DNA of 64,000 nt from Cyclobacteriaceae bacterium (GTDB lineage Bacteria; Bacteroidota; Bacteroidia; Cytophagales; Cyclobacteriaceae), in the NCBI GenBank assembly GCA_028281285.1, contig JANQKF010000018.1:1-64000 (forward strand), given 5' to 3'. The stretch's first letter is position 1. Each line of letters begins with the position of its first letter. Below, piece after piece: positions 1 to 64,000 of this stretch. A program made the translations under genes and the position numbers. Below the pieces are notes generated by a model that worked only from the letters and a program-made list of their open reading frames with translations, did no database searches and was not told where the DNA came from.

Positions 1-2
1 AT

Positions 3-3000
3 GAATTTACGGTCAAGATTACCTCAACCGACCCTGCTGAGAACAGCGATGTAATTGGAGTGAAGGAGAAATCAATAACTGTTGTGGTTAATTCGCCTCC
101 GAATCAACCTCATTCACCATCACCCATTGACGGTGCCAATGACGTGAGTATTTCTACCAAGTTGAATTGGCAAGGTGGGGACATTGATGGAGATGCCGTT
201 ACCTACGAGGTGCTTTACAAGAAGAGCGGTGAAGATTGGACAAGCGATAATACTTCCATCAACTCTTACTCATTTCCAATGAGTTTAGAATTTAATCAGG
301 CATATTTTTGGAAGGTAATAGCAAAGGACCAGCATGGCAACACTATTTCAAGTCACACCAACATTCAACGGGGTTGGAAGTTCACGACAAGACCTCCAAA
401 CATACGTTGGCAAGGATCAAATGGAGAGAAAGTTAGCTCAGCTTTGTTTGGAGAGACGGTGGATGCAACTGTTGAGACAAGTTCCATAGAAAATGGGACA
501 GTTTTGGTAGTCGTATATGAATATATGTTTGAGTCAACTACAGGCGTGCCGGTTGCATTACACCCGATAGATTCAATCTATGTAGATGTGGTTGGAGGAA
601 AAGGGATCGGGAAATGGAGGACGAAATTTGTCAAGGACCTGAAGGGATTAAAAACTATTGTTGCCACTCAGCCAAAGGCAAATGAGTACTTCTTTAATGT
701 CTTTTATAATGAGGAGCTAATCGGCCAATCTGAAAAACTGAATGTTGCGGTAACCCCAGAGTCCCCCGACCTTGTGACCATAGAGGAAGTTGACCAATCT
801 GATCCATTGAACGATAAGCAGCCATTACTTTTAGTTCATGGATGGCAACCTAAGGGTAAACCAGCTCCTTACGGTGGTGATATTTGGTGTCATTTTATCA
901 AATTTTTCTCCGAAGGGGGGAAAGTAACGGAAGAGTTAAGACGAAAGTACAAATTGTATGAGGTTCGGTATGTTTCGAATTTAGCGAGTGTCAAAATTTT
1001 AGGAGAAAAGCTAAGAACGGTTCTTGATGAGGAAGCAAAAGAAGATGCACAGTTCAACAACTTGACTATTGTTGCTCATAGCATGGGTGGCTTGGTATCA
1101 CGTGCATTTATGAATTACCAAACGGAAAGTGGGCCATTTGCAAATACAAAAGGCGGAGAACGGATTGATAAATTAATTACACTGGGCACACCCCATCGTG
1201 GAAGTCCAATGTCAAATGGACCGGTTAGATCTAAAGTTGCATCAAATATTTCTGAGAGGAAGGTTGCAAATACCATTAGAACCTTCGATGTAGAGTTTCT
1301 GCATGGGGGGCCATTATGGAATGAATTCAACCGATCCGATTTAAGATGGGATAACTATGTTGAACTTTTTGATTATGAGAAATATTCTGATGAACAAAAC
1401 GAATGGTTATTTGAATTGAACAGAGAAGAGGAATTTGCTGACCAAATCATCGCATATTTTTCTCAAATGGACCCGTTAGTTGGCATAAACACTCCTACCG
1501 CACAAAAGGTGGCCTATCTGTTAGGAAATGGTTTCATGTTAGGTGGTTTATCTCTATTCAATGATGGCATCGTTCCTCAAGAGAGTGGGGGGCTAATTGG
1601 ACATGTTTTGAAAAGAAGAAACTCACTCTATGGTTACAACCATACTCAAATTGCAACAGGACTATTTAAGCTTGATGACCCTTTGCTATTTGATGAACAA
1701 CTTTTTCATGACTTAAAATCTGATCTACTTGATATTGATGAGCCACTTATTCAAGTTACACCTCATAAGATGTGGAATTATGGTGATGTCGTACTTGATG
1801 AAAAAAGTGATCATTCTTTCATTATAAAAAATACCGGTAAGGTAAAGTTAGTAGTGTCCGATTTGAAATTGGAAAATAAGAATAATGAAGTCTCATTTCA
1901 GATTGTAAGTCCGGCCGATTATAATTTTGAGTTGGCTCCGGAAGAGAGCAAAGAGATTCTTATCGAATTTAATCCCAAAAATGAAGGGCTAAGAAAAGCG
2001 TCTCTAAATATTTTCAGTAATGCCTCAAATAATTCTTCAAACGATTTTACAATAATTGAACTAACCGGTAAAGGAGTAGCTGAAGATACCAAGACTATAC
2101 AGGTGGACTCTGAATTCAAATTAGAGTTTGGTGATATTTTTTTAGAACAATCGGCAACCGAAATTTTCACAATTGAAAATACTGGTTCCACAGACCTCTT
2201 AATTAATCTTAACTTTTCCGAAGCGGATGCTGATATGTTTGAGTTGATTAATCCAACTGATTCGGAATTCATACTTGGCAAAGGAGAAGTTGAAAATATC
2301 ATTGTTCAATTTTCACCAACTTCGGTAGGTGATAAATATGCGAAGTTTATTATTTCAAATGATTCAGACAACGCTCCAAGTATTGAAATGGACCTTTACG
2401 GTAAAGGAGTTGATGAAGGAGTTAAACTTATTGAGGTTTACACTGAAGACCAGGAAGACTTTGGAGAGGTAACTATAGGAAATACCCTGGAAAGTTTGTT
2501 CAGGGTAGTAAACACTGGTTATGCCAACCTCTCCGTGTCAGACATTTCCAAAAAAGGTTCAGATCAATTTGCATTGATCCATAATACCTCACTGCCTATT
2601 GAAATTGAACCAGGGGATGCTTTTGAGTTTTCGGTTGTCTTTAGTCCTGAAAACCTAGGCTCGAGTTCGACAATTATAGAGATCGAAAATGACTCCGATA
2701 ACTCATCTCCATTTAAAACGGTCAGCCTATCCGGAATTGGGGTTTTAGAGACGCAGCTATCAAATTCAAGCATAGAAGAGAATAATGAAACCGGAGCTGT
2801 TATTGGAACTTTTACCACTTCTGGTTCAGGTAAGTTTACCTATAACTTGGTAATAGGAGAAGGAGATACAGACAACAACACGTTCACCATTGAGGAGGAT
2901 AAGCTCATTACTACAGCCGTATTTGATTATGAGACCCAATCGAGCTATTCTATTCGAGTGGAAACTTGTAGTTCTCAAAGCCAATGCTTTCGGAATGTGT

Positions 3001-4478
3001 TCACTATAGAGATTTTGGATGTTAATAGATCTCCTTCGGATGTATCAATTTCCGGGACGACTATCTCAGAGAATATGGAAATAGGTTCTCAAGTAGGTAC
3101 TTTGAGCACCACAGATCTGGACGCAGATGATTATCACGCATATAGTTTTATAGAAGGAGAGGGCGATACCAACAACTCCTTGTTCGAAATTGATGGCGAC
3201 AAATTGCTGGCGAGTAAGTCATTTGATTACGAAACAAAGTCGAATTATTCTGTCAGGATCAAAACAACCGATTCAGGTGGAAAGTCTTTTGAGAAATCAT
3301 TCACTATAACCGTGTTGGATGTTAATGAAACTCCGACAGCAATTGAATTGAGTTCCACGAGTATCGATGAGAATAATAAGGAGGGTGACCTTATAGGGGC
3401 ACTGACCACTACCGACCAGGACGCTAATGATACCCATACCTATTCCTTATTTGAAGGAGAGGGGTCTGAAGACAATTCTTCTTTTACCATTTCGGATAAT
3501 CAACTGTTGGCCGCAAAATCGTTCAATTTTGAGGAAAAGTCTAAATACAAAGTCAGGGTTCAAACTCAAGATTCAGATGGTGAGGTTTTTGACAAGGCGT
3601 TAACCATTACCATTAACGATGTTAATGAATTACCAACCGGGATAAGTCTTTCCAGTTCAGGTTTTGATGAAAACAATGAGGCAATGCTTGAAATAGGAAC
3701 GTTCACAACTATTGATGAAGATAGAGACGATTCACATACATATACACCCCTAACAAGCCTTGACTCATTTAAAATTGAGGGAGACAAACTTTTTGCTCTC
3801 GTTTCCTTTGACCATGAAGAACTGACTTCCTACACTATAGAAGTACAAACTGAGGATAGTGGTGGTTTGACATTCAATGAGTCATTTACAATTGAAGTTG
3901 GCAATGTTCCAGAGCCGAGTTTGGAATTTGAGGAAGAACTCGATTTTGGGAATAGTGCGTTAGATTGGCCCAAAACCGAGCAAATAAGGATTACCAATGA
4001 TGGTGATGTAAGAGTATCAGTAGTTCTAGCCAGCACCGAACGGCATTTCACGGTTTGGCCAGCGACTTTCGATTTGGATATCGATGATGAACAGGATATA
4101 ACGGTAACTTTTCTGCCTGAACAGGTAAAGTCGTATGAAGGTATGCTAAAAATAGCATTTGATGGTAAAGAGGAAGAAATCCATTTGACAGGCAATGGTA
4201 CTATCATTACTGGCGTGGATGACCCAATTATATCTCGAAATATGAAGGTTCATCCCAACCCGGCAAAGGATGAAGTGATTGTTGATTTGTCTTTATCAAA
4301 CCTGATTGAACCCCGATTGCAATTCATATCTCCGGCTGGGACTGTGTTGGTTGTTGAAAAAGTAAACGATAATGACAAGGTAATAATCAAAACCTCGGGT
4401 TATCCATCGGGGGTTTATCTCATTCGGGTTTTTAATCGGGAGGCAGTATTAACGAAGAAAGTGATCATCAAAAAATGA
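3..4478 (+). CDS. Large secreted multidomain protein, 5'-truncated by window edge: alpha/beta-hydrolase (lipase-like), ASH/choice-of-anchor-D-like repeats, about four cadherin-like repeats, T9SS type A C-terminal sorting domain
   Basis: Frame is open to the window edge (EFTVKITSTDPAENSDVIGVKEKS...), so the listed GTG start at 60 is an artefact. LLLVHGW, VAHSMGG, FNDGIVP and YNHTQI are consistent with a lipase triad. Repeated SxxENNxxGxxIGTxTTTDxDxxDxHTY and VLDVNExP motifs. C-term MKVHPNPAKDEV...GVYLIRVFNREAVLTKKVIIKK. Confidence 0.85.
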   Translation, partial: EFTVKITSTDPAENSDVIGVKEKSITVVVNSPPNQPHSPSPIDGANDVSISTKLNWQGGDIDGDAVTYEVLYKKSGEDWTSDNTSINSYSFPMSLEFNQAYFWKVIAKDQHGNTISSHTNIQRGWKFTTRPPNIRWQGSNGEKVSSALFGETVDATVETSSIENGTVLVVVYEYMFESTTGVPVALHPIDSIYVDVVGGKGIGKWRTKFVKDLKGLKTIVATQPKANEYFFNVFYNEELIGQSEKLNVAVTPESPDLVTIEEVDQSDPLNDKQPLLLVHGWQPKGKPAPYGGDIWCHFIKFFSEGGKVTEELRRKYKLYEVRYVSNLASVKILGEKLRTVLDEEAKEDAQFNNLTIVAHSMGGLVSRAFMNYQTESGPFANTKGGERIDKLITLGTPHRGSPMSNGPVRSKVASNISERKVANTIRTFDVEFLHGGPLWNEFNRSDLRWDNYVELFDYEKYSDEQNEWLFELNREEEFADQIIAYFSQMDPLVGINTPTAQKVAYLLGNGFMLGGLSLFNDGIVPQESGGLIGHVLKRRNSLYGYNHTQIATGLFKLDDPLLFDEQLFHDLKSDLLDIDEPLIQVTPHKMWNYGDVVLDEKSDHSFIIKNTGKVKLVVSDLKLENKNNEVSFQIVSPADYNFELAPEESKEILIEFNPKNEGLRKASLNIFSNASNNSSNDFTIIELTGKGVAEDTKTIQVDSEFKLEFGDIFLEQSATEIFTIENTGSTDLLINLNFSEADADMFELINPTDSEFILGKGEVENIIVQFSPTSVGDKYAKFIISNDSDNAPSIEMDLYGKGVDEGVKLIEVYTEDQEDFGEVTIGNTLESLFRVVNTGYANLSVSDISKKGSDQFALIHNTSLPIEIEPGDAFEFSVVFSPENLGSSSTIIEIENDSDNSSPFKTVSLSGIGVLETQLSNSSIEENNETGAVIGTFTTSGSGKFTYNLVIGEGDTDNNTFTIEEDKLITTAVFDYETQSSYSIRVETCSSQSQCFRNVFTIEILDVNRSPSDVSISGTTISENMEIGSQVGTLSTTDLDADDYHAYSFIEGEGDTNNSLFEIDGDKLLASKSFDYETKSNYSVRIKTTDSGGKSFEKSFTITVLDVNETPTAIELSSTSIDENNKEGDLIGALTTTDQDANDTHTYSLFEGEGSEDNSSFTISDNQLLAAKSFNFEEKSKYKVRVQTQDSDGEVFDKALTITINDVNELPTGISLSSSGFDENNEAMLEIGTFTTIDEDRDDSHTYTPLTSLDSFKIEGDKLFALVSFDHEELTSYTIEVQTEDSGGLTFNESFTIEVGNVPEPSLEFEEELDFGNSALDWPKTEQIRITNDGDVRVSVVLASTERHFTVWPATFDLDIDDEQDITVTFLPEQVKSYEGMLKIAFDGKEEEIHLTGNGTIITGVDDPIISRNMKVHPNPAKDEVIVDLSLSNLIEPRLQFISPAGTVLVVEKVNDNDKVIIKTSGYPSGVYLIRVFNREAVLTKKVIIKK

Positions 4479-4484
4479 GTTAAT

Positions 4485-4925
4485 ATGATAATGGGAATAT
4501 TAAAGCGCCTCAAATTGATTGTAGTTCTGGTCGTTCTGGGTGTAATTGCTTTGGTCGCGTGCAATCCTGATGAACCTGATCTGGAACCCACAGCCCAAGA
4601 ATTAGCTTTTGAGCTGTTGGAAGGTACCTGGAGGCCTGGTATCGTTATACTCGATGGAATAGACATCACTTCAAATTATGTTGGCTTTAGCTTGGAATTC
4701 ACTGAACACACATATGCCGCAATGAATGCTCAAAATCTTTTAATAGGTGGAACCTGGGATTGGACCGATGAAGTAGCAACTCGAATAAATTTAATCGAGG
4801 AAGGGAAAGAACTGGTTATAATCGCCTTAACTGAGCATTTGTTAATTTTTACTTTTACACTTAACAGAGTGGGAGGTGCGGTAAACGGGATCAATGGGAA
4901 TTACAGGATTACGCTCGAAAAGTAA
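4485..4925 (+). CDS. Small lipoprotein (lipocalin-like)
   Basis: Lipobox-like VIALVACNPDEP after a hydrophobic signal peptide; 146 aa. Confidence 0.6.
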   Translation: MIMGILKRLKLIVVLVVLGVIALVACNPDEPDLEPTAQELAFELLEGTWRPGIVILDGIDITSNYVGFSLEFTEHTYAAMNAQNLLIGGTWDWTDEVATRINLIEEGKELVIIALTEHLLIFTFTLNRVGGAVNGINGNYRITLEK

Positions 4926-4971
4926 ATGCGAATGCATTAATTCCTAATACCAAATTTCATTGCAAAGCAAA

Positions 4972-6351
4972 TCATTTCCCGATGCAGAATTTTGAAAATA
5001 TGTTAGCCAAGAGATCATCCGTAGTAATTTCTCCGGTGATTTCGCCCAAGTAATGAAGCGCTTGCCGGATGTCCATCGCTACGAAATCATTGGTTACTTG
5101 ATTGTCGATGCCATTGATGACATCCATAAGTGAGTTTCTGGTTTGTAGGAGGGAGTCGTAATGTCGGATATTGGTGACCACTGTATCACCCCGCTTAAAC
5201 TTGTCAAGATTGACCAGTTCCAGGATTCGTTCCTTCAGTTTTTCCACTTGCTCATTCTCCTTTGCAGAGAGAAAAAGCATATCTGGATGTTGTTTTTGAA
5301 GCTCTTCCACTAAAGACTCATCCACTTTATCCAGTTTATTGCCAAGCTTAAGAAAGGGCACCCCGGTGTTTTCCAATCGATTGATCTCCTGGTTCATTTC
5401 TACCACATCAAGCTCTGAAAGATCAAAAAGATAGATAATCAATGATGCCTGTTTCATCTTGGCCTGAGTACGCTCCACACCAATGGCTTCAATGGTGTCT
5501 GTGGTTTCACGCAATCCGGCAGTATCGATAAACCGGAAGGCAACACCACCTATAATGACCTCATCTTCGATAAAATCACGTGTGGTACCGGCAATATCAG
5601 AAACGATGGCTTTTTCTTCGTTTAGTAATGCATTGAGTAGGGTAGACTTTCCGGCATTTGGTTTTCCTGCAATAACGGTAGGAACCCCGTTCTTAATCAC
5701 ATTGCCGAGGTCAAAACTCTTGATTAGTCCATTGATCACAATCAGAAGTTTGTTGACCAACTCCTTCAAATCCTCTCGGCTGGCGAACTCCACATCTTCC
5801 TCGCCAAAGTCGAGCTCCAATTCAATCATTGAAGCAAAATGAACGAGCTCTTCCCTTAATCGTTTTATTTCCTCCGAAAATCCTCCACGCATTTGATTAA
5901 GCGCAGCTTGATGAGAAGCTTCCGAATCCGCATTGATCAGGTCCGCCACTGCTTCGGCCTGGGCAAGATCGAACTGCCCATTCATAAAGGCTCTCTTGGT
6001 AAATTCTCCTGGTTTGGCCGGCCGGGCTCCTTTTCTGATCAGCAGTTGAATAATTTGTCGAATCACATAATTCGATCCATGACAGGAGATTTCGACCACA
6101 TTTTCCTTGGTAAATGAGCTAGGTGCTATGAATAAGGAAACCAACACCTCGTCCAGTACCTTGTCTTCATCGCGGATTGTGCCAAAATGAATCGTATGCG
6201 AGGGTTGTTTTAGTAGGTCTTTACCATAAAAAACCTCATTACAGAGTGATATTGCCTCTTTTCCGGATAAGCGGATAACACCAATAGCTCCTATTCCCTG
6301 AGGAGTAGCCAGGGCAATAATCGTATCTTCATTCTGTAATAGCATCGTCAT
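4972..6351 (-). CDS. mnmE: tRNA modification GTPase MnmE (TrmE)
   Basis: DTIIALATPQGIGAIGVIRLSG N-terminus, GKPNAGKSTLLNALL G1, DIAGTTRD, DTAGLRET, C-terminal FCIGK. Confidence 0.97.
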   Translation of the reverse strand: MTMLLQNEDTIIALATPQGIGAIGVIRLSGKEAISLCNEVFYGKDLLKQPSHTIHFGTIRDEDKVLDEVLVSLFIAPSSFTKENVVEISCHGSNYVIRQIIQLLIRKGARPAKPGEFTKRAFMNGQFDLAQAEAVADLINADSEASHQAALNQMRGGFSEEIKRLREELVHFASMIELELDFGEEDVEFASREDLKELVNKLLIVINGLIKSFDLGNVIKNGVPTVIAGKPNAGKSTLLNALLNEEKAIVSDIAGTTRDFIEDEVIIGGVAFRFIDTAGLRETTDTIEAIGVERTQAKMKQASLIIYLFDLSELDVVEMNQEINRLENTGVPFLKLGNKLDKVDESLVEELQKQHPDMLFLSAKENEQVEKLKERILELVNLDKFKRGDTVVTNIRHYDSLLQTRNSLMDVINGIDNQVTNDFVAMDIRQALHYLGEITGEITTDDLLANIFSKFCIGK

Positions 6352-6454
6352 AAACGCAGCAAAGATAGGTGTTTTCGCAGTGAACGGGTTTGGTTTATCC
6401 GTTGAATAAAACCCAATGACTGCTAACTTTCGTATTGATTAAGAACGTGCAAAT

Positions 6455-7348
6455 ATGAGTAGATTTTTGAATTGGATAAGAAGTAATCAAATAGAATTGC
6501 TTGCCGGGCTTTTGTGCTTTTCCATATTCATTGTCTTTGAAGTATATCAACAACTTTACTACACTCGCAATTACACAGAGTCCGGAGGTGAAGGCATCAC
6601 CTTTTTCACCGTTTTGAATGCTCATTTGCTGAGATGGTCTATTTGGGTTTTACTGAGCCTGATCCTAGTGTTTTACGTTACGAAGAATCCTTTGAAAAGA
6701 GGAGAGATGAGCTCGATTCAACTCCTCAAGTACCTTGTAGTGATCATTGGAGTCCTTTTCCTGAATTTAATGGCAATCACAGGTATCAGCCTTACTTCAG
6801 GAGAGATGGCGGCTGGTTGGCCAGCATTTCAGGAGCTTTTCATTTACTTCTTTTTCCATAAGATCCCCCTCTATTTCATTATGCTGGCAGCACTAACCGT
6901 AGTCATACACTATTTCCAAAATAGAGACGAATTGGAATTGGTAATAGGAGAAGTAGGAGAACTGAGAAGATCAAATGCACAATTGAATGAGGAATTGAGA
7001 AATTCTGCGGTGAGAGATGAATCATTTGTCTTACAAGTCAAGACGGGAACCAGAACCAAACTTGTTCCAGTGGAGGAGATTATCTGGATAGAGGCGGATG
7101 ACTATTGCGTTAGAATTCATGATAAGAATAATCAGACACATACCCTTCGTAGTTCTATGAAGGCCCTGGATGAAAAACTTGAGTTTTATGGTTTCCTTCG
7201 TGTTCACCGAAAGGCAATTGTGAATATGAATTTTGTCACGGAATTTGTCCAAAATGGGAGAACAGAGCTGATTTTAAGAAATGGAAGTGTCGTTCCTGTA
7301 GCACAGTCTCGCTTATCTTCCCTAAAGAGTGCCTTGCAAACCATTTAG
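6455..7348 (+). CDS. Membrane-bound LytTR-domain transcriptional regulator (one-component)
   Basis: About four hydrophobic segments, a coiled coil, then a LytTR domain (VEEIIWIEADDYCVRIH...HTLRSSMKALDEKL...FLRVHRKAIVN). Confidence 0.85.
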   Translation: MSRFLNWIRSNQIELLAGLLCFSIFIVFEVYQQLYYTRNYTESGGEGITFFTVLNAHLLRWSIWVLLSLILVFYVTKNPLKRGEMSSIQLLKYLVVIIGVLFLNLMAITGISLTSGEMAAGWPAFQELFIYFFFHKIPLYFIMLAALTVVIHYFQNRDELELVIGEVGELRRSNAQLNEELRNSAVRDESFVLQVKTGTRTKLVPVEEIIWIEADDYCVRIHDKNNQTHTLRSSMKALDEKLEFYGFLRVHRKAIVNMNFVTEFVQNGRTELILRNGSVVPVAQSRLSSLKSALQTI

Positions 7349-7435
7349 TTTGTTTCTACCGCACTTCAATTTGAGTTCACTGCAAAAAGATTGCTAAATC
7401 ATTGGTATTAGGGCTGTTTTGATCAAAACGAAATT

Positions 7436-8017
7436 ATGACCAAAAAATCATTCATTCCATTACTCATGATGTTGTTGAGTAGCTCCTTGACTGCTCAAAA
7501 CAATAATGGTAAGTATTCACCGAGTGCAAAAAGCCCATTTGGTCAACCGGATCCGAAATTCGAAGAATTTCTGAAAGACTATGAAAAATTGATTGGACTT
7601 TGTGATTGTGTCTCAGTCCAAATGGGTGCCAATCAACAATGGGGTAAGCCTGTAAATACAGTTTGGGAATGGAAGTACGTAATGAATGGCAAAGCAATTC
7701 AAGACATTAATCGCAGAGAGGATGGTTCTTCAAGTAGTAGTATTCGACTCTATAATGCCGATAGTGCTCAATGGTACGTTACCTACTTCTCTGGCAACCT
7801 TACCAGCACAATGCCAAGTACTTGGGTAAGCAGAAAGGGAGAAAACCCTTTGGTGTTATACTTACCTCAAAAAGCACCAAATGGTTTTGATGGATTCTCA
7901 AGACTGACTTTTCAAAACATCACCGACCAGGGTTTTGAATGGAGGGGCGCTTGGGTGGATCCCACCGGTAGTGCCGTGTTTCCATTTTGGAAGATTGACT
8001 GTAAAAAGCGCAACTAA
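7436..8017 (+). CDS. Secreted protein of unknown function, paralogue A of tandem pair
   Basis: Signal peptide; shares LIGLCDC.../IIGSCDC..., WEWKYVMNGKAIQDI/WEFKYIMNGSSVQDI, YNADSAQWYVTYFS with the next ORF. Confidence 0.75.
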   Translation: MTKKSFIPLLMMLLSSSLTAQNNNGKYSPSAKSPFGQPDPKFEEFLKDYEKLIGLCDCVSVQMGANQQWGKPVNTVWEWKYVMNGKAIQDINRREDGSSSSSIRLYNADSAQWYVTYFSGNLTSTMPSTWVSRKGENPLVLYLPQKAPNGFDGFSRLTFQNITDQGFEWRGAWVDPTGSAVFPFWKIDCKKRN

Positions 8018-8032
8018 CTCAAATAGACTTAT

Positions 8033-8620
8033 ATGAAACTCAAAATTCAACTTATTCTATTACTTGTCTGCTTATCAACGATCACATTGCAGGCTCAAAA
8101 TATCGACACTCAGTATGAACCCAATCCCCAATATCCGTATGGCAGACCTCATCCGAAACTTATGAAAGCGGCCACTGCTTTTGATCCTATTATCGGGAGT
8201 TGTGATTGCAGATCATTGGCTAGAAATGCTAATCAAAGTTGGGGAGATACAACAAACCTAAGATGGGAATTCAAATATATCATGAATGGCAGCTCGGTTC
8301 AGGACATTACTTGGTTGGATAATGATACTTATACCAGTAGCATTAGACAATACAATGCTGACAGTGCCAAATGGTATGTCACTTTCTTTAGCTCAGGTCC
8401 GGGAAACCCAACACCAAGCACATGGGAAGGAGGTATGAAAGACGATAATATTGTGCTATACAATGAGCAGGCGGCACCCAATGGAATGGAGGGATTCTAT
8501 CGGATTACCTTCAAGGATATTTCTGAAAACGGATTTAACTGGAGAGGGGAATGGGTCGATAAAACCGAGAAAGTTGTATTTCCAACCTGGCTGATTTGGT
8601 GCGAAAAGAGGAACCGCTAA
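8033..8620 (+). CDS. Secreted protein of unknown function, paralogue B of tandem pair
   Basis: Signal peptide; extended similarity to the preceding ORF; 15-bp intergenic gap. Confidence 0.75.
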   Translation: MKLKIQLILLLVCLSTITLQAQNIDTQYEPNPQYPYGRPHPKLMKAATAFDPIIGSCDCRSLARNANQSWGDTTNLRWEFKYIMNGSSVQDITWLDNDTYTSSIRQYNADSAKWYVTFFSSGPGNPTPSTWEGGMKDDNIVLYNEQAAPNGMEGFYRITFKDISENGFNWRGEWVDKTEKVVFPTWLIWCEKRNR

Positions 8621-8663
8621 CTGCCGCTACCTTGTTGTAATTCAATAAGTTTTTCAGCTTTGC

Positions 8664-10085
8664 CTAAGCAAATAAATGCCAAAATTGGGTAACCAAAAAG
8701 CAAACTACGAAACCCATGATAACTGGAAGTATACTGGCTACGGTTGTCCATTTTGCACTTTTAGTTTCTTTATAAATTGTATATATGGTAGTGGAGCAGG
8801 GGTTATGAAGTAAGCTGAATAACATCAAATTGATTCCTGTTAAAACAGTCCAACCACCTGCTTTAAGAATATTGGCTGTGTCAAGTGTAGAATCAAGCTC
8901 AAACATAACACCTTCTCCAGCGCCAATACCTGCCAGTTTCAGGTTGGCAACTGTTAGCATGAGTATGGTAGGGATGATGATTTCGTTAGCCGGAATTGCA
9001 ATGATATAGGCCAACAATATAACTCCATTCAAGCCTAAGAAGAGCCCAAAAGGATTGATCCACTCGATCAACTGATTGGCCAAAGTGATCTCGCCCAAAT
9101 GGATATTGGAAACTAACCAGATTACAGCTCCTGCTGGCGCAGCAAACAAAACAGCTCGCCATAATACGATTAAAGTTCTATCGATTAGTGAAGTGTAGAT
9201 GGTTTGCCAAAACCTGGGAGGACGATAGGGAGGGAGCTCCAGCGTAAATGTGCTTACTTCACCTTTCAATACCGTTCTTGAGAGCAGCCAGGAAGTCAGG
9301 AACATAAATCCTACACCTAGCAAAGCAATGGCAATAACCGATAAGGAGGTGACCGTTCCAGAAAAGGAGCTCGGGACTAAGCTACCAATGAAAATTGTCG
9401 CGATGAGAATTTGTGTGGGCCAGCGGCCATTGCATAGAGAAAAATTGTTGGTGATGATGGCAATCAGTCTTTCCCTTGGGCTATCAATAATTCGTGTAGC
9501 CACAACCCCTGCTGCGTTGCAGCCCCAACCCATGCTCATAGTTAATGCTTGTTTTCCGTGTGCCCCTGCTCTCCTAAACAGGCTATCCAGGTTAAATGCC
9601 ACCCTGGGTAGGTAACCAAAATCTTCCAACAAGGTGAAAAGCGGAAAGAAAATGGCCATTGGTGGAAGCATAACAGAAACCACCCAGGCCACCGCCATAT
9701 AAATACCGTCTATAAGCAGTCCATCTAACCACCATATCAGGCCAATAGATTCGGACAAACTCTTTAATGCAGGATAAGTAATTTCAATAAGTAGCGTGAA
9801 CAACAGCCCGGAAGGCACATTCGCCCCTGAAATGGTAAGCCAAAGTATAAGTGCCAGAATACCGAGCATTATGGGAAAGCCGAATCGCTTGCTGGTTACA
9901 ATCCGATCTATTTTACGATCGAGACTGTAATTCCTTTCATTTCCAGGCATTTCAATTGCCTGTGAAGCAATTTCGGAGGCATCTGTGTATAGGCTCTCAG
10001 TGAGTTTGTCATGAAAGTTGTCACCAATTTTCCATCGCAACTCAGAAGCTAAATCGACAATTGAGTTTTTGTCCTTCTTTTCCAT
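8664..10085 (-). CDS. feoB: FeoB membrane (transport/Gate) half, split ORF
   Basis: [91 protein letters not shown] are typical FeoB transmembrane motifs. Confidence 0.9.
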
Positions 10086-10856
10086 TTATACCAACTCCAT
10101 TAACTCGTTATTAACTACCGCCTCGGTGATGCGCTTATCTCCCTCCAATAGCCTAAATGCCACCCATCGACTATTGGGAATTCCAGGGAATTTTTTTTCG
10201 ATCTCCCTTGCCAGCTGATTGACTGACTTTTCTATTTGTCGATTCAGATTCTTCACTTTTCTAGGCTTGCTGACGATTTTGCCCGTGGCGATATCAGCTA
10301 TAGTCGATAATAATTCCGGGATTCCTTTTTGAGATCGGGCCACCGTTTCTACCACCGGAACACCAAGTTTTTTGGCCAATGCCCTTTGATCGATCTTAAT
10401 GTTATTCCTTTTCGCCTCATCCATGAGGTTAAGACAAAGCACAGCCTTGTTGGTGATCTCCAGGATTTGAAGAACCAGGTTCAAGTTTCGTTCCAGTCGT
10501 GTGGCATCGGCTACAATTACGGTAACATCGGGTTTGCCAAACAGAATGAAATTCCTGGCCACTTCTTCATCCTGAGAGGTAGATAAAAGAGAATAGGTGC
10601 CGGGAAGGTCAATCAGTTTGTATCGCTTCTCATCGTATTGATAGGCTCCCTCAGCCCTGACAACGGTCTTGCCTGGCCAGTTTCCTGTATGCTGCCTTAA
10701 ACCTGTTAAGGCATTGAATACGGTGCTTTTTCCAGTATTAGGGTTGCCCGCCAATGCAACAACATAATCTATATTGTCGGTGTCTATACCCAGCTTTTTT
10801 AAACTGTTGACGTTATGAAAGGCGCAATCCTCACAAGCCGATTGTGATACTGTCAT
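10086..10856 (-). CDS. feoB: FeoB N-terminal GTPase half, split ORF
   Basis: [51 protein letters not shown]; ends in the helical domain region. Confidence 0.92.
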
Positions 10857-10859
10857 TGT

Positions 10860-11870
10860 CTAGTTCTTGTTTATTAAAATCAGGTCAGACATAGTCTTTC
10901 TTAAAGCGATGGAGGTATTACGAACTCGGTAAGCCACTGGATCCTTCAAAGGGCTTTTCAAATCTACCTCAATGGAAGTACCCGGGAGTATACCTAAATC
11001 CAATAGCCTTCGTCTACTGGCTCCTCTGCACTCTTCCGAAAGGCCAATTACTTCCGCAGTCTCCCCATATTCCAGGGCAGAAAGTCTCACCGCATGCTCT
11101 TCGAACATTTCATTCTCACTCAACTCAGCCACATGGATATTGGCAGCAACAATGGTAGAGAATTGGTGTTCTACTCCTTCACACACAAATGATACTTCAT
11201 TATTGTCGGTTTTCAGTACTTTGATGTGTGAACCAACAAATATCTTCTTGTCCAACAATTGCCTGTAAATTACCTCAGGCTCATCTTCAATGTGAATGAT
11301 TTTACCTGGCGAACCAATGGCATAAGAGGGTAGAGGAGTCCATACCACAGGGTTAACCTCTCCTGATTCATTAGGTATGGGATCACCATGAGGGTCAAAC
11401 ATGGGATTGCCAAGGGAGGATTCCAGTCTCTGTGTTTCTTTCTCGTCTAGCATATGCTCCATCTTCTCAGCAAGATTGTGCCAATCTTTTGGTTGATGAC
11501 CAGTCTGTTCTGCCAGGTATTTTTCCCATAATCGGTGTACGCGTACAATTCTAAGAGCATACAGCCTACCTTCGTCCGTCAAGGTGATTGTGTTGTCATT
11601 CAGACTCACCAGTCCACTGGTAGTCATTTGTTCTACTACCAGCAGTATTTTCTTTCTTTTAAGCTGTAGTGCCCCGGCCAAATGGTCCAGGGTTGGCTTT
11701 CGGTTACTTTCCTCTACATGGTATAACTGCTTGAGGATGTCCTCTGTAAGGGTCTTTTGCCGTTTGAGCTTACCTTGAAGGAATTCCCGACTTCCGAAGA
11801 ATTTATAACTAATCCATCCTAAGATGATTAGGGCTACAAAGATCAACAAGTTTATTAATGCTTGATCCAT
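10860..11870 (-). CDS. Membrane-anchored DtxR-like winged-helix/dimerisation protein fused to C-terminal FeoA domain
   Basis: N-terminal TM (INLLIFVALIILGWISYKFF), DtxR-like HTH and VHRLWEKYLAEQTG...HMLDEKETQRLESSLGNPMFDPHGDPIP, C-term FeoA-like GETAEVIGLSEECRGASRRRLLDLGILPGTSIEVDLKSPLKDPVAYRVRNTSIALRKTMSDLI. Confidence 0.85.
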   Translation of the reverse strand: MDQALINLLIFVALIILGWISYKFFGSREFLQGKLKRQKTLTEDILKQLYHVEESNRKPTLDHLAGALQLKRKKILLVVEQMTTSGLVSLNDNTITLTDEGRLYALRIVRVHRLWEKYLAEQTGHQPKDWHNLAEKMEHMLDEKETQRLESSLGNPMFDPHGDPIPNESGEVNPVVWTPLPSYAIGSPGKIIHIEDEPEVIYRQLLDKKIFVGSHIKVLKTDNNEVSFVCEGVEHQFSTIVAANIHVAELSENEMFEEHAVRLSALEYGETAEVIGLSEECRGASRRRLLDLGILPGTSIEVDLKSPLKDPVAYRVRNTSIALRKTMSDLILINKN

Positions 11871-11876
11871 ATCTGA

Positions 11877-12536
11877 TTAATCGATCGCAACTAAGATGTT
11901 TTGTGCAACAGTACTGGAGACGGTCAGGGTTTTGTCGTCATCCACCTTGATGTCCATTGAACCATCAAATTCAATGAAATCTATCACTTTGATGTTCGAC
12001 CCGATCCCAATCTCCATCTTATCCAAATATTTGAGAAATGAACTACTGGAATCATCCACGGCTGTCATCACTCCCTGATCTCCAATTGAGAGGGCATCAA
12101 GTGGTTGGCGATGCTTTTCGATTAGATTTCCGTGCTCATCCGGAATGGGGTCTCCATGCGGATCATATTTTGGGTGTCCCAAAAACTCGTCAAGTCGTTG
12201 AATGAGTAGGGGGGATTTGATGTGTTCAAGTTGCTCGGCCACCTCATGAACCTGATCCCAGGTAAAGTTTAGTTTTTCAACTAGAAAAACTTCCCATAAC
12301 CTGTGTTTCCGAATAACATGAAGTGCTAAACGCCTACCGTCTTCTGAAATATTTACACCTTGATATTTCTTATAACTAACCACGGACTTTTGTGATAGCT
12401 TTTTGATCATATCACTGACGGATGCAGGAGTAGTCCTCATTTCCTCAGCGAGAGCGTTGGTTGAGACTTCTTGCTTGCCATTCAGTGAAAGATGATAGAT
12501 GGCCTTCAGGTAATTTTCCTCTACAAAACTTAGCAT
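11877..12536 (-). CDS. DtxR/MntR-family metal-dependent transcriptional regulator
   Basis: MLSFVEENYLKAIYHLS...VSTNALAEEMRTTPASVSDMIKKLSQKSVVSYKKYQGVNIS...GHPKYDPHGDPIPDEHG. Confidence 0.92.
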   Translation of the reverse strand: MLSFVEENYLKAIYHLSLNGKQEVSTNALAEEMRTTPASVSDMIKKLSQKSVVSYKKYQGVNISEDGRRLALHVIRKHRLWEVFLVEKLNFTWDQVHEVAEQLEHIKSPLLIQRLDEFLGHPKYDPHGDPIPDEHGNLIEKHRQPLDALSIGDQGVMTAVDDSSSSFLKYLDKMEIGIGSNIKVIDFIEFDGSMDIKVDDDKTLTVSSTVAQNILVAID

Positions 12537-12562
12537 CGTTCTAAATTACATCAAAATTAATA

Positions 12563-12578
12563 TTTAGTTTAGTCTAAA
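12563..12578. promoter_or_regulatory. Candidate DtxR/MntR-type operator (TTTAGTTTAGTCTAAA)
   Basis: Imperfect palindrome with 6/8 paired positions, 26 bp upstream of the DtxR-family gene start. Confidence 0.45.
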
Positions 12579-12619
12579 AAAAATATTTGATAAAACTAAT
12601 ATTGCTCGTTAGGAGCACT

Positions 12620-13744
12620 TCAATTACCCTGAATGATTGATTCCATCATTCTATGAAGCTTTGGTTCTTCTGATGACCAAAGTGAAATCGAGGTATCTCC
12701 GGCATTGTAGAAGATATTATTGGTTATGGATGAGTGTAGTCTTTCGATATTAAGTTGATCCGGACTGACCTCGATTACTCCATTGAATTGACCAAGGTAT
12801 TTTATCCATAATGGGTTGTTCCTGCATATGACAGGCAATTTGTTGGCGGAGTATTCGAAGACTCGGGTCGGGAATTTATTATCAGAAGCCGGATTAGGTA
12901 AGTTTAAAATGAATCCAAAATCTGCCTTTTGAATTTCCTCAACTATTTCTTCGTGGGGCACCAGATGATCACCTCCAACAAGGTGTATAAAGGGGTTATC
13001 CTGAATTTCGTCTTTTAGTCTAAGCAAATCATCCTTTAAAGCACAATATCCAATGATTACGAGTCTTATTCGATCATCTATGGCATGAAGAAACCTAGTT
13101 ATTTTAATGGCATCGAATATGCCATACAATTCAGAAATGGTGCCGGAGTAAAGTAAGTTAACCGTACCATGACCTTCAGCCCTACCTGATAGTGATGGAC
13201 TGATGACCGGCTTGTATTTATTTTCCAACAGTACTGTCTTCTTACCTAGAAATTTCAATTCGTTCAGGTAGCTTTTCTCAGCCACCACGTGTGTGTTGAT
13301 TATGGGCGAAACAACCAGTTCTTTGAATCGTATCCAGGTTGATAGAAAAGGACGTACCAAAGCAGGGTAGATCTTCTGTAATCGGACGTTCCTTGCATAA
13401 TTTTCCCTTATATCATAAACAATTTTAGCACCAAATAATATTCTGTACCAAAACGTAACTATCAATAATTCATGGGTATTAAATATTATTACTTTAGGTT
13501 TTACTTTAAGATAATATTTCCAAACCTTCCAAGGTGCCAGAAGCCGTTGGAAAGACATCCGAGGGAAGCGTTCGAGGGTGAAGAAATTAATGTAATTGGA
13601 GTGTGGAATATTTTTCGAAGCAAAGCCTATGATATTAATATCATATTTATTTGCTTGCTCCAAGGAAAGACCAATTTTCTCATACATGCGAGTGTCATCG
13701 ATAGGTTTGAGAATTGAGGCAATAACGACCTTGGTCTTTTCCAT
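12620..13744 (-). CDS. Glycosyltransferase (GT4-like)
   Basis: VVIASILKPIDDTRMYEKIGLSL, YDIRENYARN, NLLYSGTISELYGIFDAI, PTRVFEYSANKLPVI. Confidence 0.75.
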   Translation of the reverse strand: MEKTKVVIASILKPIDDTRMYEKIGLSLEQANKYDINIIGFASKNIPHSNYINFFTLERFPRMSFQRLLAPWKVWKYYLKVKPKVIIFNTHELLIVTFWYRILFGAKIVYDIRENYARNVRLQKIYPALVRPFLSTWIRFKELVVSPIINTHVVAEKSYLNELKFLGKKTVLLENKYKPVISPSLSGRAEGHGTVNLLYSGTISELYGIFDAIKITRFLHAIDDRIRLVIIGYCALKDDLLRLKDEIQDNPFIHLVGGDHLVPHEEIVEEIQKADFGFILNLPNPASDNKFPTRVFEYSANKLPVICRNNPLWIKYLGQFNGVIEVSPDQLNIERLHSSITNNIFYNAGDTSISLWSSEEPKLHRMMESIIQGN

Positions 13745-13782
13745 ATGGTATTATTAAAGTTATAGATTTTTTCTGAGGATTA

Positions 13783-14595
13783 ATGGAACTAAGGGACATC
13801 GTAGAGGCTGCCTGGGAAGACAGGACTTTGTTGAAAGACAAGCAGACGATCATTGCGGTGAAAACCATTATTGATGAGCTAGACAACGGGATTCGAAGGG
13901 TTGCTGAGCCTCATGAAGATGGTTGGAAGGTGAATGAATGGGTTAAGAAGGCGGTGATTCTCTATTTTCCTATTCAAAAAATGAAGACTATAGAGGTGGG
14001 ACCTTTCGAGTTTCATGATAAAATTAGTCTTAAGAGTGACTATGCTAAAAAGGGCATTCGCGTTGTGCCACATGCCATAGCGAGATATGGCTCATATTTA
14101 AGTAGAGGGGTGGTAATGATGCCATCTTATGTGAATATAGGCGCTTATGTTGATGAAGGTACCATGGTGGATACCTGGGCTACAGTAGGTAGTTGTGCAC
14201 AAATTGGTAAAAATGTCCACTTGAGTGGTGGGGTTGGGATCGGAGGTGTTTTGGAACCCATTCAAGCCGCCCCGGTAATAATAGAGGATAACGCTTTTAT
14301 TGGATCCAGAAGCATAATCGTTGAGGGAGTGCGGGTTGGTAAAGAAGCCGTTCTTGGTGCTAACGTGACATTAACTGGGAGTACGAAGATCATTGATGTA
14401 ACAGATTCAGAACCAGTAGAGTATACCGGTTACGTGCCGGAAAGGTCCGTAGTTATCCCAGGTACTCGGACCAAGAAATTTCCTGCGGGTGAATTCAATG
14501 TACCTGTTGCATTGATCATTGGTCAGCGAAAAGAAAGCACCGATAAGAAGACCAGTCTCAATGATGCGCTTCGCGACAATGATGTTGCTGTCTAA
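13783..14595 (+). CDS. dapD: 2,3,4,5-tetrahydropyridine-2,6-dicarboxylate N-succinyltransferase
   Basis: Left-handed beta-helix hexapeptides, MPSYVNIGAYVDEGTMVDTWATVGSCAQIGKNVHLSGGVGIGGVLEP, DNAFIGSRSIIVEGV. Confidence 0.96.
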   Translation: MELRDIVEAAWEDRTLLKDKQTIIAVKTIIDELDNGIRRVAEPHEDGWKVNEWVKKAVILYFPIQKMKTIEVGPFEFHDKISLKSDYAKKGIRVVPHAIARYGSYLSRGVVMMPSYVNIGAYVDEGTMVDTWATVGSCAQIGKNVHLSGGVGIGGVLEPIQAAPVIIEDNAFIGSRSIIVEGVRVGKEAVLGANVTLTGSTKIIDVTDSEPVEYTGYVPERSVVIPGTRTKKFPAGEFNVPVALIIGQRKESTDKKTSLNDALRDNDVAV

Positions 14596-15378
14596 TCAAA
14601 GTTTTTCGAGAAATTCATCAAAAGCCTTTCTATAACTCCGGCTTACTTTGACTTTGCTTTGGGATTTCATGGTAATTAGGTACTCTGCGTTCTGTAGGTG
14701 CTCGAATTGGTCAATATAGTCGGTGTTGATGATGGTCGAATTATGAATGCGGATGAAGTGTTTTTCAGGAAGCCTTTCCAAGATTGACTTCAGGCTTTCA
14801 CGAATCATATAAGTGCCTTTAGTATGATGAATCTTAATGTAATAATCATCTGAGGTAATTGACTCAATTCCATCCAGATCTAGTAAAATCACTTTTCCGC
14901 TATCCTTAACAATCAGACGTTTTTGGTCTTTTGTCGAGGAGTGAAGAAGGCTTGTTTCTCCTCGCTGTTCTCTCAGGTAATCAACAAGGCGATTCAAATC
15001 GAGCTTCGGGTTGTTTGTCAAAAGTGTAGCCTTGGCCCTGTTGATGGACTGATAGAATCTGTCGTTTGTAAATGGTTTGAGCAAATAGTCCTGGGCATGA
15101 TACTCAAAGGCTTTGAGGGCATATTCATCAAAGGCTGTAATAAATATGGTCAGTGGTGGATTATCGATGGTGTTGAGCACATCAAAACCATCTATGCCTG
15201 GCATTTGGATATCCAGTAATAGTAGATCACAGGTGCTGTTCTCAAAGAATTCAATTGCTTCAATACCATCCTTACATTCACCAACAATTTCAATACTTTG
15301 ATCTACCGACAGCAATGACTTCAACCCGCTTCGTGCCTTGTTTTCATCGTCAACTATAAGTGCTTTAAACGTTTCCAT
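14596..15378 (-). CDS. LytR/AlgR-family response regulator (REC-LytTR)
   Basis: ALIVDDENKARSGL, LLLLDIQMPGIDGFDVL, TAFDEYALKAFEYHAQDYLLKPF, C-terminal LytTR. Confidence 0.93.
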   Translation of the reverse strand: METFKALIVDDENKARSGLKSLLSVDQSIEIVGECKDGIEAIEFFENSTCDLLLLDIQMPGIDGFDVLNTIDNPPLTIFITAFDEYALKAFEYHAQDYLLKPFTNDRFYQSINRAKATLLTNNPKLDLNRLVDYLREQRGETSLLHSSTKDQKRLIVKDSGKVILLDLDGIESITSDDYYIKIHHTKGTYMIRESLKSILERLPEKHFIRIHNSTIINTDYIDQFEHLQNAEYLITMKSQSKVKVSRSYRKAFDEFLEKL

Positions 15379-16426
15379 TCTCTTTAGGTATTCTAATTTC
15401 TATCGTGACACCACTCTTTAGATTAAAATGATCCATGGAATAGTTGCCTTTACCATACAAGCGGTCTAATCGTTCCAGAGTGTTACTTAACCCAACACCA
15501 TATTCTGGTTTGTCGGAAATAGTAGGTCCTGTATTATAGACTGACAAAAGCAGTTCACTGGATTTTAATCGTGTATGGATCTCCAGCTTTGACCTGCCAA
15601 TGTTTTTTGAAATTCCATGCTTAAAGGCATTCTCCACAATGGGTTGAAGTAAAAGGTGCGGGATTAAGAAGGAGTCTGCTGAAGAATCCAAATCAAATAT
15701 GATGTCCAGATGATCTTCGAACCTGACTTGTTCGATATCGAGATATGCTTGGATGATTGCCATTTCATCTTCGACTGTTCCGAACTGCCCTTCATTGCTG
15801 TTGAGAGAGTTTCTCAATAAATCAGAGATTTTTGAAATCATTTCGGTAGCCTGTGCATATTGCTCAGTTCGGATAAGCATGGATACCGTATTATGAGCAT
15901 TGAAGAGGAAATGCGGCTGGAGTTGCATCTTAAGTGAATTCAGATTGGCTTTGGCTAACTGTGCTTCCAACTCTGTGGCCTCAATACTCTTGTCTCGGTA
16001 TTTCTTATTCAACTCAAGGATGTAGAATATGATGATCATTACGAAAGCAATGATTATTGACTCCATATAGTAGAAGGTCTGTAGGCGTGAGATAAACCGA
16101 ATCAAGGATTCGAGGCTAAAAGAATAGTCGCCTAATGATACACCATGAACGAAATACACAAACCAGGCGCCAAGGTTCTTGATCACTCCAATACCTATAC
16201 CAATGGCCAGAACAGATATGATCCTCTTAAATGGAGGTAGCTCAGCGGTCTTTTGGAATAGAGAAAATGCAGGAAGTGTTATGATAATCCAGAAAATCAG
16301 GCCTGGTAAATATTGATACCAAAAGAATGACCCCGAGGAAAACAGGTCACTCTTTTTAAGGCTGTCAATTATCAGGAACAATGTCCAGCACAGAACAACT
16401 ATGTATAACCTTTTATGCTTGCTCAA
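15365..16426 (-). CDS. LytS-type sensor histidine kinase
   Basis: LQPHFLFNAHNTVSMLIR, LDIEQVRFEDHL, IPHLLLQPIVENAFKHGI; overlaps the response regulator by 14 bp. Confidence 0.92.
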   Translation of the reverse strand: MSKHKRLYIVVLCWTLFLIIDSLKKSDLFSSGSFFWYQYLPGLIFWIIITLPAFSLFQKTAELPPFKRIISVLAIGIGIGVIKNLGAWFVYFVHGVSLGDYSFSLESLIRFISRLQTFYYMESIIIAFVMIIIFYILELNKKYRDKSIEATELEAQLAKANLNSLKMQLQPHFLFNAHNTVSMLIRTEQYAQATEMISKISDLLRNSLNSNEGQFGTVEDEMAIIQAYLDIEQVRFEDHLDIIFDLDSSADSFLIPHLLLQPIVENAFKHGISKNIGRSKLEIHTRLKSSELLLSVYNTGPTISDKPEYGVGLSNTLERLDRLYGKGNYSMDHFNLKSGVTIEIRIPKENGNV

Positions 16427-16502
16427 TCTATATCCCGAATTTAGCCGGATGTAATTTCATCAATTTTATTCAGACCGGACGGTTCTGAAAAATCAGGATT
16501 TA

Positions 16503-17324
16503 TCACTTGCTGTTTTCTGCAATGGCATTTTCGATCCTTTCAATCAACTTTTCGAAGTTTTCATTCATTTGACTATAGCCAATTTTTTCCGTCATCACGG
16601 TGAGCATATTGTGAACGGGACCGCTGTGTTTTGCATACTTTATGTCCTTTTCCGGGGTATTCTCCTTTCGCTTGGATAATGTTGCACTCAGCCCTTTCAC
16701 AGCATCTTTGAGCATTTGAATCGCTTCTTTTTTCTTTCCCAGGGCTTCAAAGGACTTCATATAATGTGATGGGCCTATAAATCCGGAGTAGGGTCCTGAA
16801 AAGTCTAAATAGTCGATTTCATCCATAATCAATTGGACTACCTTTTCGTGCTTTTCTTGTTGAGAATAGAAATATGCGAGCGATGAAATGCCGAAATATG
16901 CTCCACTGATGTCTTCGGGAATCGGTTTGAATTTTTTTCTATAATCCTCAATCATCTTTTCGGTTTCCTCAAATTTTTGAAACCCGTTGACATTTACGAT
17001 CATCATTCTTTGCCAGGCTGCTCTAGAGGCATTGGTGTTTTGATCCATGATCTTTGAAAAAGCTTCCTTGGCTTCATTGGGCATTAGGTTCCAGAAATAG
17101 GTTTCTCCAAGAAAGAACCATTCATCTCCTGAAAGGCCCTCGGTTATAACTCGTGGTTGAATGGGTTTTGTGTTTACATCACGGCTCGCCTCGGGATTCA
17201 TGTCTACCCGAAAGTACATTAAGGCAATTGCCTCCGATGGCAGGAGCTTTCTTTCATTTTCTTGAGCGATTAAGTGAGTTGATACAATTGACGTGAGTGC
17301 AATAAGGAAAATGGCTTTTTTCAT
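16503..17324 (-). CDS. Secreted hypothetical protein (TPR-like)
   Basis: Signal peptide; helical repeat-like content (EWFFLGETYFWNLMPNEAKEAFSKIM). Confidence 0.55.
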   Translation of the reverse strand: MKKAIFLIALTSIVSTHLIAQENERKLLPSEAIALMYFRVDMNPEASRDVNTKPIQPRVITEGLSGDEWFFLGETYFWNLMPNEAKEAFSKIMDQNTNASRAAWQRMMIVNVNGFQKFEETEKMIEDYRKKFKPIPEDISGAYFGISSLAYFYSQQEKHEKVVQLIMDEIDYLDFSGPYSGFIGPSHYMKSFEALGKKKEAIQMLKDAVKGLSATLSKRKENTPEKDIKYAKHSGPVHNMLTVMTEKIGYSQMNENFEKLIERIENAIAENSK

Positions 17325-17339
17325 GGCTTTTTATTTGAG

Positions 17340-17885
17340 TTAGTCGATATAATCAGGAGGAACAATTCCCTTGAGTCGGAGATAAACCGTCAACTGTCCG
17401 CGATGATGAGCTGCGTGTTCCCTCATCACATACAGTACTTCTTCATAAGTTCGTGTGGTACTCGGCTCAATTGGGTTTTGCCAGGTAGTGGTTTTTTTCA
17501 GTTGATTGTTCGTTATGTTTAAAACAACCTTCTCGGCATAGTCAAAGCTTTCACCAAGCATTCTTAGAAGGTCAGCTTTTGACTTCCCTTCAATTTTCTG
17601 ATCTTCTTCGCTTAATGGAAATTTGCTTTCACCCACAATCGAAGAAAACATGTAATTGGCAGTGATGACATGCATTATGGCTTCGGCAAAAGACCTGATG
17701 CTTTCAACTGGCTTGAAGGAATAACCGTTTTCGGTCATAGCCTCTGCCAGCCTTATGGTATAGACTTTATGTCTTTTCCAACCTTTTAAGAACTTGATGC
17801 CAACCTCTGTTTTTGCGATTTCCTGACTGTGAGATGGAATGGCCAGAAAGGAAAGAATAAGCAAAGAATAATATACCTTTCTCAT
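17340..17885 (-). CDS. DinB-family protein
   Basis: Four-helix pattern with terminal REHAAHHRGQLTVYLRLKGI. Confidence 0.75.
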   Translation of the reverse strand: MRKVYYSLLILSFLAIPSHSQEIAKTEVGIKFLKGWKRHKVYTIRLAEAMTENGYSFKPVESIRSFAEAIMHVITANYMFSSIVGESKFPLSEEDQKIEGKSKADLLRMLGESFDYAEKVVLNITNNQLKKTTTWQNPIEPSTTRTYEEVLYVMREHAAHHRGQLTVYLRLKGIVPPDYID

Positions 17886-17888
17886 AGA

Positions 17889-18575
17889 TTACTTGCTTTG
17901 TGTAAGGAACCACGAATAGAAATCATTGCTTTGGAATAGTTCTGGCCAGATCCAATGATCTTCACCTTTAATGGTTATTAATTCGGCCTGCGTATCACAG
18001 TCTTTGAGGGTTTGAATTAGTTGCTTTGACCCTGTATAAGGAGTTATGCTGTCCTTGTCTCCATGATAGGCTCTTATGGCTAGATTTTTTGCCTTGCAAA
18101 TTGTAGACGCATTTCCTCCTCCACATATTGGAGAGGCGGCTGTGAACCAATCAGGGCTTTTGGTTATGGCACTCCAGGTACCGTAACCGCCCATACTATA
18201 TCCTGTGATATAAATACGTTTGCGATCCACGTTATACTCCTGGAGTACCTCGCTCAGCAAAGCATCATAATTTACTGAAGACCAACTACAGCCACTATTG
18301 CAATGCGGAGCTACAACCAGAAAGGGAAACTCAAGTCCTGCTTGAGTCGCATACTTTTTTGGGTGATGTTTTGTGTTAGATCCGTCACCACCATGGAGAA
18401 ATAGTAGGAGTGGAGCTGATTCTCTATTTTTTGAATAGTCTTCCGGTAGGGTGACGATGTAGTCAAGACCATCCTTGCTGGTCTTTGGAATGGCTCCCAG
18501 AGATTGGCTGAGGATCGGTTTACTAACGATCAGTCCTAGTAATATGGTCAGTTTCAGGGAGTGTTTAGTAATCAT
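17889..18575 (-). CDS. Secreted alpha/beta hydrolase (esterase/prolyl-oligopeptidase-like)
   Basis: LLLFLHGGDGSN, YITGYSMGGYGTWSAI, AYHGDKDSITPY, GEDHWIWPELF; probable start at internal ATG (MITKHSLKLT). Confidence 0.8.
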   Translation of the reverse strand: MITKHSLKLTILLGLIVSKPILSQSLGAIPKTSKDGLDYIVTLPEDYSKNRESAPLLLFLHGGDGSNTKHHPKKYATQAGLEFPFLVVAPHCNSGCSWSSVNYDALLSEVLQEYNVDRKRIYITGYSMGGYGTWSAITKSPDWFTAASPICGGGNASTICKAKNLAIRAYHGDKDSITPYTGSKQLIQTLKDCDTQAELITIKGEDHWIWPELFQSNDFYSWFLTQSK

Positions 18576-18722
18576 GAAAAAGTATACTGGGTGAGTAGGA
18601 GGTGGTTGTTGATAATCAGTCATCCGAAAGAATTATGAAGTGATTTGTCTAAGAGGACTGGTTGTAGAGTGGAGATTGCCGAGAATTAATCGAGTGGACT
18701 ATTATTATTTCCTCTTAAAAAC

Positions 18723-18730
18723 TACCTTTG
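18723..18730 (+). promoter_or_regulatory. Bacteroidota -7 element TACCTTTG
   Basis: Matches TAnnTTTG, 11 bp before the probable ATG at 18742; no clear -33. Confidence 0.4.
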
Positions 18731-18741
18731 CGGTTCATTTG

Positions 18742-19350
18742 ATGGAAGACATGAGATTAAAATCAATTTTGATGCTTTTGAGCCTGATAATCATAGGGTT
18801 GGCATGTGAGTCTGAGATTACAAGAGAAGGTGATGAATTGTTCAATTCGGGAAAATATCAAGAAGCGGTCGAAGCATACAGCGAGTATCTGAAAACCCGT
18901 CCAAAGGACATTAAAACAATATACAATAGAGGCCGTGCTTACGAAGAACTCGGTCAGGTAGAGAAGGCCAGGGCTGATTTTATCAAAGTGTTGGATATTG
19001 ACGAAAACAACCTCAATGCAAATCTGAGCATGGGTAAATACTGGTACAATAAGAAAGAATTTGATCGTGCCATTAACTTTTTCGATAAGGTGATTTTGGT
19101 CGATGGGCGTGTTGCGGATGCTTATTTACTAAAGGGCCGTTCCTATCATCAGAAAGGGGAGTTTGAAGATGCCATGGAAAACTATAACCAGGCGATAAAC
19201 TTTGACAACCGAAATGGAGAGGCATTTTTGTACCGGGGAGCCCTACGCGTGGCACTCAACCAAAAGAGAAATGCCTGCAGAGATTTGAACCGGGCCAAGG
19301 CATTGGGATCACAAGAAGCAAATGCGGCAATCGCCAAACATTGCCAGTAG
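18742..19350 (+). CDS. TPR-repeat lipoprotein
   Basis: LLSLIIIGLACES lipobox; TPR motifs (YNRGRAYEELGQVEKARADFIKVLDID...). Confidence 0.8.
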   Translation: MEDMRLKSILMLLSLIIIGLACESEITREGDELFNSGKYQEAVEAYSEYLKTRPKDIKTIYNRGRAYEELGQVEKARADFIKVLDIDENNLNANLSMGKYWYNKKEFDRAINFFDKVILVDGRVADAYLLKGRSYHQKGEFEDAMENYNQAINFDNRNGEAFLYRGALRVALNQKRNACRDLNRAKALGSQEANAAIAKHCQ

Positions 19351-19461
19351 ACCTCTCGGACTATTCATTTCTTTTTTGGTAAATTGATCGGGTCAAGCAA
19401 CGTTTGGCAGACAATTTGCGTCCAATAGAAAAATACGCCAATAGGCATAACTCAAACCATT

Positions 19462-19860
19462 ATGAAAGGAATAGTAAATCTCAAAAACTTATTGTTGATG
19501 TTGACCCTTGTATTTTTTGCAACCGGGTTTACTTTGAAAAATAGCGAGAGTGTTAAATTTTATGATCCCGTAGGAGTATGGGACTGGACTGTATCTACTG
19601 ACGAAGGTGATATGACAGGTGAAATGACCATCTCCCAAAATGAGGATAAGGAATTCGAACTTTCAATTGAAACCGATCAATTCGGGACAATTGAATGTGA
19701 CGATGTGACATTAGACGGAAATACAATGGAAGCCACTGCGGAGGTCGAAGGTGATATCATCGAATTTGAATTCGAATTTGATGGAGATACTATGGAGGGT
19801 TTTGTTGCGACACCTGACGGTGATCTACCTATCGAAGCAGAACGTAGAAAAGGAAAATAA
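19462..19860 (+). CDS. Small secreted hypothetical protein
   Basis: Signal peptide plus acidic beta-rich body (VGVWDWTVSTDEGDMTGEMTISQ). Confidence 0.6.
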   Translation: MKGIVNLKNLLLMLTLVFFATGFTLKNSESVKFYDPVGVWDWTVSTDEGDMTGEMTISQNEDKEFELSIETDQFGTIECDDVTLDGNTMEATAEVEGDIIEFEFEFDGDTMEGFVATPDGDLPIEAERRKGK

Positions 19861-19882
19861 TCTAAGACATTGAATATTTCAG

Positions 19883-19907
19883 AAGGCCGGTATTTCCGGC
19901 CTTTTTT
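19883..19907. terminator. Rho-independent terminator, convergent genes
   Basis: AAGGCCGG-TATTT-CCGGCCTTTTTT. Confidence 0.8.
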
Positions 19908-19908
19908 G

Positions 19909-20877
19909 TTAGAACCAAAGGTCTGACATATCCGACTTTTCGAGAATTTCCTCAAGTTCATCAGACATGGAAGGGAAGAAGTCAAGGCCAGTCATTTTTT
20001 CTACTTCATCAATGGTTACTACAAAACTCCTTAAATCTTCGCTGCTCTTTTCATTATTGAGCATGAAGGCAATGGCCTTAATCCCTGGCTTGGTGATGTC
20101 CAACAATACCTTGTAGTATCGCTCTGGTACGGAGACTTCATTATTGCCAATGGTCTCAAATTGTTTGTTTAACACCGGCCCGGTAACCACATAAAGGTGT
20201 TCGAATTCCAAGGCCCAATCACGGACTTTCTCTTCCAGCTTTCTCCAGATGCCACGATTGAAAGATGGAGCCTGAGGACTCATATTGCTCATATAAAAGG
20301 ATTGACTAAGGGCAAATTGACTGTATGAAAAATCAGCGGCTGGAGCTAAATGTCCTCGATCAAAACCAGAGCCTCTATAATCAGCTAGGGATGCGGATTT
20401 AGTTCTGACTCTTGGGTCTTCTCTAAAATCATCCTTCCTCTCAAATTTTTCGAGCCGAAGACTATCGGCAAAAAGCTGATAGGACACCCAGTTGGCCTGT
20501 TCATGATCTTCGATATACCTCAGGGTAAAATAAGGTCTTTCAATAATTGCCTCTTCAGTAGAATATTTTGGCCATCCGAAATCAAAGGCTTTCGTGAAAT
20601 AGAGGTCATAACCCTCGAGATTCGGTTTTAACGTTGGTTCGGAAGAATTTGGAGTGTTTGATTCTGGGACAGTCGACTCGGTAGAAGCAGGTTCATTATC
20701 ACTCTCAAGGAAACTGAGATTCAGCTTACCTTCCCAAATCGCCAGGCCGGCATATCCTGCTATTACAACAAGAAAAAGCAATAATGAGACTCTTCCCAGG
20801 CTCATTTTCGATGATGTTCTGGAAGTGGTTTTTTTCCGTTTGGTCTTATTCGTAGCTGGCTTTCTCTTCTGGGCCAT
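19909..20877 (-). CDS. Membrane-anchored/secreted DNA/RNA non-specific endonuclease (NUC1 family)
   Basis: DYRGSGFDRGHLAPAADF (DRGH motif), FYMSNMSPQAPSFNRGIWRKLE; N-terminal basic region plus TM. Confidence 0.9.
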   Translation of the reverse strand: MAQKRKPATNKTKRKKTTSRTSSKMSLGRVSLLLFLVVIAGYAGLAIWEGKLNLSFLESDNEPASTESTVPESNTPNSSEPTLKPNLEGYDLYFTKAFDFGWPKYSTEEAIIERPYFTLRYIEDHEQANWVSYQLFADSLRLEKFERKDDFREDPRVRTKSASLADYRGSGFDRGHLAPAADFSYSQFALSQSFYMSNMSPQAPSFNRGIWRKLEEKVRDWALEFEHLYVVTGPVLNKQFETIGNNEVSVPERYYKVLLDITKPGIKAIAFMLNNEKSSEDLRSFVVTIDEVEKMTGLDFFPSMSDELEEILEKSDMSDLWF

Positions 20878-20971
20878 TCTAAATCGTTTTCGCAATGATA
20901 AGGATAAAATGCAATTGTGGGGATTGAAATGCTTAAATTCAACATCAACTCAATTTTTTAACACCATTCAA

Positions 20972-23900
20972 ATGAATACGATAGAGACTAAGGCTGGCTT
21001 GAAAGTCATCAGAAATTTAGTTCTGATAACGGTTTTGAGCCTTGCCACCTTTTTTGATACTAATGCCTATTTCTGGTTCCAAGAGGAGCAAAAAGAAGAT
21101 ACAACTGGCCAAACTAAGTATAAAGACTTGCCACTAAAGGCCGAACGAACCTTGACTTTCAATACCAACGAGGGGACATGGCTATCAATTGACATTAGTC
21201 CCGATGGTCAAACAATAGCTTTTGACATGTTGGGTGATTTATACACCATGCCATTTACCGGAGGAAAAGCTACCTGGATTACTGATGGAATGGCCTATGA
21301 CACACATCCACGCTTTAGCCCGGATGGCAAGTCCATTGTTTTTACTTCTGATCGAAGTGGTAATGACAACATCTGGACCATGGAATTAGAGTCAAAAGAG
21401 ACCAAACAAATCACCAAAAGCCAAAATGAAAATTTTCAATCTGCTGAATGGTCTCCGGATGGAGAGTATCTTGTGGTATCGAGAGGAAGAAGAGCTTATA
21501 AGCTTTATATGTATCACAAAACCGGTGGCGGAGGATTTCAATTGATTAAGCAGCCTTCCAACCTGAAAACAATCGAACCTACTTTCAGCCCTGACGGTAG
21601 GTTTATCTACTATTCACGAAGAAATGGCGCCTGGAATTATAATGCTCAACTACCGCAGTATCAAATAGGTACTTATGATCGGGAGAACGGACAAAATTCA
21701 GTGATCACGTCTCGCTATGGCTCAGCATTTACTCCTACATTATCGCCCGATGGTAAATGGTTAGTATACGGATCTCGCTACGAAGATCAAACCGGTCTTG
21801 TGTTGAGAAACCTTGCCTCAGGCGATGAGAAATGGTTGGCCTATCCGGTTCAGAGAGATGAACAAGAGTCAATCGCTCCGCTGGGAGTATTGCCGGCAAT
21901 GTCTTTTACTCCAGATAGCAAAGAGTTGGTGGCTTCTTATGGTGGAAAACTTTATCGAATTCCAGTGGCTGGAGGGGATGCAATTGAAATCCCTCTAGAC
22001 GTGGATGTGGAGTTGGAGATGGGACCTCGTGTCAAATTTGACTATCCGATTTCTGATAATTCGGATATGATCGTGACCCAAATTCGAGACGCGGTGCCCT
22101 CTCCTGATGGTAGCAAATTGGCCTTTACATCACTGAACCGGTTGTATGTGATGGACATCCCGGATGGTGAGCCTAAAAGACTCACTTCTATGGAAATGAC
22201 TGAAGCACAACCGACTTGGTCTCCTGATGGAAAAATGGTGGCTTTTGTCACTTGGTCAGATAGTGATGGGGGAAGCATTTACAAGGTAAATGTGGATGGA
22301 AGACCTCGTCCTGAAAAGATAAGCACAGAAGCGGCAATTTATGGAACGCCAAGTTGGTCGACAGATAACAGAATTGTCTATACACGAGGCAGCGCGCAAA
22401 ATATGAAGGATGCAGCTGGGCCGTTTACGCCAAATGCTGCTTCTGACCTTTATTGGGTTTCGGCCAACGGTGGAGAAACACATTGGATCATGAAAACTAA
22501 TGGGAGAGGGAATCCCCATTTTGTGAAAGGAAGTGATCGAATTTACCTCAGCAGTTTCAGTGGTTTGAGCTCTGTCAGGTGGGATGGGACAGATGAAAAA
22601 CAACATGTGGCCATTACCGGGATCACCACTTTTGGTACTAACCCTGCCGAGCATCATGCACCTGATCATGGCTCAGGACACATACATGGCTTGCTTTATA
22701 TGGAAGATGCAAGGGAGAACAACCCTCCAACGAGAGCAGCCTGGATTAGAATGGCACCGGAGGGGGATAAAGCTCTGGCTCAAGTGAATAATGACATTTA
22801 TGTAGTGACTGTACCTAAACTGGGACAAACGCCCACTATTTCCGTGGCTAACCCAGCCTCCTCTCAGTTCCCATCCTGGAAATTGACCGAAATAGGAGGG
22901 CAATTCCCGGCATGGTCGCATAGTGCCAAAAAAGTACACTGGTCGATAGGAAACGCTCACTTCATTTATGACCTGGATGAGGCAAAGGCGTTTAAGGACA
23001 GCGTGGATTTGGCTAAAAAAGAGAAAGAGAAGGCAGAAAAGGCGAAATCGAAAGAGGAAAAGGAAAAAGAGAAGAAAGAAAAAGAAGAAGCGGAAAAAGA
23101 TAAAACGGACGAAGAAAAAGAAGCCGATAAGAAGAAAAAGGAGGAAGAGAATAAGGCATATGAGCCTATTGAATTCCGAGTTGAGATTACCGCCCAAAAA
23201 GATGTGCCTGAAGGGCGTGCGTTATTGAAAGGAGCAAGGATCGTCACAATGAATGGTGATGAAGTGATCGAGAATGGTGATGTCCTTATTGAAAATGCCC
23301 GGATTAAGGCTATTGGCCCATCAGGTAGTTTGAATGTGCCGAGAAGGACACAAACCATTGATGTCTCAGGCAAAACAATCATTCCAGGTATGGTCGACAC
23401 GCATGCTCACATGTGGCCAGCATGGGGTATTCATAAGAATCAAGTTTGGATCTATGCTGCTAACCTGGCCTACGGTGTAACGACAACACGTGATCCTCAG
23501 ACGGCAACCACTGATGTATTGACCTATTCCGATATGGTTGAGACAGGTCAGATCGTTGGTCCAAGGGTGTATTCCACAGGACCTGGTGTCGGCTTTTGGA
23601 TGTACAATATGAAGAGTCTGGAGCATACTAGAAAAGTGCTGAAACAGTACAGCGAATACTACAATACCAAGACGATCAAGATGTACCTGACTGGTAACAG
23701 GAAGCATAGGCAATGGATAATTCAAGCTTCCAGGGAACAGAAACTGATGCCTACAACAGAAGGTGGTCTTGATTTTAAACACAACATGGCCAATTTGGTG
23801 GATGGTTATCCGGGTCATGAACATGCACTACCTATACATCCGTTATACAAGGATGTAACCAAGGTGGTAGCTGATTCAAAAATGGCCTATACACCCACAC

Positions 23901-24469
23901 TTTTGGTAGCTTATGGAGGTCCGTGGGCTGAGAATTATTTCTATTCACGTGAAAACCCATACCACGATAAGAAGTTGAGCTACTTTACGCCTTATAACGA
24001 ACTAGCACCTAAGTCCAGAAGGAGACCGGGTTGGTTTATGGATGAGGAACATGTATTTCAGAAGCATGCCGAAGGGGTTAATTCTGTGGTAGAACAAGGT
24101 GGCCTGGCCGGGGTTGGAAGTCACGGTCAGTTACAGGGCCTTGGATATCACTGGGAACTTTGGGCAATGGCTTCCGGAGGCATGACCCCGATGAACGCCT
24201 TGAAGACAGCAACTATCCTGGGAGCTGAGGCTATCGGCTTGGAGAAGGATCTCGGTTCTTTGGAGGTAGGAAAACTTGCTGATCTGATTATTCTGGATAA
24301 GAATCCTTTGGAGGACATCCGAAATACCAATACTATTCTTCAAGTGATGAAGAACGGAAGGTTATACGATGGGAATACGCTGGACGAAGTTTACCCCCGT
24401 AAGAAAAAGGCTGATCCGTTCTGGTGGCATACTTCCAAACCCGAAGGGCTACCGGGAATCAAAAAATAA
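20972..24469 (+). CDS. Secreted TolB-like beta-propeller/amidohydrolase fusion
   Basis: SPDGQTIAF/SPDGKSIVF PD40 repeats; GKTIIPGMVDTHAHMWP, GSHGQLQGLG, LGSLEVGKLADLIILDKNPL. Listed start at 20654 overlaps the opposite gene; ATG 20972 precedes a signal sequence. Confidence 0.88.
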   Translation: MNTIETKAGLKVIRNLVLITVLSLATFFDTNAYFWFQEEQKEDTTGQTKYKDLPLKAERTLTFNTNEGTWLSIDISPDGQTIAFDMLGDLYTMPFTGGKATWITDGMAYDTHPRFSPDGKSIVFTSDRSGNDNIWTMELESKETKQITKSQNENFQSAEWSPDGEYLVVSRGRRAYKLYMYHKTGGGGFQLIKQPSNLKTIEPTFSPDGRFIYYSRRNGAWNYNAQLPQYQIGTYDRENGQNSVITSRYGSAFTPTLSPDGKWLVYGSRYEDQTGLVLRNLASGDEKWLAYPVQRDEQESIAPLGVLPAMSFTPDSKELVASYGGKLYRIPVAGGDAIEIPLDVDVELEMGPRVKFDYPISDNSDMIVTQIRDAVPSPDGSKLAFTSLNRLYVMDIPDGEPKRLTSMEMTEAQPTWSPDGKMVAFVTWSDSDGGSIYKVNVDGRPRPEKISTEAAIYGTPSWSTDNRIVYTRGSAQNMKDAAGPFTPNAASDLYWVSANGGETHWIMKTNGRGNPHFVKGSDRIYLSSFSGLSSVRWDGTDEKQHVAITGITTFGTNPAEHHAPDHGSGHIHGLLYMEDARENNPPTRAAWIRMAPEGDKALAQVNNDIYVVTVPKLGQTPTISVANPASSQFPSWKLTEIGGQFPAWSHSAKKVHWSIGNAHFIYDLDEAKAFKDSVDLAKKEKEKAEKAKSKEEKEKEKKEKEEAEKDKTDEEKEADKKKKEEENKAYEPIEFRVEITAQKDVPEGRALLKGARIVTMNGDEVIENGDVLIENARIKAIGPSGSLNVPRRTQTIDVSGKTIIPGMVDTHAHMWPAWGIHKNQVWIYAANLAYGVTTTRDPQTATTDVLTYSDMVETGQIVGPRVYSTGPGVGFWMYNMKSLEHTRKVLKQYSEYYNTKTIKMYLTGNRKHRQWIIQASREQKLMPTTEGGLDFKHNMANLVDGYPGHEHALPIHPLYKDVTKVVADSKMAYTPTLLVAYGGPWAENYFYSRENPYHDKKLSYFTPYNELAPKSRRRPGWFMDEEHVFQKHAEGVNSVVEQGGLAGVGSHGQLQGLGYHWELWAMASGGMTPMNALKTATILGAEAIGLEKDLGSLEVGKLADLIILDKNPLEDIRNTNTILQVMKNGRLYDGNTLDEVYPRKKKADPFWWHTSKPEGLPGIKK

Positions 24470-24493
24470 AGGACCTTTCAAGACTAATACAGT

Positions 24494-24527
24494 AGAAAAG
24501 GCCCAATCTTAAGGTTGGGCCTTTTCT
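24494..24527. terminator. Rho-independent terminator
   Basis: AGAAAAGGCCCAA-TCTTAAGG-TTGGGCCTTTTCT. Confidence 0.85.
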
Positions 24528-24571
24528 GGTATTGATGCCCATGAAATTAAAATTGTAATTTAGATAAGCAC

Positions 24572-24601
24572 CTTGTCAGGTTTCCAAACTGGCATGCGTC
24601 T
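24572..24601 (+). promoter_or_regulatory. Putative ECF-sigma promoter P1 (CTTGTCAGGTTT-N13-CGTCT)
   Basis: Same motif and spacing recurs at 26739-26768. Confidence 0.65.
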
Positions 24602-24620
24602 GATAGGTGTAGATTCCAGG

Positions 24621-25121
24621 ATGAACGATATATTTTTTAAGCAAAAAGTAATCTCGAAAAAAGGCATGATGTTTAGGGCCGCTTTGAGAATACTGGGAAA
24701 CAGGGCAGATGCCGAAGATGCGACTTCAGAGGCCATTTTGAAGCTTTGGGTCAAACGAGATCAGCTTAATAGATATGAGAATTTGGATCGAATCCTTTAT
24801 ACGGTTGTCAAAAACCAGTGTCTGGATATGTTAAGAGCAAACAATAGCTTTTTACCCATTCAGGAAGAATTTAAGCTCTATTCTCAAGATACATCATCAG
24901 ACTCAAAGGCAAACGAGAGGCTTGACAAAGTCAAAAAAATAATCAACTCGCTACCTGATAAACAGAAGATGATGATGCATTTCAGAATGACCGAGGGCTA
25001 CTCAATGCAAAAGATAGCGGACTTGATGAATGAGAAAGTGAATACGGTAGAAGTGACCCTTTCAAGGGCTAGGAAAAAAATTAGGGAACAGTATGAAAAA
25101 GATGTCACTCAATCACATTAA
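24621..25121 (+). CDS. ECF-type RNA polymerase sigma factor
   Basis: MFRAALRILGNRADAEDATSEAILKLW, LPDKQKMMMHFRMTEGYSMQKIADLMNEKVNTVEVTLSRARKKIRE. Listed start (TTG 24573) lies inside the putative -35, so ATG 24621 is preferred. Confidence 0.88.
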   Translation: MNDIFFKQKVISKKGMMFRAALRILGNRADAEDATSEAILKLWVKRDQLNRYENLDRILYTVVKNQCLDMLRANNSFLPIQEEFKLYSQDTSSDSKANERLDKVKKIINSLPDKQKMMMHFRMTEGYSMQKIADLMNEKVNTVEVTLSRARKKIREQYEKDVTQSH

Positions 25122-25869
25122 ATATCTTCTGGATAAGTATCTGGAAGGCAAAACCTCACTAAAGGAAGAAGAGACTCTGATTGACTTTTTTCAATCGGGT
25201 GATATTCCCGAAGAGCTTGAGCAGTACACAGCAGAGTTCAGTCACTACGGTATTTCAAGATCTGAAGAACCTGGTGATCTTGTCCAAGACACAATCGACA
25301 GTCTTAATTTAGAAGCGAAAGTCAGATCAAACTTTTATGCTTCTCCCTGGTATAGAGTGGCCGCAACATTCCTGTTAGTAGCTGTTGCTTTCTTGTCTGG
25401 ATATGGTCTTAATGTGAGAAACGACCTCCAGAATGAGGTCCACTCATTAAAAGACGAACTTTTGGATTTAAAAGAGACTACTGTGCAGGTCATGTTAAAG
25501 GGAGAATCCTCCCATCAGAGAATTCAGGCTTTGGTGATAGCCAGCCAACTTGAAACGGTGTCCGAAGAACTAATCGGTAATGTCCTGGCTACCTTCAATG
25601 AGGACAAAAGCCCGATGGTTAGGAGCGTGGCCCTGGAGTTTCTGGGAATGCACAGTCAGTCAGAATCCGTACGGTCAGTTTTGGTCAATTTACTTCAAGA
25701 ACAAGATTTGCTTTCGCTCCAAATAGAATTGCTCTGGCTGATTCAAGAATCTGGTGATGAGCAATTGATCGAAGAACTTCGTGAGCTTTTGGACTCAACG
25801 GATGTGAGCGAGGAACTAAAGGAAGAGATTAAACTTGTGATTCAAAACGACAAAACTCAAAGTATATGA
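25093..25869 (+). CDS. Putative anti-sigma factor: single-TM protein with C-terminal HEAT-like repeats
   Basis: Overlaps the sigma ORF; about 95-aa N-terminal part, TM (VAATFLLVAVAFLSGYGL), coiled coil, HEAT-like helices (SPMVRSVALEFLGMHSQSESVRSVLVNLLQEQD). Confidence 0.65.
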   Translation: MKKMSLNHIKYLLDKYLEGKTSLKEEETLIDFFQSGDIPEELEQYTAEFSHYGISRSEEPGDLVQDTIDSLNLEAKVRSNFYASPWYRVAATFLLVAVAFLSGYGLNVRNDLQNEVHSLKDELLDLKETTVQVMLKGESSHQRIQALVIASQLETVSEELIGNVLATFNEDKSPMVRSVALEFLGMHSQSESVRSVLVNLLQEQDLLSLQIELLWLIQESGDEQLIEELRELLDSTDVSEELKEEIKLVIQNDKTQSI

Positions 25870-26678
25870 AAAAGTGGATAACAACGCTGTTTGCCTTGGT
25901 TATTGTCCTCAATTGGTCTTTTGGTCAGTCCAATTCGGAATTGGAAATCATTCCAGAAAATCCTGGTAAACCAATCACCTTGTCCATAGGTCATTTGTAC
26001 ACTAGCGTGGATGTGACCGGGTACGATGGCACTTCAATTCTGGTTGAATTATATAGAGGAAACGGTCGGTCAAGGATTAAAAATCCCCCGGTTCGTTATA
26101 CTGAAAATAACAATGAAATCACACTTGACCATGGTCTTCTCACTACTAAAAACTTGCTTTTCAAGCTCAAGGTACCCAGAAACACCATTTTGGATTTTCA
26201 TGGCAGCCTGGCTTCATTCTTTAAGGTGAATGACATGCAATCGGATGTGACTATCAAATCGAATCAGGCAGACATAGAAATTAACAATCTTGTCGGCAAC
26301 CTTGAAGCCAAGACATTCAGGGGGGATATCATCGTCAATAACCTCGAAGGTTCACCATTATTGGAAACTAATAATGGAGATGTAACGCTGAATTTCGTGA
26401 AATTGCCAGAAGGTTATCCGAACATAGTTAAGTCGTTGTACGGGGCGATTAAACTTTATCTTGACCCGAACGACAAGGTTACATTCCGATTTAGGATGAA
26501 CTTCAACTTTGAAAAAATCAAATCTGATTTCCGGTTCCAACTGACCAATCCCAATTCCTTTCCTATGGGAGTAGATAGTAGAACAAATTTCTATAGAACT
26601 ATAAACGGGGGAGGAACGCCAATCTATATCCGACAGTTTAAGGGTTCGGTGGAAATTATAAGCAACGCAAGAGAATAA
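25866..26678 (+). CDS. Secreted DUF4097-like (beta-helical adhesin-like) protein
   Basis: Signal peptide; VTIKSNQADIEINNLVGNLEAKTFRGDIIVNNLEGSPLLETNNGDVTL; ATGA overlap with upstream gene. Confidence 0.65.
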   Translation: MKKWITTLFALVIVLNWSFGQSNSELEIIPENPGKPITLSIGHLYTSVDVTGYDGTSILVELYRGNGRSRIKNPPVRYTENNNEITLDHGLLTTKNLLFKLKVPRNTILDFHGSLASFFKVNDMQSDVTIKSNQADIEINNLVGNLEAKTFRGDIIVNNLEGSPLLETNNGDVTLNFVKLPEGYPNIVKSLYGAIKLYLDPNDKVTFRFRMNFNFEKIKSDFRFQLTNPNSFPMGVDSRTNFYRTINGGGTPIYIRQFKGSVEIISNARE

Positions 26679-26738
26679 TAACAGAGTATCTAAATAATAC
26701 CTAGCGTCAATTTAGCACACGAATAAATTATCAATCCA

Positions 26739-26768
26739 CTTGTCAGGTTTTTCAATTACCTCCCGTCT
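26739..26768 (+). promoter_or_regulatory. Putative ECF-sigma promoter P2 (CTTGTCAGGTTT-N13-CGTCT)
   Basis: Identical 12-mer and 5-mer with identical 13-nt spacing to P1 at 24572. Confidence 0.65.
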
Positions 26769-26800
26769 TGATGGTAATTCAGATGTAAAGAATCAGCACA

Positions 26801-28135
26801 ATGGAATCGAGGAATATTTTAAGAAGCCGGATTACGACTATCATTCTGGTGGCCATTTTGTCTTTTGCTCAATTTGTCGAAGCTCAAACTTTAAAAAATA
26901 GTGAAGTCGAGAAATGGAGAGCAGACTTACAATTTCTCAAAGAACAACTGGAAGAAAGGCATGTCGATTTGTACCATAAAACTTCTAAGGAGGAATTCGA
27001 AGCAACATTTAATGCTTTAATTGAGCAAATGCCTTCACTAACGGAGCCTGAAGTCCTGGTAAAAGTTGCTCAATTGATAGCACTGATAGGAGACGGTCAC
27101 ACCTCCTTTTATGCTGGTAACCAGAAAAAGAAGTGGTTCGGATTTTATGCCATTAAATTCTGGTCATTTTCAGATGGTATTTATGTGATAGGGGCCGACT
27201 TGGAGCATAAGGACCTTATCGGTAAGCGATTGGTTGCCATCGATAAAACGAGCGTTGAAGATGCGATTAACCTTGTGAGCACCACGATAAGTGCCGACAA
27301 TCCGATGGAATATCAATATACAGTTCCATACGATCTGAATAGGGCCGAGTTATTGCATGTTCTCAAGATATCAGAGTCCTCCAAAGAGGCAACATTCAAG
27401 TTTGAAGACGGCTCGAGTTCAACTTTTAAATCCATAGGGCTAAAACCCTTTCGAAATGCGGAATGGTATTCTGCGCATCCGCTGTATAAAGGAGAACGTC
27501 CCCCAAGCATGCGCCTGGAATTTCTTTTTGCCACACCTTTGACTTTACCACACCTCAAAGAGCGAAAGTACTACTGGTATGCTCATTTGCCAGATGAGAA
27601 TGCGATCTACTTTCAGTACAACGTATGTTGGGATCAAAAAGACAGACCCACATTTGCAGCAGTTACCGAGGAGATGTTCAAGTTTATGGATGAAAATCCC
27701 GTAGAAAGGCTGATCATAGATGTGAGGCAGAACACTGGAGGAGAACCCGCGATAGCCCAACCTTTGATTGATGAGCTTTCAAAGAGAAAAGAGTTTACAG
27801 AAGAAGGAAGGCTATTCGTGTTAACAGGAAGAAGAACTTTCTCGGCAGCACTAACTAATGCAGCCCATTTAAGAAGCAAAGTGAACGCAAGGGTCGTGGG
27901 GGAATCCCCAAGAGGTAAGCCCAATAATCCGAGTGAGGGTAGGGATATTGACCTAAAAAAAACCAAGATCTGGTTGACAGTTTCCACGCAGTTTGTGGAA
28001 AGGGATAATGCCTTGGGTGACGCGGACTACTTACCAGTAGAGATCGAAGTGCCGGTATCATTTGAAGAATATCAATCAGGAATTGATAGGGTATTGGAAG
28101 CAGCATTGAAGGCAGAAATTAAAAGCAAAAAGTAA
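26801..28135 (+). CDS. Secreted S41-like peptidase family protein
   Basis: RLIIDVRQNTGGEPAIAQPLIDEL, FVLTGRRTFSAALTNA, VVGESPRGKPN. Confidence 0.75.
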   Translation: MESRNILRSRITTIILVAILSFAQFVEAQTLKNSEVEKWRADLQFLKEQLEERHVDLYHKTSKEEFEATFNALIEQMPSLTEPEVLVKVAQLIALIGDGHTSFYAGNQKKKWFGFYAIKFWSFSDGIYVIGADLEHKDLIGKRLVAIDKTSVEDAINLVSTTISADNPMEYQYTVPYDLNRAELLHVLKISESSKEATFKFEDGSSSTFKSIGLKPFRNAEWYSAHPLYKGERPPSMRLEFLFATPLTLPHLKERKYYWYAHLPDENAIYFQYNVCWDQKDRPTFAAVTEEMFKFMDENPVERLIIDVRQNTGGEPAIAQPLIDELSKRKEFTEEGRLFVLTGRRTFSAALTNAAHLRSKVNARVVGESPRGKPNNPSEGRDIDLKKTKIWLTVSTQFVERDNALGDADYLPVEIEVPVSFEEYQSGIDRVLEAALKAEIKSKK

Positions 28136-28914
28136 TGAAAGGTATAAGCAGGAATTTGATAGGTGGATTGGCACTGGCAGTTCTTTCATCTATAGTAGTT
28201 GATCAGGATGAGGAAATTATGATGCGCCATGACGTGGATGAAAACAAATACATCGAACTCGGTAAAAAATATGCTGAACCGTTGGCTCATTTTGGTATTG
28301 CTAATGGGACTCTAATTGCTCCAAGGTGGATTTTGACGGCTGCTCATGTGGCCAACCATAGCAGGTTCCCGGATTCTGTAAGGTTAGGTGACAGGAAATA
28401 TAAAATCGAGGAAACTGTATTCGGACCAAATTACAACGGGCGACCTGGGGCTCATAAGGATATTGCTCTGGTTATGATAGAAGAGCCAATTACTCACATC
28501 AAACCGGTAAAGCTTTACAGGAAGTCCGATGAAGTCGGGCAGACGGTAATATTCGTAGGTACAGGATATGCGGGACATGGAGATAAAGGGCTTGCCGGAG
28601 AAACCAATCGGGACAGGAAGGTGAGGGGAGCTGAAAACAAGATAACTGGAATCTATCGGCAACGCGCTATCACCTTTACCTTTGATGCCCCCGATTCACC
28701 AGATGCTCTGCCTCTGGAAGGAATTAGTGGCCCGGGTGATAGTGGTGGTCCGGCCTTTATTGTAGAGGGAGGTGAAGTGTTTATTGCTGGTGTAAGCTCG
28801 CAACAAGACCTGATGAACAGACCTGCAGAGGGCATGTATGGCGTAGTTGAACGCTACAGTCGGGTGTCTTCCTATTATGACTGGATAATGGAGACCATAA
28901 AGGGGGGAAAGTGA
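28135..28914 (+). CDS. Trypsin-like serine protease
   Basis: WILTAAHV, HKDIALVMIEEP, GISGPGDSGGPAFI; stop/start overlap TAATG. Confidence 0.9.
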   Translation: MKGISRNLIGGLALAVLSSIVVDQDEEIMMRHDVDENKYIELGKKYAEPLAHFGIANGTLIAPRWILTAAHVANHSRFPDSVRLGDRKYKIEETVFGPNYNGRPGAHKDIALVMIEEPITHIKPVKLYRKSDEVGQTVIFVGTGYAGHGDKGLAGETNRDRKVRGAENKITGIYRQRAITFTFDAPDSPDALPLEGISGPGDSGGPAFIVEGGEVFIAGVSSQQDLMNRPAEGMYGVVERYSRVSSYYDWIMETIKGGK

Positions 28915-28969
28915 ATGGTAATTGTCATGATTGATATCACCAGCCCTCTCATGAACTCTAATATCGGAT

Positions 28970-29482
28970 TCAATGGATTTTCTTAATTCTGGTAGTGTCA
29001 CCTTTCACCCATGTTTGACCGTTATCGTTTGATCGCTGGCCGATCACAGCATATTCATTGTCCTTGACTTCCGTGAATTCAAGTCGATAAATGTGATCGA
29101 GGGTTCTGGAGCCACCAGTCCTCAGTTGATAGGTGATGCCGTTTTCCCGGACCCATTGGAATGTGGACATGGAGCCCGAACTGAATACATAAGTCTCCTC
29201 CCATAGATTTGATGTGGGGTCTAGAAATCCAAGTGTTTGGTATATGAAAGTACTGTCCTTTGCAACGAAACGCTGTGTGATTGCGCAACCCATTAAATCC
29301 AGTTTGGAGGTTAAGGTTCCGGTAAAAGTTTCGTTCGATCCTTCTACCCGATACTCCTCCCAAGTACCCAAATAGGATTTGAAGATTTCATGGTGTTTTT
29401 CAGGGCATTTTGGTGAGCTGTCTTGAGCAGAAATGGCTAGTGGAGCAATAAGAAAAAGGATTAGAGTTAAGGTTGGTTTCAT
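28970..29482 (-). CDS. Secreted hypothetical protein (DUF1579-like)
   Basis: Signal peptide; HHEIFKSYLGTWEEYRVEGSNETFTGTLTSKLDLMGCAI. Confidence 0.55.
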   Translation of the reverse strand: MKPTLTLILFLIAPLAISAQDSSPKCPEKHHEIFKSYLGTWEEYRVEGSNETFTGTLTSKLDLMGCAITQRFVAKDSTFIYQTLGFLDPTSNLWEETYVFSSGSMSTFQWVRENGITYQLRTGGSRTLDHIYRLEFTEVKDNEYAVIGQRSNDNGQTWVKGDTTRIKKIH

Positions 29483-29582
29483 GGTTGAAAAAGTATGTTC
29501 AGAAGAACGCTACTCTCTTATTTAGGTTCTTCTTTTTAGACAAGCATCAACTCTCTATCGTCATAATCAGCCTGGAATTCGA

Positions 29583-30002
29583 CTAGTCTTTTAGATCAAT
29601 ACTTGAATCGCTGATTTTGACGAATTTCTGAGCGCATGGCTCAATGCAGGGGTAATAGATAAACAAATGGCCATCTTTTAGATCATATCCTATGTCCCGA
29701 AACGCATCGGGTGAACAACCAGGTGAATTAATAATCTGTTTTTCTGGATCATAGGTACCAATATTTTTGCCAGTCATGGCATCAGTCTTACAAATAGCTC
29801 CGTTCGATTCATAAGTATTATCGAGCCGGAAAGCGATAGTCTTGTCGCTATCTACAGGTTGAAATGTACCACTACCATCCCCAGGGTCGGCCAGAACTTC
29901 GCTCAACTGCCATTGACCAATGAGGTCATTTGTATCCAGAAGGTTGGATTGGTCTGTACAGGACGAGGTGATAATGAGAAGTGTCAGAATACGAAATTTC
30001 AT
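29583..30002 (-). CDS. Lipocalin-like lipoprotein
   Basis: LLIITSSCTDQS lipobox; LIGQWQLSEVLADPGDGSGTFQPVD. Confidence 0.65.
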   Translation of the reverse strand: MKFRILTLLIITSSCTDQSNLLDTNDLIGQWQLSEVLADPGDGSGTFQPVDSDKTIAFRLDNTYESNGAICKTDAMTGKNIGTYDPEKQIINSPGCSPDAFRDIGYDLKDGHLFIYYPCIEPCAQKFVKISDSSIDLKD

Positions 30003-30087
30003 TGTGATTAAATGTTCTTATTCATTTGACAACCCAGGCCTTTAAAGAGTTGGGAATTGACGAAAAGGTTTTCGTTCGGTAAAATTA

Positions 30088-30130
30088 AAAACTAATTAAA
30101 TTAGTTTTATATACTATAATAATTAGTATA
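30088..30130. promoter_or_regulatory. Two adjacent perfect inverted repeats overlapping a TATATTTG promoter element
   Basis: AAAACTAATT-A-AATTAGTTTT (30088-30108); TATACTA-N7-TAGTATA (30110-30130); TATATTTG 30127-30134. Confidence 0.6.
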
Positions 30131-30139
30131 TTTGATTCT

Positions 30140-30742
30140 ATGATCATCCAACCAACACTTCCGAACTTAATCAAGAGATCTGACCTAAGTGAATATCTAG
30201 TTCTTATCAATCCTTCAGATGCTGTTAAAACTGAGGTGGGGGAGATGAAACGAAAGTTCTTCAGAGAACATGGGACTTATGAAGGACAGAATTCATCGGC
30301 ACATGTTTCCTTGATGTCTTTTTTTCAACTCGAAGACAGAGAAGATAAGCTGGTTTATGCAGCCTGTGAGGCTATGAAGCAATGTCAGGAGTTTGATGTT
30401 TTCCTCAACGGTTTTGGGTTTTTTCCTTCAAACAACACCTTTTTCATAGATATTCTGGATAAACAACCAATTATTCACTTGTATCATCAGTTGAGGATCC
30501 AGCTGTTCAGGCAGCTGGTCTCACTGTCTTTCTTGCGCAATGGTTTCTTACCCCACATGACAATCGGGCGGGCAGTTTCTTCAATGCAGTACCTGAACGC
30601 ACTGAGGGAATATGATGGGAAAGCGTATACTAATAATTTTAGAGTTTTTTATTTAACGATCCTGAAGCGGAAAGCCCCCTTCAGGGTTTGGGATAAACTC
30701 ATTGATATTCCGCTGGGCAATCCAGTTCAGGAATTATGGTAA
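30140..30742 (+). CDS. 2'-5' RNA ligase / 2H phosphoesterase superfamily protein
   Basis: AHVSLMSFFQLED and PHMTIGRAV resemble the paired HxT/HxS motifs. Confidence 0.75.
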   Translation: MIIQPTLPNLIKRSDLSEYLVLINPSDAVKTEVGEMKRKFFREHGTYEGQNSSAHVSLMSFFQLEDREDKLVYAACEAMKQCQEFDVFLNGFGFFPSNNTFFIDILDKQPIIHLYHQLRIQLFRQLVSLSFLRNGFLPHMTIGRAVSSMQYLNALREYDGKAYTNNFRVFYLTILKRKAPFRVWDKLIDIPLGNPVQELW

Positions 30743-30817
30743 TCGAAATGTTTAGGTAATAATATATCCTTCGTAGACCTGGAGCTCCCAGACGGGGAGT
30801 CCTGGTCGCCAAGGAGA

Positions 30818-31708
30818 TTATTTCTTGAATTGGTCTGCTACGATCAAGTCTTTTGTGCCATGATCCCAAGAATAGAACCCCGAGCCGGACTTTACACCTA
30901 GGTGGCCTGCTGTCACCATGTTTACCAAGAGAGGGCATGGAGCATATTTTGGATTTCCGAACCCATCATACAGTACATTCATGATCGACAGGCAAACATC
31001 TAATCCAATGAAGTCTGCAAGTTGTAACGGGCCCATAGGGTGAGCCATTCCCAGTTTCATTACTGTATCAATTTCTTCAACCCCGGCAACTCCTTCAAAC
31101 AATGTGATGATTGCTTCATTAATCATTGGCATTAAGATACGATTGGCAACAAAGCCAGGATAGTCGTTCACTTCAACAGGTACCTTACCCAACTTTTTGG
31201 AAGTCTCCATTATGGCGTTGGTCACCTCATCAGATGTAGAGTATCCTCTGATTACTTCGACCAGCTTCATGACTGGAACTGGGTTCATAAAGTGCATACC
31301 GATGACTTTATCTGGTCGTCTGGTGACCGCACCGATTTTAGTGATTGGAATGGAAGATGTATTTGATCCAAGGATGCAGGATTCCTTGGTCAACGAATCC
31401 AGGTCCTTAAAGATTTTCAACTTGATATCTACATTCTCGGTAGCTGCCTCCACAACAAGGTCTGCATTGGCCACACCTTCCTGCATTTCGGTAAAAGTGC
31501 TAATATTTGAAAGTGTAGCTACCTTAGTGGCCTCATTGATTTTTTCTTTCGCCAGCATTCTATCCAGGTTTTTTTCAATAGTGACCATGGCCCTATCAAG
31601 CGCATCTTGAGATATATCAACCAAGCTAACTTTAAACCCACTTTGAGCGAACACATGGGCGATGCCATTCCCCATTGTTCCAGAACCGATTACCGAAATA
31701 TTTTCCAT
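30818..31708 (-). CDS. 3-hydroxybutyryl-CoA dehydrogenase
   Basis: ISVIGSGTMGNGIAHVFAQSGFKVSLVDIS, GMHFMNPVPVMKLVEVI, DYPGFVANRILMPMINEAI. Confidence 0.95.
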   Translation of the reverse strand: MENISVIGSGTMGNGIAHVFAQSGFKVSLVDISQDALDRAMVTIEKNLDRMLAKEKINEATKVATLSNISTFTEMQEGVANADLVVEAATENVDIKLKIFKDLDSLTKESCILGSNTSSIPITKIGAVTRRPDKVIGMHFMNPVPVMKLVEVIRGYSTSDEVTNAIMETSKKLGKVPVEVNDYPGFVANRILMPMINEAIITLFEGVAGVEEIDTVMKLGMAHPMGPLQLADFIGLDVCLSIMNVLYDGFGNPKYAPCPLLVNMVTAGHLGVKSGSGFYSWDHGTKDLIVADQFKK

Positions 31709-31794
31709 TATAATGTACGTGCTTAAGTTTCGTGCAAATATAGAATCTTGTTCCTGAAATTCTTCTTTATTTGAACAATAGAATCGTCCAACCC

Positions 31795-32481
31795 ATGATC
31801 CTCGAAATTTGTGCCAGTACTATTGAATCTGCTCTGAATGCCCAAAATGGAGGAGCTGACAGAATTGAGTTATGTACGCATCTTGAAGTAGGCGGATTAA
31901 CCCCAAGTCATGGGATGATAGTTTTGGCCAGAGAACTGGTAGATCTTCCAATTCATGTTCTGATCCGTCCCAGGGCGGGGAGCTTTGTCTATTCTGCCCT
32001 TGAATTGGAGCAGATGAAAGAAGACATTAAGTTCTGTCAAGAAGTTGGATGCGAAGGTGTAGTGATTGGGGTATTGAACCCAGACAGAACTGTCAATGAA
32101 AACTCGATAAGGATGCTCATAGAGGCCGGGGCTGGATTGGATGTGACATTTCACCGTGCGTTTGATGAGGTGCCAAACCCTTTTGATGCCCTTGAATCAT
32201 TAGTCACGTTAGATGTAAATAGATTACTCACTTCCGGTCAGGCCAGTACCGCCATTGGAGGATATGGTTTGATTGAATCTCTGCTGAAGGAGGCTGATGG
32301 AGAAATCACTATAATGCCTGGTGGGGGAGTTCGTCCTGAAAATATAGCAAACTTGCTAAGCTGTGGAGCCAGTGAGTTTCACTCCTCCGCGATAAATGAG
32401 GGTGAAAGGCATTCCAACCTGGATACTATTCAACAATTAGCGAATCAATTGTCCAGCTCACCCCATAGCTCCAACTCATGA
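31795..32481 (+). CDS. cutC: Copper homeostasis protein CutC
   Basis: MILEICASTIESALNAQNGGADRIELC, LIRPRAGSFVYS, VTFHRAFDE, LTSGQASTA, MPGGGVRPEN. Confidence 0.95.
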   Translation: MILEICASTIESALNAQNGGADRIELCTHLEVGGLTPSHGMIVLARELVDLPIHVLIRPRAGSFVYSALELEQMKEDIKFCQEVGCEGVVIGVLNPDRTVNENSIRMLIEAGAGLDVTFHRAFDEVPNPFDALESLVTLDVNRLLTSGQASTAIGGYGLIESLLKEADGEITIMPGGGVRPENIANLLSCGASEFHSSAINEGERHSNLDTIQQLANQLSSSPHSSNS

Positions 32482-33158
32482 TCGATTTGTATAAGTACCA
32501 GACTATCTCTGGACCTGGCCTGCTCGGTCATACTTTTTAGGAACTCGTAGTTCTCACCTAGCCGTGTAATGGTATTAATGGTGGTGTTTCGAAACAGAAC
32601 ACTTCGGTTTCCTAAACTGGCCCCAGCTTCCCAATCCAATTCATCTTCAATGGATTCAAATTTCCTTACCATACTGTTGATGGCTCGTTTCACATTAACC
32701 CTGCTTTCATGCGCCCTATGGTGTAGCGCCAAACGCGACTTTAAAGTGTCATTTTTGATAAATGAATAAAAGTCACTTGTGAGTATAGCGTATTGTGGTG
32801 ATTCGAATATCCATGGTGTCACTCCATAGATTGCTCCATCATTGATCAACTTCATTATAGAATCAGCACTCGCTCTTGTTTTGGATCGGAACAGCGAATC
32901 AAAAAACATGTATTTTCGAATACTGCCCTTTATATAACCCTGACCATCAACTGGGTTGTAATTGTCATTCAATTCGTAATTGAAAGCCCCCTGGTTATTC
33001 AGAAGATCTCTCTTGAAATCTTTTAAATGGCGAAGATATTCAATGTTCTGACTACGCACTTCCCTGCGATTATCAACGAAAAAAGCTCCTATTACGCTCA
33101 GAAAAATTAAGAGAGCCTCTCCAATCCAACGACCGATGGGTTTTCTTTCTTTTCTCAT
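32445..33158 (-). CDS. Single-TM hypothetical protein (DUF6090-like), paralogue A
   Basis: RKPIGRWIGEALLIFLSVIGAFFVDNRREVRSQNIEYLRHLKDF matches the next ORF. Confidence 0.65.
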   Translation of the reverse strand: MRKERKPIGRWIGEALLIFLSVIGAFFVDNRREVRSQNIEYLRHLKDFKRDLLNNQGAFNYELNDNYNPVDGQGYIKGSIRKYMFFDSLFRSKTRASADSIMKLINDGAIYGVTPWIFESPQYAILTSDFYSFIKNDTLKSRLALHHRAHESRVNVKRAINSMVRKFESIEDELDWEAGASLGNRSVLFRNTTINTITRLGENYEFLKSMTEQARSRDSLVLIQIDHELELWGELDN

Positions 33159-33242
33159 ACCGAAATCTAATAAACTTCCATCAGCTTTAATATCAGTGAT
33201 TATGTTATTGCGGTCAACAGCAGTGATTTGCCACGGGCTGAT

Positions 33243-33944
33243 TTACCAAAGTGTCAATTCCTTATTGATTTCTACTAGTATCGTGCTATCCCTGGTTTTG
33301 TTCCAGGCAGTAAGCCTCTTCAACTGATGGTAATGGTCATGGATTTTACGTGTCTTATTCAGCATTTGGTTCGAGAAAATCAGTCGATTATTCGAAATGT
33401 CATTAGGGCTGATCAGGTTTAGTTCTTCCTGGAACAGCTGAAATTCCTTTAACATATTATCGAGATCATCTTTGGCCTCATGTCTCAATTGATTATCCAT
33501 TTTGTGGCTCGTGATACTGCTTTTTAATGCTGGATTCTTGATGAAATAATAGTAGTCCAAGGAGAGTTTCTCATGGTGAGGAGAAGGAAAAATGTGTTTG
33601 ACAATACCATAATTCGCTTTGGTAGTCAGTAGCTCTATGATAGTAGTTACTTGGGTAGAATCCCCGGATTCCATAAGCATCAACAAGGAGTCGTATACTC
33701 CGATTTTCACATTCCATAGATCAGATTGATTAACATTGCCAGGGATTAATTCCAATTCCATAGTCAATGAACGCAGATTGGATTCTAAGCTGAATTGGAA
33801 GTCCCTGAGATGTTTGAGGTAAAGTCTTTCCTCAGATTTGCGCTCACGGTAATTTTCCACATAAAATGCGCCCAATATGCTGAAGAAAATGAGTAAGGTT
33901 TCACCGACCCAACGTGAAACGGGTTTGTTTTTGCTTCTCATCAC
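33243..33944 (-). CDS. Single-TM hypothetical protein (DUF6090-like), paralogue B
   Basis: NKPVSRWVGETLLIFFSILGAFYVENYRERKSEERLYLKHLRDF. Confidence 0.65.
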   Translation of the reverse strand: MMRSKNKPVSRWVGETLLIFFSILGAFYVENYRERKSEERLYLKHLRDFQFSLESNLRSLTMELELIPGNVNQSDLWNVKIGVYDSLLMLMESGDSTQVTTIIELLTTKANYGIVKHIFPSPHHEKLSLDYYYFIKNPALKSSITSHKMDNQLRHEAKDDLDNMLKEFQLFQEELNLISPNDISNNRLIFSNQMLNKTRKIHDHYHQLKRLTAWNKTRDSTILVEINKELTLW

Positions 33945-33965
33945 AAAAATTTAATGTACCTAAAT

Positions 33966-35096
33966 CTATTTTAAGATCAGATCGAGGTAAATGGGTAGAT
34001 GATCGCTGTAACCACCTAAATATTTTGGTCCCTGATAAGTACGGTAAGGGCGTGTAGCGCCCGTTGCACCTTCTATAACCAACCATTTTAAATCGAAAAT
34101 CCTGGCTTCACCTATTAGGATGTTTGTGGAGGACGTTTTGTTCAAAAGATTTCCGGAAACAATAAACTGGTCCAGGATACTCCATCTATTCTCAAAACTG
34201 TGGGTGCCAGTGATAAATCGGTTTTCATACATAAGATTAAAAAGATCAGTAGGCTGAAGCGATTCTCTTTCAGTCTTAACTCGCAGACCTTCTATAAGAC
34301 TTTCCTCATCGGGTTCATCGTTGAAATCACCTGTGATCACCACATGAGATTCAGGGTTCAAAGTAAATAGAGAGTCCACTTTGTCTCTAACCAACTCTGC
34401 CGCAAAAATCCTTTTGGGTTCTGTTTCGAAGGCTCCCCCAAATTTGGAGGGCCAGTGATTGATGATGTAGTGTAGAGTGTCCTTACTAGGAAGTCTGCCT
34501 ACGACATGGAGAATATCACGGGTTCTACTCTCAGGATCGAAAGGAAAGTTTAGGCGGTAATATTCGTAGTCGAGTAACTCGAACTTATCCGGCCGATAAA
34601 TAGCTGCTACATCAATCCCCCTGCGATCGCGAGAGTCCTGGTGGATAATTTCATAACCAATATTCTTGAGTTGGGTGAAACGGGTGAGACTCTCAAGCAC
34701 ATAACGGTTCTCTATTTCGCACAAACCAATGAGTGCGGGAGCCTCCCAACCACCAATGGCGATCAATGTCTTTGCAATCTTATTAAGCTTGTCCTGATAT
34801 CTGGTTTTGGACCAATATCTGCCTTGATTTGGTAGAAATTCCTCGTCAATTGTTAAGGAGTCATCAAAGTAGTCGAACAGGTTTTCAACATTGTAGAAGA
34901 CCAGTCGAACTCTGGAGTCATTTCTGGGACTTGGATCAAATGATTCGGAGGCCAGGAACGCTCTTTTTGATTGGGCAACTAATGGAGCTTTCACCCCATT
35001 GAGCATTAACAGGGTGCAGGGCAAAAGGAGATATTTCAAGAAAAGAACCAACCGAAACCTCATTGTCCTAACTTTGCGTTGTGATGCAATTTTCAA
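33966..35096 (-). CDS. Endonuclease/exonuclease/phosphatase family protein
   Basis: FYNVENLFDYFDD, IGLCEIENRYVLESL, HVVITGDFNDEPDEESL, YSDHLPIYLDL. Confidence 0.9.
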   Translation of the reverse strand: MKIASQRKVRTMRFRLVLFLKYLLLPCTLLMLNGVKAPLVAQSKRAFLASESFDPSPRNDSRVRLVFYNVENLFDYFDDSLTIDEEFLPNQGRYWSKTRYQDKLNKIAKTLIAIGGWEAPALIGLCEIENRYVLESLTRFTQLKNIGYEIIHQDSRDRRGIDVAAIYRPDKFELLDYEYYRLNFPFDPESRTRDILHVVGRLPSKDTLHYIINHWPSKFGGAFETEPKRIFAAELVRDKVDSLFTLNPESHVVITGDFNDEPDEESLIEGLRVKTERESLQPTDLFNLMYENRFITGTHSFENRWSILDQFIVSGNLLNKTSSTNILIGEARIFDLKWLVIEGATGATRPYRTYQGPKYLGGYSDHLPIYLDLILK

Positions 35097-35111
35097 TTTA
35101 TTAGAAAATCT

Positions 35112-35942
35112 ATGTTAATTATCGGTAAAAGCCAAAAACTGAAAATAGGAAGAGCGGTTGATTTCGGCCTTTATCTCACGGATGGCAAGGAAGAGGTTCT
35201 ACTACCCAACAAATATGTGCCTATTGGAAGCAAGATTGGAGAGGATATCGAGGTGTTCATTTACACCGACTCGGAAGATCGACCAATAGCGACAACGCTG
35301 AAACCAATTGGAGAAGTGGATGATTTAGTGACCTTAAAAGTCCAGTCAGTTGGTAAGTTTGGGGCTTTTGCGGACATCGGGCTGGAAAAGGATTTATTGA
35401 TCCCATTTAAAGAGCAAGACGGAAGGCTCGAGGAGGGTAGAAATGCAATGGTCAAAATTTTACTGGATCATAGAACAGGGAGAATGATAGGGACCACTAA
35501 AGTCCATTCTTTCTTATCTAAGGACACAGTTGGTTATGCAGAGGGTGCTGAGGTACAGCTATTCATCTGGAAAGAAACCGAGTTAGGATGGAAAGTAATT
35601 ATCAACAACTCAATTCAAGGCTTGCTGTATAAAAATGAGGTTTTCGAATCAATCACAACTGGCGATGAAAGGGGAGGTTTTATTAAGAAGATTCGAGAGG
35701 ATGGCAAGATTGATGTAGCACTAAGGAAACAAGGCTATCAAGGAGTGAAGGACATGTCTCAATTGGTTATGGATAAAGTGGTTGAGAATGGAGGAGTACT
35801 TCTTCTTGGAGATAAGAGCAACCCTGAGGAAATCAAACGTTTGCTTGGAATCAGTAAGAAGAACTTTAAGAAAATAATTGGAGGACTTTACAAGGCCGGC
35901 AAGTTAGAGATCTCTGATTTTGAAGTCCGTAAAAAAGACTGA
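35112..35942 (+). CDS. S1-like RNA-binding protein (CvfB family)
   Basis: VGKFGAFADIGLEKDLLIPFKEQ, C-terminal winged helix LLGDKSNPEEIKRLLGISKKNFKKIIGGLYKAG. Confidence 0.88.
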   Translation: MLIIGKSQKLKIGRAVDFGLYLTDGKEEVLLPNKYVPIGSKIGEDIEVFIYTDSEDRPIATTLKPIGEVDDLVTLKVQSVGKFGAFADIGLEKDLLIPFKEQDGRLEEGRNAMVKILLDHRTGRMIGTTKVHSFLSKDTVGYAEGAEVQLFIWKETELGWKVIINNSIQGLLYKNEVFESITTGDERGGFIKKIREDGKIDVALRKQGYQGVKDMSQLVMDKVVENGGVLLLGDKSNPEEIKRLLGISKKNFKKIIGGLYKAGKLEISDFEVRKKD

Positions 35943-36213
35943 AGGTTGACTGAGGAGGGCCAACCTTCATCTAAACTACCTATAAAACTAAAACTAACCT
36001 AAGCTAATTTTAATAATGTACTGACTACTAATGATCCATTAACAAGGGTTCAAAAATGGTCAATATCTCTTCAGTTTGTTCATCTGAATCGATAGATGAA
36101 TATAGGAAAAAAAAGCTGAGAAGGAAATTTTATTTTAAACAAAATTGCTTTGGGCAAATATTCTTTACTAAATCGGGGATTTCACAGTAGATAATTGAGT
36201 CTGAGTGTTTCAA

Positions 36214-36582
36214 TTATCTAATATTCACTTCGTTAGCTATCCCGAGTGCCGTAAATCGAATTACTAGTTTTCTAGGGTTTTGGGTACTGGAATCACAATC
36301 GGTACCAGGGTCTACAAAGTAGGAATAGTAATTCTGGCTTCTTTTATAAAGTTCCTGCTCCTCCGGTGGACCAAGGATTTTGACGATTTTCTTGTGATGC
36401 AGTCCCAGTAACTCACTTTTAATCTCATCAATCTCTTTTGCCTGAGAGACGCGTTGTCCCGAGCACCCTTTTACATCCGATTTCCAAAGTTTAGAGTCGA
36501 AGTCCCCTAAGTTTGGACTTGAGCCACAACCTAGCAGAAAAAGGAGCGAAAGAGCAGGGATTATTTTTTTTGAATTGAACAT
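36214..36582 (-). CDS. Small lipoprotein
   Basis: LSLLFLLGCGSSP lipobox; start revised to MFNSKK because a TACCTTTG element lies at 36602-36609 on the minus strand. Confidence 0.65.
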   Translation of the reverse strand: MFNSKKIIPALSLLFLLGCGSSPNLGDFDSKLWKSDVKGCSGQRVSQAKEIDEIKSELLGLHHKKIVKILGPPEEQELYKRSQNYYSYFVDPGTDCDSSTQNPRKLVIRFTALGIANEVNIR

Positions 36583-36695
36583 GAACTTGTGCTTCGGCAG
36601 GCAAAGGTATCTGTCCGACAATTATCAATCAAGCGAATAGACCCAATGAATTGTAAAGATGTATTGTCGGTATCAAAAACAAAGTGTTACCTCAC

Positions 36696-37922
36696 TCATG
36701 CTTTGAGCATTGCAAATCTTCGGTGGATGCTAATGAACCAACCCATCGAAACAGCCAGATAAATACCTGCTAGCAGTATTATTAGCCATAAAGGCCCGAG
36801 GTTGGCAAGGCAATAGATAATCACTACTGGAACGACAATCAATCGTAAGTACTCGGCAATTCTTCCACCACGCCTGTTTTCAAGAAGAACACCAAAGGTA
36901 GCAACGGAAAGAATTATCGTGAGTGCGACCGAAATCTTCTCTGTGTTATTCATTTCCTGTAAGTAATATAAGAACAGGAGGGTAGCAACGAGAATAACCA
37001 AGAATTGCACAATGACATATACATTGAGTTTTCGGGGTGTGCTGTTATCAAATTTCTTGTATCCTTCTTCAATTTGTTTCGGGGCATTATACCCACCCAT
37101 GTAGTCTGGCAACCACCCTGGTTTTTTGACCAGAAGTCTAAGCTTGTCGGTAAATTTCGGGATTCGTTTGAAGTCCTTATAGATGCTCACATAATGCTCA
37201 AAGTTAGCCCATACTGCATTCCAACTTTTTAGTGGCTTTGTTATGCCGTAGTATGGTTTTTCCTCTTCAGGAACGAACGTGCCAAATAGCTTATCCCAGA
37301 TAATCAAGGTTCCCGCATGGTTCTTATCAATGTATTTCGGGTTTCTTGCGTGGTGCACCCTATGATGCGAAGGAGTATTAAAAATTGCTTCAAACCATTT
37401 CGGCATTTTATCAATTGATTCCGTGTGAATCCAGAACTGGTAAATCAGGTTTATACCTTGAGCGGCTATAAACACTTTGGGATCAATACCGACAAGGGCC
37501 AATGGCAGATAAAAAAGGAATGTCCATAAAATCTGAGTGGAACTCTGTCGTAGTGCAACAGTCAGATTATATTCTTCACTTTGATGATGGACACTGTGTC
37601 CGGCCCAAAAAAGATTGATTTCATGACTCAAACGATGCGCCCAATAGTACATGAAATCGAACATCACAAAGGCAAGAGGGAAAGCCCACCAAACCACCGG
37701 GATATCGAAGAAAGCAAATCTTGCCTCGACCATTCCATAAAGCCCAAATAAAACCACCAAGAGGAATGCCCCTGTGATCTGTGAGACAACCCCACAGTTA
37801 ATATTGGTCATAGCGTCTTTCAAACGGTATGACTTCACGGCTTGAATTCTTTGATATATAATCTCTATTCCGATCAAAAGAAAGTAGACCGGAATAGCGA
37901 TAACTATTGGGTTGATGTCCAT
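36696..37922 (-). CDS. Fatty acid hydroxylase / sterol desaturase family protein
   Basis: Histidine boxes WAHRLSHE, HSVHHQSEE, HHRVHHARN. Confidence 0.9.
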   Translation of the reverse strand: MDINPIVIAIPVYFLLIGIEIIYQRIQAVKSYRLKDAMTNINCGVVSQITGAFLLVVLFGLYGMVEARFAFFDIPVVWWAFPLAFVMFDFMYYWAHRLSHEINLFWAGHSVHHQSEEYNLTVALRQSSTQILWTFLFYLPLALVGIDPKVFIAAQGINLIYQFWIHTESIDKMPKWFEAIFNTPSHHRVHHARNPKYIDKNHAGTLIIWDKLFGTFVPEEEKPYYGITKPLKSWNAVWANFEHYVSIYKDFKRIPKFTDKLRLLVKKPGWLPDYMGGYNAPKQIEEGYKKFDNSTPRKLNVYVIVQFLVILVATLLFLYYLQEMNNTEKISVALTIILSVATFGVLLENRRGGRIAEYLRLIVVPVVIIYCLANLGPLWLIILLAGIYLAVSMGWFISIHRRFAMLKA

Positions 37923-38137
37923 CTGGTTTTTTTAGAGCCTCTCTGCATAAGAAGTCATTCCTTCCAATTAAGTTGCACGAGGCTAGCACTATTTATCATC
38001 AACGAATAAAATCGTTAGACATTTAAAAGTGAACTGCACAAAAAAACACAATGAAGCGCACAAAAACGAATTCCAGGTTGAATAATGTCTGTTCGAACAA
38101 CATTAATCTCTAAATTGCGCGCTCAAATCAGGAAAGC

Positions 38138-38608
38138 ATGGATAAGTTGACGGGATTCATAAAAACCAGTAGTTGGTTATTATTTTTGGCAGCATTGATT
38201 TGGTCTTACGCTTCACTGCCTCCACAAGTGGCATATAGGGTAGATACGGAAGGGTCTCCAATTGCGGTCATGACCAAAGGAAATTTCTTCTTCGCCAGTT
38301 TGGCGTTCTTCCTTCTTGTCAACATAGTCTGCATCATTTTTCTTAGAATGGTCAAGAAAGTGGATAGTACTGAAGATGGTACCGGACTACGCAATCGATC
38401 ATTGAAAAAAGACATAATGAGTTGGACCAACGGGTTCATTGGAATTCTCAATTTGTTTTTCGCTCTGATTCTGTTTTTCATCACCTACCTGAATGGTGTT
38501 GAAGAGTTTCAGGCATCCTATCTTGGGGGGATAGTTTATATTGGTCCTGTCCTCCTCATAATTTGGTTTTTTTATCTGGTCAAGTTGTTAGCAAAGAAGC
38601 GAGACTAA
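38138..38608 (+). CDS. Membrane protein (DUF1648-like)
   Basis: Four hydrophobic helices, LPPQVAYRVDTEGSPI. Confidence 0.5.
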   Translation: MDKLTGFIKTSSWLLFLAALIWSYASLPPQVAYRVDTEGSPIAVMTKGNFFFASLAFFLLVNIVCIIFLRMVKKVDSTEDGTGLRNRSLKKDIMSWTNGFIGILNLFFALILFFITYLNGVEEFQASYLGGIVYIGPVLLIIWFFYLVKLLAKKRD

Positions 38609-38757
38609 TCGGAAATTCTTCAAAATCAGGCATTAATATGTCAATGCCAGATTCATCCTAAATTCCATAGTGACTTTTTAATATTTATGTTCTAAATTCC
38701 GCTTTCAATTGCGCTAATGAGTGCATTGATCTTCAGAATTTTTAGTTGAAAAGTTGA

Positions 38758-40623
38758 ATGGCGAACCAAGTGGCGAACTACACCGAGGATAGCATCCGCT
38801 CCCTCGATTGGAAAGAGCATATCAGATTACGACCCGGAATGTACATCGGTAAACTAGGTGACGGGTCTTCCCAGGATGACGGTATTTATGTTTTAGTAAA
38901 AGAAGTAATCGATAATAGTATCGATGAACATATGATGGGATTTGGCAAAACCATCGATGTAAAAGTTTCCGAACATAAAGTTGAGGTAAGGGATTATGGA
39001 AGAGGAATACCATTGGGTAAAGTGATTGACTGTGTTTCTAAGATCAACACCGGAGGAAAATACGATAGTGGTGCGTTTCAAAAATCTGTGGGATTGAATG
39101 GAGTAGGTACCAAAGCTGTGAATGCCCTTTCAACGTATTTCAAGGTGCAGTCCTATAGAGATGGCCAAACTAAAGTAGCTGAATTCACCAGGGGCGATAT
39201 AACCAATGATGCGAAGGTTATTTCAAGCAGTGGTAGAAATGGCACTCTCATTGTTTTCAAACCCGATGACACCGTGTTTAAACATTATCACTTCATTCCA
39301 CAGTACCTGGATGACTTGATTTGGAATTACTGCTTCTTAAATGCTGGATTAACAATCAATTTCAATGGTCAAAAGTATCATTCGGAGAAAGGTCTACTGG
39401 ATTTGCTTTCCAGAAAAACAGATGCGGATTCTCTGAGATACCCAATAATACATTTAAAGGGAGATGATATTGAATTGGCTCTTTCTCATACCAACCAATA
39501 TGGTGAAGATTACTACTCATTTGTAAATGGTCAGTATACAACTCAGGGAGGTACACATCAAGCAGCACTCCGCGAGGCGTTGGTCAAGACTATCCGAGAG
39601 TTTTATAATAAGAATTTTGATGCCAGCGATGTCAGGGCCTCAATAGTGGGGGCAATTGCGGTTCGCGTTCAAGAGCCTGTGTTTGAATCGCAGACCAAGA
39701 CCAAATTGGGTTCTCAAAATGTGGCTCCCGAAGGTCCTACGATGCGTACATTTGTCAATGATTTTGTGAAGAAAGCGCTAGACGATTTTCTGCACAAAAA
39801 CCCGACTACCGCTGATGCACTTCTGAAGCGAATCCTCCAATCAGAGAGAGAACGTAAGGAGATAGCAGGCATCAAAAAACTGGCTAATGAACGGGCGAAA
39901 AAAGCAAACCTCCATAACAAGAAGTTGCGAGACTGTCGAATTCACCTGGACGACAAGAAGGGTGATGAAGATCTGAAAAATGCGACAACACTTTTCATTA
40001 CTGAAGGTGATTCTGCAAGCGGTTCGATCACTAAATCAAGAAACGTCCAGACCCAGGCCGTATTCAGTCTTCGAGGCAAGCCCCTCAATTGTTTCGGGCA
40101 TACCAAAAAAGTTGTTTATGAGAATGAGGAGTTTAACCTCCTGCAACATGCACTGAATATTGAGGACGGTCTCGAAGGATTGAGATATGATAAGATTGTG
40201 ATTGCAACCGATGCTGATGTTGATGGCATGCACATCCGGCTATTGCTCTTGACTTATTTTCTTCAGTTTTTCCCTGACCTGGTTAGGCGGGGACATGTCT
40301 ATATTTTAGAAACACCCCTGTTCCGAGTTAGAAATAAGAAAGAAACACATTATTGCTATAGCGAGGAAGAGAAACAGGCGGCAATCCAAAAATTAGGCGG
40401 TAAACCTGAGATTACTCGTTTCAAGGGGCTCGGAGAAATATCACCCGATGAGTTTAAGACCTTCATAGGTGAGGATATGCGTCTCGAACCGATTATCCTT
40501 AAAAAGGATACGAGTATCAAAGACCTACTTACATTCTATATGGGCAAGAATACCCCGGACAGACAAGGATTTATAATTAACAATTTGAGGATAGAAAAGG
40601 ACCTCGTGGAAGAAGTGGCCTAA
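38758..40623 (+). CDS. parE: DNA topoisomerase IV subunit B
   Basis: [81 protein letters not shown]. Confidence 0.92.
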
Positions 40624-40630
40624 GTGAAAA

Positions 40631-43387
40631 ATGAGTGAAGAAATTGAGGATATAAACAATGAGGAAGACGGCCAGATTCAGGAAGTAATTCCGGTATCCG
40701 GAATGTATGAAAACTGGTTTTTGGATTATGCGTCTTATGTAATTCTTGAAAGAGCCGTACCAGCCATTGAAGACGGATTCAAACCTGTTCAGCGCAGGAT
40801 CATGCACTCCATGAAGGAGATGGATGACGGTCGGTTCAACAAAGTAGCCAACATTATCGGGCAGACGATGCAGTATCACCCACATGGTGATGCTTCAATT
40901 GGGGATGCGATAGTTAATATCGGGCAGAAAGATTTATTGATTGAAACACAGGGGAATTGGGGAGACATTAGAACAGGAGACAGTGCGGCAGCTTCCCGGT
41001 ATATAGAAGCTAGGCTTTCGAAGTTTGCGCTTGATGTTGTCTTCAATCCACAAACAACGGATTGGCAACTGTCTTATGATGGCCGGAAAAAGGAGCCCGT
41101 TACATTACCTGTAAAATTCCCTCTACTATTAGCCCAGGGCGTTGAAGGCATTGCAGTTGGACTAAGTACGAAGATATTACCTCACAATTTTGTCGAACTA
41201 ATCCAGGCTTCTATTAAAATTCTAAGAGGGAAACGAGCCAAAGTATTTCCAGATTTTCCGACAGGGGGCATGGCCGATTTCGAGGAATATAACGAAGGTA
41301 AAAGAGGAGGGAAAATCAAGGTTAGGGCTCGAATCGAAGAGATTGATAAAAAAAGCATCGCCATTAGAGATATACCATTCGGAACTACAACTACCGGTCT
41401 GATCGATTCCATTATTAAGGCGAATGACAAGGGAAAAATCAAGATCAAGAAAGTGGTTGACAATACCGCTGAAGATGTGGAGATATTGATTGAATTGGCT
41501 TCCGGGCAATCACCCAATATCACCATAGATGCACTTTATGCATTTACTGATTGTGAAGTGAGCATTTCCCCTAATTGTTGTGTGGTTATTGACGAAAAGC
41601 CTCACTTTTTGTCTGTCAATGAAGTCCTCAAGATGAACACCGAACAAACGGTGGAATTGTTGAAGCGCGAACTGGAGATAAGAAAAGGTGAGCTTCTCGA
41701 AAAAATACTCTTTTCCTCTCTGGAAAAGATTTTCATTGAGAATCGCATTTACAGAGACATTGAAGAATGCGAGACTTGGGAGGCAGTATTAGAAACCATC
41801 GATAAAGGGCTTGATCCTTTCAAAAAGGATTTTTATCGCGAAATAACCCAGGAAGATATCATACGCCTCACTGAAATTAAGATCAAACGAATTTCAAAAT
41901 TCGATTCGTTCAAGGCTGATGAGATCATGCGGAAGCTGGAAGAGGAATTGGCTGAGGTTGAGCATAATCTCAAGAACCTTGTTGATTACGCGGTTGCTTA
42001 TTTTGAGAGGCTTCTTGAAAAGTATGGTAAGGGTCGCGAACGAAAAACTGAAATCAAGTCCTTTGAGAATATTAAGGCCACCGTTGTTGCCGCCAACAAT
42101 GCCAAGCTTTACATGAACCGAAAAGAGGGGTTCATCGGCTATGGAATGAGGAAAGATGAGTTCGTCTGTGAATGCTCTGATATCGATGATATTATAGTTT
42201 TCAGGAAGGACGGTAAATTTCAAGTGGTTCGAATATCCGATAAGATTTTTGTGGGTAAGGACATCATCCATGCCGGAGTCTTTAAAAAGAATGACGAGCG
42301 CATGGTTTATAATATGATTTACCTGGATGGAAAGTCCGGCAGATCAATGGTAAAGAGATTTCAGGTACTTGGTGTCACCAGGGACAGAGAGTATGACCTG
42401 ACCAAAGGTGCAAGAGGGTCGAAAGTTCTTTATTTCACCGCTAACCCCAATGGGGAAGCTGAATTGGTGACCTTGTATTTGACCTCTGGTGCCAAGGCTC
42501 GAATAAAGGTGTTTGATTTCAATTTTGCCGATCTGGAGATTAAGGGTCGGTCGGCTGGAGGAAATATTGTCACGAAATATCCGGTAAGGAAAGTCCAATT
42601 GAAGATGGAAGGAAAATCCACTTTGGGAGGTGTGGATATTTGGTATGACGATTCGGTCGGACGATTGAATAGAGATGAGCGCGGAACACATTTAGGGAAT
42701 TTTCAAAGTGAAGATAAAATCCTCATAGTCTACAATTCTGGTGAATACGAGCTGACTTCTTTCGAATTGAGTAACCGATATGAGCCTGATAAGATTTACT
42801 TGATAGATAAGTATGATCCGGAGGCAGTAATTTCGGCCATCCATTACGATGGGGCGGGGAAAACACATTATGTGAAGCGCTTTCAGATTGAGACCTCCAC
42901 AATGGACAAGCGATTCCTTTTTATCTCTGAGGAGAAGGGCTCCAAACTGGTATTAGCCACCAATATCAGTCAGCCGCAGGTAGAAGTTCATTATACCGTA
43001 AAGGGAAACAGGGAGCGCAAAACCATAGAATACGATCTTGATATGTTAATTGATGTCAAGGGATGGAAGGCAAATGGCAATAAGCTGTCATCTCATAATG
43101 TGAAGAAAGTGGTATTGCTCAATGGCGACCAGAAAGAGATTAAGCAGCCAAAAGTTGAGGCACCAAAGAATGACGATGCCGAACCGTCAGAAGATAAGTC
43201 ACCACAGGCAGAGAAAGAGTCTCAGAAACCGGAGGTTTCTGAAGTTGAGCCAGACCAACCAAAGGCGAAAGCCGCTGAACCACCAAAGAAAAAACCAGTG
43301 AAGGAGGTGCCAAAGACAAAGGAAAAACCATCTAAAAAGGATGATGACGATGGCTATAATGTCGGTGAGACGATAGAACTGTTTTAA
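40631..43387 (+). CDS. parC: DNA topoisomerase IV subunit A
   Basis: YASYVILERAVPAIEDGFKPVQRRIMHSM, YHPHGDASIGDAIVNI, RYIEARLS; charged C-terminal tail. Confidence 0.92.
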   Translation: MSEEIEDINNEEDGQIQEVIPVSGMYENWFLDYASYVILERAVPAIEDGFKPVQRRIMHSMKEMDDGRFNKVANIIGQTMQYHPHGDASIGDAIVNIGQKDLLIETQGNWGDIRTGDSAAASRYIEARLSKFALDVVFNPQTTDWQLSYDGRKKEPVTLPVKFPLLLAQGVEGIAVGLSTKILPHNFVELIQASIKILRGKRAKVFPDFPTGGMADFEEYNEGKRGGKIKVRARIEEIDKKSIAIRDIPFGTTTTGLIDSIIKANDKGKIKIKKVVDNTAEDVEILIELASGQSPNITIDALYAFTDCEVSISPNCCVVIDEKPHFLSVNEVLKMNTEQTVELLKRELEIRKGELLEKILFSSLEKIFIENRIYRDIEECETWEAVLETIDKGLDPFKKDFYREITQEDIIRLTEIKIKRISKFDSFKADEIMRKLEEELAEVEHNLKNLVDYAVAYFERLLEKYGKGRERKTEIKSFENIKATVVAANNAKLYMNRKEGFIGYGMRKDEFVCECSDIDDIIVFRKDGKFQVVRISDKIFVGKDIIHAGVFKKNDERMVYNMIYLDGKSGRSMVKRFQVLGVTRDREYDLTKGARGSKVLYFTANPNGEAELVTLYLTSGAKARIKVFDFNFADLEIKGRSAGGNIVTKYPVRKVQLKMEGKSTLGGVDIWYDDSVGRLNRDERGTHLGNFQSEDKILIVYNSGEYELTSFELSNRYEPDKIYLIDKYDPEAVISAIHYDGAGKTHYVKRFQIETSTMDKRFLFISEEKGSKLVLATNISQPQVEVHYTVKGNRERKTIEYDLDMLIDVKGWKANGNKLSSHNVKKVVLLNGDQKEIKQPKVEAPKNDDAEPSEDKSPQAEKESQKPEVSEVEPDQPKAKAAEPPKKKPVKEVPKTKEKPSKKDDDDGYNVGETIELF

Positions 43388-43575
43388 AGATTTCAGGAAG
43401 AGAATAGGGGTTAAGCTCAAATTGGCTGTTACTACTATGAATCTGTTTTTCATAGTTAATACCCAATTAGTCTTAATAATTTTGTTTGTTCATCTTCCTG
43501 AAAAGGCTGTCCACCCCGGATAGCTTTTTCTCTTTAATCCTGTTCCTTTTTTGATTTTTGGAATTAACAATATCA

Positions 43576-44547
43576 ATGAAGCAAACAGGAATGAGTCAGC
43601 TCCTTAGTCGAAGTGTATTCTCGGCCATATTGGTTTTAATGCTATCTGGAAGTTGTTCCGAACCCATAGAATTTAATTTTGAGTCGGAAGAAGATGTACT
43701 GGTAGTTGACGGTTTTATCACCAATCAGTTCAAGCAGCATTTGATCCGTCTGAGCTTTACCTCATCTAAGGTTGACAATATCCCAATTCCCAATCCCGCC
43801 AGGTTTGCCCGTGTTGAATTGCATAATGATCAGGGTGAAGTATTCGTACTTCAAAATGGTGGTAACGGCAATTATTTGACTCCAGCGATGTTTGCGGAAG
43901 AGGGGAGGTCCTATCAATTAAGAGTAGAGGTCAATGGAAAAGTTTATATATCAGAATTTGAAGAACTGCCGAAGGCAGGCCCAACCCCTGAACTTGAAAT
44001 AGCAATTAATGACCAGGACTTTCGAAATATTCAACAAGGAAGCCTGATCATTAATAGACGAGGTGCATCCATCCATGCAGTCATTGACAAAACAGCGACC
44101 TCAAACAAGAACAATGTTCACTATCAGTGGTTTGTTAGTGACTGCAGGGATTTCTCCAATACTCCAGGTCTAAGTTCAAGAATCTGCAGCGTGTTTGGAG
44201 ATATTACGCGAGAACCCCAACTGTACCTTCATCGAGATCCATATATAGCAGGAAGCGTGGATTTGAATTATTCTTATGAGCTGACCTGGATTCCAAAACC
44301 ATTAGAAGGTAATGTTAGCGGTACTTTGGTTGTCGAGATCGATCAATTCATCATAAGTCAGAAAGCTTTTGAATACTGGTCTGACATTAATGAAACCATT
44401 GTTAGCCGGGGTACTTTATTTTCACCTGCGGTGACCAGAATATTTGGAAACATTAAAGAGGAATCAACTGGGCACCTTACACTTGGCTTTTTTGGAGTGT
44501 ATGGGGAAGCTAGCACTTGGAGAAGAATTCGTCTGGGTGGGTTTTGA
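43576..44547 (+). CDS. DUF4249-like outer-membrane-associated lipoprotein
   Basis: LMLSGSCSEPIEF lipobox, VLVVDGFITNQFKQHLIRLSFTSS, Y.LRVEVNGKVYISEFEELPKAGP. Confidence 0.75.
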   Translation: MKQTGMSQLLSRSVFSAILVLMLSGSCSEPIEFNFESEEDVLVVDGFITNQFKQHLIRLSFTSSKVDNIPIPNPARFARVELHNDQGEVFVLQNGGNGNYLTPAMFAEEGRSYQLRVEVNGKVYISEFEELPKAGPTPELEIAINDQDFRNIQQGSLIINRRGASIHAVIDKTATSNKNNVHYQWFVSDCRDFSNTPGLSSRICSVFGDITREPQLYLHRDPYIAGSVDLNYSYELTWIPKPLEGNVSGTLVVEIDQFIISQKAFEYWSDINETIVSRGTLFSPAVTRIFGNIKEESTGHLTLGFFGVYGEASTWRRIRLGGF

Positions 44548-44580
44548 TTTTGTTCCCTCATTAATTGTTAACATTGTGCT

Positions 44581-45285
44581 GTGAACACCAGCGTTACTAC
44601 CAAGGAGCTGATACAACTACTGGATCAGTATGTGACTCCGCACAAAAAGGAGGTAATCGATAATGTTTTGGCTCAGCGTACGCGTCATTTGACGGTTGTT
44701 CTGGAGGATTTGTACCACCCTCATAATATCAGTGCGGTGATCAGAACATGTGATTGTTTTGGAGTACAAGACCTTTATATAACCCAGCGATTGCATGAGT
44801 ATGACATCAATCCGAATGTTGTACGAGGTGCCTCAAAATGGGTCACACTCAACAAATTTGAGCGCCAAAAAAATACGTCAGTTGTCTGTTTTGAGGAACT
44901 AAAAAGCAAGGGATATCGTCTCGTAGGTACAACCCCAGACAGAGATTCTGTATCTATGGAGATGTTGGATATCTCTCTAAAGACCGCTTTAGTCTTTGGA
45001 ACAGAGCTGGGGGGCTTGAGTGAATACGCACGTGATGAGGTAGAAGAGATGGTTCATGTACCAATGTATGGTTTCACAGAATCCTTCAATATTTCCGTCA
45101 GTGCGGCCTTGTTGCTACAACATTTGATGGGAAGATTGAAAACCATGAATCTGGATTGGGGGCTTACGGATGAGGAGAAAGATGAATTGAAATTCGAATG
45201 GTATCAACGCATTGTCAAAAGATCAGACCTTCATTTGAAAAAGTTTTTTGAAGAAAGAGGGCTAAGTCATCCAATAAACGAATAA
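44581..45285 (+). CDS. trmH: tRNA (guanosine-2'-O)-methyltransferase TrmH-like (SpoU)
   Basis: RTRHLTVVLEDLYHPHNISAVIRTCDCFGVQDLYI, ALVFGTELGGLSEYA, FTESFNISVSAALLL; GTG start. Confidence 0.9.
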   Translation: MNTSVTTKELIQLLDQYVTPHKKEVIDNVLAQRTRHLTVVLEDLYHPHNISAVIRTCDCFGVQDLYITQRLHEYDINPNVVRGASKWVTLNKFERQKNTSVVCFEELKSKGYRLVGTTPDRDSVSMEMLDISLKTALVFGTELGGLSEYARDEVEEMVHVPMYGFTESFNISVSAALLLQHLMGRLKTMNLDWGLTDEEKDELKFEWYQRIVKRSDLHLKKFFEERGLSHPINE

Positions 45286-45344
45286 TTAAAGAGTTAAGTG
45301 TTAAACTTGCGGCTTGAAATAGATTCTAAAGGTCAAAACTAATT

Positions 45345-47855
45345 TTGTTGAGAACTCACCTAATCTTCATCCTTAACCTATTCACGGTTCTTCAGGCTTT
45401 TTCTCAGGAAACCATTATACGCGGGAAGGTAATTGACGCTGACTCAGGAGACCCCATCCCATTTGCTAATGTAGTCATTCAGGGAACTTCAATCGGTAGC
45501 CCCACTGATTTCGATGGTTACTATGAAATAAAAGGAGAAGCAGAGTCTGATACAATTGTGGTTTCATACATCGGTTACGAAACCAAAAAGAAAGTATATA
45601 CCCGAGGAATAATCCAAACAATCAATTTTCAACTTCGTCCAGAATCCACCTCATTAGGAGAGTTTGTAATAACTGCTGGAAAACAAGAGAATCCGGCATT
45701 TCCTATCATGCGGCAAGTTATGGCCAATAAAGCAAGAAATGATAAAAGGCGCATTCCAGCCTATGAGTATGAGAGTTATAATAAAATCGAAATCGATATT
45801 GATAACATCACCGAGAAACTCAGACAAAGAAAGGCGATGCAAAAAATCACCCAGGTGCTTGATAGTATAGAGCAAATAGCGGGCGAGGATGGTAAACCCA
45901 TACTTCCATTATTCATCTCTGAGTCGTTGTCCAAGTTTTACTTCAGGTCTGATCCCAAACTTCAAAAAGAACATATTCAAAAATCAAAGATCACAGGAGT
46001 AGGAATTGAGGATGGTTCCTTGATTTCTCAGATCACCGGTTCCAGTTTCCAGGAATATAATTTCTATCAAAATCGAATGAACATTGTTGAGAAAGAATTC
46101 GCTTCACCCATAGGAGATGGTTGGCGAATACTCTACAATTATGAGTTGCAGGACAGTGTGGAATTGGACGGAGAGTTTTGCTATGTACTTGATTATGTGC
46201 CAAAAAACGATCAGGAATTGGCATTTTATGGAACCATGTGGATTACCAAAGAAGATTATGCGATCAAGCGAATCGATGCCACAATGCAGCCTACCGCCAA
46301 TCTAAATTTCATTGAGCGAATAAAGATTCAGCAGGAGTTGGAAAGGACAACCATAGGTGCATGGATACCTGCGAAGTCACGTGTCTTGATTGATGTCTCC
46401 GAAATCACAAAGAATTCCGCTGGCATGCTGGCCAAATTCTACAACTCCAATAAGAATATTACTATCACAGAACCCCATCCGACCAAGTTCTATGAAAGAA
46501 CAATTGAATTGGAAGAAGATGCCAAGATGACGGATGAACTCTTTTGGGAGGCAAACCGACATGATACACTGAGTACGACTGAACGGAATGTGATTTCAAT
46601 GATCGATTCATTGAACAACATCCCATTTGTAAAGACTTGGGTCGAAATACTCAAGACTGTAGCAAGAGGTTATGTGGAAGTTGGACCGCTTGACCTGGGA
46701 CCATGGCCATTTCTTTTTGCTCAGAATAATATAGAGGGCCCAAGAGTGAGAATAGGAGGCAGAACCAACGAGAATTTCAGCTTAAGATGGCAGTTTAATG
46801 GTTACCTGGCCTATGGTTTTAAAGACAGGAGGTTCAAATATGGGTTAGGTGCCATGTGGATTGCCAACCGAAAAAAATGGACTACACTTAATTTGAGTTA
46901 TCGGAACGATATCGACCAACTTGGAATTCAGCCCGACCCAATCAATGGTTTTAATTCGGGAAGCGCTTTTGTGGCCCTGACTCAGCTTGGAAATCTTGTT
47001 CGGCCATTTGACTACGAACGGATACAATTCGATTATTTCACTCAGGTTTCGAAGGCTTTTTCGCTAAACCTTACGCTTAGGAACCAGAAGTTCGATCCAA
47101 GATTTGAGTTCAGATACAGTGACACAAATGATATTGGAGCCACCGTACTTCGACAAAAATTTACCACCACAGAGGCCACTCTGAGACTCAAATATGCCAG
47201 GGATGAAACCTTTCTGATCAACGATAACACCAGACGCAGTTTGGGTACATTGAGATGGCCATCGCTCAGCGTAGCCTACACCCGAGGTTTTAAGGGTCCA
47301 CTGAACGGCCAATTTGATTATCATCGGCTCGATTTTGGCATTTCCCAACGATTGAAAATGGGACTTTGGGGTGTGTCATTTTATAACGTCACAGCCAGTC
47401 ATAATTTCAATGACCTGCCATATCCATTACTCAGAGCGCACATAGGTAATGAGCAAATTATATTTACGAATATTGCTTTCAGTCAAATGGAGTTCTTCGA
47501 ATATTTAAGTGATAGCTATGCATCGTTGCGCTATCAGCATTTCTTCGAAGGTTTCCTTTTAAATCGGATTCCTTTGTTAAAAAAATTGAAGTGGCGTCTG
47601 GTGGGAAGTGCCAATGTGCTTTTTGGAAGCGTGCGCCAAAGCAATATCGACCTGCAAATAACAGAAGACGAAATTGGCAACCCATTGCCTTTGTTTGATT
47701 CCCTGGATCCAAACAAGCCGTATTTAGAAGCCGGTTTGGGCGTTGAGAATATTTTTAAATTATTCCGTGTGGATTGGTTCCATCGATTGACTTATACCGA
47801 TAAGCCGGGAGTTCGCAAGTCAAGCATCAAGGTTAGTTTCAACCTGTCGTTATAA
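45345..47855 (+). CDS. CarboxypepD_reg-like / DUF5686 outer-membrane protein
   Basis: IIRGKVIDADSGDPIPFANVVIQGTSIGSPTDFDGYYEI followed by a long beta-rich domain; TTG start. Confidence 0.8.
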   Translation: MLRTHLIFILNLFTVLQAFSQETIIRGKVIDADSGDPIPFANVVIQGTSIGSPTDFDGYYEIKGEAESDTIVVSYIGYETKKKVYTRGIIQTINFQLRPESTSLGEFVITAGKQENPAFPIMRQVMANKARNDKRRIPAYEYESYNKIEIDIDNITEKLRQRKAMQKITQVLDSIEQIAGEDGKPILPLFISESLSKFYFRSDPKLQKEHIQKSKITGVGIEDGSLISQITGSSFQEYNFYQNRMNIVEKEFASPIGDGWRILYNYELQDSVELDGEFCYVLDYVPKNDQELAFYGTMWITKEDYAIKRIDATMQPTANLNFIERIKIQQELERTTIGAWIPAKSRVLIDVSEITKNSAGMLAKFYNSNKNITITEPHPTKFYERTIELEEDAKMTDELFWEANRHDTLSTTERNVISMIDSLNNIPFVKTWVEILKTVARGYVEVGPLDLGPWPFLFAQNNIEGPRVRIGGRTNENFSLRWQFNGYLAYGFKDRRFKYGLGAMWIANRKKWTTLNLSYRNDIDQLGIQPDPINGFNSGSAFVALTQLGNLVRPFDYERIQFDYFTQVSKAFSLNLTLRNQKFDPRFEFRYSDTNDIGATVLRQKFTTTEATLRLKYARDETFLINDNTRRSLGTLRWPSLSVAYTRGFKGPLNGQFDYHRLDFGISQRLKMGLWGVSFYNVTASHNFNDLPYPLLRAHIGNEQIIFTNIAFSQMEFFEYLSDSYASLRYQHFFEGFLLNRIPLLKKLKWRLVGSANVLFGSVRQSNIDLQITEDEIGNPLPLFDSLDPNKPYLEAGLGVENIFKLFRVDWFHRLTYTDKPGVRKSSIKVSFNLSL

Positions 47856-47982
47856 TTGAAACACCTTGTTATTTCCTTTGTATATGCCTTTTTCTAGGAA
47901 ATAAAGTTGCATATTTGCGTTCCGAATTTTTGGAATAGAACGAAAGAAAATCCAGATGGTTTGTAGCATCTGGTTTTAAGCG

Positions 47983-49938
47983 ATGAGCGAAGCACAAATT
48001 AAAATTACCCTCCCCGATGGGGCAGTCAGAGAATACGCCCAGGGAAGCAGCGCAATGGACGTAGCGCTGAGTATCAGTGAAGGATTAGCAAGAAACGTAC
48101 TGGCGGCAGAAGTTAATGGAGAGGTTTGGGATGCCAACCGGCCTATCGCCACGGACGCCAACCTTAAGCTCCTCACTTGGAGAGATGAGGACGGTAAGTC
48201 TACCTTTTGGCATAGTTCGGCACATCTGATGGCCGAAGCATTGGAGTCATTATATCCGGGAATCAAATTCGGCATTGGTCCAGCTATTGAGCATGGCTAC
48301 TATTACGATGTGGATTTTGGAGATCAGGAATTTGATTCTGCCCATCTCGAGAAGATTGAAGAAAAAATTCTTGAACTCGCACGTCAAAAGAATACCTATG
48401 AGCGCAAAGAAGTTTCGAAATCTGATGCGGTTGCCTATTTCGAAGAAAAGGGAGACGAATACAAGCTTGATCTTTTAAAAGATCTGGAGGACGGAACCAT
48501 TACTTTTTACACCCAGGGGGAATTCACTGACTTATGTAGAGGCCCGCATATTCCTCATACCGGTATGGTCAAGGCAGTCAAGTTGCTGAATGTGGCTGGT
48601 GCTTATTGGAGAGGAGATGAGAACAGAAAGCAGTTGACCCGGATTTATGGGATCACTTTTCCTAAACAAAAGGAGCTTACCGAGTATTTGCATATGCTCG
48701 AGGAGGCTAAGAAAAGAGATCATAGGAAGCTCGGAAAGGAATTGGAATTGTTTACTTTTTCGGAAAAGGTAGGCATGGGGCTACCCCTTTGGTTACCGAA
48801 AGGGGCTAAGTTGAGAGAACGGTTGGAGGCCTTTATGCGAAAGGCTCAGGTAAGGGCCGGTTATGATCCTGTGGTGACTCCGCATATTGGTCACAAAGAA
48901 CTCTATGTGACTTCGGGCCACTACGAGAAATATGGAGAAGATTCGTTTCAGCCAATCAACACTCCTCATGAGGGAGAAGAATTCCTGTTAAAACCAATGA
49001 ACTGCCCTCACCATTGTGAGATATTCAAATCGAAGCCAAGATCATATAAGGATCTACCGGTTCGATTGGCTGAATTTGGGACGGTTTATCGCTACGAGCA
49101 GAGTGGTGAATTGCATGGACTGACTCGAGTGAGAGGGTTTACACAGGATGATGCTCATATCTTCTGCAGTCAGGATCAGGTAAAGGACGAGTTCAAGAAG
49201 GTGATTGACTTGGTGTTATATGTATTTGAATCACTTGGTTTCGATGATTTTACTGCACAAATCTCTTTGCGTGATCCGGAAAACCACGAGAAATATATTG
49301 GTCCTGATGAAGGTTGGGTAAAAGCGGAGAATGCTATTGTTGAGGCAGCTGCGGAAAAGAACTTGACTACAGTGACCGAACTAGGGGAAGCCGCATTCTA
49401 TGGTCCCAAGTTAGACTTTATGGTTAAGGACGCATTAGGTAGAAAATGGCAGTTGGGCACAATCCAGGTAGATTATAACCTTCCAGAGCGATTCCAACTG
49501 GAATATGTAGGCTCAGATAATCAGAAACATCGACCTGTGATGATCCACCGAGCGCCATTTGGGTCTTTGGAGCGATTTGTTGCAGTATTAATAGAGCATT
49601 GTGCAGGTGACTTTCCATTATGGTTGACACCTGATCAGGTAGCCATTCTGCCAATTTCTGAAAAGTACGCAGACTATGCTCAAGAGCTATATAAGCTATT
49701 GGAATCAGAAGATATCACTGGGTTTGTGGACAATAGGGATGAGAAGATAGGCCGTAAGATTCGAGATGCTGAGGTGAAGAAAATTCCAATCATGCTTATC
49801 GTTGGAGAAAAGGAAAGAGATGCTCATGAAGTGGCAGTTAGGAGACATGGAACCGGTGATATTGGTACCATGAAAGTGGAAGACTTTGTGAAGTATTTCA
49901 ATTCTGAAAAAGAAAAGTCATTAGGGGGTAAAGAATAA
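47983..49938 (+). CDS. thrS: Threonyl-tRNA synthetase
   Basis: TGS domain, [91 protein letters not shown]. Confidence 0.98.
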
Positions 49939-50024
49939 TTTGAGATAGCTTAAAATCAAAGCATTGAATATTTCAAAAATATCCCGATATTTGCAGTCAT
50001 TTTTAACAAAACAAGGAGGTTAAC

Positions 50025-50576
50025 ATCGCAAAAATGAGGAGGAGACGGCCCTATCAAGGAAGGGTCGAGGAGCCATACAAAGTCAATGAGAAGATAACAG
50101 CACGAGAAGTTCGGGTTGTTGGTGAAAACGTACAAGTAGGCGTTTATTCAATATCTCAGGCCTTAGACATTGCAAGAGAACAAGGGCTGGACTTGGTGGA
50201 GATTTCTCCCAAAGCGGATCCCCCTGTTTGTAAAGTAATTGACTATTCGAAGTTCAAGTACGATCAGAAAAAGAAGCAGAAGGAAATTAAAGCCAAAGCT
50301 TCAAAGACGGTCATAAAAGAGATTCGATTTGGTCCGAATACCGATGATCATGATTTCAACTTTAAGTTGAAGCATGCCATCAACTTTCTCCAGGATGGGG
50401 CAAAAGTGAAGGCTTATGTCCACTTCAGGGGAAGAACCATTGTGTATAAAGAGAGAGGTGAGATTCTGTTGTTGAAATTTGCCCAGGCTCTTGAAGAATA
50501 TGCGAAGGTGGAACAATTGCCTAAGTTGGAAGGAAAGAGAATGTTCTTGTTCCTTGCTCCAAAGGCCAAGAAGTAG
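50025..50576 (+). CDS. infC: Translation initiation factor IF-3, probable AUC start
   Basis: [65 protein letters not shown] is 4 nt before in-frame ATC 50025 but 13 nt before ATG 50034. Confidence 0.95.
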
Positions 50577-50605
50577 AACTAGATTTAATTAATAAATAAA
50601 CTAAA

Positions 50606-50800
50606 ATGCCGAAGGTAAAAACTAAATCTGGAGCAAAGAAGCGTTTCAAGCTTACCGGGACTGGCAAAATCAAGAGAAAGCATGCTTTCAAAAGCCACAT
50701 CCTGACTAAGAAGGAAACGAAGCAAAAGAGAAATCTTACTCATATGACTACAGTTCATAAGTCAGATGAGAAGAATATCAAATCTATGCTCAACATCTAA
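50606..50800 (+). CDS. rpmI: 50S ribosomal protein L35
   Basis: [36 protein letters not shown]. Confidence 0.97.
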
Positions 50801-50889
50801 GGATGTAAAAAAGGTTAAATGTTCACCAGATGTTTGGTACTAAGTCCTCAATATACTGAGGCGCCAAAAGTCAAAAAAATTAAGAAGTT

Positions 50890-51237
50890 ATGCCAAGATC
50901 AGTAAACGCAGTAGCGTCAAGAGCAAAAAGAAAAAGAGTACTCAAGTTAGCCAAGGGCTACTGGGGCAGAAGGAAAAATGTGTGGACGGTATCGAAGAAT
51001 GCCGTAGAAAAGGGACTTACCTACGCCTACAGGGATAGAAAAGCCAAAAAGAGAGAGTTTAGAAAACTATGGATTCAGAGAATCAATGCCGGTGCAAGAG
51101 AGCACGGGATGTCTTATTCACAGTTCATGGGTAAGCTCGGACAATCGGGAATTGAATTGAATAGAAAAGTTCTGGCAGACCTTGCCATGAACCACCCTGA
51201 AGCGTTCAAAGCGGTGGTGGATAAGGTCAGCAAGTAA
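50890..51237 (+). CDS. rplT: 50S ribosomal protein L20
   Basis: [43 protein letters not shown]. Confidence 0.98.
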
Positions 51238-51256
51238 TAGATTTTATCTTTGAAAT

Positions 51257-51288
51257 AAGCCCCGACTGAGAAGTCGGGGTTTCTTTTT
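51257..51288 (+). terminator. Rho-independent terminator of thrS-rplT operon
   Basis: CCCCGACT-GAGA-AGTCGGGG followed by TTTCTTTTT. Confidence 0.85.
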
Positions 51289-51317
51289 GGAGAAACATAA
51301 ACTAAATGAATTTAACA

Positions 51318-51350
51318 TTTGGTTTTTAAAGAGGTGAATTCCTATTTTTG
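51318..51350 (+). promoter_or_regulatory. Bacteroidota sigma-A promoter of tRNA-Met
   Basis: TTTG (51318-51321)-N21-TATTTTTG (51343-51350), 12 nt before the tRNA. Confidence 0.7.
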
Positions 51351-51362
51351 CACCTCAATTTT

Positions 51363-51436
51363 GGCGAGGTAGCTCAGTTGGTTAGAGCGCAGGATTCATA
51401 ACCCTGAGGTCACGGGTTCAACTCCCGTCCTCGCTA
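51363..51436 (+). tRNA. tRNA-Met(CAT), probably elongator
   Basis: GGCGAGG/CCTCGCT acceptor, D-arm AGCTCAGTTGGTTAGAGC, anticodon loop TTCATAA, T-arm ACGGGTTCAACTCCCGT. Confidence 0.95.
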
Positions 51437-51472
51437 CTCCAAACCCTGACAGCAATGTCAGGGTTTTTTATA
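51431..51472. repeat. 42-bp direct repeat, left copy (tRNA 3' end plus terminator)
   Basis: TCGCTACTCCAAACCCTGACAGCAATGTCAGGGTTTTTTATA, exact match to 51836-51877. Confidence 0.97.
51441..51469 (+). terminator. Terminator hairpin, left copy
   Basis: AAACCCTGACA-GCAA-TGTCAGGGTTT plus T-run. Confidence 0.85.
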
Positions 51473-51479
51473 TTCGAAG

Positions 51480-51788
51480 GTGTTTTACGTCTACATTCTT
51501 CAGTCAGAGAATAATTTGACTTTCTATAAAGGTCAAACCAATGATTTGAGCAGTCGACTAAAAAGACATTATGGAGGTCATGAAGAATACACATCGAGAT
51601 TCAGACCATGGAGGTTAGTTTGGTATGATGTAAAACCAACCAGGGCCGAGGCAATGAAGCTAGAAAGGAAGCTTAAGAACCTATCAAAAGACCGAATAAT
51701 TAAATTCATACATGATTATCCTACCACAAGTATGATCAAGGGCCTTGACGTTCTTGATCTTTTAGATCAAAGTCGAGATGCCGACTAG
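51480..51788 (+). CDS. GIY-YIG nuclease family protein
   Basis: FYVYILQSENNLTFYKGQTNDLSSRLKRHYGG...LVWYDVKPTRAEAMKLERKLKNLSKDRIIKFI; GTG start. Confidence 0.92.
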   Translation: MFYVYILQSENNLTFYKGQTNDLSSRLKRHYGGHEEYTSRFRPWRLVWYDVKPTRAEAMKLERKLKNLSKDRIIKFIHDYPTTSMIKGLDVLDLLDQSRDAD

Positions 51789-51835
51789 GCGTCAGCATTC
51801 AACTTCCGTTCCTGTCCTGACCAGAGCGTCAGGAT

Positions 51836-51877
51836 TCGCTACTCCAAACCCTGACAGCAATGTCAGGGTTTTTTATA
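51836..51877. repeat. 42-bp direct repeat, right copy
   Basis: Exact match to 51431-51472. Confidence 0.97.
51846..51874 (+). terminator. Terminator hairpin, right copy
   Basis: Same AAACCCTGACA-GCAA-TGTCAGGGTTT hairpin plus T-run. Confidence 0.85.
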
Positions 51878-51980
51878 GCCAGATTTCAAAACCACATTTC
51901 TTTAAGCCGACTCATCCTTATTCACATACTTGTCGTTTAACCAAATAATAGATATATTAAACAAGATTGATTTTTGACTT

Positions 51981-52376
51981 ATGGGGAAAAATAAATTCGT
52001 TGCTGAATTTGAGATTAACGCTTCTCAGAGAATGCTCTTCCCTTACCTCAGTACTGCCAGTGGTTTAGCGCAATGGTTCGCGGATGATGTAAATATCAAT
52101 GAAGACAAGGTCTACAGTTTTCATTGGGATGGTGAAGATCATAAAGCAATGAAGACTTCCCAAAAAACTAATCATCATGTTAAGTTTGAGTTCCTCCCGG
52201 AAACCGAAGAAGACGAAGACGATCCAGCATATATTGAATTAAGGTTAGAGGTCAATGAATTAACCCAAAGCGTGTTTATCCGTGTTACTGATTATTCCGA
52301 CCTTGATGACCCTGAAGAGCAGCATGATCTTTGGGAAAACATTGTCTATTCCCTCAAAGAATTAATTGGGGGCTAA
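51981..52376 (+). CDS. START-like domain protein
   Basis: FVAEFEINASQRMLFPYLSTASGLAQWFADDVNI...YSFHWDGEDHKAM. Confidence 0.75.
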   Translation: MGKNKFVAEFEINASQRMLFPYLSTASGLAQWFADDVNINEDKVYSFHWDGEDHKAMKTSQKTNHHVKFEFLPETEEDEDDPAYIELRLEVNELTQSVFIRVTDYSDLDDPEEQHDLWENIVYSLKELIGG

Positions 52377-52463
52377 TTTCAGCTTGTTTAATAATCTTAT
52401 TTTCTTTGCGTTATGAAGTCATAGGGCACGATGTTTGTTTGATCCACGTGTCTTAAGTGAAGT

Positions 52464-54185
52464 ATGAAAAGAATTGATAAGTTGGTTTTTGGGTCCTTTA
52501 TTGGGCCATTTGTATTGACCTTAATTGTTGTCGATTTTATTCTCCTACTCGTCACGTTGCTTAAGTACTTCGATCAGATCATGGGCAAGGGCTTAAGCTT
52601 AAGTTTGTTTGCTGAGCTTATCGGATATTTCTCTATATCAAGTTCTCCTGATGCTTTTCCTTTGGCTGTACTGCTTAGCTCAATCATGACTTTTGGAAAC
52701 CTGGGAGAGCATTCTGAGCTCACAGCGGTGAAAAGTTCGGGAATATCCTTGGTGAGAGCCTTGGTACCAATCTTCATCTTCGTACTGATTCTGACTGGCT
52801 TTACCTATTACTCGAATACTCAATTGGTGCCTAAGACTAACCTCAAAACCTACAGCTTGCTTTGGGATATGAGGACCAAGAAGCCCGCATTGGATATTAA
52901 AGAAGGAGTATTCTACAGCGGTATTCCAGGGTATACAATCAAAGTCAATGAGAAAATCGGAGATGAGATATTAAAAGATATCATCATTTATGATCACGGT
53001 GACTCAAAGGCATCCGGAAATAAGGTGGTGATTATTGCTGACTCGGGGAGGATGTATTCTTTCATGAATCAGCGATACATGGCGCTCGAACTGTATGATG
53101 GTCGCTCTTATCGGGAAGAGATGGAAGAGAATTACCGAAGCAAAGTTCAAGGAGGCCAGTTCATCAGAGATTCTTTCAAAAGCAGCAGAATTGTATTTGA
53201 CTTATCGTCATTTGATATGAATGACACTGACGAACGCCTATTTAGAAGAAGTCGACTCGTTCAAACACGTCAGGATCTGATTATCGGGGTGGATTCCATG
53301 GAAAGAGATCTGTTAGTTCAAAGAGAGCGTATATTCAGGGATGTGGCAAATACTTTCAAGCATCACTATCTGAGAAATGAAGATATCGTCCCCCTCGACT
53401 TGATTCGGGAAAAAGAGTATTACGACTCATTGAGGGCGTTGAGACATAATGTGACTTATGAGACGACTCAAATGTTGGCGGCAAAGGATTCTTCAAGGGA
53501 TACGTCAGATACACTTATTGCAGAGCGAGTCGTTGAATCTAGTCCGGAGGATGTATTAGTGGCCTCTCAACCCAGCCAAAAACCAACTTCTAAACCAAAG
53601 CGTACAGGGGATTTTACTATTGAAAACTTGAATAGAAGAGGGATGCCTACCGTTAACACCTCCAATCCGGAAAGGAACTGGGAACGATTTGATGGTCATT
53701 TTAGGCGTAATCGCAATATGACATCCGCCCTTGTTTATGCTCAGAATAATGTAAGGGCTGCTCGAAATCAATTGAATACCCGAATTTCTACGTTACAGAG
53801 AATCAAGCGTGACCAAAACAAGTTCATTGTGACCAAAAATCAACAAATGGCACGTTCGTTGGCTTGCCTGATTATGTTTTTGATTGGAGCACCAATCGGA
53901 GCCATTATCAAAAAAGGTGGTATTGGGCTGCCGGTAGTAGTTTCAATTATCTTTTTCCTGGTGTATTACGTACTAAATACAGTTGGTGAGAAGTGGGGGA
54001 AAGAAAGTGTGATAGATCCGGCAGTGGCTGTTTGGCTCTCAAATGCTGTATTATTGCCATTCGGCCTTTTCTTTCTTTATAAGGCCAGAAATGATGCCCG
54101 TTTATTCGAAGCTGACTTCTATTTGGTATGGTTTGAAAAGCTCAAAAAGCTGTTCCGAAGGAAAAAGGTTTTACAGCCCGCTTGA
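52464..54185 (+). CDS. LptF/LptG-family permease (YjgP/YjgQ)
   Basis: IDKLVFGSFIGPFVLTLIVVDFILLLVTLLKYFDQIMGKGLS; C-terminal ACLIMFLIGAPIGAIIKKGGIGLPVVVSIIFFLVYYVLNTVGEKW. Confidence 0.9.
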   Translation: MKRIDKLVFGSFIGPFVLTLIVVDFILLLVTLLKYFDQIMGKGLSLSLFAELIGYFSISSSPDAFPLAVLLSSIMTFGNLGEHSELTAVKSSGISLVRALVPIFIFVLILTGFTYYSNTQLVPKTNLKTYSLLWDMRTKKPALDIKEGVFYSGIPGYTIKVNEKIGDEILKDIIIYDHGDSKASGNKVVIIADSGRMYSFMNQRYMALELYDGRSYREEMEENYRSKVQGGQFIRDSFKSSRIVFDLSSFDMNDTDERLFRRSRLVQTRQDLIIGVDSMERDLLVQRERIFRDVANTFKHHYLRNEDIVPLDLIREKEYYDSLRALRHNVTYETTQMLAAKDSSRDTSDTLIAERVVESSPEDVLVASQPSQKPTSKPKRTGDFTIENLNRRGMPTVNTSNPERNWERFDGHFRRNRNMTSALVYAQNNVRAARNQLNTRISTLQRIKRDQNKFIVTKNQQMARSLACLIMFLIGAPIGAIIKKGGIGLPVVVSIIFFLVYYVLNTVGEKWGKESVIDPAVAVWLSNAVLLPFGLFFLYKARNDARLFEADFYLVWFEKLKKLFRRKKVLQPA

Positions 54186-54217
54186 TTTGGTAATTGTTAA
54201 CCAAAAAGCTACCTTTG
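54186..54217 (+). promoter_or_regulatory. Bacteroidota promoter upstream of rpsO
   Basis: TTTG (54186-54189)-N20-TACCTTTG (54210-54217). Confidence 0.65.
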
Positions 54218-54255
54218 CGGCTGTTTTAAGAATAATTAGAAAATTTTAGCTAAGC

Positions 54256-54531
54256 ATGTATTTAACTAGTGAGAAGAAAGAGGAGCTGTTTGAAAATCAT
54301 GGTCGGTTAAAGTCTAAAACAGATACGGGATCTCCCGAATCTCAAATAGCACTTTTTACCTTCCGAATCAATCACCTGACTCAACACTTGAAATCAAACA
54401 AAAAGGACCATTCTTCAAGAAGAGGTCTGATGAAAATGGTAGGTAAAAGAAGAAGATTGCTCGACTACCTTTACAAAAATGATATCGAAAGATATAGAGC
54501 AATTATAGCGGAATTGAATTTACGTAAGTAA
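54256..54531 (+). CDS. rpsO: 30S ribosomal protein S15
   Basis: [50 protein letters not shown]. Confidence 0.98.
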
Positions 54532-54532
54532 T

Positions 54533-54570
54533 AGAAAGGGGAGTCCTTGACAGGATTCCTTTCTTTTTCT
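54533..54570 (+). terminator. Imperfect terminator/hairpin between rpsO and pnp
   Basis: AGAAAG-GG-GAGTCCT-TGAC-AGGATTC-CTTTCT then T-rich. Confidence 0.55.
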
Positions 54571-54624
54571 AACGACTTACACTGCCGGGAAAATTAACGG
54601 CAGACCACACATTAAAAAAAATTT

Positions 54625-56769
54625 ATGTTAAATGTTGTTACAAAAACCATCACTTTAGATGATGGTAGAACTATTTCCATAGAGACAGGAAAACTCGCTA
54701 AGCAGGCCGATGGTTCTGCTGTGGTGAAGATGGGCAATACAATGTTGCTAGCCACTGTGGTTTCTTCCCAGGATGCCAAAGAGGATGTGGACTTCCTTCC
54801 ACTTTCTGTCGACTATCAAGAAAAATTTGCCGCAGCGGGTAAAATACCAGGTGGCTTTTTGAAAAGAGAAGGGCGTTTGTCCGATCACGAAGTACTAATC
54901 TGCAGATTAGTTGACAGAGCTTTAAGGCCTTTATTTCCAGATGATTATCATGCTGATACTCAAGTGATGATTTCTATGATTTCTCATGATGAGGATGTTC
55001 AGCCAGATGCACTTGCTGCATTGGCAGCATCATCTGCCTTGGCGGTTTCTGACATCCCATTCAATGGGCCGATTTCAGAAGTAAGAGTCGTTAAGCACCA
55101 AGGAGAATACAAGATCAACCCTAGCAGAGAGATAACGTTGGAATCAGATCTTGAGATCATTGTTGCTGCCGACAAGGACAATATCATGATGGTTGAAGGT
55201 GAAATGAATGAAGTTTCTGAAGCCGACATGCTTGAAGCCATGAAGGCTGCGCATGAAGCCATCAAGGTGCAATGCCAAGCCCAAATTGAACTTGCTGAAG
55301 AAGCAGGAACAACCGAAAAGAGAGAATATTCACACGAAAAATCAGATGAGGAGCTTTTTCAAAAAATGCATGATGACATGTATGACAAGCTTCATGCATC
55401 AGTTTCGAAGCAAACTGCGGATAAAGCAGTAAGAAGCACTGATATCAGGGCAATCAAAGAAGAATGGGTGGAAGCACTTCCTGAAGATCATGAGTATGAT
55501 CCATTCTTGATTGGGCAGTATTTTAAGAAAATTCATAAGAGTGCAGCACGGAATTTTGTGCTGGAATCTCAAAAGAGACTTGATGGTAGAGAGTTTAACG
55601 AAATCAGACCTATTTGGTGTGAGACCGATTATCTGCCTTCAGCTCACGGCTCTTCCGTGTTTACACGTGGAGAAACCCAATCATTGACATCCTGTACACT
55701 CGGAACAAAGTTGGATGAGCAAATGATTGATGGTGCAACTATTTCAGGTTATAACAAGTTCATCCTTCATTATAACTTCCCGGGCTTCTCAACTGGAGAA
55801 GTAAGGCCAAACAGAGGGCCGGGAAGAAGAGAAGTAGGTCATGGAAACCTGGCAATGAGAGCACTTAAAAAGGTTTTGCCTAATGAAGAGGAGAATCCGT
55901 ATACCATTCGTTTGGTTTCTGATATCCTTGAATCAAACGGTTCGTCATCAATGGCCACCGTTTGTGCTGGCTCAATGGCACTGATGGATACCGGAGTTAA
56001 GATTTCTGGCCCTGTTTCAGGTATTGCTATGGGAATGATCTCAGACAGCGAAACAGGTAAATACGCTATCCTTTCAGATATTCTGGGGGATGAGGATCAC
56101 TTGGGTGATATGGATTTCAAAGTTACCGGTACTGAGAAGGGAATCACTGCTTGTCAGATGGACATCAAAGTAGATGGTCTTTCTTACGAAGTATTAGAGC
56201 AAGCTTTGAATCAGGCTAAAGAAGGTCGAGAGCATATTTTAGGTGAAATGAAAAAAGCCATTTCTGAGCCTAGAGCGGACTTTAAGCCACATGTGCCAAG
56301 AAGTGAAAAGATCATTATCGAAAAAGATCAGATTGGTGCAGTTATCGGACCTGGAGGAAAAGTGGTTCAGGAAATACAGAAAGAAACTGGGGCTACGGTA
56401 ATCATTGAGGAAGAAGAGAACAATGGCGTTGTAACTGTATTCGCTTCTGATAAAGGGGCCATGGATGGAGCTGTTGCAAGAATCAAGGGTATTGTTGCTG
56501 TGCCTGAAGTTGGGCAAGTGTATGAGGGTAAGGTGAAGTCAATTATGCCTTTCGGTGCATTCATTGAGTTTATGCCTGGTAAGGATGGATTACTTCACAT
56601 TTCTGAGATCAAGTGGGAACGCGTTGAGAAGATGGAAGGTGTGATGGAAGTTGGAGAAGAAGTTACTGTCAAGTTGATTGAAATCGACAAAAAGACTGGT
56701 AAATTCAGGTTGTCCAGAAAAGTGTTGTTACCTAGACCCGAGAAAAAACAAGAGAAAAAAGAGGGATAA
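54625..56769 (+). CDS. pnp: Polyribonucleotide nucleotidyltransferase
   Basis: [48 protein letters not shown]-type motif, [24 protein letters not shown]1 domain. Confidence 0.98.
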
Positions 56770-56849
56770 ATCCCTCTGGTTTCCATGAACTTTAATAGGT
56801 TTTAGGTCGTTTTAAAAGTTAGATTTAAGAGTTAAACCCCAATAATTGA

Positions 56850-57713
56850 ATGAGACAGCTTAAGATTAGTAAGCAGATTACCAATAGAGAATCGCAATCT
56901 CTTGACAAGTATCTTCAGGAAATCGGTAAGGTAGACTTATTGACTCCTGACGAGGAAGTGGACTTGGCCAAGAGAATTCGGGAGGGGGATCAATTGGCTT
57001 TGGAAAAGCTCACAAAAGCAAACTTGAGGTTTGTCGTTTCCGTGGCCAAACAATATCAAAACCAAGGATTGTCTCTGGGTGACCTTATTAATGAAGGAAA
57101 CCTGGGTCTGATCAAGGCCGCTCAACGTTTCGATGAGACCAGGGGATTTAAATTTATCTCTTACGCGGTTTGGTGGATCAGACAGTCAATTCTCCAGGCA
57201 TTGGCAGAACAGTCAAGAATTGTGAGACTCCCATTGAACAGGGTAGGGTCTTTGAACAAGATTTCGAAAACTTTCTCAGAGCTTGAACAGAAATTTGAAA
57301 GAGAACCATCTCCGGATGAATTGGCAGAGGTATTGGAAGTAACTACTAATGAAGTAGTGGATACAATGAAGATTTCAGGCCGACATGTATCAATGGATGC
57401 ACCATTTGTTCAAGGTGAGGAGAATAGCCTTCTGGATGTTCTTGAAAACGACATGGAGGAAAAGCCTGATACAGGCTTAATGAATGATTCTTTGAGAAGA
57501 GAAGTTCAGAGAGCACTGTCGACCTTGACCCAAAGAGAAGCAGATGTCATTACATTGTATTTTGGATTGAACGGGGAACATTCAATGACGCTGGAAGAGA
57601 TTGGAGAAAAATTCAACCTTACCAGAGAGCGTGTAAGGCAGATTAAAGAGAAGGCAATTAGAAGGTTGAGACATACTTCAAGAAGTAAGGCATTGAAACC
57701 TTACTTAGGGTAA
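56850..57713 (+). CDS. rpoD: RpoD-family primary sigma factor (short Bacteroidota type)
   Basis: [93 protein letters not shown]. Confidence 0.96.
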
Positions 57714-57732
57714 ACCCAACCAAAGGATATAT

Positions 57733-57761
57733 AGAAAGGTCTCTGAGTGAGGCCTTTTTTT
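57733..57761 (+). terminator. Rho-independent terminator
   Basis: AAAGGTCTC-TGAGT-GAGGCCTTTTTTT. Confidence 0.75.
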
Positions 57762-57830
57762 ATATCTAATGGAACAACGGTTGGCGGCTTTGTGTTAATC
57801 GAATATCTTAGGAAAATAATAGAATAAGCA

Positions 57831-58790
57831 ATGGCAGAAGAACATGTAAAAGTGTTAGTTATCGGATCAGGTCCGGCAGGATATACAGCAGCTATTTATG
57901 CCTCAAGGGCAGGTTTGAATCCGGTTTTGTATACAGGAGGAGAACCTGGTGGTCAATTAACCACCACCAATGATGTAGAAAACTATCCTGGCTATCCTGA
58001 AGGTATCAATGGACCCCAAATGATGGTCGATTTTCAAAAGCAAGCAGAACGTTTTGGAACTGACATAAGGTACGGAATGATTACTAAAGTTGATTTTTCA
58101 GGATATCCGCATAAGGTTTGGGTAGATAATGGAGATGAAATCACAGCTGATGCTGTTATCATTTCGACAGGAGCCAGCGCGAAGTATCTTGGCCTTCCTT
58201 CTGAACAGGCCTTTGCCAACAAAGGAGTATCCGCTTGTGCAGTATGCGATGGGTTCTTCTATAAGGGAACGGATGTTGCTGTAGTTGGAGCCGGAGATAC
58301 CGCTGCAGAAGAGGCAACTTATTTGGCTAATCTCTGCCCTAAGGTGTACATGATTGTTAGAAGAGACGAAATGAGAGCTTCTAAAATCATGCAACAACGA
58401 GTAATGAACACTCCAAATATTGAAATTCTCTGGAATACAGAAACTGATGAAGTACTCGGAGATGATAGTGGAGTGACTGGTGTAAGAGTGGTAAACAACC
58501 AAAGAGGAGAGAAGAAAGAGCTCGATATCAAGGGCTTCTTTGTAGCGATCGGTCATAAGCCAAACACAGATATTTTTAAGGGGTGGTTAGATATGGATGA
58601 AACGGGCTATTTGAAAGTTAAGCCTGGAACGAGCCACACCAATGTAGAGGGAGTATTTGCTACAGGTGATGCCGCTGACAAGGTTTATCGTCAAGCAGTA
58701 ACAGCCGCTGGAACCGGCTGTATGGGAGCTTTGGACGCTGAAAGATTCTTGGTAGAGAAGGAATTTGAGGCTACAGGCGAAATAGCTTAA
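57831..58790 (+). CDS. trxB: Thioredoxin reductase
   Basis: VIGSGPAGYTAAIYASRAGLNPVLYTGGEPGGQLTTTNDVENYPG, CAVCDG, FATGDAAD. Confidence 0.97.
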   Translation: MAEEHVKVLVIGSGPAGYTAAIYASRAGLNPVLYTGGEPGGQLTTTNDVENYPGYPEGINGPQMMVDFQKQAERFGTDIRYGMITKVDFSGYPHKVWVDNGDEITADAVIISTGASAKYLGLPSEQAFANKGVSACAVCDGFFYKGTDVAVVGAGDTAAEEATYLANLCPKVYMIVRRDEMRASKIMQQRVMNTPNIEILWNTETDEVLGDDSGVTGVRVVNNQRGEKKELDIKGFFVAIGHKPNTDIFKGWLDMDETGYLKVKPGTSHTNVEGVFATGDAADKVYRQAVTAAGTGCMGALDAERFLVEKEFEATGEIA

Positions 58791-58806
58791 TTGTATTACG
58801 AATTTT

Positions 58807-58834
58807 AGGCCACGGCAATTTGTCGTGGCTTTTG
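58807..58834 (+). terminator. Rho-independent terminator
   Basis: GCCACG-GCAATTTGT-CGTGGC plus TTTTGTTT. Confidence 0.7.
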
Positions 58835-58848
58835 TTTAAAACAGTCCT

Positions 58849-59565
58849 ATGAAACTTGATATTCTTGCTTTTGCAGCCCATCCTGATGACGTTGAACTTG
58901 CTTGTTCAGGCACACTCCTCAAAGCGATTTCAAATGGAAAAAAAGCTGGAATAGTGGACTTTACCAGAGGTGAGTTGGGCACTAGAGGGACACCCGAGAT
59001 CAGGGATACAGAAGCTGCCGATTCGGCTCGAATCATGGAGTTATCTGCAAGAGAAAATCTGGGTTTCAGAGATGGTTTCTTCCGGAATGATGAAGAACAT
59101 CAGCTCAGAGTTATTCAGGCAATTCGCAAATACCGACCTGAAATTGTGTTGGCAAACGCTATTGACGATCGTCATTCTGATCATGGTCGCGCTTCTGCCT
59201 TGGCAAAGGACGCCTGTTTTATGTCAGGGTTAAGAATGATTAAGACGGAAGACAACGGTATCATACAAGAAGCGTGGAGGCCAAAAGTGGTGTACCATTA
59301 TATTCAAAGTGTTCCTCTGGAACCAGACTTTATCGTAGACGTCAGTGAGGTTTGGGACGCCAGGATGAATTCGATTCGTGCTTTTAAATCCCAGTTTTTT
59401 GACCCTCAAAGTGATGAGCCAAATACCTATATCTCATCCCCGGAATTCTTGGCTATGATTGAGGCTCGAGGTAAACACTATGGTCATGCGATAGGAGTTA
59501 GATACGGAGAGGGCTTCACTGTAGAAAGAATGCCCGGTGTAAGCGATATCTTTGATCTGGTCTAG
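58849..59565 (+). CDS. bshB1: Bacillithiol biosynthesis deacetylase BshB1
   Basis: LDILAFAAHPDDVELACSGTLLKAISNGKKAGIVDFTRGELGTRGTPEIRDTEA, DDRHSDHGRAS. Confidence 0.95.
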   Translation: MKLDILAFAAHPDDVELACSGTLLKAISNGKKAGIVDFTRGELGTRGTPEIRDTEAADSARIMELSARENLGFRDGFFRNDEEHQLRVIQAIRKYRPEIVLANAIDDRHSDHGRASALAKDACFMSGLRMIKTEDNGIIQEAWRPKVVYHYIQSVPLEPDFIVDVSEVWDARMNSIRAFKSQFFDPQSDEPNTYISSPEFLAMIEARGKHYGHAIGVRYGEGFTVERMPGVSDIFDLV

Positions 59566-60200
59566 GGCGACATCCTGGATATCTCCCAATTCCCTTCTTT
59601 CAGTTGGTAGAAAATCCGATCATGAAGTCGATTTTTTCGACCTTGCCAAAATTCGAATGTGGTTGGAACCACTCGAAAGCCACCCCAAAAATCCGGTAAA
59701 GGAACTTTGCCATCCTTAAACTTCTCCTTCATTTCACGAAGTTTCATTTCAAGAATACTTCTTGAACTGATTACCTGACTTTGTTGCGAAACCCAGGCAC
59801 CAAGACGGCTTCCAAATGGCCTGGAGGTAAAGTATGCCAGCGATTCTTTAGTTGAAATTTTTTGTGCCCTTCCGGTGATAGAGACTTGTCTTTCCAATCC
59901 ATACCATGGAAAAAGAAGTGATACGTGAGGGTTTTCACTTATTTGTTTTGCCTTTCGACTCTTATAGTTTGTATAAAAAACCAGCCCTTCTTCATCATAA
60001 GCCTTGAGGAGTACAGTTCTTTGAGTGGGTTGGTTGTTACTATCAACAGTACCGACAATCATGGCGTTAGGCTCAAGTAATTCTGATGAGAGTGCTTCCT
60101 CAAACCATTTTCTGAATTGGTTAAAAGGAGAGGGATCGACATTGTCAATATCGAGAGTTGCCCGGGTGTATTCTTGCCTGAGATCGGCTGGATTTTTCAT
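59562..60200 (-). CDS. pdxH: Pyridoxamine 5'-phosphate oxidase
   Basis: RQEYTRATLDIDNVDPSPFNQFRKWFEEAL, QPTQRTVLLKAYDEEGLVFYTNYKSRKAKQI, FWQGRKNRLHDRIFY. Confidence 0.97.
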   Translation of the reverse strand: MKNPADLRQEYTRATLDIDNVDPSPFNQFRKWFEEALSSELLEPNAMIVGTVDSNNQPTQRTVLLKAYDEEGLVFYTNYKSRKAKQISENPHVSLLFPWYGLERQVSITGRAQKISTKESLAYFTSRPFGSRLGAWVSQQSQVISSRSILEMKLREMKEKFKDGKVPLPDFWGGFRVVPTTFEFWQGRKNRLHDRIFYQLKEGNWEISRMSP

Positions 60201-60306
60201 AGGGATTATTTAAGCATAAAGGTAATACACGAACGGCTAAATGTTTCAAGAGTAATATTAGGCAAAGTAGAACAGACTCTATAATTTTCCGTTCAAGGTC
60301 AAATAC

Positions 60307-60879
60307 ATGTTCGAATACGATAAAAACATTCCCGATCCTAAAAGTGGAGATTTTCTAATCTCAGAACCGTTTCTTCCAGATCCGAATTTCGAGAGAACAG
60401 TGATCTTGGTCTGTGAGCACAACGAAGAAGGAACATTCGGCCTGGTACTGAATAAAATTACCGATTTGACTCTCAATGATGTTATGGAAGACAACTTTGA
60501 GTTTCTAGGCAGATTGAATTTGGGAGGTCCCGTTGAGCAGAACACCCTGCATTTTGTTCATCGATTGGAGGACATCGAAGGGTCGGTGAAAATAGGAGAA
60601 GGTCTTTATTGGAGTGGAAGTTTTGAACAGGTCAAAATATTATTGGAAACAGGAACAATTGAAGAAGAGGATATCAAGTTTTTCATTGGATACTCCGGAT
60701 GGTCTGAGGGTCAACTGAGAGAGGAATTGGACAAACAATCGTGGTTTGTCAAACCAAAAGCCACCGCCAGGCAAGTCTTTGATTTGGATGCGGACGACTT
60801 GTGGAAGTCTATTCTCAGTGAAATGGGAGGGAAGTATCGGGTGTTTTCAAATTACCCGGTGGACCCACGCTTGAATTGA
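60307..60879 (+). CDS. YqgE/AlgH family protein
   Basis: GDFLISEPFLPDPNFERTVILVCEHNEEGTFGLVLNK, FIGYSGWSEGQLREELDKQSWFV. Confidence 0.95.
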   Translation: MFEYDKNIPDPKSGDFLISEPFLPDPNFERTVILVCEHNEEGTFGLVLNKITDLTLNDVMEDNFEFLGRLNLGGPVEQNTLHFVHRLEDIEGSVKIGEGLYWSGSFEQVKILLETGTIEEEDIKFFIGYSGWSEGQLREELDKQSWFVKPKATARQVFDLDADDLWKSILSEMGGKYRVFSNYPVDPRLN

Positions 60880-60941
60880 ATCTTTTGTTAAATTTGATTT
60901 GAAATGCAACGGTGCGGCTTCGAGCCGAAGAACAATTAGTC

Positions 60942-63146
60942 ATGAGTGAAGAAAATAAGAGGGAGCAAGAGGGTGATCAGGAAATTCTAAAACAGAACCC
61001 CGAGAATACTACAGAACCCAACAAAGAACAACCACAAGAAGACCTCCAACCCCAGGAGGTAGAAGGAACTGTTCAGCCTGAAGATCAGGAACTACCAAAA
61101 GAAATTGAAGCAAGTTCTACCGATGAGGCAGTCGCTGAACCGAAAGCCGAATCCGAGGAAGTCATTACTGAGCCAGAAGATAAGGAGAGTACAGAGGCTG
61201 TTGCCGAAGCCGAAGTTGATCAGAAGGAAAATACTCCAATCATTAATTCTGATGAACCTAAGTCAGAATCCCCGGTGGAGGAAGTAGTACAACCCGAAGC
61301 ACCGGAAGAGCCTGCAATATCCTCGGAGGAGGAACCAGTTGCGGAAGTTGTGGATAAGTCAAGTGAGGAATCAGTTAAAGAAACAGACGATTCCCAAAAT
61401 GAGGAACCGGAAGTAGAAAAAGCCGAAGAGGAAGAAGAAATAATTGATTACAGCACCTTTTCAAGAGAGCAATTGGTTGATGCTGCAGAAGAGCTTTCCA
61501 AGCAAGAACATGTAGCACGAGTTGAGAATACTATTGGACAGATTGTACCTCTTTTCAGTGAAATGGAGAAAGGGTTAAAAGAAACTGCCCTGAATAAGTT
61601 TATCGTTGATGGAGGTAACCCCGATGACTTTGAATTCAATCGAGACGATTTGTTCAATCGGTTCAATGCTGCAGTTCGTCTGATACGTGATAAGAGAGCA
61701 AGGTTTATAAAGGATCGCGAAGCGAATAAAGAACGAAACTTCGAAAAGAAACAGGCCCTGTTAGATAGATTGAGAGATTTGGTGGACGGAGAGAATGCGA
61801 CCACCAACATCTCACCAATAAAGGAAATTCAGCAAGAATGGAGAACAATAGGTCCCGTTCCAAATCAACACAACAAGACCTTGTGGGCTAACTATAATGC
61901 CTTGCTCGATCGGTTTTATAATAACCGACATATTCTTTTTGAGCTTAAGGAGCTTGATCGAAAGAAAAACCAGAAGCTCAAAGAGGCCTTGTGTGAAAAG
62001 GCTGAGGCACTCAACGGACTGGATGACATCAAGACGGCCATTATTCAACTCAATGAACTTCACGAAGAGTACAAGAAAATAGGTGCTGTTCCAAGAGAGG
62101 TTCAGGAATCATTATGGCAGCGTTTTAAGGCAGCATCTGACGAAATATATAAGAAGCGAAAAGCCTACTTGGAAGATCTTAAAGGAGAACTTCAAGAGAA
62201 CCTGGTCAAGAAAAAAGAGCTTGCCGAAGAGATTAAGGCTTTTGTTTCCTTTGATTCAGATCGGATCAACGAATGGAATGCGAAGACGAAAGAAGTGATT
62301 GCAATCCAAAAAAAATGGGAGGCATTGGGTGGTCTGCCTCGTGAACATGCCAAAGAGGTAAACCGAGAATTTTGGGGTGCATTCAAGACATTCTTCAGTC
62401 ACAAGAACGCATTCTTCAAAAAGCTTGAAGGACAACGAAAGGAGAACCTTGAAGCCAAACAAAGGTTGGTTGAAGAGGCTCGGGCTTTAAAAGAGAGTGA
62501 CGACTGGAATAAGACGGCAGATAAGCTCAAAGGACTACAGCGAAAGTGGAAAGAGATTGGTCCGGTACCGGAGAAGTTTCGCAACTCAGTTTACGCGGAT
62601 TTTAAGGAGGCATGTGATGAATTCTTCAATAATCGAAGGGCCAGTCTGAACAGAGCCGAAGAAGGTTATACCGAAAATCTGACCAAAAAAGAAGAGTTGT
62701 GTGCCCAGATTGAAGGAGCAGCAAAGCAGAAGAAAGGTAGTGCAGAGGATTTAGACACTTGGGTAAATCAATGGAAGGAAATAGGATTTGTGCCTAAAAA
62801 CTCAATCAAGAAGATTGAAGAGCGATTCGAAAAAGCACTCGAGTCTTTTGTAGGTACCTTGGACGTCCCGGAAGAAGATAGAGAAGGGCTTATTATGAAA
62901 GCACAGCTGAGTGGCCTGAGCAAAGGACCAAATGCTGATCGGAATATTCAAAAGAAGGAGGGAGCCATTCGAAGACAAATCCAGGAACTTGAGGATAACA
63001 TCAATCTATGGAATAATAACCTGGCGTTCTTTGCGAATTCAAAAACAGCAGATAAGCTGAAAGTTGAGTTCGATGAAAAGATCGAAAAAGCCGAAGAAGA
63101 GGTGAGGAAATTGAAGAAACAACTCCGACTGGTTAGGAGTATTTAA
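60942..63146 (+). CDS. DUF349 domain protein with long acidic N-terminus
   Basis: Glu/Pro-rich first ~165 aa followed by repeated QQEWRTIGPVP / QRKWKEIGPVP / KKWEALGGLP units. Confidence 0.88.
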   Translation: MSEENKREQEGDQEILKQNPENTTEPNKEQPQEDLQPQEVEGTVQPEDQELPKEIEASSTDEAVAEPKAESEEVITEPEDKESTEAVAEAEVDQKENTPIINSDEPKSESPVEEVVQPEAPEEPAISSEEEPVAEVVDKSSEESVKETDDSQNEEPEVEKAEEEEEIIDYSTFSREQLVDAAEELSKQEHVARVENTIGQIVPLFSEMEKGLKETALNKFIVDGGNPDDFEFNRDDLFNRFNAAVRLIRDKRARFIKDREANKERNFEKKQALLDRLRDLVDGENATTNISPIKEIQQEWRTIGPVPNQHNKTLWANYNALLDRFYNNRHILFELKELDRKKNQKLKEALCEKAEALNGLDDIKTAIIQLNELHEEYKKIGAVPREVQESLWQRFKAASDEIYKKRKAYLEDLKGELQENLVKKKELAEEIKAFVSFDSDRINEWNAKTKEVIAIQKKWEALGGLPREHAKEVNREFWGAFKTFFSHKNAFFKKLEGQRKENLEAKQRLVEEARALKESDDWNKTADKLKGLQRKWKEIGPVPEKFRNSVYADFKEACDEFFNNRRASLNRAEEGYTENLTKKEELCAQIEGAAKQKKGSAEDLDTWVNQWKEIGFVPKNSIKKIEERFEKALESFVGTLDVPEEDREGLIMKAQLSGLSKGPNADRNIQKKEGAIRRQIQELEDNINLWNNNLAFFANSKTADKLKVEFDEKIEKAEEEVRKLKKQLRLVRSI

Positions 63147-63163
63147 TCGAAGAGATCGAAAAG

Positions 63164-63194
63164 AAAAAGGATTCACTTAGTGAATCCTTTTTTT
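63164..63194. terminator. Bidirectional terminator
   Basis: AAAAAGGATTCAC-TTA-GTGAATCCTTTTTTT between convergent genes. Confidence 0.85.
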
Positions 63195-63202
63195 ATGCCT
63201 TG

Positions 63203-63275
<73 letters not shown>

Positions 63276-63294
63276 TTTTCGTTCAAAGCGAGTG

Positions 63295-63325
63295 CAAATA
63301 TAGAGGTCGTTGGATTAATTGCAAA
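63295..63325 (-). promoter_or_regulatory. Consensus Bacteroidota promoter of tRNA-Thr
   Basis: Minus strand TTTG-N19-TATATTTG. Confidence 0.8.
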
Positions 63326-63462
63326 CCGCAAAAGCCAAAAGTTTGAATTTAATTCTTAAGCGCAATTGCATTCATCGGATGAATTATATGAACTGCCTGA
63401 TTAGATTGGTCTTGTTCCCCTTTTTGCCTTTGTCTTTGCTTGGTTTTACCTAATTTAAAAGG

Positions 63463-64000
63463 ATGAAACTAAGGGGACGAAGGAGGTTCTTGAAGCAATC
63501 GCTTAGTGTGACCGCTTTGCTCGCAACCCCCAACGTTTTATGGTCATTTCCTAAAAATGGAGAACGCCAGTTCAGGATGAGCCTGAATCCGGGTGCTATT
63601 GGTGTTCGGATGTCCCAGTTTCAATTGGTTGAGACAGCGGCTAGATTTGGGTTTGAGGCAATTGCGCCTCAGTTTATTGAATTGGCAGGTATGAGCTCTG
63701 GCCAGGTCGATGCCATTCTGGGTCAAATGTCTGAATCAGAACTGACTTGGGATGCGGCAGGGTTGCCTGTTGAATTCAGAGGTTCGGAACCAGTGTTTCG
63801 TGAGAATCTCTTACGTCTTCATCCCATCGCTGCCGGACTGATGAACGCAGGTGTTACCCGTATGTCGACATGGATTATGCCTACACATTCAGAACTGACT
63901 TATAGAAAGAACTTTGACCTACATATTCGAAGACTTAGATTGATCCTTGACATACTCAAGGACTATAATATTCGACTTGGACTTGAGTATGTCGGTCCCA
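63463..64000 (+). CDS. Tat-signal sugar phosphate isomerase/epimerase (TIM barrel), 3'-truncated by window edge
   Basis: MKLRGRRRFLKQSLSVTALLATPNVLW twin-arginine signal; LVETAARFGFEAIAPQF; absent from ORF track because it runs off the end. Confidence 0.75.
   Translation, partial: MKLRGRRRFLKQSLSVTALLATPNVLWSFPKNGERQFRMSLNPGAIGVRMSQFQLVETAARFGFEAIAPQFIELAGMSSGQVDAILGQMSESELTWDAAGLPVEFRGSEPVFRENLLRLHPIAAGLMNAGVTRMSTWIMPTHSELTYRKNFDLHIRRLRLILDILKDYNIRLGLEYVGP

Follow-up and report, generated by a model that had tools for sequence, protein, structure and literature searches.

What is a short nuclease gene doing between two identical sequences, one of which contains the end of a tRNA gene? This question is raised by a locus in the window, i.e. 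the whole 64,000-nucleotide stretch of contig JANQKF010000018.1 (Cyclobacteriaceae bacterium, GCA_028281285.1) that was analysed. The 42-nt direct repeat at this locus, described in an earlier note, proved exact in position and sequence, with 100 % identity and a spacing of 405, and the GIY-YIG ORF between the copies lies where that note had placed it (Table 1). When the 5.16-Mb assembly was searched with a 33-mer from the repeat, allowing up to three mismatches, the two known copies were the only matches, which excludes a chance origin. As had been claimed, the left copy joins the end of tRNA-Met to its terminator, but it takes in seven nucleotides of the tRNA instead of six. A genome search found one copy of the elongator tRNA-Met, an essential gene, in the assembly. 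We consider it probable, at roughly 0.68, that the locus represents a minimal parasite of tRNA genes that resides on a bacterial chromosome and is of the free-standing homing-endonuclease type, its cleavage activity and mobility being what we infer from the evidence below. A group I or self-splicing intron was rejected, since tRNA-Met is uninterrupted and an Rfam scan of 51300-52000 returned the tRNA as the only significant match and no intron family.

Table 1. Features of the tRNA-Met locus, in positions of the window.
Feature	Position	Strand	Basis
tRNA-Met(CAT), intact, host gene	51363..51437	+	ARAGORN; Rfam tRNA 70.7 bits; T-loop TTCAACT
Left 42-bp copy: last 7 nt of tRNA-Met (TCGCTAC, 51431-51437) plus terminator	51431..51472	+	
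Terminator-like hairpin and T-run 3′ of tRNA-Met (AAACCCTGACAGCAATGTCAGGGTTTTTT)	51441..51469	+	sequence
Stand-alone GIY-YIG nuclease ORF, GTG start, 102 aa	51480..51788	+	Pfam PF01541, 62 bits (cut-off 22.6)
Probable decayed 5′ part of the pseudo-tRNA: ATGATCAAGGG versus TGAGGTCACGGG (the latter retained in G011)	51731..51742	+	inference; comparison with L191 and L043
Double hairpin inserted at the T-stem/T-loop border of the pseudo-tRNA (tRNA positions 53/54)	51743..51797	+	folding z = -2.9
Pseudo-tRNA-Met 3′ part (TTCAACTTCCGT ... TCGCTAC), split by a hairpin	51798..51842	+	alignments, reading of sequence
Second inserted hairpin TCCTGACCAGAGCGTCAGGA, core common to hairpins of other elements	51815..51834	+	sequence
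Right 42-bp copy: pseudo-tRNA end plus second terminator	51836..51877	+	

According to Pfam, the ORF product consists of the GIY-YIG domain and little besides, and no NCBIfam family scored above its cut-off. In an alignment of 26 relatives, Y5, Y16, G18, R26 and E62 were invariant and H30 nearly so. The two tyrosines, the arginine, the glutamate and the glycine of the YIG motif are thus conserved, and the product can be assigned to the GIY-YIG superfamily from its sequence. The nearest solved structures by sequence, PDB 1zg2 (E = 5e-8) and 1ywl (E = 0.0016), belong to UPF0213/short GIY-YIG proteins of the same size, likewise with the GIY-YIG domain only, and were deposited as hypothetical proteins.

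The right copy of the repeat turned out to be more than the bare tRNA end and terminator that the earlier note had seen there. The order 3′ of the ORF is GGG, the double hairpin, TTCAACTTCCGT, the second hairpin, TCGCTAC and the terminator, and with the hairpins removed this sequence equals the 3′ part of tRNA-Met. Because of the start further upstream, at GGG and TTCAACTTCCGT, and the two hairpin breaks, we read the second copy as a 5′-truncated pseudo-tRNA-Met extending beyond the repeated terminator; the 42-bp repeat is its uninterrupted end. The C-terminal residues of the ORF are encoded across the pseudo-tRNA remnant into the double hairpin. For this pseudo-tRNA, a simple isotype-match test is weak, as the match is interrupted by the hairpins; the assignment depends on the 42-bp identity instead. 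A homologous double hairpin, with a folding z of -6.3, also interrupts the pseudo-tRNA-Met of the congener G011 between positions 53 and 54, and good tRNA sequence adjoins it on both sides. The same plan was found at the tRNA-Met of a related Bacteroidota contig filed as Crocinitomicaceae (L043), where a longer part of the pseudo-tRNA is retained before the hairpins.

A search for other GIY-YIG ORFs beside tRNA genes with duplicated ends, as the earlier note had proposed, found them in large numbers. The window's genome contains 12 GIY-YIG matches, and one besides the window ORF is tRNA-linked (L003): here the ORF precedes a tRNA-Leu, an incomplete copy of the tRNA-Leu 5′ part lies upstream, and an incomplete 3′ copy with a double hairpin follows downstream. 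The hairpin GATGCTGAC..GTCAGCA was rejected as a genome-wide REP repeat, as it has one exact genomic copy, which lies at the other tRNA-linked element. Of the nearest 80 loci from other genomes, 79 were examined, and in 57 of them a tRNA lies no more than 600 bp away; since the window protein served as the query for this set, the figure describes this subfamily and not GIY-YIG proteins at large. The tRNA-linked loci span Bacteroidota, Alphaproteobacteria, Rickettsiales, candidate-phylum bacteria and others; the relatives in Alphaproteobacteria and candidate phyla are likewise often tRNA-adjacent. Within the window's family, a same-strand tRNA adjoins 62 of 67 non-redundant ORF relatives, a count made on hits of similarity searches with the window protein after removal of the control clade and of rows at contig edges.

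As a control we used 17 short GIY-YIG proteins from the window's genus, which form a separate clade in the combined tree (SH-aLRT 99). The contrast in linkage was near all-or-none: 111 non-redundant rows of the subfamily were tRNA-linked and 26 were not, compared with 0 of 17 in the control clade (Fisher p ~2e-11), and in the combined set the tRNA within 400 nt was on the same strand as the ORF in 96 clusters and on the opposite strand in 2 (binomial p ~3e-26), these p-values overstating the evidence because the rows are related. Isotypes cluster on the tree yet change often (50 changes observed versus 75.4 expected after shuffling), and proteins of 90 % identity are found at different isotypes, tRNA-Thr in L073 and tRNA-Leu in L080.

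Repeats of a tRNA 3′ end are a common mark of integrase attachment sites, and the window element could be seen as the remnant of an integrase or transposase element which targeted the tRNA 3′ end and lost its mobility gene, leaving the GIY-YIG ORF as a passenger. We give this hardly any credence: neither a tyrosine nor a serine integrase lies between the 42-bp repeats, where the GIY-YIG ORF stands alone, the ORF is the sole gene between repeats across dozens of loci, and phage and plasmid collections yielded distant matches to its product and no close relatives.

At the other tRNA-adjacent loci of the window's family, the layout is [tRNA-terminator]-[ORF-pseudo-tRNA-terminator]n, with n up to 15. 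A scan of 148 genomes of the window's family gave many regularly spaced matches, with arrays of 15 units at tRNA-Asp (L153, the last one truncated), four at tRNA-Pro (L157), three at tRNA-Val (L155), three at tRNA-Leu (L159) and others elsewhere. At 32 of 38 Bacteroidota loci, the best match of the stretch 3′ of the ORF, among the isotypes tested, was to the neighbouring tRNA. Bacteroidota pseudo-tRNAs start anywhere from nt 1 to about nt 60, so that no single fixed cut accounts for all right junctions. Hairpins are inserted at 53/54, at 59-61 or elsewhere in the T-arm at many loci, and in the anticodon arm at others. The second hairpin, TGCTGACC-NNN-GCGTCAGCA, is common to several genera and isotypes, with 15 matches within 200 nt 3′ of such ORFs (34 kb) versus 15 in 617 kb elsewhere, and ten double hairpins gave folding z values of -2.9 to -7.1.

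Alphaproteobacterial and other proteobacterial loci carry a conserved hairpin leader of ~110 nt between tRNA and ORF. Right-hand tRNA copies start at host nt 57-59 in Alphaproteobacteria (L078, L087, L098, L114, L120) and left-hand copies end at nt 58-60 in other Proteobacteria (L066, L092), indicating a junction inside the T-loop; a right-hand copy is present in only ~5-8 of the 27 alphaproteobacterial-type loci. One refinement concerns the tRNA 3′ end at which the earlier note placed the insertion: the junctions and the added hairpins lie mostly in the T-arm.

Both the arrays and the tRNA-end repeats would also arise by unequal crossing-over if tRNA genes and their terminators were passive recombination hot spots, at which a non-mobile GIY-YIG gene was duplicated through microhomology or slippage, without nuclease-driven homing; the varying start points of the pseudo-tRNAs agree with this. 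Such a hot spot seems quite unlikely to us, as the linkage is confined to this GIY-YIG subfamily and missing from the separate clade in the same genomes, it recurs at many isotypes in several phyla, and the hairpins concentrate at the borders of the T-arm.

Some loci show repeated units of other kinds. In L052 (filed as Poribacteria), eleven tRNA-like units with a 107-bp period precede a GIY-YIG ORF (1832-2976). In L063, ORF-less pseudo-tRNA-Pro units of ~121 bp stand in tandem between tRNA-Pro and a GIY-YIG ORF (1851-2413), and in L100 tRNA-Lys 3′ ends are repeated together with a hairpin-rich non-coding segment before a GIY-YIG ORF (2481-2888); both are possibly non-autonomous forms. A sequence similar to the L100 repeat segment lies downstream in L120.

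Comparison of the tRNA-Met site among congeners revealed several states of occupancy. In the window, the ORF is intact and accompanied by the pseudo-tRNA. G009 has an intact ORF of 64 % identity and has lost the pseudo-tRNA, the ORF of G011 contains two stops, and G007 retains a scar with CAGCATTCAACTCCCGTC and no ORF. In most other congeners, a single tRNA-Met stands without an ORF, which provides the empty sites that the earlier note had asked for. At a tRNA-Pro site in another genus, an ORF fragment is present in G186, and G192, which has a nearly identical terminator, is empty. Filled and empty alleles, by which a free-standing homing gene is recognized, thus occur between species, not between strains, and the states at the tRNA-Met site include those of a cycle of invasion, decay and loss. 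Together with the tRNA-adjacent relatives with duplicated ends, the empty sites support the earlier reading of the locus as a tiny selfish element or tRNA-linked cassette. When terminators of filled and empty sites were compared for the native tRNA end, the flanks had diverged and no clean signal was obtained. In G007 and G009, partial tRNA-Met 5′ copies broken by a GC-rich palindrome (CCTGCC..GGCAGG) were observed just upstream of tRNA-Met (L015, L016).

The tRNA-linked ORFs are under purifying selection where this was measurable, also between array copies, with a median dN/dS of 0.15 over 47 pairs that are not all independent. In combination with the changing occupancy, this indicates turnover of the occupied sites but maintenance of functional proteins. 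The low dN/dS is among the evidence for the reading that we favour; selection on array copies may also reflect a host function, which counts against homing. The nuclease could be a domesticated host enzyme acting on tRNA genes or transcripts, e.g. in processing or repair, and co-expressed with the tRNA, whose copies would result from ordinary tandem duplication; its same-strand site just 3′ of the tRNA terminator, at constant spacing, would suit that role. We regard domestication as unlikely: the gene is patchy, with empty, decayed and scar states within one genus, the isotype differs even at 90 % protein identity, the hairpins break the pseudo-tRNAs, and a terminator usually separates tRNA and ORF.

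In the parasitic element that we favour, the unit would comprise the short GIY-YIG ORF, the pseudo-tRNA and a terminator directly 3′ of the host tRNA. The nuclease would cut the T-arm of an element-free tRNA gene, and the break would be repaired from an occupied copy, with the left end pairing with the intact tRNA and the right end with the 3′ half of the pseudo-tRNA. Such a repair would copy in the ORF and rebuild a complete tRNA. As the inserted element brings its own copy of the tRNA 3′ end, the host tRNA would be restored and the old 3′ end left behind as the pseudo-tRNA, which would serve both as right-hand homology arm and as remnant of the former end. Since the pseudo-tRNA carries no function, it may collect hairpins at the cut region, which the intact tRNA cannot. 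The observed arrays may have expanded by cutting or by unequal recombination between the repeated tRNA ends, and the decayed and empty states suggest that elements later decay and are then lost. The anatomy of the tRNA-ORF-pseudo-tRNA loci fits homing. The model leaves donor immunity unaccounted for, because the T-loop of the rebuilt tRNA-Met is unaltered and the hairpins disrupt only the site in the pseudo-tRNA. The pseudo-tRNA might also be a working part: transcribed as the 3′-terminal segment of the nuclease mRNA, it could bind or guide the GIY-YIG protein and bring it to tRNA genes of matching sequence. A loose analogy would be nucleases whose guide RNA is encoded across the end of their own gene. 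This role is conceivable, since the pseudo-tRNA is nearly identical to the 3′ half of the target and the protein has no obvious DNA-binding domain, but we rate it as highly unlikely.

The closest parallel is SegB of phages T4 and T6, a free-standing GIY-YIG homing endonuclease at the phage tRNA cluster (PMC13096335; PMC2988022; Brok-Volchanskaya et al. 2008). T6 SegB shows cleavage peaks within tRNA genes at the motif RAWTSGAAC, and tandem tRNA-segB repeats arise (PMC13096335). We identified the reverse complement of this motif, GTTCSAWTY, as tRNA nt 53-61, the T-loop consensus, which is not named in the text of the cleavage paper (PMC13096335); among the seven T6 tRNAs, two match it strictly (tRNA-Thr and tRNA-Gly) and six loosely. 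SegB and the elements described here have in common a GIY-YIG nuclease adjoining tRNA genes of many isotypes and the tandem amplification of tRNA and nuclease. In contrast to the chromosomal elements (~80-100 aa), SegB has ~221 aa with a long C-terminal region and resides in a phage genome, and a pseudo-tRNA with hairpins is not reported in its unit. A BLASTP comparison of SegB with the window protein (E = 0.54) gave no homology beyond the superfamily, the Pfam GIY-YIG domain being present in both, and the specificity of SegB is therefore an analogy for how the window protein may work, not for what it is. Mobile mitochondrial ORFs carrying a replacement gene 3′ end, in Allomyces atp6 and Glomus atp6, atp9, cox2 and nad3, likewise place an endonuclease ORF between the rebuilt gene end and the displaced duplicate, with a GIY-YIG enzyme in the atp9 case; in contrast, their hosts are protein-coding genes, most belong to other nuclease families, and neither tRNA targets nor arrays are mentioned (PMC3630166).

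Free-standing homing-type elements are thus known, whereas the setting in tRNA genes of bacterial chromosomes, where units with a pseudo-tRNA form arrays, is a real feature and new to the searched literature: no description of chromosomal tRNA-linked GIY-YIG arrays was found in the openly licensed papers searched, which is not proof of novelty. The recurrence of this arrangement suggests a class of minimal mobile elements, so far largely overlooked, that invade tRNA genes without killing them. A superfamily survey from 2006 left open whether GIY-YIG proteins outside the known homing and restriction enzymes are parasites, and did not note GIY-YIG homing enzymes in Alphaproteobacteria (PMC1564403). 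The arrangement suggests that a large share of the anonymous short 'GIY-YIG nuclease family proteins', also in Alphaproteobacteria, are parasites of tRNA genes. This would account for tRNA pseudogenes and odd hairpins near tRNA genes and would add a nuclease route to tRNA-gene duplication. Such a bacterial system would allow direct testing of targeting to a sequence common to nearly all tRNAs.

Small DNA-cutting enzymes with palindromes, and repeated tRNA ends, are also features of REP-associated (REPtron) elements and of integrase elements at tRNA genes, whose enzymes are Y1 transposases and tyrosine recombinases; the window element differs in having neither. On other contigs of the window's genome, a second clade of short GIY-YIG ORFs (L001, L004-L009, L011) is not tRNA-linked and lies between REP-like palindromic repeats, as exemplified by a 38-bp direct repeat at 1302 and 1843 in L006. 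REP-mobilising systems might have a GIY-YIG counterpart in this clade. The GIY-YIG ORF of L008 is flanked on either side by the initial ~70 bp of a protein gene (copies at 1373-1440 and 1903-1970, starting with ATGAAGAAACTCGTTGT), probably a Sir2-type deacetylase as judged from its sequence; duplication of a 5′ end therefore occurs at a protein gene, too.
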